Assembly (NCBI RefSeq): GCF_000165425.1
Contig: NW_001799641.1
Location: 439,027 to 503,026, forward strand
DNA from: Paramecium tetraurelia
Taxonomy: Eukaryota; Ciliophora; Oligohymenophorea; Peniculida; Parameciidae
Length of the DNA: 64,000 nucleotides
Reading direction: 5' to 3'
Below the pieces are notes generated by a model that ran no database searches, had not been told where the DNA came from, and saw only the letters and a list, made by a program, of their open reading frames with translations. Shown here one piece after another: positions 1 through 64,000 of the stretch. How positions within the stretch are numbered: the stretch's first letter is position 1; the number at the start of each line of letters is the position of its first letter. The position numbers and the translations under genes are program-made.

Positions 1-2
1 CA

Positions 3-1406
3 GTTGGTATTTAAAAAATAGGACTTTTAGTTGATTTATTTACAAGGGTTTCAATGAAGTTATAGAGCTAACTCAAGAACTTAGATATATATGCACTATT
101 CACCTTGGTATCTTTGTCATGTCCTGACATTATGCAAAGAGATACATTCAATTTAAATAATGTATACAAAATAAGTGTGAGTTATTCAAATGCAGTTAAA
201 CTATTTAAAGTATACAAAATTATTGATTATTAGGAACTCATCAACATGCAGAGTGATAAGGGAGATATTTTGTGTCATGATGATGATCAAGCACCAATTT
301 TAATAATAAATAGCATATTTGAAAGTAAGTGAATTTAATATCAATTTGATCAGATCATTCCATATTGAATTATAAAGCATTTAATGATAAAATTAAATCA
401 GAAACTCCTCTTATTTCTAAGATCGTTAAAAATTATATCGCAGGAAAATTTATTAACAAAGCTTTGAGGAATTAATTACCAAAATTGAATCCTAGTGAAC
501 TTATGAATAAATAACTAATAGGTATTAAATAATAATTAAATAAACCAAGCATTACTTAATTTGAGTGTACCTTGGTTTTAGAAATGCATAGCACTTAATC
601 AGATGTATAAATATGAATTGGATTCTGGACAGCAATATAATTTTAATGTCTTAGGAAATTGTTTACTTTAAGCTAAAGGGCCAAATATGATTTTGTTTAG
701 ACATTCCCAAAAAGATAAAGATGGAGATAAATAAGAGAAATACGTATTTGGTTATTTCTCACCTTCGTAATGGAGAGTTTCTCCTGATATATCTGGAAAT
801 AAGGGATCATTCATATTCTCCATCCATCCCAAATTCAAAATCTTCTCAACTAATGGTCAATAATAAAGTAAATTTGCTTTGCTCGTTCCAATAATTACTA
901 AGAGACAAAGCCAAACTCTCCATTCCCCACTTAGATAAGGGCCAAAATAGCCTGGACTAGGTATAGGAGGTAGTGGGTATGATCATCACAGAATTTGGAT
1001 AGATGGTAAATAACTCTAAGCAAGTAGACTTGTGGAAGAAGACAAGACATTTTAAAGTGGTTAGATATTACCTGAAGACATACATTTACTTAATGTAAGT
1101 ATTTTAATTTATTCTTGTTAGATTGATTTGATAGAAATTTGGGATCTCTAATTAAGTACTGTAGGATAAGGCACTTCTTATTTTAAATCAGCATCCCCAT
1201 AAATACATTTTAGTGAGGATGAGAAGAGGGTTAACTAAACTTAATTGAGGGATTTAATTATTAATTTGAATCAACAATAAGGGAGAAATGATTATGTATT
1301 AAATGCATTTAATAGCTTTTAGAGAAGAGATACAAAGGAATTTTAGACTAGCAATCCTTTACTTCCCATAAATGAAGAAGAAGAAGAAAAATAATAAGCA
1401 AAGTGA
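3..1406 (+). CDS. TLDc-domain protein, 5' end outside window
   Basis: The frame is open from base 3 to TGA at 1404-1406 once three short introns are removed (325-353, 605-632, 1095-1121), giving 440 codons including the stop. The last 250 codons look like a TLDc domain: a FRHSQ-type strand, GYFSPSQWR, FIFSIHPKFKIF, then GIGGSGYDHHRIWIDG and, after intron 3, the closing IEIWDLQ. TLDc proteins (OXR1/TLDC families) act in oxidative-stress resistance and can bind the V-ATPase; that role is family knowledge, not seen here. A poly-Glu stretch lies near the C-terminus. The true start lies upstream; an internal ATG at 246 would also be possible. Confidence 0.8.
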
Positions 1407-1438
1407 TATTTTTATCTTATATAATTAAAATATAATTT

Positions 1439-2114
1439 ATGGAATCACCAGTTTTATCAAAGCAATTAGAATTGTCAGAATTGAGATAGATAATCAAAAA
1501 TAGATTCTCCTTTGATAGAAGGAAAGTAATATTCTTTACTTTAAATTCTTGTTTATTGGGATTGGCTGTTTTTAGTTTATTTTCTGCCATCACTCTTGAA
1601 AGCAATTCATAAATCTTTAGAATTAGAACTTATCTGACAGATCAAAATTTATCTAACAGAGAATAGGCTAGAAAATTGGAGACTATATTGATTTCCATAA
1701 AATATAGCTTAATTATGCACAATTGTAGCTTCGATTATTGGGTATTATGGAATATATCAAAAATCTTAAAAAGTAATTGCTAAGTGAATATATTTAGATC
1801 TTACATCTATTCCCCATCAGCTTAGGAATCAGTTTGGCCTTCAGAACAATTGCTACTATAGTCATCATCTCTTACTTTAATACAATTAAATCAGTATCAA
1901 ATTATTGAAAATATAGGTCTTTGAAGAAGAAGTAGGTACTTTTATTACTTTACAAATTTTATTTTTGGCTTTCAATTGGTTGTTTTGTGTTTTCGCTTAT
2001 CAGCAATTCAAGAAGGCTTAAGTTGAATATCATATTGTCACTAAGGATAGGGAGAGATTAATTATGGATAATAATATGGCTTATGAATTAATTAAGAAAA
2101 TCATAAAAAATTGA
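1439..2114 (+). CDS. tetraspanin-like four-helix membrane protein
   Basis: Translation from ATG 1439 gives an N-terminal cytoplasmic stretch, a first helix after RRKVIFF, a second helix (TIVASIIGYYGIY), a third (ISLGISLAFRTIATIVIISYF) and a fourth (LQILFLAFNWLFCVFAY), with a charged C-tail ending in TGA at 2112-2114. Introns of 25 bases (after QKSQK) and 23 bases (before VFEEEVG) restore frame. The helix spacing and the IIGYYG motif resemble tetraspanins and related ciliate 4TM proteins. One extra base near 1717-1720 breaks helix 2; no GT-AG intron can explain it. The gene starts only 32 bases after the preceding stop. Confidence 0.6.
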
Positions 2115-2158
2115 TTTATTGTGTTATAATACATATACGCATTAATATTTTACATAAG

Positions 2159-2881
2159 TCACGACTTATTAAAATAAAAATAATCCTATGGGTTTACTAT
2201 TTTACTCAAAATATCGCCTATTACTGATAGATATTTAATTTTATCTTGTAGATTCGATCTCAATATTTGTGCATATGCATGCTTTTAAAAAAATTCAATT
2301 GACAAAGTTTAAAAAAGAGATTTGAAAATATCGTATATTCTTTTAGTATTTGATGGATTTGAATAACATAACATAAGCATCTCTTCCAATGCTTTAATTT
2401 CTATTGAATTGATCCAGGCCCAGAAATGTGGTAATAGGTTTTGGTTATCAGCAAAATATAACTTTACCTTTTCAATTGACGATGTATCTTCAATAATAAA
2501 TTTCATCTGACTCTTAATTAAATATAATTTTATTAAGGTATCTTCATTACTATCTTATTATCTTGAAGTTCCTTGTTTTTGGTATTATATTTAAGAAATG
2601 AGATTATTGACAGCTTCTGACTATTCTTGCTTAACAACTTTAGTTTCCCCAATCTGATTCAGAATCTTGTTTTGCTACGCTTATTAAATGAGCTATTATA
2701 AAAAACTTAAAGGTATTGTAACAGCTGGACTGTAGCATTTTTAAAATGGGAATTATAAATTAAGTTATGGATATTTAGTTGTTTGATTCTAAGAGCCACT
2801 CTATTCATGCTAATTTTGAACAATCCTAATTGGAGCCACTTTCACTGTCTTCTTATTTTCTTAATATGGTTCAAAACTCAT
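2159..2881 (-). CDS. hypothetical protein
   Basis: Uninterrupted ciliate-code ORF of 240 residues, ATG at 2879-2881 to TGA at 2159-2161, no intron. The N-terminal half is rich in Gln and charged residues (QQLIQQAQQNK, SRQQDSNEDT). The C-terminal half is more structured and contains an acidic-aromatic segment (LLPHFWAWINSIEIKALEEM). No signal peptide or membrane segment. No family recognised. It is convergent with the tetraspanin-like gene, with 44 bases between their stops. Confidence 0.6.
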
Positions 2882-2957
2882 AAAACTAGATTTTTTAAAT
2901 TTGTGTATTTACTTTTTTTAAAAATATTTTAATTATATAAAATATTTATATAATTAA

Positions 2958-3554
2958 ATGTATAGAGAGATTAAACAATAGAAAATATTAAACAACTACC
3001 ATTTGCTTGAGATTGTCTAATTATATGATAATAATTACATATACAGGGTTTGCTTGTCATTGATCAATCTTTTTTCATTAATTTATCAAACTAAAGAAAT
3101 ACATTTAATTCTATCACAAAATATATTATATATTTGTTCGATGCCAAACGTTCCAATTACTATTAGTAATTCTTATAAAGTTATTATAATTAATGTAAGT
3201 TCCAATTTATTGGGGAATTTTGGATGTTTAAGAATAAAAAATAATAAATAGTTTATTAGATATTCTTTGTCATAAGAATTGATTGTTTTCTTGAATAATT
3301 CTTGTATTTGGATGAATTATATTGAATTTTTTCTATTTCGCTTAAATTTCGATTCAATCAATAAAAAGTCATAGAATTTCACTTTTTCAAGGTTCTGCTA
3401 AAGTGGAAAGTTTAAAAGATATGAAATTATTGGTAGCACAATAAATATTAAACTAATAAAATTGATGAATCAATTAACATCTGCAAGTATCTTAACATAT
3501 GAAATTACTATTTTTCTTTTTGTAATTTTAATTCTATAAGCTAATAATATTTGA
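2958..3554 (+). CDS. possible small hydrophobic protein
   Basis: An open ciliate-code frame of 198 codons from ATG 2958 to TGA 3552-3554, without introns. The product has a hydrophobic C-terminus (ILTYEITIFLFVILILQ) and scattered hydrophobic patches, and no domain I recognise. Because TGA is the only stop and the region is very AT-rich, a frame of this length can occur by chance, so the call rests on length alone. Confidence 0.35.
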
Positions 3555-3657
3555 TTATAATGTTTAATCATATTCTATAAGTAAAATGAAATATTATAAA
3601 TAATAATATATGTCTGCAAATACTATTAATTAATTTATTAGATTTATTGTAGAATAA

Positions 3658-4618
3658 ATGATGGATTAACAAATAGATGTTGCAGCATAACATTTAAATC
3701 TTTTAATGATATTTTTCGAAGAATATCGTGAACTTGATTTAAAATTATAAAACCCATACAGTTTAGTAAGCATTTTATCCTTTTAATATTGTTGTACTCT
3801 TTATTTGACATTGCTCAACCCTTACTCGAATACAAGGATTTAAATCACACGAATACTTTGGATTCCATTACATATATTATATGTAATGCTTTTTTGGTCT
3901 ACGTATAAATCTATTGTTACCGATCCTGGGAGAGTATTTTTCATATTAAATTCAGGTTCCCAAGAATTATGGTATGTTTTTTGAGGATTAAGAAATTAAA
4001 AAAAAAAAATATTGTTTAAGATGTCGTCAATTTAAGCCTTAACGTTGTTATCACTGTGAAAGGTAAAATAATATTATGTTCTTAGGTGTAAAAGATGTGT
4101 CGTAAATATGGATTTTCATAGTTTTTGGTATGGAAATTGTATTGGGTTTTTTAATCGCAAATTTCATATTTTGGGACAATTTTACTTTAGTTTGTCTACA
4201 ACTTTAAGCCTAGTAATAGCAAGTTTATAGACAATAGATATACTTTTTAAAGATTAAGAACCGCAAATTTAGAGCAAAAGTATTATACCTATTCTCATAT
4301 TGTAATAAATTAATAGATCATAGATCATTTTATTTATTTGTTGTTTTTATTAGTATCTCAATAAGCTTTATACTATATCTTAAATTAGTGATCACTAATA
4401 AAACAATTATTGATCTAAGAAGGTTTGAAATGTATTAACATAACGAGAACCAAATAAATGAGTATGATATTAGGTATAGTATTAATTTATCTTTTATTGT
4501 TAAGGAGAATTGGTTTCAAGTTATGGGTACTAATCCTTGGTTATGGCCATTTCCAATGTTTGGAGAAAGTGGAAGACCAAAAGGGGATGGACTTACATGG
4601 TAGCACATTCAAAATTGA
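3658..4618 (+). CDS. DHHC-family palmitoyltransferase-like protein with DFHS in place of DHHC
   Basis: 297 residues after removal of three introns (3934-3955, 4063-4085, 4302-4323). Order: two N-terminal helices, TDPGR loop, Cys-rich domain beginning KYCLRCRQFKPQRCYHC, then two more helices and the C-tail NPWLWPFPMFGESGRPKGDG common to ciliate DHHC proteins. The zinc-binding Cys/His pattern and the later CIGFFN are kept, but the catalytic tetrapeptide at 4111-4122 reads Asp-Phe-His-Ser, so the acyl-accepting Cys is Ser. Topology and frame are intact, so this looks like an expressed pseudoenzyme rather than a wreck. Alternative: a recent point-mutated duplicate. Confidence 0.85.
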
Positions 4619-4712
4619 TAAAACTTAATACTAAGAAAATTAAGATGATAAAAATAATAATTATTAAAAATATTAATATTTCCCACCCTTTATTTTCTTT
4701 TAATTAATAAAA

Positions 4713-5396
4713 ATGGAGGCTAATTAAGTAAACGACTAAGTCATAAAATAGTTATTATATTCAAAAAAGGTATGTATATGAGGCAATAATTAGTATAAAG
4801 AATTAATCGAAGCAGGTTCGCAATTGGGATTGGTGAAATCGTATTAGAAAATGAAATATGATGGGATAATTTATTCAGTGGGCTAAATAGTTTAATTATC
4901 GATTGATGGGAACAGGGATAAGAAAACATATGGAAAGTTAATAGGGTTTTGTAATTTATAAGTGGATGAGTATTTGATACCCATGATCAAAGTGTAAAAG
5001 TATATTAATAAATTGGAATTGCCCTCAAAGTTAAAGGAGTTATAGGAAGGGATAAGTGAGTTTGAACTGTTTTAGTCAGAGATGGAGGAATGGTTATTTT
5101 GCACTTAGATTGATCATGAAATAAAGTTGATATCGATTAAGGAATACGAGGAAATGACAATTTAAAATGAGAGAACATATTTCACGAGGGCAGATTATAA
5201 TGTAGAGAAGGATAAGTTTACCCCTCCGATTTCAAAGTGGACAAGAATCTGTATTTGCAATCAAATATCAAATCCTGATAAATCATACATTCAATGTGAC
5301 AAATGTTCTAAATGGTTACATTACGAATGTGCTGGTGTTTAAGCCTAATAGGCATAAGACATGAACTTTTATTGTTCAATGTGCAGAAAGAAATGA
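4713..5396 (+). CDS. BAH-PHD chromatin protein
   Basis: 219 residues with one 24-base intron (4770-4793). Residues about 45-160 fit a BAH domain: IIYSVGQIVQL, KKTYGKLIGF, and FELFQSEMEEW followed by a basic-acidic strand. The C-terminus is a PHD finger: CICNQ, YIQCDKCSKWLHYECAG, and FYCSMCRKK before TGA, with the Cys4-His-Cys3 ligands all present. BAH-PHD proteins in plants and other eukaryotes (EBS/SHL type) bind methylated histone H3; here that is inferred from domain order only. The frame is clean and the start ATG follows a short AT-rich leader. Confidence 0.82.
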
Positions 5397-5459
5397 CTTA
5401 GAATTTCGATGACTATATATCTATAATAATTTTCTAAATTATTGTCATCTAAATAAATA

Positions 5460-6484
5460 TCATTTGGAATATAAATTCATAATATTAATGGGCCCATTTG
5501 ATTGAATTGGTTGTTATTATTTTTATTGTTAATATTGGAATTACTATTACTACAATTGTTATTATTAATAAAAGTGTTAATAATTTTATTGCTAATTATA
5601 AAACCCATTATTTTATTACTATCCCAAATTAGACAAATAAGCATAATTCGAGTTCTTATTAGGTATTATTTGTTATGACTGTTATGTCTATTGCTATTCT
5701 GATTTGTAGAGTGTTAGTATGTCAAGAGAAGGTAGTGAATGGGTTGGTTGATCAATATTTGGAGTCGATTGTACAAATTCACTGAAATCCTTCTCAGGTG
5801 ACAATGATCGAGTGGTACCTTAATGAGTATTTTATCCATGGATTTCCTCGACTTAGACAGCTGGTTTTTTGACTCCAAAGAAGTCATCATCCAAATCAAT
5901 CAAATCACCCAATTTCACCTTAGGTTCCTCTACTTTAGTTTCTTATTGATTAAAATAGAAAGGCTTGACTGATCTAATTAAGAATATCAGATAAATACTA
6001 CGTTTTGGTTAGAATGTATTGTTATTTGGGATCAGGACATGATATTTGAGGTATGAATCTCTTTCTAACATACTTCTCTTGGACAAATCTAATTAATGAA
6101 TCTAGACCTTAATTGATAGTAGGTTTGCTATTTGATGAATATTTTGAATCATTTACATAAAATCCTTTGGCATTTTATTTTCCCAATATGAATTTGCAGT
6201 CCCATTACCGATAGATTCCATAATATCAATATTTTCTTAATACCATCCATCAATATTAGTCGACCTTACTCTAGTGACACTGGGACCCAATGTTCTATGA
6301 GCCCCTAATGAATGAAAATTGAAGTTAAACCTGCGCAGTCCATGCAAATAAAAATTCCATAGTCTAAACTAACCCAACGAGGTCCCTTTGTTGCACAGTC
6401 AGCACAATTTAAATTTTCTGGTCTTTTTAGAATTAAACCAAATATTTTTTCTTGTGCTTTGGCTGGTATGTATTGTTTATTCAT
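5460..6484 (-). CDS. ArfGAP-domain protein
   Basis: 314 residues after removing three introns (26, 29 and 25 bases). The N-terminal ArfGAP zinc finger reads CADCATKGPRWVSLDYG, IFICMDCAGAHRTLG, then RVRSTNIDGW; the C-x2-C-x16-C-x2-C ligands and the arginine of the HR pair that serves as catalytic finger are present. It continues with IRFVQEKYVRKRF, as in SMAP/AGFG-like ArfGAPs. The C-terminal half is low-complexity, Gln/Asn-rich, after an acidic DLIDLDDDFFG motif that could be a coat- or adaptor-binding site. It likely stimulates GTP hydrolysis on Arf GTPases at Golgi or endosomal membranes. It shares an 80-base divergent intergenic region with the CAP-H gene. Confidence 0.85.
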
Positions 6485-6564
6485 TTTATTTGAAATTATA
6501 ACTTCTATAAATATTTTAATGATTTTTTGAGCTCTTAAAGTTTAGAATTACCATCATCTATTCA
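6485..6564. promoter_or_regulatory. compact divergent promoter region
   Basis: These 80 bases separate the start codons of the ArfGAP gene (minus strand) and the CAP-H gene (plus strand), so they must carry both 5' flanks. The sequence is AT-rich; I see no specific factor-binding motif. Confidence 0.5.
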
Positions 6565-8784
6565 ATGTCCAAATTATAATAATACCTCTCTGACCTTAAA
6601 ACCCATTAAGAAGAAGAAATTGAAATTTAGATCGATTATCCCAATAAACCAGAAAATAGTGATGATTCGGATGATGAACAGAATGAAATTCTTAATGAGA
6701 TACTTAAATGTATGCAAAAAGGATTATCAGAAAGGGTCTTTGACTTTGAGATAGGCAATTCAATCAGATTGATCGAAATAGATGATATGAATAAAAGTGC
6801 CCTTTATCTCGACGCCTTGGCTTGGCTCTATTCCAACCGAGTGGATAGAACCTACGTGGAGAGTCTTAAATTGAAAGTTAATTTGCTAAGAGTCTATGAC
6901 ACTACTACAGTTCCAAATGCTCCTCCCTAAAAGAAGAGCAAACAATAGCTAGCTTAATAAGTCGCATAAAAGGCTATTTATATCAATCGGAACATGGAAC
7001 TTAAAGAGATAACCAAATATGGTGAATCCACTCTTGATTTCAAACCTTATACTCATCAATATGATACACTTCAAATCAATCCCTTCTTCAATTAGACAAG
7101 CAAGTCTTTGGACATGCAAGAATTGACCACTTTAATTATATACAACCCTTAATTCGATGAGAATCTAGCCATTATCATTGATCCTGATTAACTATTAAAG
7201 GTAAATGAATAGAACAAGTAAATCTTGACAGGCTTTATTAAGTTAGAAATCGATACTTCAGTCTTAGATTACTCTAACTTAATGTCCAAACAATTCAAAA
7301 TGAGTTTCAATGAAATCAATGATTTCAGAGAGAGATACAAGTATTTACTTAATAAAAAGGATGCTTAAACTGTCAAAATTGAAAAAAGCTAATAAACTGC
7401 CATTGAAAAGTTTCTCAATGATTTCCGAGTTTACGATGAAAAGTTGATGTAGGCCTAACAAACTATAGATCAATAATAATAATCCTTAACCTAATTAAGT
7501 GTAGAGGAACAATAATTCTTAAGTCTGAATCAGCAATACTAATAATAGCTTAAAATTAATCCAACTGAAATAGATGATGACTAATAAGATGTATATCTAA
7601 GGAAGAAAATAGAGTAGATGAATTTTGAACAGCAATTTCTAGGCGAAAATCCAAATTAAAATTAGATTCAACAAGTGAATTAAATGGATGTTGAGGAGTT
7701 CAATAATTAATTGCCTGAATTGATGTCAGAACCCTTTGCAGAAGATTAAATAAATGATAATAATAATCCTTTATTAACTGAAGAACAGAAGCAATTGCAA
7801 TAGGAATAGTTTTAAATCTATTAAGAAAAGAAAAAGGCTTTATAGGAATAATTTTAAAGGCAACAAAGAGAGGCAGCAGAAAAATAGTAATAAATTCAAG
7901 AAGAATTGAAATAACTTAGTTATTAATAACAATTCCAAGATATATTTAATGATGTAAATGCCCCAGTTGATGAGTGGGATTTAGAATAGGAAGAGGAATT
8001 TGATTAAGATCTTGCACCTTATGAAGAATAGTAATAAATACAAAAAAATAATAATCAATCGTAAGCAGCTTAGTAGCAATAAACAAATGTCAAGAAAAAA
8101 CAAAAGAAAGTGTATCCAGATACATTTAATTTTGATGATGCAGCAGAACTAAATAGATTTCTTATTTTAAATACTGTTGGAAACACTTAAAGGGATTTCG
8201 GTTAAAGAGAGTTAACTTTGAAATGCTTAGCTGATAACTGTTAGGATTTTGATTATTATAGATATTTTGAATATTTTACAAGGGAATACACTGGATTTTT
8301 GGAAGAAGAAGAACAATAGCTACCTGTTCCTTTTACAGAACCGGAAAGTTTTGGATTAGACGAAATAAATATCTAAGTATAATTAGAAGAGACCAATTAA
8401 ATGATAGAGACATATTAGAATAATTTAGATTTCTATATATTACCATTTAAAGTATAGGCTAACAATAATAATGAACCTATTACAATTAAACAATTGCAAG
8501 TCATATTGGAGAGAGTAATAGATGAAATCAAAGGTCAAGTTGAATTTATTAAAATCGAAAAAACTATGCCTTTGATTATGAATGAAAAGATAAATAAGAG
8601 TAAATTATTTGCAGCGCTTCTGTTTGTAGCTAAAAATAAAGGATACAGATTAGAACAGAAAAATAATTCATTCAAAGATATCTTAATTATAAAAAATGAT
8701 GGTATGTAAACGATCGAAATAGATAATGAGGATTAAAATCGGAATGAAACTTTAATTGATGTAGCTATGCAAATTGAAAGATGA
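6565..8784 (+). CDS. NCAPH: condensin subunit CAP-H (kleisin, Barren family)
   Basis: Intronless 739-residue protein, ATG 6565 to TGA 8782-8784. Residues about 76-110 (YLDALAWLYSNRVDRTYVES) match the conserved N-terminal SMC2-binding helix region of CAP-H, and residues about 643-713 form the C-terminal winged helix that contacts SMC4 (FAALLFVAKNKGYRL followed by FKDILIIKND). The middle is a long Gln/Asn/Glu-rich linker with coiled-coil-like stretches, as expected for a ciliate kleisin. Role: bridges the SMC2-SMC4 heads of condensin and drives chromosome compaction or segregation. It resembles condensin I CAP-H more than H2, but I cannot exclude a paralogue. Confidence 0.82.
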
Positions 8785-8937
8785 TTGTTATAAATACTAA
8801 ATAATATAATTAATTAATTATTCAATCAATATAAGAATGGAAGTTCTTAAATTTCTTATGTTAATTTAATTCAGAGATTTATATTCCAAAGTAGTTGAAA
8901 ATTGTATTAAGAAGTTGACAACTTTTTGAAGTCACTT

Positions 8938-10853
8938 TCATTTCAGATGATTCTTCAATTTGTTGTACCATGTTTATAATGTCATCAACTTATATGAACA
9001 ATCCCTCTAATTATTTTATTGAAAAATACCTTCAAGAATGTATTACAATTATTCCAAAATATATTAAGTAGTTGCATCAGATAATTTAAAATCATGAACC
9101 AAATTTTAATGCCATTCTCTTTACTCCTTATTTCGAAAAAAGAAATTCTGGCGTGCTTTTTCAGCAACTTTTCTTAATTTTTAGATTTTCTCTTATCTCT
9201 AATTCTAATTTGCTGTAAAAGACCTTGATCTTATGCTGGAAGTTAAAGGGCGATCCTTATGTAAGGTTGAAACCAATTAGGTGAATTTATCATTGAATTT
9301 CATCCTAGTAGTGTAGAAATCTAGATATAAATGGAATACTTACCTTAGCATTGTTTCACTAGTTTAACTTCATTGTTATTGACTTTCTAGATAAATTTTT
9401 GATTATATTATTGTTTTACGAATTTATGGTTTTATTTGCTTATATAACCTTACTATCTTGACAAATGGAGTTCAGGGAATTCCATTTTTGAATAAGTATC
9501 ATCCTCTTCACAAGTGGTAACATCATTGATCTTTTATGATATTCTATCCACGAAGGATTAAGGAGAAGCATTTCTAAGACTCAATTTTCTGGATTAGGTT
9601 TCATTGATATGAGAATTTTGACATGTTTCTCTGGAATCCTCTTTTCTTAATCTAACTAATGGAGTGTAGGGTTTCAATAATTATCCATCAATCATTGAGA
9701 TTATGTATTCTCTATGTCCCTTACTTGTATTCAATTTATTGATATCAAAGCTCTGGTGTAATTTTTGAATGGAGCCTTAATTGTTTTTGGCTATGAAAAC
9801 TTCCCTCTAAGATTCTTTGATATTCTATTTATATTGTGCTTTGTCTATTCTACTTATTCTTTGTTTTTCTCTAAAATATTTAAATAATTGATTTACTTCT
9901 AGTATTGTTATAAATAATTATCGACTTCGCTTTGTTGAAGTGTAGATTCCTCCTTTCTAGGAGAGGACTTGGTAGAGTTCATCTGACTAATATTGGATTT
10001 AGATTTGTTTTTAAGTTTTCTTTTCATTTCCTTCAATTAAGCCAAATTTAATTGATTCATTTCTTATAATTTTGGAATGTGATAATTGAAATTGTCAATT
10101 CTAATATAATTAATATATAATGGATTACATTTATTGGAATTCATCGAATTGGTTTCTACTTCTCTTGTATTAATCAAGATTCAACTTCTTTCTAAGTTCC
10201 TGTATCAAATTTTAGTATTTCAAAGTTCTATCAGAACTGATACTATCTGGTTCTTGTAATAATTTAAGTTTTAGATCATAGGATGAAGTTAGAACTTCGT
10301 CTAAAAGCTTTAATGGGATCTATTTCCATTCTGAAATGGATGGTTACATTTTATCTAAGAGGATATCATTTTTATTAATCTATTTTTTCCATTCATTGAT
10401 GGTTTTTTATTTGTCATCAAATTCAGATGATTTAAGGCGTTTGAGTTTTTCTTTCTTATCATACGTATTGTTTTCCACCTGGTCTACATATGTCTCAAAG
10501 ATATTTAGGAGTATCTATAATTAATTCAATTCTAGCTATTGTTATTTATTCATTCCATGTCTATTGTTCTGTACATAAATCACTAATGTTTTTAAATATT
10601 ATAATTCTAATTTTATTTATGCTCTGCACTCATCCAATTTTGATAATAAAATCCACTTTGTAGTGGTCTCCTTTTTAATCACTTTGTAAACTTTTTAGCA
10701 ATCCTGTAAATCCTGCAATCTCAAATCTCTTGCGTCATAATGCTCAATTACATTTTTAGTAATCTTATTAGCTTCCTACAAATTGTTTTCTTATTAATAA
10801 CCACTTCTCAGCTTTGGAACTATCTGAACAGTTTGTGTTTTGATACCACTCAT
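8938..10853 (-). CDS. coiled-coil protein, function unknown
   Basis: 611 residues from ATG 10851-10853 to TGA 8938-8940 after three introns (28, 29 and 23 bases). Nearly the whole N-terminal 330 residues are charged heptad-like sequence (KKQINKNDILLDKMQ, LIQELRKKLNLDQ). A Ser/Lys-rich linker (MNSTKSSPRKEES) follows, then a basic C-terminal half (KIQKLRKVAEKARQNFFFR). No membrane segment. It is convergent with CAP-H. The composition suits a cytoskeletal or basal-body structural protein, but that is a guess. Confidence 0.7.
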
Positions 10854-10955
10854 AGTAACTGAAATATTAAAATATTTAATATTTATATATATTAAATTGA
10901 GACCTAAAATATACATCTCCATATGCTAAATTGTAATCACTTGATTTAAATCAAG

Positions 10956-11174
10956 ATGGGTATTGAAACTTTGGCAAGAAGTACTCATCTAGGAGATCAA
11001 GAATAATAAAAATCAAATGCCAAAATCACTAATAATGCATTAATCGAATAATATTTAAGATATAAAAGATGCTCTAGACAAATGATAAATCCAATCTTAT
11101 TGTCAATCACCCTGCTTTATTGTAGGTATAATCCTTATTCTGAAAAGGTCGATAAGGAGAAATTGACAAAGTGA
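10956..11174 (+). CDS. possible small hypothetical protein
   Basis: A 72-codon ciliate-code frame from ATG 10956 to TGA 11172-11174. It encodes a polar N-terminus and one short hydrophobic segment (PILLSITLLYC). No homology recognised. It may be chance or the remnant of a longer gene, since the 420 bases downstream show scraps of open frame but nothing coherent. Confidence 0.3.
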
Positions 11175-11598
11175 AAATGATACTATGTTGAATTTAGTTA
11201 TTCTATAAATTACTATTAAGCAAAAAGAGAATTTTTATGACTTGTATAGAAAGTGAAGGCTGGCAATTGTAAAAAGCTCTTATCAATATTTGTGTTATCA
11301 CCACTTACTAAGGTCTAATCATATGGCTATAGGCAAACTATTCCATTTGAATTATTCAAATAAGAGATATAAAAAATATATCTGATGAATATATTATTGA
11401 GCAATTTGTATATTATATAATTAATAATCCTAAAGGAATATCATTTTTATATTATTCTTATTAGGAAGATATTATAAAATATGTTTTCATGGACTAGATC
11501 TACATTAATAATAGAGATAGCTTCAATTGTAAAACTTTTTATTTTATTTTAATTGATAATAATTATTGTAATTAAATTATATCATTAATTGACATAAG
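11175..11598. other. AT-rich intergenic stretch
   Basis: No coherent coding frame, RNA gene or repeat seen. It ends immediately before the VPS26 start codon and should hold that gene's promoter. Confidence 0.4.
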
Positions 11599-12605
11599 AT
11601 GGTAAATTCATGAATTCCACGTATTTTAGGCATCTCTTTTGAATATGGTTTAAGGGTAACCGATAATTGAAGTCTCATTAGATGGAATAGAGACTCGCAA
11701 ACACACAAGATTTACGGACAAATAATTAGGAGCCTTGAAATTACCTGTTTACACTGTAATTAGATTATAGATTCTTAAAATTTAGGGTGACGATGATATA
11801 TCTGGTGTGGTGGAAGTTAAGATGAATAAATAGAAGAAAATTGAACATATGGGTATAAGAATTGAATTGGTTGGACGCATAGGTAATAGTAAAATTAAAT
11901 TATCAAGAAATTATTAATGATTAAAAACAGAGTTCAGATTTTATGTCAATGTCCAGAGAATTAGAACCTTAAGGAATCCTATTTGAAGAACAAAGCTTAT
12001 AAATTTTAATTTTAGAAGTTCGAAAAGCAAAATGAGAGTTATTATGGCAATACCGTGAGATTAAGATATTACTTAAAGATTTACATGACCAGAAGTTATG
12101 GTAAAGTATAAAAGGAAGTGGATTTTGCAGTATTAATCTCCTAACCAGAATTAGAAGAACAACCCTAAACATCTTTGAAATTAGAAGTATAGATCAAATC
12201 TTAAATTAGGTTGGTATTGAAGAGTGTTTGCATATCGATTTTGAATATTTCAAGAGTAAATATCATTTGAGAGATGTCGTAACAGGAAAGGTTAATTTCT
12301 ATTTGGTCAAAATCAAAATTAAATATATGGAATTGGCTGTGATCAGAAAAGAACAATATGGTCAAGGTCAACAACAATAGACAGACAATGAGACACTTGT
12401 AAAATACGAATTGATGGATGGTTGTCCATAAAAAGGAGAAGTGATTCCAATCAGATTATATCTAAGTGGAGTTGATATAACACCATCTGTTAAGAATGTT
12501 AATGGCAAATTTAGTGTTAAATACATCCTGAATTTGATTTTAGTGGATGAAGATGATAGAAGATATTTTAAATAACAAGAGATAACAATTTATAGAAAGA
12601 AATGA
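11599..12605 (+). CDS. VPS26: retromer subunit VPS26
   Basis: About 300 residues with four introns; the first (11602-11629) begins directly after the ATG, the third ends in AAG. Conserved blocks in order: [103 protein letters not shown], and [19 protein letters not shown] before TGA. This is the arrestin-fold subunit that joins VPS35 and VPS29 in the retromer coat for endosome-to-Golgi recycling. A single extra base near 11995-11998, between FEEQS and YKF, breaks frame; no legal intron removes it without deleting the conserved REL motif. Sequence error, or a recently damaged paralogue. Confidence 0.9.
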
Positions 12606-12655
12606 TGTATTAATATCATTATAACACATCTATACAAGTCATTAAATCATTATTA

Positions 12656-14355
12656 TCATTACTATTGTATATACTATACTCTATTTTATTATTCAACTAT
12701 ATCACTTAGTGATCTTATTCTATTATCATTTTCTCTTCTCCCTTTACTCTAACCCTATATGATTAATTCAATTTTCTCTGACAATCCACTATACATCTAT
12801 TCAGCCAATCCTAAAAGGAATCTTTATGCATCCTCCACATTATTTGCAAAATAAAATTAACAAAAATTTTATTGCTATAACAACTATTACTGAATCTATT
12901 ATTGTTGCATCATTTAATATTAAATGTTTTTGAATTCCTATTCATTTGATAGAATTGCTTCATTCGCATCTATAAATGAAGTATCTAATACTATTTCTTA
13001 GGATAATTCAGTAGGACTTTATGAGAATCTATGGTTATGACTTTGAGTAGTTGTGACTTGATCTTTCTTATTTAAGTAAAATTGTTGCAGAAAATGGTAT
13101 TGTTTATTTATTTTCTACTATTTCTCTTAATATCTTAAATTAGAATTAATAAGGATTTAAATCTAACTCTAGAAACATAAAAAGTTAACATTACTTCCAA
13201 ATTTTCACAATGTCTTTCTAGTTCATTATTGGTAGTTTCAAGTGTTTTATTCAAAGTCATTTCTCTTTGGTAGTTCTTTTTGAGTCCTTCTAACGCTTAA
13301 TCATACTATTTCAATTTATCCAATAGGTTTGCATCAGTCGCCTTTCTCATATCTTATGCTTATTAAGTTTATCTTTTGGCATTCAATTCCTATATTATTA
13401 TTGCTTAGCTGAGATTAAGTTTAGGAATATCCTATGCATTTTTAATCTTTTAACTCTCTTATTAAGGTTTGCAGTTTTCTAGTTTAACTGGCAAGGGTGA
13501 TGCCAAAGGAGAATTATCAACTGAAGACAGACCTTCTGATTCTGATGAATATATATTTTCATCCTTTTTCATTGCATAAAGGATATTTTATTAGACTAAA
13601 TACACTATAATAGAGAAGTACATTTAATTAATTGATTAGGCTATGGATCCATCTACTGTTGTTGTTATAAAATAACTTTGTTGCCATTTGATATCAAGGC
13701 AGCATTTTTTATTGAGATAAGATTTGTAATCAATTTCTAAATTTAAAATAAAATTTACTAGATTTAAGCCTTGTAATTGCCTTTTTTAGGCCTCAATTTT
13801 TTTATTCTTTTTAATTTATAAAATCAACAGATCATTAAGTGTTTCAATTTAATCATGAAATTCTTTATTGATTTTGTTAGTATCAGTAATCTATTTATAT
13901 TTAATCAGGATGCCAGACTATTCATCAAATTCTGGCTTTAAAAATTCTAATTTGCATAATTAAGATTCGGCCTTGCTTAAATTATTTTATAATGTAGTAA
14001 TTTTGTTTTGTAGTGATACAATTAATTCTTTTTCATGTCTTTATGCTTCTTCAGTGATTTATTAATTGATTAATACTTAGTTTTAAGCTTGATTTCTTTC
14101 ATTTATAAGTTTCTCTATTTAAGAGTTTAATTTGGCATTTTCTTCTTAAAGATTCTTGAGGACCATAAGTAAGGCCTTATTTTACTCTTCGTTATTTTAA
14201 GGAGTCATTATTTTTAAGGCCTTTTTGTTGAGTTGAAGGAGATTGTTGAGCTCCTTGAGTTGGTCAGTCAACTGTTTGTTTTCTTATTTCAAATAATCAA
14301 TAAGTTCTTAATGTGAATTATTAGTAATGTATTAATAAGTATTAGTGGATTTCAT
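12656..14355 (-). CDS. coiled-coil protein
   Basis: ATG at 14353-14355, TGA at 12656-12658; about 557 residues with one clear 26-base intron after the coiled-coil block ending ENLE. The first 200 residues are strong coiled coil (LKELNNLLQLNKKALKI, EENAKLNSQIEKLINERNQ). Around residues 220-280 a second pair of introns may exist, since an alternative splice gives a more plausible Gln-rich reading there. The C-terminus is Gln-rich and ends RSLSDIVEQQNRVQYIQQQ. No domain recognised. Its stop lies 50 bases from the VPS26 stop (convergent pair). Confidence 0.65.
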
Positions 14356-14454
14356 ATTAATAATAATAATAATATTAATGATAAAGAGTTAATGATGGAT
14401 TGAGCCATAAAGTGTACGATTCAACAAAAGAATTAGTATTAATAAAAATTAATG

Positions 14455-15130
14455 AATATTCAAATTACTTCTGCCTCTACCACAAACATATTAAATATGG
14501 CTAAAAATACACTATATTTAGCAACTTTTCTTTAGATATTATTTATAGTCCTTCTTAATTTAGTATGATTTCGAAATCCTTTTCATAAGTAATACTTCCG
14601 AAATCAATGGTCGAGATGTATTTTAAGTAAGGCTTAATTTTTGTATGATCACTGTCTTATAGTTTCTATAATGTTCCATGGTCAACAAAAGAAGATAGAA
14701 CCTCCTTTGCTCAATCTTTGTTTTGCAATTTTCAAAGCTCTCTATCTGTCAGGCATAATCATGAAAGATGAGGAGAATATCACAGCCTCATATTATTCTT
14801 TTGTGTTTTGCAAATCATAAAAGTCTTATTCTCTTATTTCTACATTTTCATTCTACTTAAAAGTTTGCCTTACATATCTAGGATTTGGATACTTTATTTT
14901 ACCTCAATTAATTTGTATCTATATCTATCCCAACAGCAAAAATTCTTAAAGGAATCCTATTTATTATCTGTTTCATTGGGTGTCCTGTGCCTACTCCAAC
15001 ATCCAGGATGCGTATCACACTTGACATCTTTTTTCTCCAATCTATCACACATCATCACGTATGTCCATCTCGACGTTTATTTCTTAAAATACTTTGTATA
15101 GAATTTGCTGTATAACAAATTGTATATGTA
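14455..15130 (-). pseudogene. SAM-dependent methyltransferase-like, broken
   Basis: The minus strand encodes YFKKQTSRWTYVMMCDRLEKK, then the SAM-binding motif ILDVGVGTGH, an acidic second strand (FAVGIDIDTNQL), a methyltransferase-like AVIFSSSFMIMPDR, LSKGGSIFF, and IKPYLKYISTIDFGSITYEK toward the C-terminus, as in small ciliate class I methyltransferases. One normal 25-base intron is present. However, the reading frame changes by one base near 15015-15025 and again near 14682-14695, and no in-frame ATG precedes the first block before a TGA. I take it as a decaying gene, though two sequencing indels plus a missed first exon would look the same. Confidence 0.65.
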
Positions 15131-15615
15131 AATAGGTAGGTAACTCAAAACGCTTATAAAAATCCAATAATCTTGTAAAAATATATTATCAGGTTGGCCA
15201 ATTCACATGGACATTTAATTGTCAATTTATAACATCTATATAGTTATGAATGATACGACATTTATATGCCAATATGTAATAAAATTAAGATTAAATTTGT
15301 TATTTATTAGTTATGAATTATTAAATAATGAATTATGCTTAATTACATATTCATTAATTATTTTCCATTTACAATTCTGTAAAATAACTATATATTATTT
15401 ACAAGCCTTGTTATCCCAATTTTCTAAACGCAGATTTAAAATTTAATTTGATCTTCAATAATTTAAATATTTATAATTGACCCCCATTACAGTTTTTGAG
15501 AATAAAATATTTACTATCCGTGATTAATTTATAGACTGTTCTATAAATATAAAAAAGTTAAAACAATTTTATTCACATTATATCAAATATAATTAAATTT
15601 AAGTTTCATACTTGA
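15131..15615. other. AT-rich intergenic stretch
   Basis: No convincing gene. A 75-codon standard-code frame at 15219-15446 is low-complexity and hydrophobic, and I regard it as chance. The stretch should contain the promoter of the gene starting at 15616. Confidence 0.4.
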
Positions 15616-17073
15616 ATGGGATCTGCAGTATGTAAGAAAGAAGAAATTGAAATAAAGAATCTTTATTAGCTTTATCATAGAGTGAGTAAATAAAATCTAT
15701 CTGATCAAATATCTAGTGAATTGCACTCCATACGGACAAGACTGATTAAAGATAAAATTCCTAAAGAATACTAATTACTTTATAATATCCTCCTTAATAA
15801 TATTTAGGAAGAATCAATACTAGAAACTCAAAGACACAAATTCCAATAAGAACAATAATTAAATTGTTCTAAAATTCGGAATGATTGCCAATTATATAAA
15901 TCACAGTCACTTTTTTTTAGAAGTTTCAGATTTTACAATTTTGAAGAGCTTAGAAATTATATTGTTAAGGATGAATACAAAAATAACACTTTTATATTTG
16001 AGATTCTTAACCTATTTAACACAACTGATATTTATTGCTAAAAGGTTAAGTTATTTCTTTCAAGAATCAATGCAAAATATTATATGCTCTTTTATTCTCT
16101 TCTCTGGAAACAATACAAACAAAATATCAATGTTCTGAGCTCTATTTTTCCTTTTGAATTTATGAATGATGGTCAATATCAAAAAATTCCATTTGATTTC
16201 TCTTTTTAATAATTCATGTATAAAATATGGGGAAACAATATTTAACCTAGATTGAATAAGCATTAAATCTAGGATCTATTACATAATAAAAAAAATAAAG
16301 AATTAATTCAATATTTTAAAGATTTTATTGAGATATCAACTAACGAATATCAATTAACTTATTTAGGAAATGTAGGACTTACTTATTCAAATGGGTTTCA
16401 AGATTTCTTAAACTAACTATTAGAATTGTTAAATGAAGAATTTGATAGATCATTTAATAACAAAGTTGAAGCAATACTTAAGTATGTAAAGGAAAATAGA
16501 TTCTTAAATCAACTAGTAAATGAATAAATACTCATTTATTATATTTATCCATCGGTTTTTAAATATATTGAATTTTAATTGTCTCTGATTTTAAAAGAAT
16601 AATTCAAGGTCACGAAGAAATATTTAAAAGAGTAAATTATTTAAGATAAGGTTTCAAGCAACACTCTCTCAAAATTACTTTTGGAAGAAAATGACGAAAA
16701 TTAAACCAAAATTTCAAATACACTATCTTCTCAATGTAAAACTAATTACACATCTTCTTTGAAAGCGGATTATTTATCTGTTTAAAATTAAGATGAAACT
16801 ACATTCTTTAATTTTGAGAAGAATATATGGGACAATTTCGCTGATGTACAACGATCTAGCTGTTTAAATATGATTGAGTTAAGTAACAAAGTGGATGAAG
16901 CAAAGTTAATTATAGAGAATAGATCCAATAAAATATTTAGGATATTCAATCTAGAAAATCCCAAACAATAAGAGTTTGCTATTTAATACATCAACATCAT
17001 GTTTAATTACACTCATATTAATAATAAAGAGGAGATATCGGAATTATTACTTTAACTTAGTTTGTTTTATTGA
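15616..17073 (+). CDS. MGSAVC-start hypothetical protein
   Basis: Intronless ORF of 485 residues, ATG 15616 to TGA 17071-17073. The N-terminus MGSAVCKKEE fits the pattern for N-myristoylation (Gly2, Ser-like position 6 replaced by Cys) with a palmitoylatable Cys6, so membrane attachment is likely. The body is helical, rich in Asn, Phe and Lys, with no transmembrane segment and no family I recognise. A Ser/Asn-rich linker lies around residues 340-400. Confidence 0.7.
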
Positions 17074-17231
17074 TTTGATTATAATTTTTATTCTATTTAC
17101 TTTATCAATTTAATGATTTATTTCTTTATACATCCATCTTTAAAATTGCACAATAATAACTGATTATTAATAGCTTAAAGTAGTCCTATTCAATGTTTTA
17201 TTGGTTAACTTAAGGAAATGAAATTATCACT

Positions 17232-17949
17232 TCATTTATCTTTAGTAAAGCCAGAGGATTATTTATGATTTATGGATTATCTAAGGATTCCAGTAATTTT
17301 TATAACATTTTCTAAAAGGATTATACAATATTCTAATACTTCTAAGAATGAAATCATTTAAAGTTATGAATTAACTCTTAAGTCATACTTTTTATTTGAT
17401 TTTTATTATGAAAACAATGATGTGATGCCAATCATTTCTTCTGATTGCGGCTCAATCTTACTTTAGGATACTTGCATTTTATTATCCTCAAGTTCAAATA
17501 AAGTCGTTTAAGTACTAAGTGGATCGAAGCACAATAGATATTTAAAGAAAGAAGTTTGATTTTCTGAAATTTCTGCTTCAGACGATGTTTAAATCTACGT
17601 ATGTAATTTTAAATAATTATGTGGATTACTATCTGTGATATACCATCCTATAATAGCAATTGTTAATTAAACCTACTATATCCAAATTTTTAAACAGGTT
17701 CCACTTATCTCCTTTTAAACGCAGTTATTATCTTTCCTTCAAAAATTCAACCTCATTTTGAGTCAATTCTTCCTTACCTGAATAACTTATCTCAAATGAA
17801 TCCAAGATATCAGTCTTATTAATCTTGGCATTGTAGAAACCCAACAATATCCCTGCATGAAGAGTTTTGCCAGGGAAATTGACTTTGTTGGCCAAAATTT
17901 ATGAAGAGATGCTTAATAGCACTTGTGGATGTACATTAGTTTATTACAT
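17232..17949 (-). CDS. MPN-domain protein, likely COP9 signalosome subunit CSN6
   Basis: 230 residues with one 25-base intron. MPN fold signals: NVHPQVLLSISSQILANKV, then HAGILLGFYNAKINKTDILD, then DIVGWYITDSNPH, LLCFDPLSTQTT, and a helical C-tail (YDLRVNSQLQMISFLEVLEY). The JAMM metal-binding motif (HxH...D) is absent, as in MPN-minus subunits. GWYIT with the following helix fits CSN6 best; eIF3f and PSMD7 are alternatives. CSN6 pairs with CSN5 in the complex that removes Nedd8 from cullins. Start chosen at the ATG (17947-17949) giving MQQTNVHP. Confidence 0.7.
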
Positions 17950-17974
17950 TAAATTTTATATATTTTAATAATGT

Positions 17975-18890
17975 TTCTTGATTAAATCAGTCTATTTAAA
18001 AGAAACTCTAAATTTTAACCTCAATTAGCTTCTATTGATATTACTAAGCCGCTTATTGATACAACCAAATTGATTAATTACTCTGATCCTGTTCATATCT
18101 TATTTGCATCATAAAAACATTACTCATAGAGATCTCAACCCAAGAAATATATTAATTGATGTTGAACACTAAGTGTCTAACTCTGTGATTTTAACAGTGC
18201 CAAACAATTGTTCACTTCCATTCCTTCTCTAATTTATGTTGGTGAACACAATTACCGAGCTCCTGAATTATTATTAGGATCTAAATTATATAGTTAATAA
18301 GTTGATATTGGAGTTTGGGGTGTATCATAGCAGAATACTTTTAGGCAAATAACTGTTCAATGAATCTAATACTGTTGAAACCATGGCAGATATTATAAGA
18401 TTACTTGGAACACCTACTCTTGAAGAGATAAAAAATCTAAAGTCTTAAATATTAAATCTAAAAATGCCTGAAACTCCTAAGTTTTCAATGTCTAAACGGT
18501 TTTAAGAAATTTAAAATGATTAATTGGTAGATTTATTAGAAAAAATCTTTGTTTATGATCCTAATTAAAGTATATCTGCATTTGAAATTCTACTGCATCC
18601 TTTCTTTCAAGAAATAAAATAACCAAACATCAAAATTAATTCAAAGTCTTTACCGAATTTATTTAATTTTACAAAAGGTATTGTTTCTATTTAAAGCCTA
18701 TTTGGTAAATAATATAAAACTATTATTATTATTATTATCAATCTGTCTTTAAATTATAGAGGAGCTATCATCGAATGAATATGCGGTGAACAAAAATAGA
18801 TTAATTCCAATATAGTTTACAGAGAAATAAAAAAGATTTGAATATCTGACAACAAGTAAGGATGATGCTAAATTGCTATTAAATAAATGA
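17975..18890 (+). pseudogene. decayed CMGC (GSK3-like) protein kinase
   Basis: Only the C-lobe half of a kinase is recognisable: HRDLNPRNILID (catalytic loop), CDFNSAKQL (DFG position reads DFN), EHNYRAPELLLGSK, WG-CIIAEY, LGKQLFNESNT, LGTPTLEEI, and YDPNQSISAFEILLHPFF, ending at TGA 18888-18890. The blocks lie in different frames, with at least three small shifts that no 20-31-base intron explains, and no N-lobe (Gly loop, VAIK) is found upstream, where CSN6 begins instead. A head-truncated, inactive copy of a GSK3-like kinase. Confidence 0.75.
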
Positions 18891-18949
18891 TGATATTGCT
18901 ATTATTCTATATTATATTATAAATCTCATTTAAACACAAAAATATTCGA

Positions 18950-19856
18950 TCAAACAAACTTATCTTTATCATCATTAAATGTGAATTGTTTAGCAAAATG
19001 CTTTATTACTATGAACATTATCAAGCAAATAGATATTATTGTATATTAGTAATTATCAAAATTCAATTAAAATATTTAATCGCTCTATTAACAAGATGTC
19101 TAAAATTGATTCAATAATTCTTCAATTGCTGTAATATGTTAATCAAACAACAATTAAGCAAACTCTGTGTTATTGCTAATAATCCAACCATCAATCCAAG
19201 ATTAAATTTGATTAATTTATTGAAATTTGCCCTTGATTTCTTTAAACTAATTATAATCTTTAATTGAAGACATATATGATTGTAAATCCTAACACTAGCT
19301 TTTGTTGTTAACTAGTTTAATTACTTCATTTGTGAAATTATACTATTATTGAAATTCAATGAAATCCAAGTTTTAAGAAAATTCTTTAATATACTTAACT
19401 GGGTTTGTTGAGAACAAAATGTTTTCTGTTAAGTGTTTATCAACCTTATGATGTATGATAATATAAAATTCGTCAGTAAAATAATACTTTTTCAATTCAT
19501 TATACTATTCCTTTAATTCACTATTAGACAATAAGTTCTAATATTGATAATAAACAACAATAGCTTAATTTTTAACATATGTTATTTCTGGGTTTAATTT
19601 TGTTTTTCCATATGAAAATCTTGTGTTATTGAAATAATTAGAAAAATTAGAATTCAAAATATTCTTCTTAATCTCTTAATCTTGTAAATTTGGGATATAA
19701 TTGTGACTTGTACTTATCAATTATCTATTCAAATAATTTGGTAATCCTATCTGTAAATGATAAAATAATTCTTACACTATTTTATTAATCTAATATTAAA
19801 AATGTGTGGGTATATATTTATGCTTTGATTAATGCAAAATACAATATTAATAACAT
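18950..19856 (-). CDS. secreted or type I membrane protein
   Basis: 293 residues with one 25-base intron (19751-19775). The N-terminus MLLILYFALIKAQ is a short signal peptide. The ectodomain of about 240 residues is rich in Asn, Gln and Tyr with a few Cys. A single helix near the C-terminus (YTIISICLIMFIVIKHFAK) is followed by a short charged tail. This is the layout of a single-pass surface protein. No family recognised. Confidence 0.7.
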
Positions 19857-19900
19857 ATTTATTAAAATGTGATTAATAAATAAATACATTTTAAATAGTA

Positions 19901-21918
19901 TCATTAAAGATTAACAAATCTGAATTTCTTATTCTTTATTTTTAAAATGAAAGTTTGATCATCTTTGCAAACAAAATAGATTAATTAAGAATTCTACTTC
20001 CCTTAAATAGTGACTTCTTATTTATTCATAATAATGTCACACTTTGAACTAGACAGAATTTTCATCTTTCCATCAGCAATCAAGATGCAAACATCGCTAA
20101 TGATATATAATTTCCATTTCTCAGATCGGATCTATAATATAATTATAAAATACTTCTTTTTATTCTTTCAATAGCATAGGAGTACAATAATGATTGAAAA
20201 CATGATACAATGAATTATCAATTTGCTATTCACATAATTTTACAATCTATTAAGATTACAATTACTCAATGATTGATTAAATAAATTTTGAACTCAAGTT
20301 ATCTCCATTGTTAATAGTTTAGATGTTTTAGAAAAAACATTTGAAAGCATTTTCTTTATCATATTTATCACTTTGAACGTCCAAAATAACAAGGGCAAAT
20401 GTAAACATATGTAATGATTCTTCCGATTTGAATGGAAAAGTCTGAGCTTTTGAATTGTGAAAATTAAATTCATAAAACCGCCGACTAAATTCTTTAACCA
20501 GAATGTCTAATATAAATGGATCATTCTGAACTAGCAATTTATTGAATAATCCTTATAAAGAATCAATTAGATTGTCAGTCATTACTATTTTATCAACAAA
20601 TAATTTTAGAATTAGTTATTATTCTTGCAAATTGATGTTGCATAATAATCTATATAAATATAATTCTATAGTACTTTGATATTTGCACTTTGTTTTTTAA
20701 TTCAATATCTTAGAATAGCCAGTTAATGATGGATTAGGGAGTAGGTTTGATCATTTAAGTAGCAATCATAAATGATATACCAATAATGGAAGAGTGGTTG
20801 AATAAATCTAGTGATAAATTTTCAGAATTGTAATCATGCTTAATTAGTTTAACTTAATCGAGAAAGGCGACAAGTTCTCTGGATGAATTTTACAAAAGCA
20901 CTAACTGGTTTAAAGAATACTAAAATTATACAATTGATTTTATACCATTTCATCAAAAGATCTAGGGATTGAATTTTAGTGAGAGATTATATTACGATTA
21001 ATTTTAGAAGACAGATCCTTATAACAATCCTAAATGTCTTTGTGTTCATTCTCAGAAATTATGGATCTACTTATTGAATCTTAAAATCCTTAATTCTCTT
21101 TTTCTTTTGAAATCAATTTAGTCGGAGATAAATTTGGACTTATGAGTTTTCCTTATGACACTTTCTCACATAGACTGTTACATTCCTAACTTTTTCTAAT
21201 ATCAGAAATTCAGTTTACAGTCTTTATTGTTTGAGAAACTAAAAATATTCCTCATGTTATCTTTATGCAGGATCAATTCTCTTAACTTGTCTCTCGACAA
21301 ATGAATTCTATATCTCTATAGATGATTTAAATATTTCTGAGGTCATTTTGTCCCTTACTAAATCTTATGCCAGATTGCCTTCTCGATTTCTTATTTTTGG
21401 ATCTGCACCTGCTTTTAGTAAGACTGAACAAACCTAAGCTCTTTAGTAAAAAGCTGCTACATGTAATGCTTAAATTTAGACAATAATCTATACGAGTCCA
21501 TCCTGCCATATCTGTGATATCTATATTAGCATTATTATTAATAAGTTCTTAGACTACTTGAATTGATCCATATCTGGATGCTATATGTCTAAGTAAATAC
21601 TTATAAACTCAATTTTTACAAGGGAGATGTTCTATCTTCATCCAAAATGTTGATGTTAATCCCATTATTTAAGTAGAATCGAATTAACCCTAAATTACGT
21701 CCTGATGCTGCCTTGAAAAAGTTCTTCTCATTTTCTGTTAGATAAGCAGTTGACTGTTATGTGATTCGACCTTTAAAAATATTCAATTACTAACCTCTAG
21801 CTTTGTCTACTTCAAGTCCAATTTGCAATTCGTTCGGATCAAACGTCTCGTGATCCTAAGCCATGCATCCCAGACAATTAGCTGGATTTCTCCTTTTATG
21901 TTAAATTGTATTTCCCAT
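19901..21918 (-). CDS. ankyrin-Sec7-PH protein (Arf-GEF-like), catalytic Glu absent
   Basis: About 616-624 residues with six or seven introns. It starts MGNTIQHKRRNP (possible myristoylation). Ankyrin repeats follow (SPLHIASRYGSIQVVQELI; ACT-C|CA splice giving WTPLHVAAFYQRAQ; LLKAGADPKIRNREG), then a Ser-rich linker, a Sec7-like fold (TPQSIINWLFQDIEL; NLQEQQLILKLFVDKIVM; FSRRFYEFN; MFTFALVILDVQ; INNGDNLSSKF), and a PH-like end (RSEKWKLYIISDVCILIADG). Sec7 domains activate Arf GTPases through a glutamate in a YLGE-type loop; here the aligned loop (around 20640-20680) reads ISKLLCN. The protein may bind Arf or membranes without exchange activity. Domain calls are by eye; PH is the weakest. Confidence 0.72.
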
Positions 21919-22002
21919 TAGAGTAATTTATTAATTTATATAGCTATATTTATAAAAATCATTTAGGAAGTAAAAGGAAAAAATCCTGCTCAGACTAACA
22001 TT

Positions 22003-22560
22003 TCAATATTAGATACTATGTTTTTTGAGTTATTTTTATTAATTTTCTATTATCTTTTTAAGTTAAACAATTTCTTGCTTTAATTATGATTCTGTTATTT
22101 ATTACTTTTTTTAAGTGATTTCATATGAATTGATGATATCTTTAGTTTTGATTAATAATTTCTTTAACTAAGATTATAATTTTTGATTAACTGTGCCTTC
22201 ATCTTCTTAAAATGGATTGACAGATTTCGGTAATATTTTTTCTATTATTTTATGACTACTGTTAGATTTTTAATTTTGTTTAGATAATCTCTAATTATAA
22301 CTAGTGCTGTTTGTTAAACTGATTGTTGTTGATTAACTTGATATTTTATGTGCATGATTAGCTTTTAATTCAATTTATGTTGATTCAGTTTTGCATCTAC
22401 TATCCTTTGTACCTTCGCCTTTTTGTAAGCTTCTTGATTAATTTTGAAAAAATTCATGGAAACTATTTAGATTACCATAATTAAGCATTGATGGTTAACT
22501 ATTTTATGCTCGATGTGTTGCCATTTTTATTTTCGGTGTTCTAACCTGTACTATCAACAT
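22003..22560 (-). CDS. small coiled-coil protein
   Basis: Intronless, 185 residues, ATG 22558-22560 to TGA 22003-22005. The N-terminal 110 residues are polar and Ser/Gln-rich; the last 65 are coiled coil (LKKLLIKTKDIINSYE, LKQEIVQLKKIIENQQ). No recognised family. Divergent with RPS17 across about 200 bases. Confidence 0.65.
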
Positions 22561-22758
22561 TAATAAATATATAGAAATTAAAATATTTATCACTTAACTA
22601 ATAAATACTTTATTAAGTGTTTAAGGATTATCATAATGTATGTATTCAAAGTCAATAGCAAAAAAGAATTAAGAATTTATGTATTAAATGCATTTTTAAT
22701 GTTTTGCTGTGATTTATTTTTCATAAATTAAAGATATAAATTTTTTTCAAATTCATTC

Positions 22759-23201
22759 ATGGGAAGAGTTAGAAATAAGACAGTAAAGAAAGGCAGCTAA
22801 AGTCCTCATTGAAAAATACTACATGAAACTCACTTCCGATTTTCATTTCAATAAAAAGATTCTCTCAGAAGTTGGATAAGTACCATCAAAAAAATTGAGA
22901 AATAAAATTGCTGGATTCGCAACACATCTTTTGAAGAGAATCTAAACTGGATCAGTAAAGGGCATCTCACTCAAAGTAATGTTCACATTTCAAACTATAG
23001 ATTTAAGAAGAAGAAAGAGAGAGAAGATTGGACTACGTCCCTGAAAAATCATCTGTTGATATTGACAATCTTAGAGGAGATCAAGATGTTAAAAGAATGC
23101 TTGAAAAAGCTGGTTTGGAAATTGACATTCCCATTGATGAGCCTGTTGTCGAAGAAAAATAATAAAAATAACCAAGAAGAGGATAAAGAAGATAATAATG
23201 A
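22759..23201 (+). CDS. RPS17: 40S ribosomal protein S17 (eS17), one frame break
   Basis: Starts MGRVRNKTVKK and continues AAKVLIEKYYMKLTSDFH, PSKKLRNKIAGFATHLLKR, GISLK, one 25-base intron, then EEERERRLDYVPEKS and an acidic tail, ending at TGA 23199-23201. This matches eS17 along its length. Between KTVKK and AAKVL the sequence holds one extra base (about 22791-22793), so the frame as given stops early; the 418 exon bases are not a multiple of three. RPS17 is essential and highly conserved, so an assembly indel or a dying duplicate is more likely than function. The C-terminal Arg/Gln extension is unusual but may reflect where the stop falls. Confidence 0.9.
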
Positions 23202-23260
23202 TTCTGAAAGTACATTTATTAAAGTAAAAAGCATAAAAAAATACATCTAATATTTAATAT

Positions 23261-24738
<1,478 letters not shown>

Positions 24739-24869
24739 TTTTTATTTAAATGACTTATACTAAATAATTATTGCCATTAAATCTTATTGACATTTTCTAA
24801 GTTAATTAATTTATTACCTAGTAGTCGTTGGCTTTTTTTTATCTGGAGTGAATTCAATCAGAGGTTAAG

Positions 24870-25710
24870 AACTAGCATGGGTTTAAAATTTTTATGTTTC
24901 AATAAATTAGGCACTGTTAGATTTCTAATGAACTTTTAACTGGGCTTCTAATTGCCCTAAGGTTGGTATTTATTAAGATTAATTTTTGGCACTTTAGATT
25001 GCTAAAGTCTTTTAAATGTTCAATCTCGATAATAAATCCAATGATTATTTCTATTTGATTTCCTGGATTGCTTATTACGCTTTTTATTTCAAATTTTGAT
25101 CTGCCTTGGTGGATGCAGAAAAAGGTAAAGTTTTTAAAATGTCTTATTATAATAGCTGCTTAGGGGCTTTGAGTAATGATAATATATCTAAGTACATGTG
25201 ATTGTAAATTCATCCAATACATTTTCTATTGATTTGATTTTTGATTATGAATTTTGATGAGAATGTGGTTGTGTTTTCATGTGATTTCCATTGCTTTTCA
25301 CCTATATTTTCTAATCATTCCTTTCTTAACTAATAATTTTAGGTGACATGAACCCTCTCGATTTAAGCACATTTTATTGTTATATTTTTCTTGAGTTTTG
25401 CCTATATTATATATTTCGTTACTACTATTATGATATTTTTAAGTTTGGTTAAGAATTATTTGATTTCAGCAAAGGACTTTGTTGTGGGCCAATTGATTTC
25501 TTCATTGTGTACACAAATTTATACTTTTTACTCCAATTAAAATAAGGAGAATTAGACTTTCGAGCATTTAGAGCTTCTCTAGNNNNNNNNNNNNNNNNNN
25601 NNNNNNTATGTTTTTTAGTGTTGCTTCTTTTGGAGCATTACTTTTTAGTTAGTATTATGAGAATATAAATAAATGGTAAATATATGCAAAATCATTCATT
25701 AGTAAATAAT
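24870..25710 (+). CDS. multi-pass membrane protein interrupted by scaffold gap
   Basis: Open frames on the plus strand give DLPWWMQKKVKFLKMSYYN, a long hydrophobic stretch (IVIFFLSFAYIIYFVTTIM), then KNYLISAKDFVVGQLISSL up to the N run, and after it MFFSVASFGALLFSQYYEN followed by a likely intron. The pieces lie in different frames, joined by introns I could not all place, and part of the coding sequence is hidden by the 24 N. It reads as a polytopic membrane protein. I do not recognise the family with any confidence. Confidence 0.4.
25583..25606. other. assembly gap (24 N)
   Basis: Run of 24 undetermined bases inside an apparent coding region. The true length of missing sequence is unknown. 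Confidence 0.98.
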
Positions 25711-26194
25711 AAAATTATTTTTGTAATTGCAATCAAATACAAGTTATATCGATAATTAATTCGACTGCAATTTAAATTTCAATTATTAGTGGTATTTTAT
25801 TTTTGAAAATGCATTCAAGGAATTATTATTATTAAATGAATATTAGTTTATAGGAAATAATTGTTGAATTAATATTAAATATTCATATTTATTGTAACTC
25901 TTTAATTTTAATTCTTTATCTATAAACTCTTATTTGCTTAAGTTTATAATGAAATAATTATTAGAGTATAATAATACTTAAGAATAGAATGATTTTTTTT
26001 ATTAATACTAATTTTTAAATAAAGGCTAATCTCTTAATATTTTGAAATTTTAAAAGAGTATTTCAGAGTTTATTCGAGATAATTATGGTTTAACAATATA
26101 ATAATATGATAATATATTAATTGTTATATGATGACTTAAATATTTGATAATGAAAAAAATTAATAATTAAATTTTTAACAGAAACATCTAAAAA
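25711..26194. other. AT-rich intergenic stretch
   Basis: About 480 bases of very AT-rich sequence with homopolymer runs. No frame, RNA or repeat unit that I can support. Confidence 0.4.
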
Positions 26195-26452
26195 ATGTCG
26201 ATTTAGATAGCTAATTTACCAGAGTTTAGTTATAAATCAATTCCAAAGAGATCATTAGATCTTGAGAACTTCTTTAAGGAATTCGAAATGAAGTAATTCT
26301 TAGAAGAATGCGATTACTCACAATAAGAATTGTATGTTGAATGTCGAAAAATGAGAGAATTTCAATAAAAAAGAAAATTGAAACTAAACAAATACATAAA
26401 TAGCTATCTAGAAGCACCTTCAATAATTAGTCCCGTATAATTATTACTTTGA
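26195..26452 (+). CDS. small hypothetical protein
   Basis: An 85-residue intronless frame, ATG 26195 to TGA 26450-26452. It is highly charged (LDLENFFKEFEMKQFLEE, KMREFQQKRKLKLNKY) with helical character and no Cys pattern or membrane segment. Codon use resembles its neighbours. Family not recognised. Confidence 0.5.
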
Positions 26453-26511
26453 ATTCACAATTTATATGTTTCAATCAAATTCATAAACAGTTAAGCATAA
26501 ATTTATTATTA

Positions 26512-26934
26512 TCATAAAATTTTTATTAGAATCATTCTACACAGATTTATATTTTCCATAATGAATCCAAGGTAATTCCTTAATTATCTCATAGGATCTC
26601 TTAGCATTCTCTGCTAATTAGAAATTTGAATGTACTCAAATTTTTCTAAAATTACTCTAAGAGACATATTATTATTTAATCCTGTATTTATAATGATAGT
26701 TTAATTTGATTCAGTTTTATTCTAAGAAGTAAATCTAATTTTTCCCCTAATTAATTTATCTATTTAATTGTATTTTTTGCATAAAATATTCTTTGATTAT
26801 ATATTTGCTTGATTTTATGTGAATTAATATATAAAAGCCAAATATTTATATTCTAGCGAAGTTTAACGAATTAAATGCAATTTCTCAAGCATAAATTCAT
26901 TAACATACATATGAAATTTAAGTCTTGAAACCAT
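26512..26934 (-). CDS. hypothetical protein
   Basis: A 140-residue intronless ciliate-code frame, ATG 26932-26934 to TGA 26512-26514. It begins MVSRLKFHMYVNEFM, and the last third is Arg/Leu-rich (QQRMLRDPMRQLRNYLGFI). No recognised domain. Length alone is only moderate evidence in such AT-rich DNA. Confidence 0.4.
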
Positions 26935-27241
26935 AATCAGTTGAGCTGCAAGATCATTAGGAAAAACAATCAATTATATATATTAATAAAGGATCATCTC
27001 TTTCACAGAAGAAATTAAAAATTTTGAATTATTAAAATGTTTAAAAAGAGATTAACTATTTAAATTTAAATGTATTCATTTTATTATATTATAGACTAGA
27101 ACTCAACAGCGTCATTTAATAATTGCAAGAAAGGATCTAAAGTCAAAAATCAAAACTCAACTATGAACTTAAAATTCTCAAAAATGAAAATGATAAATAT
27201 ATTGTACTATATAAATATTATTTAATTTAAAAAGATATTCA

Positions 27242-28119
27242 ATGGTATTTAATCTATAGTAATCTCTAGCCAAAAGCCCCCAAAACCAGCAAAGCTAAGA
27301 AATTATAAAAGAAAGTAGCTGATAGAAAAAAGAATCCACTTTTTGTAAAGGATGCTAAAAACTTTAGAATCGGAAATGATGTTTAGCCAAAGAGAGATTT
27401 ATCAAGATATGTCAGATGGCCTAGATATATCTTACTTCATAGATAAAAAAAGATCTTATTACAAAGAATCAAAGTACCAGCTGCTATTCATTAATTCAGC
27501 AAAACACTTGATAAAAATCAATGTAAATATTATTTCTAGATTAAAGCATCTAAAGTATTGGGTCTATTGAAGAAATATTCACCAGAAACCAAAACTGAAA
27601 AAAAATAAAGATTAACTAAGTTAGCTGAATAAAAGGCATAAGCTTAAAAGTCCGAATCAAAAAAAGTATAAGTACTTAAATTTGGATTAAACCATGTGAC
27701 GACATTGGTTGAGACTAAGAAGGCTAAGCTTGTTGTAATTGCTTATGATGTTGACCCTATTGAACTTGTTGTCTGGTTACCACAATTATGCAGAAGATAA
27801 GAAGTTCCATTCTGCTTCGTCAAAAGTTATATTCATTAATATATTTTTAGATAAAGCAAGATTAGGATCTTTGGTTCATTAAAAAACAGCCACTTGTGTT
27901 GCCTTGACTGAAGTTAGAAAGGAAGATTAAGCTGAATTCGATAATTTAGTATTATATTTTTTGTAATCTAAGGCAAGAGATTTAAGATAACATTATAATG
28001 AAAACCATGAGTTATTGAGAACCATCGGAGGAGGATAAGTCGGAATTAAATCAAGACATTAATAAGAAGCAATAAAGAAGGCATTTGAATTGGAAGAATT
28101 AAAGAAGACATCTTAATGA
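27242..28119 (+). CDS. RPL7A: 60S ribosomal protein L7a (eL8)
   Basis: About 259 residues with up to four introns. The first (27245-27269, 25 bases) follows the ATG directly, giving [12 protein letters not shown]. Conserved blocks: [114 protein letters not shown], and [20 protein letters not shown]. The second intron ends in AAG and removes an otherwise unmatched insertion. The frame is intact throughout. It is a large-subunit ribosomal protein near the polypeptide exit region. Confidence 0.93.
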
Positions 28120-28445
28120 AAAATGTTACATTAATAAAATAGTATATTAACAAATTTATTATTTAATTATAAGATTCTATTTGAATTGGTGTTATTAAAT
28201 CTGTCTATCTTTTTATAATATTTTTTTATAATTGGAATCTTGTTTTATTAACAATCACCAAACATAGGTTACTATTATCCCATTAATCTAATAAATATTA
28301 ATAGAAATATTGTTTTTGAAAAATAAATTCCCATTAAATCGTCTATCCATTCTGATTTCAATAAAACTCAATTATTATCATGATTGTAATTTAATTATTA
28401 ATATAAGAATTAATATCAATTCAACTATCATAATAAATAAAAAGA
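28120..28445. other. AT-rich intergenic stretch
   Basis: About 330 bases between RPL7A and the TPR gene; nothing beyond AT-rich sequence seen. Confidence 0.4.
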
Positions 28446-29277
28446 ATGCTTTAAAAATAAAAAAGTATATCCACTACCTCTAAGATTGGGAAGAACAAAT
28501 AAATAAATCTTAAAGCCACAGAAAAAAAAAATTTTATTTATAAATCCAAATGGAGTGACGATTAGAAGTAAATTTGAATGAGAGAAACAATCAGAAATTT
28601 AAAGCAACATCCTAAAAGAGATATTAATTCAATATAAAATTATTGTGATAATTCAAATAAAGTGGATGTAGATAAATTAGTAGAAGAAACTAAAGAACCA
28701 ATAGTAATGAATGTTAACAAAAAACCCCAACAAACAATTATTCATAATAAATAGTTGTAAAGGGTAGTAGGAATGTAATTAATTAGCAATTGGTTTTAAA
28801 TAAAGAATAAGCGAAAGGACTGTTGAAATGGTAAGAGTTTTAGAAGGCAATTGATATGTATACAGAGTGAATTTGAGAATGAAATTAGAAATAGTCCTTA
28901 AATGAAGGAAGAATTAGAATAGCTACTAATAATTTATTCGAATCAAACTCAATCCAAAGTAAAATTAGTTGATTACAATCAGGCTTTATTTTAATATAAC
29001 ATTGAGTTTGAACAGTAATCATTAGAAATCCTTCCTTAGAAGATACATAGTCCTTTAGGAATTAGTCAAATTGAAAAGAAGTATCGATGGGCATTCAAAA
29101 ATTGGTTTTGTTCAAGATGCTAAAACAATAGTATCAAACCTACAGAAGAAAAATTTGATGAAAAAAGAAAATGTAAGAAACTAATTAAAATAAGTTAAAG
29201 TAATTCAAATTTTAGATTTAGCCTTTATGAATGAGTTGCTGGCCATATAAGTAATTGATTAGCAGAAGAAAACGTGA
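28446..29277 (+). CDS. TPR-containing protein
   Basis: 244 residues after removing introns of 27, 23, 22 and 25 bases. A basic, Asn-rich N-terminus precedes one or two tetratricopeptide repeats: NKEQAKGLLKWQEFQKAIDM and IIYSNQTQSKVKLVDYNQAL, the usual A/B helix pattern with small residues at positions 8 and 20. The C-terminal third is basic and helical (IVSNLQKKNLMKKENVRNQ). The TPR resembles those of co-chaperones, but no partner domain is present. The exon structure was deduced by frame only. Confidence 0.55.
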
Positions 29278-29655
29278 AGGCAGAGACCAAATCGAATGAA
29301 ATAGATGATTGATTGCTTTATTAATAATATTCTAGGGTAATATTAAGTATATTTCTGATTCAAGTAATATTTATCTAGAATTATTAGAATTACATTAATA
29401 AAGCTCTCATTCAATAGAATCTATTAATTATAAATATAGAATATTAGTCATAAGCCATAATTGATAAATTTTTAATTTGAATTGTAATAAAATAGATAAT
29501 ATTAAATATTTAAACTTTGGTATATAGAATGAATATATCATATATGACTTTATTAAAGCACTATTATTAATGATAATAGGTATGAACAAATTTAATTGAA
29601 TTCGTTAAGAATGCTAATAAATTAGTATTATACATTAATTTTTATATATTTATTA
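29278..29655. other. AT-rich intergenic stretch
   Basis: About 380 bases with no supportable frame; it should hold the promoter of the PI4-kinase gene. Confidence 0.4.
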
Positions 29656-31900
<2,245 letters not shown>

Positions 31901-31983
31901 CAACTTTTAAAAAAGAACTAATGGGATATTGCCATGAAACAGTTAATAATAATTTTATTGTTTATTATTAATATTATAAGCAT

Positions 31984-32886
31984 ATGATCAATAACAACCA
32001 ACTGTTTTATGAATGTTTAAGAGGGCCTAGCTCTTAGAGAAGAAATTCAACACCAAATAAATAAAGGAATAGAATCGTTAGAGCCTCCATGCAGATCGAA
32101 TTAAATTAAACTTAGAATCAAGATAATAGTCTCGCTGATTCAGCCATCAGAAGTATGTCGATACAGAGAAATTCAATTCAAATTAACAAAGGAGATCACA
32201 TTATTAAATCTATCACTTAACCTAAAAAGCAAGGCTTGATGAAAAAAAGTTCTAATTTTTAGACTCGGTATTTGCAGATCAATGATAACTAGAAATAATT
32301 GATTTTGATGGATCACACAAAGGATCAATCAGATATTATTTTAAAGTATCTACCTGAAGCTCAAATATTTCTCAATAAGGCAAACTAATAGATTTTATAA
32401 AATTGGATTCCTACATTACCATAGGATGAACGTAAACAAATAGAAAAGAATAAAAAGTATTTCCCAATCCCAAGAAATATACCGTTCCATGAAATTATAG
32501 ATGGATTGAAAATTTTATATGGGCAAGGCAAAACAAGAAGATTGTGGCCTGGGGAAGAAGCCTTACTAATGGAAACTATTCGATTATATATAGAAAAGAT
32601 CTTATTGAATCCAAACCTACTATTACATAGTGTGGCATTCACTTTATAATAAATAATTAAATTAGCAGGACTTGAAGAGATTTTGAACTACAAATTATGC
32701 ATGTAATAGTTGGAATGTCATTGGAAAATGATGATCACTAGATTCAGGTATAGTGGGTTGGCTGAATTGAATAAGAAATCCTGGCAATATTGGCTGGAAT
32801 AAGCACAATTAAGAGGTCATTTTCTGAATTTACAAAATGATAATTTATTAACATAATACTTATTAAAACATTAATAAATTGACTGA
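31984..32886 (+). CDS. hypothetical protein
   Basis: Intronless 300-residue protein, ATG 31984 to TGA 32884-32886, 83 bases after the PI4-kinase stop on the same strand. The N-terminal 110 residues are Asn/Ser/Gln-rich and probably disordered. The rest is helical and well composed, with motifs such as YFPIPRNIPFHEIIDGLKI, GKTRRLWPGEEALLMETI and KKSWQYWLEQAQLRGHF. GQGKTRR is not a P-loop in context. I do not recognise the family. Confidence 0.75.
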
Positions 32887-32920
32887 TTATGATGATTTAT
32901 ATAGATGTATATTGATGATT

Positions 32921-33173
32921 TCACTGAAGATGCACTGTTTCTGCGTAATTTATTAAAAATCTCATGTGGGTGCTTGAAGATCCTGCATGAAACACAGCGC
33001 ATTTTTCTATAATTTTAATCCTCAATTTTACTTAAGCATTCTGATTCTGTGTCATTTATGTCTCTTTTCAATTGCAATGCCCCGCATCTCTTTGAGCAAT
33101 CCTTTGTTGCCCTAACCATAGCATATAATGCTTGAGCACCTACTCCCCAATCTAATTCTTATTCCTCTGACAT
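32921..33173 (-). CDS. small TIM chaperone (Tim8/9/10/13-like)
   Basis: 75 residues with one 25-base intron (33007-33031). After splicing, the twin CX3C signature is complete: KDCSKRCG and, across the exon junction, SECLKKCAV. Each pair is set in helices, with a Leu/Asp loop between, as in the small TIM family that escorts hydrophobic precursors across the mitochondrial intermembrane space. Without splicing the second pair is lost, which supports the intron. The assignment to a particular small TIM is open. Confidence 0.78.
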
Positions 33174-33302
33174 TTAATTAATATTTTAATTAATATAATT
33201 ACTTATTCTCTAATACACAATGTAATTTACTTGAAACTACAACTGTTATAACTTTTTATTACTCCACAACTGCTAAATAAAATAAAAGTTTTTTTTTATT
33301 AA

Positions 33303-35757
33303 ATGAAAGGCTATTGCTTTTAACCAAGCTCAAAAGAAATTTTAGAAAATCTGCAAACTAACTACCAAAGTCCTCATCTTGAATTAGTTTCTACAACCCA
33401 CAGAATAATGGCCATGTCAACATATTAGAGACCAAAGACAATCAAAAGAAACACCACTATTTCCATCTTTACGTAATTTTATATAAATAAAACAGATAAT
33501 AAAACGAAAGTGAATCGACCAGAAAATCTCAGAGGTGGATATTCTTGTTGAAGAAGTATGTCACTCTTGTGAGAATATCAATTAGCTTTATAAATTCCTT
33601 AAAAGAATATTAGAAGAAATAGAAAATAGAAAGACTCGATTCAAAACAATGGAAGAAGGAATCCATATTACCATTTTATCCTGATGATTTTTTCATTAAA
33701 AAATGGAGGATATTCATTGAAATTCTAACATTTTCAAGTGTAATCTTGTATCCAATATACATCAGTTTCGAAGTGAATCATGTAATTGATTTAGTAGTTA
33801 TTGCATTTGATATACTCTTCCTGATAGACATTGTATTGAATTTCCTCACTGGATACATTGATGAATGCAATAATTTAATAATTGATTTTAACTCCATTTT
33901 TAAACATTACTTAAAAACTTGGCTCCTTTTTGATGTTTTGTCTGTATTCCCAGCTATTAATTATGAAAAGGAATGGTTTAAAAAGTTCAAAATGATTAGA
34001 GTTCTTAAGTACTTTTTAAATAACAAAGAAGTCACATATAAAGGACAAGAAAATTACATTTAATTTATCGAGTCTTTGAATCCTGAACAAGAATTTATTT
34101 TAAAAAGCGGAACCAAATACCTTCTAAATGTGATGATAACAACTTGTTTATTGATACATATATTTGGGTGTTGGCAGCATTTCTTCGATTCGGGAGATTA
34201 CATAACAAATATTTACTGGTCATCCCAAACCATTACAACTGTTGGTTATGGTGATATCAAAGCTAACTATGAATTTGCAGTTTTTTGGATGATCGTTGGA
34301 GTGGCATTCTACTCCTTCACTATTGGAGACTTTGCTTTAATGATGTCAAAATCAAAAGTAAATGAAGATCAAGATCTGTTGTTTTTGATAGAACAATTAG
34401 GCCACACGTAAAATTTCCCTGAAAAATTGAAGCATAAATTCTAATTGTTTGTAAAAAACAATCTCTATCATAATTAATTCTGGTTAGTTGAGTATAAGAC
34501 TATGGCCAAAGAACTACCCCATAATTTAAGACTATACCTAACATTAAGCACTATGCTTGATGTGTGTAAATAAATTCCATTGTTTTTATATGATATCAAT
34601 TATACATCTTTATTGTTGTTAAACATAAGATATTTGATTGTTGAAGAAGGATTCGTGTTATATAGAGAAGGTCAGAGTTCTAGTGAAATCTTCTTTTTAT
34701 TATAAGGAGATATTCGGATTATGACAAAAGACAAGACCATTCTATTGAATATTTTGGAAGGAACAATTTTTGGAGAGTTTGAAGCCATCGAAGAGAAATT
34801 AAGAGGAACTTATTGTGTTGCCTAAAAAAAATCTATTTGTTTAGTTATTCCCTATAGAATATTAAGAAGAGTTATGTCACAAAGTTAAATTTTGGATTTC
34901 GAAATCAGACAGCTGCATTTAAGAAGAAGGAGACTAATCATCAACAATTTTATAGAAGAAAGAAGTAAATTTTCAAATCTAAATAAGGAAGAAAAAATGC
35001 TTATAAAAGGTAGGAGGTTCGATTTTATACATAATCCTTTATACAAATGACGAAAGAAGAATATATTCTGAATAAAAAGACAATCCAGATATTAAGTGTC
35101 GAAGAATACAATAAATAATTACTGAATAAGATAATAGGTTAAAAGTTATAAAGACTGTCCTTATTTTTGGTCAAATTCAAAAGATCTGTTTAAAGAGTAA
35201 TTGAAATGAATCATCAATTAGATGAAACTATTCCAGAATAGTGGAGAGAGTTGAGTAATTACCAATTAATAAAGAGAGTCTTCCCTAAGGAGTATTTGTC
35301 ATAGAAATTTTAATAGATTTCCTTATCAAGAAAATCATCATCTGTTCATTCTTCTGGGAGTAAGTTAAGCAAGATGAAATATTCTACTTATAGTTAACAA
35401 TATTTTTTTCAAAAGCTTCCTGAAATTAGATTAAAACACATTGTTTTACAACATATTAGATTAACTAAAAATAAATTCGTGCCATTATAATAAATAGTTA
35501 ACAAATACTCAGAAGATCCTGAATAACTTAATTTAAAGAAAAAGGAAAATGTTGAACGGTCAGTATGGACCAAAAAATTTACAAAGATTTCTCAAACTGT
35601 TATTTTAAGAATTGATCAAATCTAAGATAGTGGTGATAAATGTCATGATATAATGTAATCAATAATAAAAATTGAAAAATTATGGTTAAAGGGATCTATG
35701 TACAAGTTTGAATGGTTTCAAAATCAACATGGAAAACAGAAAGAATTTTTAATATGA
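33303..35757 (+). CDS. K+ channel with cyclic-nucleotide-binding domain (EAG/CNG/HCN type)
   Basis: 802 residues, two 23-base introns (33510-33532; 34965-34987, ending AAG). Order: polar N-terminus; helices S1-S3 (VIDLVVIAFDILFLIDIVLN; LKTWLLFDVLSVFPAI); a short basic S4 (WFKKFKMIRVLKYFL); S5 (YLLNVMITTCLLIHIFG); pore loop ITTVGYGDI with the K+ selectivity signature GYGD; S6; C-linker; a cNBD (FVLYREGQSSSEIFFLLQGD; FGEFEAIEEKLRGTYC). A basic, Ser-rich 270-residue tail follows. The cNBD phosphate-binding cassette is degenerate, so direct cyclic-nucleotide gating is unsure. Ciliates use many such channels to set ciliary membrane potential. Confidence 0.9.
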
Positions 35758-35885
35758 ATATTCACTCTCATAGAATGAGAAATTGTAAACATTTATATTT
35801 GAAAATTAATCAAATATTTAAATTTCTAATAAAAAATGCACTAATATTTCTTTATTTTTTATATATTAATGTACTTTAAAAACAA

Positions 35886-36507
35886 TCATCTTGCACCTTT
35901 TCCTCTTCTTGCAGTGTGACTAACATAGGGTTTTGCATGAGATCCTGGTAAACCAGCAGCTCTGCCAAAATGCTTTAATTCTTCTCTCACTCTTGGTCCT
36001 CTCAATAATATTGTTCCTGTGCCTTTGAAATATTATAGTTTATAATGATACCTGTTGGGTTTTATTGTGCTAATTGATCGAAAGTCAAAGTTTTTCCTCC
36101 AGCTGCAAGAATTCTCTTTCTGGCTGTCTCAGTGAATCTAAGGGCACATACACCTTGATCTTAGGAACAGTGAGAAGACGTACACTAAATGCATGAATTA
36201 CTTTCTTACTCATCTGTAACAGTCCCAACTACAACCAATGTTCTTGTCTTATCTTTAGCAGTATTAATTTATTTCACAAGTCTGCTTACACTAATTGGAT
36301 ATCTGGCAGTTCTGGTTTATTAAAGTCTTCTTAAAACTGTAGCATTGAAATTGGAATCTGTTCTTCTGGCTAAGAATTTATATAACTATGATAAATCCAC
36401 TAATTTTTACCTTGATTAATAATTTCAAATAGAGGTTGGTTGATGTTACTTTTCTTCCAACATTCCTTTATACTCTTGTCTTCTTATATGCGTCTACTCC
36501 CTACCAT
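35886..36507 (-). CDS. RPL18: 60S ribosomal protein L18 (eL18), one frame break
   Basis: The first intron (22 bases, 36483-36504) comes directly after the ATG; three more (25, 25, 29 bases) follow. Blocks: [124 protein letters not shown], then TGA. This is eL18 over its whole length. Between VPKIK and CALRF the frame is off (two extra bases, or one missing, at about 36145-36155). No intron explains it. Assembly indel or a decaying duplicate. Confidence 0.9.
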
Positions 36508-36593
36508 GATTAATTGTGATATTCATTACCATTTAAAAATAAAATATATCTTTATTTAATTTATGTTATATGAATCAAATGTGTAATTATTCA

Positions 36594-37543
36594 TCAATTC
36601 ACTTCCATATAGTTAATTAACTTCCCTTCTCTCCATTCCCCTTTCTTATAATTGCCATCCTATTCATAAATTATGCCCTCTCCATGCTATTTGCCATCAA
36701 ACCATTGTCCTTCATATTTTCTCCCATCATTATACAAAAAAACACCAAATCCATTTTTCTTGTCATTTTCATAGTTTCCACAATATTTCTTCCCATCCGG
36801 CCATAAATACTCACCCTATCCGTGCATATTATTATCTAGCCATTCCCCTTTATAAATACAACCATTATTCCATTTATAAATGCCAAACCCATTCATCTTA
36901 TTATTACACCAATCCCCATCATATGAATTTCCATCTGCCCAAATGTATTTCCCTTTTCCGTTCTTCTCCCCATTCACATAAGAACCAATATAATAGCTTC
37001 CATCTGGCCAAAATTCCTTCCCCAAACCTTCGAATTTATCTTCTTTCCAATCTCCCTCATATCTGTGTCCATTAGAATATTGATATATACCATAACCAGA
37101 GCATAAATTATTTACAAACTATCCTTCATCTAATTTTAATATTACTATTTTCACTTACAATAATCCCCATCTATATGCAAGAATCTTCCTTATCCATTCG
37201 CTTTATTATTTTTCCAAAATCCTTCATATTTAGTTCCATCTATACTTCTATGATACTTCATTACCCTTCCATTCCATTACTCCATAACCATCTCTTTTAT
37301 TCCCTACCCACTCTCCTATATATTTGCTTCCATCATCAAATTCAAAAGTAAATCTCTTTTCTCTTTCCTTTCTATTTTTCAACTCTTCTGCTCTTAAGAT
37401 TATTCAAAGTCTTACGTATTATTCAAAGCATATTGGGCTTCACTTTTTGTAAAGTAACGATAAGATACTGGTTCTGTTACTTATCTGCTCTCTAGGGTTA
37501 TTTCATTGTCAACATTACTGCATTCACTGCAATTTTATCCCAT
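36594..37543 (-). CDS. MORN-repeat protein with acylation-type N-terminus
   Basis: 290 residues, introns of 23 (ends AAG), 25 and 29 bases. The N-terminus MGQNCSECSN suits myristoylation at Gly2 plus palmitoylation at Cys5/8. Then about eight MORN repeats of 23 residues, for example SKYIGEWVGNKRDGYG, HRYEGDWKEDKFEGLGKEF and YDGDWCNNKMNGFGIY. MORN repeats in protists sit at membrane-cytoskeleton junctions and bind acidic lipids or partner proteins. The frame is clean. The pattern favours a membrane-anchored scaffold. Confidence 0.88.
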
Positions 37544-38803
37544 AAAAAATTATTGAAATTATTATTAATATTCTATGTTTATATTATAAAATTCTAAATA
37601 TTTTTTTACACGAGCGATTTTTTATATTTCTTTTAACTTTGACTTAAGTGTGTATAAATTGTTTTACTAGCAATAGCATTTATAAAATTTATAGTAATAA
37701 TAATCTCTTTAAATTTTAATGTATGACAAAAAAATGAAGTAAAATATTAAACTTGAATTTCTTGAGATTAGTGTATTAAATGTTATTGCCAAATCAAGTC
37801 TAGGCAGAAAATTATATGCCAGAAAAATCTCTATAATATTGGATATTTAAAATTGTTCTTTTTTTCTAAAACTATTGGATTTTATTTTGATATAAATTAT
37901 TAATCAAAATCCACCAAATTTTAACTCCGGCAGACTTGAGCAATAATAAACTGTCACTAAAATTGGTATTTCTCCTTTCCTTATCAAACAGGCAATTAAA
38001 AAAGATGGTTTTACAGACTTAAATAAATTCATTTGAATTCAAGAGATTAATGATCTAGGATGAATTGTTTAGCATCAGATTCAAATAGGATTTTAAATTT
38101 TATGAAAAAAAAAGGTTAGAAAATTAATAGATATAATAATAAAATTAGGTGTATTTATTTTTTAAGAATCATTCTAAGTAATTTGTAATCCTGATTATTT
38201 ATAGATTGATTAATATCATATTTTACATTTATTTTTTATTTAATTTGAGTATTTTCTAGTTTCTGATGATTTAATAATTAAAAGAAAGATGTAAAATTAG
38301 TTTATTGCTTTTATTTTGAAAGATGAGATATATTTAATTAGATTAATTACCTTTTTCTTATCAAAATTGAACTATAATTTTTAGGCTAATAGCTTAGTTG
38401 ATTAATCCTATAATATTTCTATAAGAAAATAATCTGAAAATAATAAGGATTAGAGATAATAGTATTGTAAGAATGCCCAACAAAAATATTACAAAATTCA
38501 CAAGTCTTCCTAAGAACAAAGAAATTTTTTTACTAAAAAATGACCCTTCCAACTCATGGAAAATTTGACTTAACCTTAGGGATTAAGATGACAATAACTT
38601 CATACATCAGCAAACTTAAATTTTTTTCAAACTAGCTAAAATAAATAGATCCCTTTTATCCTCCTAACAATCCAAATTTACTTAAAAACTCCCAAGAGTT
38701 TAGTCTGAGCAGATCATTTTTTTATTATATAAAATTGATGCAAAACGTGGCAATAAAAACTTCTATTGATCTGAATTCAAATTTTTAATAAACTATTAAT
38801 AAA
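37544..38803. other. long AT-rich stretch, no confident gene
   Basis: About 1.26 kb. A short plus-strand frame near 38000-38110 (MVLQTQINSFEFKRLMIQ) ends in a possible intron without a convincing following exon. A second plus-strand frame begins at 38587 and overlaps the minus-strand gene at 38804-39214. Neither is supported enough to call. No repeat structure seen. Confidence 0.4.
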
Positions 38804-39214
38804 TCATGTCAATTTAAGATTCTTTATCAATTCTGCCGAATTATCATTGCAATTATTGATCAAAATATTATATTTTTATTTAGTTATTGGAAGAACATTT
38901 TATAATACGTTAAATATCGTAATTGTTCTAGGAACTACCAAAGCTATCCTTTTTTCATAAATGTGTAAACATTATTAAGAATAGGCCTCGGTTTATCGTA
39001 TAAGCGCAACTCTACTTTTACCTTAATGGAAACAAACTATTAGACATTCATTATTTGTATAAAAATAAACATCTGAATGTTCAAAGAAAATTTTTAATTT
39101 TCTTTTTCTGAGTTCAACGCGTTCAACTTCATAGTTTAAAAAGCATTCTTCCTCATAATCTTTGTACTATTCAAACTTAAAATAATTATTTTGCTAAGAT
39201 GCTCCGCTTCCCAT
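38804..39214 (-). CDS. MGSGAS-start small protein
   Basis: 136 residues, intronless, ATG 39212-39214 to TGA 38804-38806. The N-terminus MGSGASQQNN is a good N-myristoylation context (Gly2, Ser6). The C-terminal part is beta-rich and ends with KYNILINNCNDNSAELIKN; the NNCN segment recalls papain-like small folds (LRAT/PPPDE type), in which such a Cys is catalytic, but no matching His is clear. Function unknown. Confidence 0.55.
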
Positions 39215-39364
39215 TTTAGAAAATTAAATAATAAAAGAGATGAATATTGAAATAAAATTTAGGATTTATTTCAAAAATATTCTATTAATGTACTATATAT
39301 TATTTTAATTCATAAAATTCGGTATCATTAATACTATGAGATTTAATCTTTATAATAAAATAAC

Positions 39365-39948
39365 TCAATAGTTATTTTTTCTTTATTTCTTTTTTTTATC
39401 AAAATAATCCAAATTTCTTAAAGCCTTTAGGTTGTTATCTTGCTGTGGTTGAACAATATTAATCTTAAAATATTGATGCTAAAAGCAATTATTCACCGGT
39501 TTAAGTTCTTCATTAAATAGAAACCCCTTTGTTTGATATTAATTAAATTATGATCTATTGGAATTTAAAGGTTTAGGAACTAATTTCCATGGTTACTACT
39601 TTGATTAAATTTAATCATCATATTAAAAATTAAATTGATTAAAATAATTATAACTTTGGCTTTAGTTTAACATCTTTAATAAATAAATAAAAAATAAAAT
39701 ACATATCTAGGGTAAATATTGGGAGAAGTATAAATTGCATTTTAATTGTTTTTTTTCACACGTGGCTTATTTTTCTTATTTTAATAACTTAGATAATTAT
39801 CAAACCCTCTCCATAAATTTGATTCCAATTCACATTCTAAAGTATCTTTTTATCTCCAACTATCGACAACTCTTTGAAGTTTCTCTGTATCTACTTCTGG
39901 TTCAATAACTTTAAAGGTCTCAGTAATTAAGGAGCATCCACATCCCAT
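39365..39948 (-). CDS. MGCGCS-start small protein
   Basis: 184 residues with a 29-base intron that ends in AAG. The N-terminus MGCGCSLITE offers Gly2 plus Cys3 and Cys5, a classic double-acylation signal. The body is polar and Gln/Asn-rich (NYFNQFNFQYDDQIQ) with a basic C-terminus (KKKKQRKNNY). No domain recognised. It lies head-to-tail with the MGSGAS gene, 150 bases away. Confidence 0.6.
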
Positions 39949-40331
39949 AGTTATAGACTTTCTAATAATAATAATGAATTTTATTTAAGGAAAAAATTTT
40001 AATGTACTAGTTCTTCAGCAAAATAAAAAATATATTCTATTATACAATTGCTTTGAATCTTTGCTTAGATTACTATGTTTATTAAGTTTTTATATTTTTT
40101 AAGGGGAGAGAAATGCAAATACACAAACAAAATTCAAAAAAAATTTGCAACACACAGAGCAATTAAAGAACTTTTAATAATTTATTAATCTTCATATTAT
40201 ATAATCAAAGATAATATCCTAGCTGTTTTATCAATATAAAGCTAAAACTACAGCATATATGTTGTATTTTCATGTGAATACTAAAGACATGTAAATTTTA
40301 TGATTAGAAGAATTTATAAATTATAATTGAG
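39949..40331. other. AT-rich intergenic stretch
   Basis: About 380 bases; no coding frame or motif I can support. Confidence 0.4.
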
Positions 40332-40672
40332 GTGGATGATTCTACTGTCAATCTAATTGTTGTTGAGATCCTAGATACTGAATTTATTAAGGGTATAAAT
40401 TTGAGATCATTTCCATTCCAGAAGATGCCGGAATAGTTAATGAATAAGTGAAGTTAATATATGAAATTTTTGAAGAATATCATTAAGTGTATTTAAAGTT
40501 ATGCAAAATAAAAATTAGTTGTTTGGGTTCAGGAACAGCTGTCTATTTAGCGGGAAAAAGAAAATGCAAAGGATTTATATTATTACCTCTTTATATATCT
40601 ATTAGAGACGTGATAAATGATAATAAAAAACATCTTAATCTAACTTTGGTCTCATTCATGTAAAATTAATTT
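40332..40672 (+). pseudogene. fragment of an alpha/beta hydrolase (ABHD17-like)
   Basis: Plus-strand fragment: NLIVVE (the strand that is followed by YPGYG in the family), then in another frame GIVNEQVKLIYEIFEEY, KISCLGSGTAVYLAG and KCKGFILLPLYISIRDV. The second block aligns with the nucleophile elbow FGRSIGSGPA of ABHD17/FAM108 depalmitoylases, but the Ser is Cys here (codon around 40520). The N-terminal oxyanion strand and the C-terminal Asp and His regions are missing, and the frame changes between blocks. A decayed partial copy. Confidence 0.6.
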
Positions 40673-41239
40673 TTATTATTGAAGTATTTCATTTGATTTC
40701 TAAAAATTTGTTAATTAATTTAAAGTCATGAATTATAAACTTATTTTTCAAATAAATAAAAACTAAGAAAAAATTAGAAATTTGGAAAATTCTAAGGTGC
40801 TATAGATAATTATGATGTAGTAATTGAAACCTTAAATATTTATAAAAATTTGGGGACTTTTAAATACTGGAAACTTATTATGAGCAACAGAATGATATCT
40901 TAATAGTTTTTCTTTCTTTAAAAGGATTGAATTAAAATATTAGACTTGGAATATTTCTAAATTGTTCTATAATATCAACCATATTTTAAATTTCAGATAA
41001 ATAATAAATATTTTATAATAAAATAAAAGTAGTTGTCGTTTATATTATAACTAAGTTGAATTGACTTATATAAAATGTAAAATACTCACAGATATTGACT
41101 TATATTTTATAAATAATGAAATCTTAATAATTTTTTATATGTTTTTGATTGGTCTTATGATAAATTTGAATAAAAATGATAGAATTCAAATATAGTTTAT
41201 AAACAAAGAAGATACACTTTGATAAACACAATTAAATTA
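40673..41239. other. AT-rich intergenic stretch
   Basis: About 570 bases, no supportable frame. Contains the promoter region of the secreted-protein gene that follows. Confidence 0.4.
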
Positions 41240-42413
41240 ATGAAGTTTTTACTTTTTGTTTCCTTCGTTGTGACTCTATCCTATGCACAAAAAAGCTTAG
41301 CATTTTGTGATGAGTACATAGAATTTGATATCTCATTTTATGGGAAATTTATTTCTAATGTAAAACTTTCAAACACAACAGATGCTATTCTTGCTGATTA
41401 CAGAATTATGATCATTGATAATGAACTTAATGTATTAAGCTCAATTTCTATTCCTAAAACGAACAACTCTACTTGTAGTTGGATTTTTACTCCCATTTCA
41501 GGATATTTTTTCATTGGTTGTCAAAAGGGTGCAGACTCTCCATACTTAATTGCATACAAAAGCATAAATGAGACTCACTATTCGCAATTTGGGGATATTG
41601 TGTAATTCCCCATTGTTAATTCAACTGTGATAAAAATAACAGGGTCGGATAATACATTATTTACAGTTGAAACTACAAAAGTCACATTATTTACATTAGT
41701 TATGTCAGCAGCAGATTGGAGTATTAAAACTACTTAGAATGTGCTTGATAAAAATTATTTCAGTCGAACATCTGAAATTAATATTACTGATATAACTTTT
41801 TTGCCATATGTTTAAGACAGCATGAAATACCTTAAAATTATGGTTACGGAATTCAATGTTGGTTCTTTTTGGATCGATGCTCTTGTGAAAAATAACATTG
41901 TATCCCCATTTAGAACTGGTAACATTTTCCCCAATCTCTCATGGACTAAGTATTAATCCGTGACGATTCATTCAACTACTTCAAATGTTTCAATGATCTC
42001 AATGACTTACTATACTACATAAAATAGTCCTATGTCCTATAAAGTAGTAGTTAATTCAGTTGCTTCAACAAGTTTAACTACAAATTTTCTTTACACATAA
42101 AGCGGTTGGCAACATTAAATAGCTGTTCTCAAATCTGGAAATGTAGAAGCAATTATGTATAGGAACCCTTTAAAACAGACCATATTATATATCTATATAT
42201 GTAGTAATAGCTCCAGCCACATCCGTAAATTAAGATGAAGAAATTGAAACACAAGTAAACGCCCCCACTTATGACCCTGTAGATAAATTATCATCACCTC
42301 CATAAGATTATTCTATTTTCTATTTTAATTCTGGCTATAGAATAGTGCATAGCATCGAAAATAACAAGTTATAAAGTTGTGACCTTTACAATTATAAATT
42401 AGCAAAGGAATGA
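41240..42413 (+). CDS. secreted protein, unknown family, one frame break
   Basis: ATG 41240 gives MKFLLFVSFVVTLSYAQ, a clear signal peptide cleaved near SYA-Q. About 310 residues of beta-rich, Thr/Ser/Asn-rich sequence follow (LFTVETTKVTLFTLVMS; FNVGSFWIDALVKNN), in the style of repeated beta-propeller or surface-antigen ectodomains. After RNPLKQ the frame must shift by one base (about 42161-42180, next to an AAAA run) to reach VVIAPATSVNQDEEIETQV and the end at TGA 42411-42413. No C-terminal helix is evident, so it may be released or held by another protein. Confidence 0.6.
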
Positions 42414-43269
42414 TATATATTAATAAAAATATACAGAAACCTATATTATTATATAAGTGAATCTTTTAGTATAGTTGATGGTTCCTATTTACTTCCTTTT
42501 TTTTAGTCTTTCCAGAGAAAAATAAGAGCATACTATTATCATATGTTCTTTATTCTATTGAACTATTTTCTATCTTTAGTTCTTTTGTATTTCTTTGAAT
42601 AATTTATAATTATTAAGTTTGATTGATGCTTCTAAAGGGAATTAAATATGATTTTCTCCCTATTGTATTACAACAATAATTATTATTTAGTTTACTAAAT
42701 TAGTGTTAATAATTTATGTTTTTTATAGAGCTTCCAAATTGAATTCTCTACATTTCACAAATTTAAAATTGGTTTAAGCATTAGTCAAAATGATAAAAAA
42801 ACACAAATTTCCATATAATCCAATCAAAACTTAAGGATAGAAAGAGCACTAATTGAGAGCTTAAATGTGATGATTCAGAGCTTTCTCAACTTTTTTAATT
42901 TAAAAAAAACAGTATGACAAACAAAAATAACTACATAATGATAAGGTTTAGTTTTAGAATAAGATTAATTTGTAGAATATATAATATAATACCCCCCAAT
43001 AATTATAAAAAAGAATATAGTGCATGAGGTCGCTTAAGACTAAGGGGTCTCGATGAATGAGTTGGTGTAGAATAAATTGAATTTTTAATCCTAAGGTTTT
43101 GTTTAAGATTTACGATCTATTCTTTATTTAATTTTTTGAAACTTATAAGAGGTACTTTCTTAATTTTTCTAGATTTTATTATAATCTTTATTTTCTTCTA
43201 CTATATTAATTTAGTAGTCCTTGAGATTTATTGGAGCTCTTTTCCAAATTCATATATTAAGACATCAAG
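42414..43269. other. region between two convergent genes, 3' end unresolved
   Basis: The minus-strand frame of the large surface-protein gene stays open through here by lack of TGA, but coding character fades after about 43270. Runs of six and seven C (near 42993 and 43277) could hide frame changes. The real 3' end may lie anywhere from about 42870 to 43270. Confidence 0.35.
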
Positions 43270-46200
43270 AATAAATAGGCCCCCCCAACAAATTTATATT
43301 TTATGATATGAATTAGAGTAATATTATAAGTAAACTGATAAGACAGCATAAGGGGGAGAGCTATTAAGGTGATTTATAGCACTATAGATTGAGAATTATT
43401 GCTTTCAGTTTCATTCTCATATTTGATTGCTGCTAAAGGTATAGAGAATGAGCAGATATATCCAGCTTTTGAGTCTAATCGATTAAGGTTAGATAATGTA
43501 TAAGGTTTCTTTTGAAATGCTAGTTTCTAATAATATAATAAAGTCAACCCAATTAAAGAGGCTTTTAACGTTATGCGAGTTTCGAAATAGGTTAAAAAAA
43601 GGATGATAACTGCCTTTTTACTCAATTTTATTTATTCCCAATAATATCTTGTTGATTAGTATTCATTAAATAGATAACAAATATGAGGTCTCAATTTAGA
43701 TTTATTTAAAAAATTCCTCTTGAAGTACATTAACAAAAATAATAGTAAAGGAATTATGAATCCAAAAATCATTAATCCAGGAAAAACGAGATACAAAATC
43801 CATAGCCGATGACTTTAAGTATAGAATAATCGAGTTAAATCTCCCTAAATATATTATAAATGTGATATTTCCCTCACTGATATCAAAGAGCATAAACTAA
43901 AACCTAATATAATCACATAATACATATTAATAATTCCTGCAAAATTAAAAATATAGAGACAAAGTAAAGTATTTGAGACAATACTAAGCTTAAATTCGTT
44001 CTTTGTAGCTATCGAAAAGAGAAAGTATCCAATAATGATAATACAAAATTGCAATAGGATTAATACTAAGATAACAATTACTTTGAAATAGATTAACTCA
44101 ATCTTTTCAATTTCAGACAAGTAGCAGTCTAAATTATTTGCCAATGAATAGGATGTATTACTTGCTTGGTTTATAAAATCAAACGAAATTTAAAAGTTTA
44201 TATTGAATGTAAGTATTACTGAAAAAATCCACAAATAATTTAAGAACATTTTTACAAATATACTTTAAAGATCTAGTGTATTTATTTTCTATACCTTGAT
44301 TTAATTTAAATAAGATTCTACTAAACCTTTCCCTAATTTTCAGATATAAAAATAGTTCATTAGATTTTTAAATACTTCGTAAAGTTATAACAATTGAAAG
44401 AATGGTCCTAGCATAATATATGAATATACCATAAAATATTAAAAAAGACAGGGAGGATACTATCTTGAATACCAAAACATTTTACACAATCTGTCTTAGA
44501 CTAAATCTTAAAATGCTTTCCAAATCCCCTAACATTATAGATATCACATTCTTCACACAATGCACCAACATGGCCCTCACTGCAACTATCGTCTCCAACT
44601 CTCCATCCACCACCACAATTATCTAAATTTTTAAAACATAAAGCTGAAAAATCTGATAAATAGTTTGGTCTCCAATACCCATTTTTTAATTAAATAGCAT
44701 TTGATGTAATCTCTAAGAATTTTTCTTTATCAAATATGGAACATTTTATTGAATCATAGGTAACTGAATAAAATCTTTAAATTGGTTGGCACTTTTGACA
44801 TCCGAAGTCAACATAAAATTCTCCTAATTGGCATTTGTAACTTTTAGATTGAATATAATAATGTAAATAATTTTACTATTTTCCTGCTTCACAACTTATT
44901 TAGATCTCTAAATATTTATAATCTTGGTTATAAGGATCAAGTTGAAATGTTAATGAAGTTAAATCAAAGCCAGTTTAGTTAATATCAAATGCCAAGATGT
45001 CGCTTTTCAAAAATTTCTTTTCTTTTGTTTCATTAAGCATCACAATATAGCTTAAAACAGCGCAACTTGAATTTAAAGAGTTCAAAATCAATTCATTTAA
45101 ACTATTCTTAAAATTTAAAGCTAATTTACTAATTTACAATATTGTTTAAGATAATCTCGGCAGAATGAGGCTAAACTCTGCTATAGCTTGATTACTTGGA
45201 ATCATAAAATACTTTGTAATTATTTTCTTTTCTTATTCAATAGTAGAATATGGTTTGATATTAAGAATCTTTGTTTAAAATTGTTCAAAATTTAAAATTT
45301 GAGATGGCATTTCAAATGAATTTATAAACAAAGCCAAATGGGTTGGGTATTCTACTATATTATCCCCCTAAATAGATGCTTTATTAAAGATGAGATAATT
45401 TTTAATTGAATTTTCAAGATTTAAATTAATATTCTATTTTAAATAAATTCCTCCTCCTTCTGTTGCCTTGTTTGATATTATAAAGCTATGTTTAACTGAA
45501 AATATATTGCTCTTCATGTCAAAATATATTGCTCCTCCTTCATATTTAGCAGTGTTTAAGATCATCTTGCATGATTTTATGTTGATTGGTAATTACAAGG
45601 ATGAAATTGCTATTCCTCTACTGCCTACATTTTAAATAAAATTTGAATTCTACAAGTGTATTACATGAGAAAGTTCATTTGAAGTTGTGAACTTTAAACA
45701 TCCGTATTCCTGTGCAAAGTTATAATGACAATGAAAATCTTGAATTTTTACAATTTAAAATAAATCTAAATCAAAAGAGATTAAACCATCGCTGCACAAA
45801 GTACAATTATTTTTAAATAAATGTACTTAATTGAAGTAAAGCGAACTTTTATTTGATGAAATTGATATATATATTAGTGATGCTTATTTTTATGCTTATC
45901 TTTGGATAGTTTAAAAAAGTTCAGATATTGAATAATTTATCATGTTGGTAGATGAGTACATTTAAAATTAATTGCATCCTATACTTTAAAAAATTTCATT
46001 TGAAAATTAAATACTTATGTCATTAACTAAATAATTTGTTTAATTTGTAATTCTTAATTATTAGAGTATCATTTTAGATTCTGACTCTGCTTGCTAAATT
46101 ATTTTTACTAAAGTAAAAGAATAAAATGACTATATTTATGTTAACAACAAATCCTATAACTCTAGGATTGGTGAATTAACAAATATCAAAATGGATGAAA

Positions 46201-49200
46201 TATAAAATCCTTCAAATGTTATGCTTTTCAATGAGGCTGAACAACTTTCAATATATATCAAGGCATTGTCACTGCTTGAAACACCTAATAATTCAGCTCT
46301 GCTTAAGACTCTTACTTTTGTAAAATAGTGTTACCATGCTTCTTCATCTTAAGATACTTTGATATTCTTAAGAAATACTTTATTATTTTAAATAATTTTC
46401 TTAGAAACTTCAATTTATAGGATTTAATGTATCAATGAAAGACAGTTCTAAATCTAGATGTTTTATAAATAAATAGTATTTTGAATATTAGAAGATTAAA
46501 TAGTTAGTATTGAGGAAGACATTCTGTTTAAAATATCATAAAAAGTTGAATTAAGAATTTCAAGATCAAGGAGACTATTTTATGAATATATGCTGATACA
46601 ACCTGAACTATTTGTAATTTAATTTAAATCACTCTAAAGATTACTTGCTGCTATATTCATAAGTCTTACTGATCCTTAAAATTGTGTAATAATCTCAAAA
46701 ATTACACTTTTAAATGCAAGTATATGTTAAAATTGACAATTTTCACACGTAAAATTAGAAGCTATTATCTTAGCTGCTCCTCCAATATTTTTTATAAATA
46801 AAATTTGAGATATGAATGAATTTATTTATTCTTAATCCATAAAACTTTCTAATTCTATATCATAATACTTTTATAATATATCAGAAGATAAAATATTATG
46901 ATGGGACACACTATGATTATGAAACATCAAACTAAATGAGTTTATGTAAATAAACGAATTGGATGAATTTGTTAAGGCATTTAGGCTTGATGATAAATTA
47001 AATATTTCAACACTGCTTCTCTATGAATTAATATATATTTATGATGAATAAGCAAATAATGTATCATCTGTTTATGAATGAAAAATGTTTTCTAAAAACT
47101 AAATATTACAAATTGTAATATCAATAATTCTTTCTGAATCTATAGATAATAGCGAAAAGAATCTTGATGATTATTAGTGTAATTATAAATTTCCTCTGAA
47201 TATAATATCTATAATTTCTATTTTAATATTAATTGAAACGAGTTAAAGTTATTTTGGAGATAACTCTAAAATTGATTCATCAATTGTAAATTAATTTACA
47301 ATCTATACATGTGTGAGTTTAAAAGAAGAAAAGTCAACTACTTTCATTAATTTATTTTTATTCATCATTTAGCTTTTGCAGTTTTAACTTAATTGTACTT
47401 TATATTATTAATCTTGTTGTTCATATATAATATTCTAAATAAGAATTGCGTTACTTTCATAGATATAAAAGATGAAAATATTATTTAAATTATGGATTTT
47501 AATTTCTGATGAAGTAAATTGAAGGCATTTTATAATAAATAAGAATGAACTGAAATCAGAGCTATACTAACTTTTCATTTCTTCAAAGTTTAAATTTTAA
47601 ATTTTCAAAATAATATTACTTGACTCTTGGTCTGAGTATATTCTTAATAAGTTTGAGTTTTTAATTTAAATTTATTTAGTAACAAAATTAATAATATTAA
47701 TGGAAATTTTTTAATTAAAATCTTCTTCGATAATCGAAATTAATTGAGACTCGTAGATATTATTATCCAAAAATGATAGGTATTAAATTGAAAAGTTATA
47801 ATTTTATGTAATGAAACTTGAAGTATGTAATTCATTTGAATATAATTTTATGTCTATCATTGATAAAATTGCATAGTTAAAGCAATTTACAAGACTTGAG
47901 ATATTAAATTAACTTGCCTTTATTGTTACATCCTGAAAAGTAATTTTACTTAATTGATCAAGGGAAGTTTTAATAAAAAATATTGATGAATTTTAAAACT
48001 TACAATCTTCTATTAAGAGATTTCGAACTTGTAAAATAATTTTATTATCAGTGAGTTAAAATAATTTAGAATTTGTCAAAGTACAACCTTTTATTATTAA
48101 TCTATCAATTTTAATTATTCCATTAATTTATGAATTACTTAGGCTTAGAAAAGATGAATTCACTAATATTGAATTAAGGATTGTAACGTTATTAAGTTCT
48201 ACTTGACCAAATGTTTCAATTTAAAATAGAGATTTAGAATTTTGTATGTTACTATCATTAATTGTAAAATTAAACAATTTCAGATCTGTTTAAGTTGAAT
48301 TGTTTAGAATAACAAAATCATCGTTAGCAATTCTCTTTTAAACGATGTTGCTAATAACTAAAGTGTCAACATTTAGAATATATATAGGTGCTGAAGTAGA
48401 AAAAATTAAATCTATTTCTGAAGTTATTATATATTAAACACTATTGAGTGAAAATATTTTAGTTTAAACTGTTGAATCTAACCATATAATAGCAACTTTA
48501 CATGGTATTTGACTTGTAAAAATAAATTTGATAATTAAAGTATCTATTCCAATTTAGTTTAAGTAGTTGATTTTAAATGATAATTCCCAGAATGAATCAA
48601 TCAATTCACAATAATCATAACTAACTTCATGTAAAAAAGTAGAGGAGCACTGTTCATCAAAACAATACCTTGCTATCTACTTATCAAGATCTAGTTAAAT
48701 GTTGGGATCAGATACTGCTTTTAAACATTTTTTAGTATATACCAGATTATCGCTATTCAATAAGAAATTAGGTTAAAAAGTCTAGTTAATAATATAGATA
48801 AATTACATATATTTCGTTTTTTGATCTAATTTGGCACGCTTAACATAAATAAGGGCATTCAGAGCAAGAACCATCTATTTAATCTCTAATTGGCTGATAA
48901 TAATAATTTAATGGGCAATGGTTGCATATAAAACCCTCATGATAATTATAGTCACATGATAAACAATCGGAATCACAATATTTTCTACAAATAAACTCTA
49001 TGAGTTTAAATCCATCTAGACATTCAACTATTTATTCTTACATATCTGTAATTAATTAAGATTGAGGATAAAAATATTGATTGGGCAAAAATTTAGTGAT
49101 GAAACTTTAGATTCTTTAAATCCAGCCATCCTATAATGAATATGAACCTTCTATAACTATTTTTGCTCCTACTATTGTTATTGGATCTGTTAAATAGCAA

Positions 49201-51594
49201 CCTCCATTTTTCATTGAAGCTGTATATCCAACATCACAAACAACACATTTGACTGTAGATTCAAGAGTCAAAATACATTGCAAACAATTAAGTTAGTATT
49301 TTTGGCAATTCATAATTTCCGAAGCTAATTTAAAATCATCTATCATCGATAAAGTGCAGATTTCTTTATTGTCCTTTACAAAAGATCTCTAACAATTTTG
49401 CAACTACGGATGCTAATAGAAACACAGCTGTTTATCGAAATCATAAATATAATTTTCTTCACATAAAGCACAACCAGTAATTATTTCTTGATCCTGCTCT
49501 AAAAATTCAAATCCTCTGTATAATGTGGAAATCCTTATATCATTCTTAACATATTGAAAGCAATATTTGCAAAATTTAATATTGCATACTTCACATTATC
49601 TCCTCAACGTTAAATATAATGGAGGAATGCAATACTCTAATCTATCTTAAGATAAAGAAGTACATACTCCTTCAATCGATATGTAGCCAAAGTAACACTC
49701 TAAGCAAGTATTTCCAAATAGAGTATACAAGCACTTTAAACAGTTTTAAAGTAAACCTAAGCAAAAATAATCTAAAGAAAGAAGCTAAATTTCTGATTCT
49801 TCTATATTATATTCGTTTTGAACAAAAGATTAGGTTTTATTACAATTTTTACAATAAATTGCATCATTTCCATCAAAATGGAAATAAATAGGTGATTAAT
49901 CTGTAAATATTTTTTCAACAGATCCATTCAAATTTAAATACAAATTTCTATCGCATTTAGGATCTTATATCCACCCTTTAGGATTTTATACACATTCTAA
50001 GCAAGTTACTAAGTTCTCTTGTATAATTGATGGGCTATATTATATTTTTAAAAGAATACCATTAATAGCAACTATCAGAATATTCAAAGTATCCATATTG
50101 ACAACTTTGCTTCTTTTCGGCATTATTTACTATTTCTAAATTATGATCATAGTATGATTAACAATCTTGATCATCTATAGTATTGTATGGACATACGCAA
50201 GCTTTAAATTATGCTAAGTAAATTCTATCCGATCCTTTTTTACAGGATAAACAATTATTTTTGTTTGGACCCTCGCAATCCTCGCAAGTGTAATGGCAAT
50301 TTTATTGGTTAACTTAAATGTAGCAATTGTAAAACTTAAAATTTCGTAGTTAGATATTCAAATAATTAGTTTAAGATTACAAATTATTCCCATATTAAAG
50401 TTTAAATTAAGTTTGCTTAAATTAAAATACCTTAATCTAGAAAATATAATCATAAACTTAATGGCCTTCCAAAAATTAAATTTGGATTGTTAATTAATCA
50501 TCCTTTACTTAAACATAAACTTAATGCCAAAGAAATATTGAATTAGAAATATCAAACTCTTTCTTAATCAAAAATGGATTATCAGAAAAATCTATTGTTA
50601 CTTATGGAAATGTATAGCTGTAGGTTGTTACGATTATCTAATTGCCTACAGAGGAAATCTTATAAGATAATGAAAAAGGAGCTAAATTGTAATCTGCTAA
50701 AGAATTTTGAAAATTTGATGCTAAGAATAATAATTAATAAATAAATTCTTCCGATGACTTTACTATTTCAATAATTTTCATCCATCCAGATAAAATAAAT
50801 GAATTACAATTTATATTTTCCGACACAAACACTAAATTATCCAGCTAACTAATATCAACATTACCAATATCAGATTAATAATTATCTTAACAAAGACAAT
50901 TTTAATATAACTCAAAAAATGCTTATTATATTTGTTAATAGTTCTCTGAAAATGAGATATCTACAATTTCAAATTCATACAGGACTATTTTACCTGGAAA
51001 ATATGATATTTTAGTTCCTTATTCTATAAATGAGATTTTTGATTGACCTACTATCATGCTACCACCAAAAGTCAGCAATATATTATTATCATAAAAAGGC
51101 CACTTTATTTATAAATATGAATGGAGTATAGTCTGCTGTTAATACATCAAAATTAGTTCAAATTTTTATTATAATGGCCATTACACAATCATCAAGAAAT
51201 ACCAAGCGTTCTCATAATCAAAAAAATCAATATCCTTACTAAATAAATGTTGTTCTTCATTATTATCAATAAATGCAATAATTTTCGTTATTTTTTTTTA
51301 TTCATAATTTAAGCATTCGTAATACAACAGATTAAGTGACTCAGTATATTGTTCAGATGTACTGTGCAAGAACAAACAATTACTGTCAAATTGTCCAACA
51401 ATTCCAACTTATGGAATGTTAGTTAAGGGATTATATTTCGACCACAATCCATATCGAAATCCATTTGTTATTGTAAAATCATTTTCTGACAGTTTTATCG
51501 ATTACTTGCTGACTTAGTAGGATGAATCTAATTCTCTAATTTTAATTCCTCTTAAGGATAATAGCAAAGATAACTAAAAGATATAAAGAAGCAT
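43270..51594 (-). CDS. giant Cys-rich surface protein with multi-pass C-terminus
   Basis: About 2,700 codons from ATG 51592-51594. The N-terminus MLLYIFQLSLLLSLRG is a signal peptide. An ectodomain of beta-sandwich character is followed by furin/EGF-like Cys repeats at about 50300-48800 (HYTCEDCEGPNKNNC, CLSCKK, QCEVCNIKFCKYC), a very long region at 48700-45000 of short Ile/Asn/Ser-rich repeats like a parallel beta-helix, another Cys block (GALCEECD), and several membrane helices near 44200-43400 (KVIVILVLILLQFCIIIIGY; LWILYLVFPGLMIFGFIIP). The layout matches a family of huge ciliate surface proteins, known by sequence only. A few exon joins were not resolved. Confidence 0.7.
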
Positions 51595-51812
51595 ATAATT
51601 CTTAAACAAAAAAAATTAAATATAAAAATTCAAATATCGAGAAATCCTCAATTAATTATGTCCAAAGAAGGAAAAACCAAAATTGTCATTCTTATAAGAT
51701 CGTATTACAAAAAGAAGTTAGAAAAATGATAGAATAAATGGTTTGAAATTGATTATATTTTAAAATAAAGGTATCAGATAACATTAGCTTGATTTAAACT
51801 TTTATAAAATAT

Positions 51813-52070
51813 TCATTTTTATATTTCATTAACGCACACCTCACCAATAATCTCGGACATTGCAGAGTTTATGTTTTAGTTATACATGGATTCAAAGTCA
51901 ACTCCATTCATTCCTATCTACATTAATGTTTCAAATTGGTATTTAAATTTGTTGTTGAATTTTTGTTGTTCTAATTTTTATTTCTCCTAATTTCCCTAAT
52001 TTGTTTAACTTTTTTTATTTTCATTTTGTTTAGTTTTTGATTCTTTTTCATCTTTACCTTAAGAAAACAT
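51813..52070 (-). CDS. small hypothetical protein
   Basis: Intronless 85-residue frame, ATG 52068-52070 to TGA 51813-51815. Half is polar Lys/Gln/Asn repeats (KESKTKQNENKKSQTN); the C-terminal 40 residues look folded (YQFETLMQIGMNGVDFES). No family recognised. Confidence 0.5.
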
Positions 52071-52354
52071 TAAATGAAAATTATTTCTATTTATAATATA
52101 TTTTAGCATTATGCATAGAAATAATAAATTTAGTAATGGAATATATCAACTATCATTTATTTATTAAAAATATTTTAATTGGCTTAAGAAATTAAAATAT
52201 TCCATAAAAATTCAACCAAATAATTTTTTAGTTTTGTATAAAGTTGTATCTCAAATGTTTAGACTGATTGTGAATACTATCTCATTTATATTATACTTGA
52301 TCTATTTATTTGAATGAATCATTTAATAAATTTATATAATTTTCATTTTAAGGG

Positions 52355-55300
52355 ATGAATTAAGGTTTTCCTTAAATCAGTAACAATGATGCAAAAGAAA
52401 GTCTACAAGGGATTTTTACAAAGATTAAGAATAAGAAATATATTCGTTCTGTGTTTATTCTTAAGGATCTTAAACCTATTATGAATAAATTGGAAAATTA
52501 AGATAAGCAAAAAATAATAGAATATATGTAGAGAGAATTTAGAGATGAGGAATTTCTTTAGCAAAGTGGATATGTAGAACTACCTGATAACAAACAATTG
52601 TATAATAAAGCAAGGATTGAGAAAGATAAATAACTTATATTTTAACAACTCAGAGTTCCTTAGTTTAATATTGATAATGAGATTCATGAATTGATTTCAA
52701 AAAATGAGTAAATAACATGTAGATTAGATGATAAGATTTTTGATTTACTAGATCTAAATGAATTTAGATTAGGCAAAATGTTCTTTCCATAAATTGAACT
52801 ACTTTAAATTTTGATTTCCTTTTTTTTCCATCCTATTATGTAAGAGCCACCTTATCTTTTAGGATAAATCATAGGCTCATAATTAATACCACAAATATAT
52901 TAATTTTAATATTATTTAGAAACAAAATAAAATACTAGTTAGGATTCATACAACAAAATAGTCTAAACATTATAAGATAGACAACTACATATTATATCCA
53001 CAGAAAATTTTGAAAGGGCTATCTCAGAAATGAAAAATTTCAAAATTTTTGCTGTTATTAATTCTCTTATTGAAGATCATTAAGGCTTACAAGAACTTTT
53101 ATTTTAAAAATTATGTAGTTTGCTGAATTGCACTAAATAATAATTGGAAGTTGAATCAATATTATCTCATCTGTTTAATATTGAAAATATTAATGAAGAG
53201 ATTGAAGAGTTGTACTTTAGTATGATATTTTATTTTTGGATGAAATATCTAACTAAATATGATATAGAACAAGGGTTTTCTGATCTAAAACAGATTGACA
53301 TAATGTCAGAAGATACTAAAGAGAGCAGAGAAATGACGATGCAAGTCATTATCTAAGAATAAATTAAATCTTATGTAGATTAAATATTACAACATTTTGT
53401 TTACGTAATGTTTTACTTTTCAAAATAACAGAGTTTAGCCAATTCCGAGGAATATTAAAGATATAAGAAATAAAGTTTAGAATTACAAGAAAAGATTGCT
53501 TCAAATTCTTCTAAATTATCATTTTAAATTTGGTAAGATGTTTCTTAGCTATAATATTGTTAATTGATAAACATTTAAGGATTTGAAAACTAAATAAAGT
53601 TCTTTTGGATGACATAACTAAATTCTGAATTATTCAAAATTATTAATATCTTATTTACATAAGAACAAACTCAAAATTTATTTTAAGCAACTAAATTATT
53701 AGAAGAACAACTCAGAGTAATTAAGTCAAAAAATAAAGATTTGATTATTTAAAATATCTTAATGCTGTTACCTTAAAGCCTATCAAATGTTGAGAAAAAA
53801 TAAAATATTCTATTAATAACATTATATTTAAAATAGAATTCCCTTAATAGACAAGCCTAGGAATTAATCAAGGAGTTATTCCTCTAAACAAACAATAAAA
53901 ATGAAACAGAGTTCATACAATTTTGCGAACGTTTTTATGAATTGGATGAAGAATAGTATGAAATTTGGTTAGAAAGTGTTGAGTTTTTTTAAATTTTTAA
54001 AATAACACCAAAATGTTTAAGACATAAAAAAACCCATAAGCAATTTCCAACTAATTAATAAACAGCTATAGAACAATTCAGTTTTTCAGTTCCAGAAGAA
54101 ACTAATGAGTAATTAGGATTAGCCATTAGTAATTGGGTTAGATGTATGAATGCAAATACTACATATGATTTATTTAATTTTTATTTTGATAGCTTAAAAA
54201 GAGGTGAATCAGTAAATCTTCTAGTTTAACTCATAAATGAAGAAATATTTAATCATTAATCTAAATATGGATTTTTCAATAGCAAAGCTCTTTTTTAGAT
54301 TTTTTATAATAATTCAAATTAAGAATTAAAATTTTTGTTGCTTAAGTACTATTCAAAGTGTAATCCTGTACCCTTCATTTATTAAGCTTCTTAATTTCAT
54401 GGTATTCATAATTTGGAAAGTTTATATGAAATAAATGACAAATTGTATTATTTGATGCAAAAAAGTGTTAATATAATCAATTTTTCGTTAAGCAAGAATT
54501 AAAGTAAAATTGGTAAAACTGAATTGATTAATAAAATTTTCTATAAAACGTAAAAGTTTGAAATCGGAGATAATTGTTTAATTAATGAAAACACAATAGA
54601 TTTAATGTTTGATTTCGAATTCAATGGTACAAGAAAATTTATGATAGCAGATACTCATGGATATATTCCACCTGAAATATTAATAAAAGTATTACCCCTA
54701 TTTCAAATTTGTATTATTCAAATAGACTCAGAAGATAAATTGCAAGAAAATATAGAATCTATTAAATCCCTTTAAATTTTTAATTCTCATAAGATTTGCC
54801 TTCTAATTCGAAATTCAAAAAAAAATAAAATACCTGAATAATTTTAACAAGAATTAATCCAATTAAAAATAAATTTTCATTAGGTTTCCGATCTATCATG
54901 GAGAGGAATAGATAAATAATTACAGTTAAACGAAATTGAAGGTGCCTCAAAATTTGTTTTGTATAACATTTTTTCATTTGACTGTTATCCACACAAGTCT
55001 TAACAATTATATTTGGATATACTATAGAAATTTAATAATAAGTCAAAAGAAAACTCTGAGGTTATTCTTTAAAATATAATAATTTTATAAGAGATGAAGT
55101 CAGAATTATAAAAATTAATTAAATTACCTGATGGATTTTATGCTTTAGAAGCCTTTTCATTGCGTCACTCTCATTATCACTACAAAATCTTAAAATAAAA
55201 ATTGATTGAAAAGTCACTAGAGCCAAATAGTGATCAAGCCAAAATAAAGCAGTTAAGAGATGATATTGAAGAAAACTTAATGTTTAAAAAATATAAGGTT

Positions 55301-58300
55301 CCAACAAAATTACTCAATTTATTTTAACAAGTCTTAATGCAAGATCATATGTAGTATTTATGGTTTCTTGAAAAATTGAGGTAATTTAATGAGAAAAATA
55401 CATAGAAATTAAATGAAGGGAATTAAAATCCAATGATGAGGAGTGCATCATCGTTAAGAAGTACAAGTCAAGGCTAATAACAGATTTTATCTTCAGATAT
55501 TAATTTATAAGTATCAGATGTGTAAGATTAGATAAAGCATATAGAAAATGAATTAAAATTTAATAAAATTGGTATAGAGATCTTTTGGAGAGAACTGATA
55601 TAATTTGGAAGTCTAGAAAGATAATTATCAATAAATCCTATTGAAGCACTTTGTTAAATTATCAGAAAAGGGGAACCTTTTGAACTTTTGGATGGAGATT
55701 CCTAAACAATTGACAAAGAAATTTTGTTAAAAATAATATAAAAGCTCCATTAAGATAAGAATGAAAAAGTATTAGTCTTAAGTGTCTTAGGACCTTAAAG
55801 TTCAGGTAAATCCACTTTATTGAATAATTTATTTGGATGCCATTTTTGGACAAGTGTTGGTAGATGCACAAGAGGAGTTCATATGCAATTAATAAAAGTG
55901 AGAAATAAAGAAAAATTTGGAGGATTATTTAATCAAATTCTTCTTTTGGATACTGAAGGTCTTTAAAGTCCAAATTAAACAGATGTTGAATTTGATTAAA
56001 AAATGTCCTTGTTTATTTTAGCTATCAGTGATATCATTCTGATAACTGTTAAAGGTGATATCAACTTATAATTCCATAATCTTATTGAAGTGTGTTTATT
56101 TCAATATAGCTAATTAATATAAAATCTCTCAGGAGTTAAATAAATTGTATGGTGTTTTAACCAAAATAACGACGTTTAAAAGAAAGGGCCTTTTTTTGAA
56201 TAAATTCAATAGTTGGTTATGAGAGTGGAATAGAGAAATTAGCAACCAAGTTAATCTGATCCAGAGATCAAAGAATAATATAATGAATAAATTGATTATG
56301 CAAGGATTATTGATATTGATACAAAACATATATGGGTTTTGGGATTTGCTTAAATTCAGAATATTTGGGATTTTCAAAAGTGGACTTAATCAAGCCTTAA
56401 TGAAACTTTTTCTAAAAATGCTTATTACAATGGAATAATGATGCTTAATAATTATGTAGAAAAATTTTAATTCTAGAATGAAATTGGTTAACTTTAAACT
56501 CTCTCTTAAGTTTTATCAGCGATTGATGGAACTTGGAACAATATTCAAAAATTACCGGACTATATAGAGTTTTCAGAATTACTTCAATATGACTAAAACA
56601 AAGACATGAAAATTGAATACTAAAAGATCTTTAAAATTAAAAGTGCTGAGTTTGATTTCAAAAATCAAATTAGAATTTAAATTTAGGAGGAAGCTCTAAA
56701 AAATAAACCATCTGAAGAATTTTTTATTTAATTAAAGGAAAAAAAAATTGATGATATTAATAATAAACTAAAAACTATTTAAGAATCAATCAGTGAGGAA
56801 CTTCAAAAATTTAGGTAAACTAAGAAGATTTCTAAAAATATTTATTTAAAATAATTAGAATAGCTAGATAGATAATTTTAAAATGAAAGATTGGTATGTA
56901 ATCTAATAATTACAGAATCAATCCTTTCTCAAAAAATTAAATATGATTAAGATTCAAGTTTATAAAACTTAGAAAAGGCTTTTAGAACTTCATATGACAA
57001 TTAGAGATACATGCAGCTGGATTAAGATCAAATCTTGGAGTAATTTAATCAAGAGTGGGAAAATATTTTAGAATAATTTTCCAAGACTTTAAATTCTTAA
57101 TTTGATAAATTTTAAACAATGCAATATGAGACAATTAAAGGACATTATAATGACTTTATTATTAAATCAAGTCTGGAATCTGAATATCTAAATTTGTTAA
57201 GATATCAGATAAATAATACTCAACCATCAAAATCTAATTAGGAATTTTAGTAATTGTTTTAGAAGTATCTTGAGGAGTTACAGGAAAATTAATTTAGGCC
57301 TATCCTTAAAGCAGATTAAGAATTTTTTCATATCTATGATAAGCCAATAAAAGATAAAATTTAAGAATTTGAGGAAACAAATTGTATTAATTTTCTAAAA
57401 TTTTATACATGCTAAATATAAGTTGAATATATAGCAAAAAATGAGATTAAAATATATTTAGATAATCATATCATCGATGATTTTGAATACTTATTGAAAG
57501 TTAATTAAGACAATTTTGAAGACATCTTACAAGATAATTAAAACAAAGATATAAATACATATTTTTTTTAAACCTTTTTCGATTATTTTCAGTTAGAATA
57601 TGATATTTAATTGATTGGATAAAATGCCTTCTGAAAACTAAAAATGATTATTTCTGAAGAATCTGAACAAAGTAAATGAAATTACATATAAATACCTGAT
57701 AAACTAGGTAAAAAAAGTAATTTTAAAAACTTTCCAAGAAATAATTACAAAACTCTAAAAATTGAAGAATCTTTAGCAACAGTCTCTATGCTCTTAAGTA
57801 AAAGGGATTTTAGATTAAATTTAATAAATAGGCTAAATTGTTTCTGAAAAAATAGAGTATGAATACAATAACAAAGATTATAATTAATATGAAGTTTACA
57901 TTAATATGACAAAAGATCTGGATTCAAAATAATTATATTCGAATTTGAATCAGTTTAGTAAAATATTTACAAATTTAATGGAGAAAGAAAAGGGTTGGGA
58001 GAGATTATATATGGAAGTTTATCAACTTCGTTTATTAAGAAATGGGTGTTGATATAATAATGTTGTCATAAAACTAATAATTAATAAAAAGAAGTTTCAT
58101 TGTTATGATATGTAGAAAATAAATATGATTAAGTCTTAGAAATTGAAAGTAAAATCTAATTCAAGGCTAGATTTAATAAGTCCATGATTTCATACTTTGG
58201 ATTAATATGTAACTAAATTAGGAGAGAGATGCATAATATATTTTGGTTTATTAATTATTTGGAGATTTATATGTTTTTCTTAATGGTAATCTGTAAATAA

Positions 58301-59969
58301 AATTATAGATTAATTGAAATAAAAGAAATTGGATCTATTAGAAAAGTTTTTTGCTTATCTTCAAAAAAATGACTATAAATTAAGTAGGATTTAAGCAAGT
58401 GAATTATTTGAAACAATTAAGAGGAATTTTGAATTACAATTTTATAATAAATATACTCCTCAAATTGTAGAAGAGATTTAAAATTAATAATGTGATCTAG
58501 AATAATAGTTCTTAGAATCAGACGATAAAGAATTTATAATAAATTATATAATAGATTAAAAAAATGTAATAAACAATCATGTGGACAAAAAATTAGATGA
58601 GTTAACAATAAGGTTGGAGGAGGATTTTTAATTTGAATTAGCTGAGCAATACTAAGAACTAATTGAAAAATTAAAGAAAAACGCTCATTTGTTAAAAGAA
58701 TATCTAGTGCCTAACCTAAATGTTGAAGAATACTTTGAGAACCCATAACAAGATTTAGAGAGAAAATTGTTTGGAATTGTAGTTTGTTTTCTTTAGGGAA
58801 GTAATTCTAGAGACATAAATTTAATAAATAAAAAATACAAATTTATATTTTATTAAGGTGAAAAAGTGAAAGTGGAATTCCATTTGAACAATCTACAGAA
58901 TCCGGAAATTAAATTATTAGATGTTTTTGTTGAGGAGTTAATTGAAATTTTGAACCAAAAAAAAAATATAAAAATATAACTTAACTTTAATCTATTCAAA
59001 ATGTAAGAATAATTATTCAAAAAAAAAATAGAAATGTAAGGATGTCAAACTTCTTGTGGTTTTTGCAATAGAAAATGTGATTTACAGTAGGAGCATCAAT
59101 CAAATCATGAATGCTAAAATGGACATTTTTTAATAGGTATAAATATTTAATTTATCATAATAAGTGAATTTGGAGAAATAAAAATAATAATATTCATGTG
59201 ATGATGATTTTTTTTTTTTAAGGCGAGTTGAAAATTTTGAATGGGATTTCGATCCAAAATAAAATATCGATCAAAAAAAATAATTAAAAGACAAATTAAT
59301 AAAAATTTGGTAAGAATATGGTCAGGATATCTGTAATAAATTACAAAAATCTTACTAAAACATATAATAATTGAATCATAATAGAGTTCACTATATTTTC
59401 ATTTTGGATAGTTCAGAGTCTATGAATAAGGATTGGACTGATATTAAAAAAGGAGTTCGAGAGTTCATAAAAAAAATCAAGGAGAAAGATTAGGTTGAAA
59501 ATAAAGAATTTTGGATAAGTCTCATCCTTTTTAACAAAGAATAGACTACACTTATAAATAGTAAAAGGGCTAGGGATATAAAAACAAAATTTAAAATGAA
59601 CTTTTTAGGGGGAGGAACAAACTTTGGGAAACCAATCAAGAAAGCCATAAATCTAGTTAAAAAAGACAATACCTCTGATCTGTATAAATTTATAAATATC
59701 AAAGATTCTTAATATTATTCTACACTGATGGAAAAGCTGCTATTCCAGAATAAGAACTTAAAAAGATGTAGAACCTAGAGGAAGAAAAAAGAAAAAAAAT
59801 ACATTTAATAGCCTGTACGCATGATTCTAACACTTAAAATAAAGTTCTTAATAACATGGTTAAATATTTTAGTGATCATATCAAATAAGCAGAAATTTTT
59901 ACTTTTTCTTCGGCAAATGTTTTGATTGGCTTTTGGTCTGTAGTTATAAATTTTAGATTGAATAGATGA
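52355..59969 (+). CDS. very large GTPase fused to Cys/His module and VWA domain
   Basis: About 2,500 codons. The 1,130-residue N-terminal part is helical. The GTPase has VLSVLGPQSSGKSTLLNNLF (P-loop, about 55785-55830), GRCTRGVHMQL (switch I), LLLDTEGLQS (G3) and VWCFNQNND at the G4 position, a GBP/VLIG/atlastin-like set. Long coiled coil follows, then GCQTSCGFCNRKCDLQQEHQ with further Cys/His (about 59040), and a C-terminal VWA domain beginning HYIFILDSSESM (MIDAS DxSxS intact) to LFYTDGKAAIPEQ. Two introns near the end (28 and 23 bases) end in AAG. Frame is broken around 57.63-57.67 kb and unclear at 58.05-58.3 kb. One gene or two is not settled, but frame continuity favours one. Confidence 0.7.
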
Positions 59970-60627
59970 CTATAAGTGATAATTATATTTAAATTAATAA
60001 TCTTAGTGAAAATTTATAATTTCTATATGCTTTGGGAAAACCACTTAGACAAGCCAAAAACATTCATCATAAATCCCAATTGATATTAAGTAGTACGAGT
60101 AGGTACCTTAAGTATTCTATTTTTTATTCTCTTAACATAAATTAAATTAAATATTTTTTAAATTATAAAATTTATTCATAGTATATATATAATATTATTA
60201 TAATAATCGCTAAATACATTATTTATATTCATAAATTTTTAATCATATATTTTTGAATAATTTGATAATCATTAATTATAGGCATTTAATATTACGAGCT
60301 CTAATTTGGAATAAGATTCTTAAACAGAATTATTAATTTAAAAATTGTTTTATAATCAATATGATTGCTGATATTCTTAATAGTCTATGTGGTTCTTCAA
60401 TTTTAACATCAAAACAATAATTTCTAATTTTATATTTAGAGATATTGAAAAATAAATTCAATAATTAATGAATAAATTTTCTGTCATATAAAAACAGCCA
60501 AAAGCGAAGAAAAAGGATTCTGATTAATGTGTTTAAATATATATAAGTTATGTTAGTTAAATAATGTCAATAAATGAGTCATTATAATTAATTAAGTAAC
60601 TTAAAATTAATTGTCAGAGTTATAATA
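59970..60627. other. AT-rich intergenic stretch
   Basis: About 660 bases with no supportable frame or repeat. Confidence 0.4.
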
Positions 60628-61332
60628 ATGGGGATAACTTGCTCATCTTAACGAAAACTAACATCATAGGTCGGTTTCCAAAACTAAAATTCTAATGAAT
60701 AAAATGGAAAATGTAAAAATATTTAATAAAAAAATGAAAACGATTAAAAGATGTCCATTAGCAATGGGATTTCTTATTTCTTAAGAAGAATAGATTAATT
60801 TAATAAGTCAGATCAACCACATGAAACAAAATAACTAATTTCATTCTTTGAAAAATAGAAGTAATGGTTAGAATGGAAATTAGAATGTGATATTGCCTTC
60901 ATAATTGATTTAACAACAAAAAATGACAAAAAAAGGATTAGATTATTAAAGGAACTATTAGCAGATAAGGAGAGGCATTAATCTAGATTCGGAATTATAT
61001 ATCTCGGAAATGATAAAGCTTAATTCGATTTAATAGATGACTCCTAAGAAACAACTTACAATCTGTAAAAATAATTATAAAATCTGAAATTGGATGACTG
61101 GATAAACATTTTTAAGGCTCTTAGAGCACATATAATTTTCAATAAAGAGTAAATCTTACCTTCAATTTATATTTTGAGTGAAAATTAATAATCCTAAAAT
61201 GATGATTCGATACTAGAAGTTGTTGATAATTTATTAGAGGATACTTGTTAGAAGCATTCTCTTAATTTCCATTGTAATAGTTACAAGTTAGAAGATAAAG
61301 AGTTTTATAGCGAATAGGAACTAAAATTATGA
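60628..61332 (+). CDS. small VWA-like protein with acylation-type N-terminus
   Basis: Intronless 234 residues, ATG 60628 to TGA 61330-61332. The N-terminus MGITCSSQRK suits myristoylation and palmitoylation. After an Asn/Gln-rich linker comes a Rossmann/VWA-like pattern: CDIAFIIDLTTKND (strand 1 with DxT), an amphipathic helix, SRFGIIYLGND, WINIFKALRAHIIF, PSIYILSEN, and NLLEDTCQKHSLNFHC. The MIDAS is at best partial (D-x-T without the later Thr/Asp). It sits on the same strand 660 bases after the GTPase-VWA gene, which also ends in VWA. The VWA call is by pattern only. Confidence 0.55.
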
Positions 61333-61800
61333 GGTATGATGATTGTAATATAACTAAAATTTTTCATAATAATTTCTTAATTGTGCAATAATATATAATT
61401 TTAAATATAAATAATAAGATTTTTTAAAATTAGTTTTTATTTCGATTCACCAATTGCCTAAACATTTTAAGCAATAGCACTATTATATTCAACACAATAA
61501 AGTAAGCTGATGGAAGTTTATAATTAGATTATTGATTTAAATGATAAGGAAAACTGTAAATTGACTGTTGTTTGATTAATAATAAGTAGAAACTGTTAAC
61601 AGATGAGATAATAAAGATATTACACGTATAGTACTTTTAAAATATATTGAATATGATTATCAACTTTATTGGAAATATTTTGATAATTATATATTTTTAT
61701 TAATATAAAGAATTAAGATCTTGAGAATAGTAGAAATTTGATATTAAAAAGTAAATTTGAAGTTTATTTTTTATAAAATACTATAGGCATAAGAATTTAT
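61333..61800. other. AT-rich intergenic stretch
   Basis: About 470 bases between convergent genes. No feature seen. Confidence 0.4.
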
Positions 61801-62196
61801 TCAAAATATCCTTTCTGTATTTATTCTTTATATTATATTGCTTCCTTGTTTTTACTTAGTTTAAGATTTTTTAAGAATTTTTTAATTTGTTGAATTACTA
61901 GTAATGTCCGGATTATTAATTCTTTATGGAATATTCCAACAAGGAGTTTCTAAACTATCTCCTCTATCTCTGCTATCCTCCATGTCATCAGATTAATCTG
62001 GCTTTTCAGTTGTTCCAAAAAATAAAAAACAAGGATAATTGTTGTCTATGTTGTTATTAATCTGATTATCATAGTTTTGTTAATAAAGTTTAGGATAATA
62101 TTAAAAAGCCTGTGGTTTATTTGCTGTAATTTGATTATCCTCCTCTAATTATTCAATCGATTACATTTACTTATTGGTGCTGACAAGTGATCCCAT
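61801..62196 (-). CDS. MGSLVS-start hypothetical protein
   Basis: Intronless, 131 residues, ATG 62194-62196 to TGA 61801-61803. The N-terminus MGSLVSTNKQ is a strong N-myristoylation context (Gly2, Ser6, Lys9) with no early Cys. The middle is Gln/Asn-rich, then an acidic patch (DQSDDMEDSRDRGD) and a basic tail. Probably disordered and membrane-tethered. No family recognised. Confidence 0.6.
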
Positions 62197-62744
62197 TTAT
62201 GTAAATTAATTAAATTATTATAGTTTAAAGATTGGTAATTTAAGAATAAACAAGGGATGTTTATTATTAAAATTAGATTTATTTTTTACTAGAATAAGCT
62301 TCAAATTTAAAATCATTACTTAAGTTGGTTTTATTTAAAAACATAAATTAAATATAGATAGTAGATCCTTAGATGAAAGTATTATAAGTAAATTAATATA
62401 AGTATAGAAACAATATAATCATAGTTTTACCACTAATTATTTTCTAATCATTTTTGAATACTTCAACAATCATTGGATCTTATATCAATTTTTAAGATAA
62501 TCTTTTTAAATATATTTTTACTATAAAGCGCTTATTTTAAATATAATCAATTCCTCATATATTGTTAAGATAACAAAACTTAAATTGTTATTTAGTAGAT
62601 CATAACGATTATCTTATTAATTTGAGTTCTAAACATGCTAATATTAGATTCAGATAAATTCTTACAAATTTCGAATCCTGCTGAACATTCATATTGGTAT
62701 ATATTTAATTAATATTAATTAAAATGAGTTTAGTAAACTAATAA
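62197..62744. other. AT-rich intergenic stretch
   Basis: About 550 bases with no supportable gene; it lies between the 3' end of the ankyrin gene and the 5' end of the MGSLVS gene. Confidence 0.4.
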
Positions 62745-64000
62745 TCAGACTCTCATTTTTAACTCCAATAGTAGTTCATCATCTACTTAATAATTTAAAG
62801 GGATGACCTTTTAATGAAGCATTTATTAATTATCTGTCCTTCGTTAAAGATTAGGATTAATCTATGTATATATCAATCAAAAAATAATACCGTTGCTATA
62901 TAATCTTAAAGATTTAATGATTTAAGTAATTCCAAACTACCAAATGCCAGGGGAGTACAATTGTCTTTATTGATCACATTTAAATCACCTCCTTTATTTA
63001 GAAAATCAATTATAATTTATTTATTCCCTGATTGGAATGCCATATGGAGCGGAGTATTGTCATTTGAGCACTTTTAATTTACATCTGCCCCTGCTCTTAG
63101 CAATAGCTTAATCATTTGAACGTCACCATATTTAGCACTGTAATATAAGGGAGTATTTCCATATTAGTCATATTATTCGGTATCAGCCTTAACATAATTA
63201 AACCCTGCTGATTCTGCAATTACTACACTTTTCATTTTCGATGCTTATATCAGCTTTCTACTTTTTACTTTAGTTTCTCCACTAATTCTAATTTTAGCTG
63301 CCTTATTAATTAAGGATTATTTTAAACTTTCATTCTTCTATTCTAATTTTAAATGCAAACTCTATAAATTACAATTCAATTACTTATTTAACAATTCTAC
63401 TGCTTGCTAACGAAATATCTAAGGTTTTTTATTGACTTAATCTTTGAGTTTATGGAGATGATGGCGTCGAATATGGAACAAAAATAGACTTTTGAATTTA
63501 TTCAAGAGGTAATTTAGGAGGAGAAAATATTGAAAGATCCTTTAATTTTTCAGTCTGCCTTTTATTTAATTCATGAGATAATTCTTCAAAAAATCTTTTT
63601 GCTTTCAAACACTTTTAGATTTTGATTTCAATATCTCTATTTTTTTATTCTACTCTTTATTCAACCATATTGGATACTTTCTTTTTGTACAAATATCTTT
63701 TAATTGCCATTTTAATTTTATTGGCTGCTTGTATTTCTATGTCTTCTGATAACCACTGTTATTATAGGGGTGATTCTTTTGATTCAATCTCATTCATAAA
63801 TTTTAATTATTAACTTTAAAATCTTCTGCGAGATTATGGTCCTCCACTATAAAATTAAAGAAACTCACTTTTCTTTATATTATAATTTCTTATAGCTAAT
63901 CTGAAATTTTGGCTTTACTTTATCAATTTCTCTTGCAAAACTTGATTTTGTTTATCCTCTTATGCCAAAATCATTAATTTAGATGGAGGATGAAATTTGT
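62745..64000 (-). CDS. IQ-motif and ankyrin-repeat protein, N-terminus outside window
   Basis: Minus-strand frame open to the right window edge. Two introns are placed (22 bases after RIVKQ; 29 bases near the C-terminus). Visible order: basic helical segment; IQ-like calmodulin-binding stretch (ANKIKMAIKRYLYKKKV); coiled coil; Pro/Ser linker (SIFSPPKLPLEQ); then ankyrin repeats NTPLYYSAKYGDVQMIKLLL, NTPLHMAFQSGNKQIIIDFL and a degenerate third (CTPLAFGS), ending at TGA 62745-62747. IQ plus ankyrin suggests a Ca2+/calmodulin-regulated adaptor. The start codon is not in the window. Confidence 0.75.

What the first reader, a model, noticed from the sequence alone, without database searches (positions are those of the whole stretch)
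52355..59969. Very large GTPase joined to a Cys/His module and a VWA domain
VLIG/GBP-type GTPases are known in immune defence and membrane remodelling. Here one is preceded by more than 1,100 residues and followed by coiled coil, a compact Cys/His cluster and a VWA with an intact MIDAS. This fusion could be an undescribed ciliate system linking GTP-driven assembly with metal-dependent adhesion or ubiquitin-like control.
Basis: partly seen in the sequence, partly recalled or inferred. Interest (0 to 1): 0.75.

Follow-up and report, generated by a model that had tools for sequence, protein, structure and literature searches.

The report
Giant GTPase–zinc–VWA family in ciliate
This stretch of a ciliate genome holds one copy, probably damaged, of a multi-copy family of giant VLIG-type GTPases that end in a zinc-finger-like cluster and a VWA domain, a domain order we did not find described in the papers searched.

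Summary
Confirmed in outline. A 1,759-codon frame (52355-57634, TAA/TAG = Gln) carries a URGCP/VLIG-type GTPase domain (Pfam PF25683, 2.8e-36) with intact GxxxxGKS and DTEGL motifs, and a degenerate G-like domain upstream. Downstream lie a C-x3-C-x2-C-x3-C...H-x-C-x2-GH cluster and a VWA with a full MIDAS, once a conserved 23-nt intron is removed. The fusion is real: 8 of the 11 GTPase-bearing loci found in this genome have the same order. In two paralogues GTPase and Cys/His share one uninterrupted frame (in a third the GTPase is degenerate); in another locus Cys/His and VWA share one. Two tiny introns recur at the same places. In one paralogue pair every module shows fewer amino-acid than silent changes per site. 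Two further loci carry Cys/His-VWA without the GTPase. The window's own copy is probably broken: between 57.6 and 58.22 kb it needs three single-base shifts and crosses a TGA; three held-out paralogues need neither. Most likely role: GTP-driven self-assembly with a target-binding tail. Defence is plausible by analogy with human GVIN1 but untested; ubiquitin-like control has no support. A new domain variant of a known GTPase family.

The parts
52355..57634 (+). First open frame, 1,759 codons from ATG to TGA (ciliate code 6): N-region, degenerate G-like domain, GTPase, helical-looking stretch
   Evidence: chance of no TGA about 6e-16
54392..55054 (+). First, degenerate G-like domain (residues 680-900; IGKT P-loop remnant, ADxHG remnant), conserved in the 8 other family loci aligned
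   Evidence: alignment A2; single-sequence AlphaFold2 model, pLDDT 49.9, with the strand/helix order of a G domain; Foldseek best hit Rab6A E 1.9e-4, TM 0.31, rmsd 10.1: weak support only
55367..56329 (+). URGCP/VLIG-type GTPase domain (residues 1005-1325)
   Evidence: Pfam PF25683 125.6 bits, cut-off 55
55790..55813 (+). G1/P-loop GPQSSGKS
   Evidence: alignments
55949..55963 (+). G3 motif DTEGL
   Evidence: alignments
57595..58222 (+). Disrupted zone: TGA at 57632, 57645, 58050 and 58185 in the relevant frames and three single-base frame changes relative to paralogues
   Evidence: stops; protein-to-DNA alignment with held-out controls
58188..59136 (+). Stretch leading into, and including, the Cys/His cluster
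   Evidence: paralogue alignment A3
59043..59126 (+). Cys/His cluster CQTSCGFCNRKCDLQQEHQSNHECQNGH (putative zinc binding)
   Evidence: motif at 10 of 13 distinct family loci scanned, window included (not matched in the stretches held of C175, C162 and C160b); GC, C, C, RKCD, H, C, GH invariant in 7 aligned
59137..59164 (+). 28-nt intron, GTA...AAG, between Cys/His and VWA; a 25-nt alternative at 59198-59222 also keeps the frame open
   Evidence: same place holds a 22-25-nt intron in 8 of 9 paralogues, none in C56 (that script did not pick the 28-nt segment in the window).; choice made because the place is conserved and it keeps the CDD that matches CDE/CEE of the paralogues
59165..59681 (+). 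Exon with the first part of the VWA domain; MIDAS DSSES at 59407-59421, GGGTNF at 59608
59682..59704 (+). 23-nt intron, GTA...AAG, inside the VWA domain
   Evidence: frame-consistent 17-28-nt GT...AG segment at the same place in 9 of 9 paralogues, GTA...AG in 8 of them; splicing extends the VWA match
59705..59939 (+). Exon with the second part of the VWA domain; MIDAS aspartate in YTDG at 59721-59732
59940..59956 (+). Possible third intron (GTAGTTATAAATTTTAG; a 26-nt alternative ends at 59965); without it the frame stops at 59969
   Evidence: weak

Best explanation
The finding is one copy of a multi-gene family of VLIG/URGCP-type giant GTPases in a ciliate. The typical family protein has an N-terminal region, a degenerate G-like domain, a catalytic-looking large GTPase domain, a long helical-looking part, a Cys/His (probably zinc-binding) cluster and a C-terminal VWA with a MIDAS. 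Shown: the domain order, its recurrence, the conserved introns, an excess of silent changes in every module of one paralogue pair, and the G1, G3 and MIDAS residues. Inferred: the two G domains dimerise or polymerise on GTP, as in the GBP/GVIN group; the helical part acts as a stalk; and the Cys/His-VWA tail binds a partner or surface through a metal ion, so that GTP hydrolysis assembles a coat on a membrane or an intracellular microbe. The copy in this window is probably not functional as one protein: it is interrupted between the GTPase half and the Cys/His-VWA half.
For: PF25683 125.6 bits against cut-off 55; 9 of 17 matches in the genome over that cut-off, each at a different family locus. 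Full order at 8 of 11 GTPase-bearing loci. One-frame links: C180a 1,407 codons and C160a 1,236 codons from GTPase to Cys/His, C168 2,256 codons from N-region to Cys/His with a degenerate GTPase; C56 512 codons from Cys/His into VWA. Introns at the same two places. pN/pS between C180a and C180b: first G-like 0.17, GTPase 0.14, helical 0.35, stretch before the cluster 0.35, Cys/His 0.07 (31 codons), VWA exons 0.37 and 0.20; off-frame control for one VWA exon 0.87 and 0.61. Window copy disrupted: three single-base shifts, one TGA and one weak intron, against no event in held-out C13 and C14 and one intron-like gap in C39. Human GVIN1, with two LG domains in its AlphaFold3 model, coats cytosolic bacteria (PMC11974893, passages).
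Against: No transcript or protein data. The first G-like domain is not matched by PF25496 (the control rang nowhere) and its model is of low confidence. The Cys/His cluster has no Pfam match over cut-off (only zf-C2HC_2, E 0.29, 11.3 bits against 27, in C69) and no solved relative. C168 keeps its open frame although its P-loop lacks the lysine (GSGSGNS), so GTP hydrolysis is not needed by every copy. Other copies also change frame: C180a and C160a between N-region and GTPase, C180b once before the cluster; whether these are introns or lesions was not settled, so no locus was shown to encode the whole protein without unexplained frame changes. The frame changes in the window could be assembly errors.
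Confidence: 0.6

Rival explanations
1. The window copy is intact in the cell and the interruptions are assembly errors or unrecognised introns, so one protein of well over 2,000 residues is made.
For: The 1,759-codon frame and the Cys/His-VWA exons are otherwise free of TGA, and the lesions fall in about 600 bases.
Against: An aligner that allowed 17-45-nt GT-AG introns still needed three one-base shifts and a TGA, while three held-out paralogues needed neither.
Confidence: 0.25
2. Two separate genes in the window: a GTPase gene ending at 57634 and a downstream Cys/His-VWA gene.
For: A TGA ends the first frame at 57632. Cys/His-VWA exists without a GTPase match at C56 and C69.
Against: After the last TGA at 58185 the downstream frame has no methionine until just before the Cys/His cluster; 8 of 11 GTPase-bearing loci have the fused order.
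Confidence: 0.15
3. The family serves ordinary membrane or cytoskeletal work (for example trafficking or cortex assembly) and has no defence role.
For: Large GTPases of the GBP/atlastin/SEY1 group include membrane-fusion proteins (recalled); the profile's best solved relative is SEY1, E 1.1e-9.
Against: A multi-copy family with decaying copies (a 94.5-95%-identical pair on C160 with single-base indels) fits birth-and-death evolution better than housekeeping; only suggestive.
Confidence: 0.35

Closest known systems
Vertebrate VLIG/GVIN giant GTPases and URGCP (Pfam PF25683 URGCP_GTPase)
   Same: GTPase domain over the curated cut-off, including the stretch before the P-loop (profile 39-375 of 396); very large size; a second G-like domain upstream, as the AlphaFold3 model of human GVIN1 has two LG domains (PMC11974893, passages)
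   Different: C-terminal VWA; found here in a ciliate; first G-like domain not matched by PF25496. Whether vertebrate members carry a similar C-terminal Cys/His cluster or lack a VWA is recalled only and was not tested
Guanylate-binding proteins and SEY1/RHD3/atlastin GTPases
   Same: Large GTPase domain: profile matches SEY1 E 1.1e-9, GBP2 0.017, GBP5 0.059; RHD3_GTPase 43.2 bits, cut-off 42.4
   Different: Far weaker than the URGCP match; seven other loci of this genome give only sub-cut-off URGCP matches and may belong to that group (not followed up)
cpRAS-VWA proteins (circularly permuted RAS GTPase with possible zinc finger and VWA; PMC2430557, passages)
   Same: A GTPase, a possible four-cysteine zinc finger and a VWA in one protein; the paper also mentions relatives of the VWA half without the GTPase, in ciliates too, and a larger paralogous VWA family in Tetrahymena and Paramecium
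   Different: Different GTPase class, about 840-970 residues; here a large, non-permuted VLIG-type GTPase. Whether the Cys/His clusters or VWAs are related was not tested

Membership tests
VLIG/URGCP giant GTPases | URGCP_GTPase domain over Pfam's curated cut-off | tested here: met
   125.6 bits, cut-off 55; 9 loci of the genome over the cut-off
VLIG/URGCP giant GTPases | N-terminal URGCP domain (PF25496) | tested here: inconclusive
   no match at E 10 in the genome, but the control rang nowhere either; not among the matches at E 10 of 8 members. Absence by sequence only, at low sensitivity
VLIG/URGCP giant GTPases | Two G domains in one chain | tested here: inconclusive
   conserved IGKT...ADxHG stretch; G-domain strand/helix order in a low-confidence model
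VLIG/URGCP giant GTPases | Interferon induction and coating of bacteria | not testable with these tools
   no expression data; reported for human GVIN1 in PMC11974893 (passages)
VWA domain | VWA match over cut-off and MIDAS DxSxS...T...D | tested here: met
   45.1 bits, cut-off 23.8 on the spliced product; DSSES, GGGTNF, YTDG
cpRAS-VWA | Circularly permuted RAS-type GTPase (G3-G4-G5-G1-G2) | tested here: not met
   order is G1 then G3 in the alignment; match is to URGCP_GTPase
Ubiquitin ligase (RING/U-box) | RING, U-box or other ligase family match | tested here: not met
   no such Pfam family among the matches

The most novel reading that the evidence does not exclude
Ciliates own an expanded, fast-turning-over family of VLIG giant GTPases that act as cell-autonomous defence: GTP-driven coats whose exchangeable Cys/His-VWA tail recognises intracellular bacteria or viruses, making this defence older than vertebrates and interferon.
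Probability: 0.15. Interest if true: 0.85.

Novelty: new variant of a known kind. Interest (0 to 1): 0.45.

Why it matters
VLIG/GVIN giant GTPases are studied as vertebrate interferon effectors, and human GVIN1 was reported only in 2025 to coat bacteria (PMC11974893, passages). A ciliate family with about a dozen members, a second G-like domain and a MIDAS-bearing VWA tail would give a tractable unicellular host in which to ask what such GTPases did before interferon, and whether their tails choose the target.

Tried and rejected
A simple coding-score gene model stopped at the TGA at 57632 and gave nothing further. PF25496 was not found; PF25974 is not in the library. AlphaFold2 on the GTPase from one sequence was useless, pLDDT 34.1. 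No relative in viral contigs. The Cys/His profile found no solved structure (best E 0.18). One search's script did not pick the 28-nt intron in the window (its best there was a 39-nt segment with a negative score; it scored without gaps); one search then listed two frame-consistent candidates. Longer introns (67-68 nt) and TA-bounded internal eliminated sequences were considered by eye only for the break zone and dropped. Papers: searches showed no description of a VLIG GTPase joined to a VWA in the listings seen; several listings were cut (20 of 48, 15 of 24,462, 10 of 23), and only open-licence papers are held. Passages of three papers were read, none whole. That such proteins may already sit unnamed in protein databases could not be checked. 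Resemblance of the Cys/His cluster to vertebrate GVIN C-termini and to fungal VWA proteins is recalled and untested.

Full report
The genome. The window is contig C222:439027-503026 of a 69-Mb, 231-contig assembly with no held relatives. TAA and TAG read as glutamine, and the introns found at two conserved places are mostly 22-28 nt long and GTA...AG. This is typical of Paramecium-like ciliates (recalled, not tested).

The observation. A 1,759-codon frame runs from ATG 52355 to TGA 57632-57634. Its chance of being free of TGA is about 6e-16 at this base composition. Pfam gives URGCP_GTPase with 125.6 bits (cut-off 55) at residues 1005-1325, and the motifs GPQSSGKS and DTEGL are present. About 250-450 residues before the P-loop lies a stretch conserved in the 8 other family loci aligned, with a P-loop remnant (IGKT) and an ADxHG remnant. 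AlphaFold2 from the single sequence gave a low-confidence model (pLDDT 49.9), but with the strand and helix order of a G domain. Foldseek put Rab6A first, E 1.9e-4, TM 0.31, rmsd 10.1. PF25496 was not found. I therefore call it a degenerate G-like domain with moderate confidence.

The tail. Downstream come a helical-looking stretch (coiled coil not tested), a Cys/His cluster (59043-59126) and a VWA. In 7 aligned members the residues GC, C, C, RKCD, H, C and GH of the cluster are invariant. No Pfam family matches it over cut-off; zf-C2HC_2 appears at E 0.29 in the C69 member. No solved structure matches. The VWA's first half matches PF00092 at 31.9 bits over profile positions 3-96. The frame then shifts. 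Removing a 23-nt segment (59682-59704) joins it to LILFYTDG and raises the match to 45.1 bits over 3-152. At this place 9 of 9 paralogues have a frame-consistent GT...AG segment of 17-28 nt; in 8 of them it is GTA...AG, in C180a GTT...TAG; in C13 its length is a multiple of three, so the frame does not test it there. Between Cys/His and VWA, 8 of 9 paralogues have a 22-25-nt intron directly after the cluster and C56 has none. In the window two segments keep the frame open, 59137-59164 (28 nt, at the conserved place) and 59198-59222 (25 nt, GTG...AAG); I take the first.

Is the fusion real? Own-genome searches with the GTPase half, the helical-Cys/His part and the VWA (lower bounds by the tool's own statement) and the fetched loci give 11 loci with GTPase-half matches. 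Eight have the whole order: C222 (window), C180 twice, C168, C160a, C39, C14, C13. C162 is cut by the end of its contig. C160b shows no tail in the 5 kb fetched beyond its GTPase match (L060). C175 has the helical part, but no Cys/His motif match and no VWA match in what was held. C56 and C69 have Cys/His-VWA without a GTPase match. Single frames link GTPase and Cys/His in C180a (1,407 codons) and C160a (1,236 codons), and N-region to Cys/His in C168 (2,256 codons, GTPase degenerate); Cys/His and VWA are in one frame in C56 (512 codons). Together these make a chance neighbourhood of two genes very unlikely as the explanation for the family. Against this: C180a and C160a change frame between N-region and GTPase, and C180b once before the cluster; I did not settle whether these are introns or lesions.

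Selection. Between C180a and C180b (about 79-81% identical DNA) pN/pS on single-change codons is 0.17 (first G-like), 0.14 (GTPase), 0.35 (helical), 0.35 (stretch before the cluster), 0.07 (Cys/His, 31 codons only), 0.37 and 0.20 (VWA exons). The off-frame control, run on one VWA exon only, gives 0.87 and 0.61. These are simple counts without correction for multiple hits.

The window's own copy. A protein-to-DNA alignment that allows GT-AG introns of 17-45 nt and single-base shifts needs, in the window, shifts near 57614, 58029 and 58220, a TGA at 57645 and one weak intron. The same procedure on three paralogues left out of the profile needs no shift and no TGA (C13 and C14: no event; C39: one 36-nt intron-like gap). 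The copy is therefore probably broken, or the assembly is wrong there. Copies differ elsewhere too: C160a and C160b are 94.5-95% identical with several single-base indels, and C168 has lost the P-loop lysine in an otherwise open frame.

What it is like. By sequence the GTPase belongs to the URGCP/VLIG group; SEY1 and GBP are more distant. The bioRxiv paper on human GVIN1 (PMC11974893, passages read) reports two LG domains in the predicted structure, predicted dimerisation through them, and a coat around cytosolic Burkholderia thailandensis. I infer for the ciliate family GTP-driven assembly with a target-binding, metal-dependent tail. Defence is one possible use; nothing here tests it. Ubiquitin-like control has no support.

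Literature. Eight searches (listings, some cut) showed no VLIG-VWA protein. The cpRAS paper (PMC2430557, passages) describes a different GTPase joined to a possible zinc finger and a VWA, and mentions VWA families in Tetrahymena and Paramecium. The Gene deFuser paper (PMC3143110, one passage) lists a Tetrahymena fusion of a guanylate-binding protein with a vesicle-tethering protein, not with a VWA.

Noticed in passing
G000 contigs C180 (both ends), C39, C14, C162, C56: Six of 13 family loci lie within about 15 kb of a contig end, more than the roughly 1.3 expected (own arithmetic from coordinates and contig lengths). The end of C162 shows no telomere repeat, so assembly breaks in repeats are as likely as subtelomeric placement.
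   Followed up: partly
L046 (C168) 2.9-3.8 kb: Paralogue with an open 2,256-codon frame but a P-loop without lysine (GSGSGNS): a likely pseudo-GTPase kept in the family.
   Followed up: partly
L058 (C69) and L057 (C56): Cys/His-VWA loci without any GTPase match; C69 has a 1,031-codon frame that runs into the cluster.
   Followed up: partly
window 60529-61332: Frame just downstream with DIAFIIDLTTKND, which looks by eye like a VWA start with a lost MIDAS; Pfam gives no support.
   Followed up: partly
window 48708-51816, minus strand: Cysteine-rich frames with repeated C-x2-C pairs upstream of the gene, of the kind seen in ciliate surface or secreted proteins (recalled).
   Followed up: no
C108, C217, C182, C191, C207, C17, C206: Seven weaker GTPase matches below the URGCP cut-off, perhaps GBP or SEY1-like genes.
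   Followed up: no
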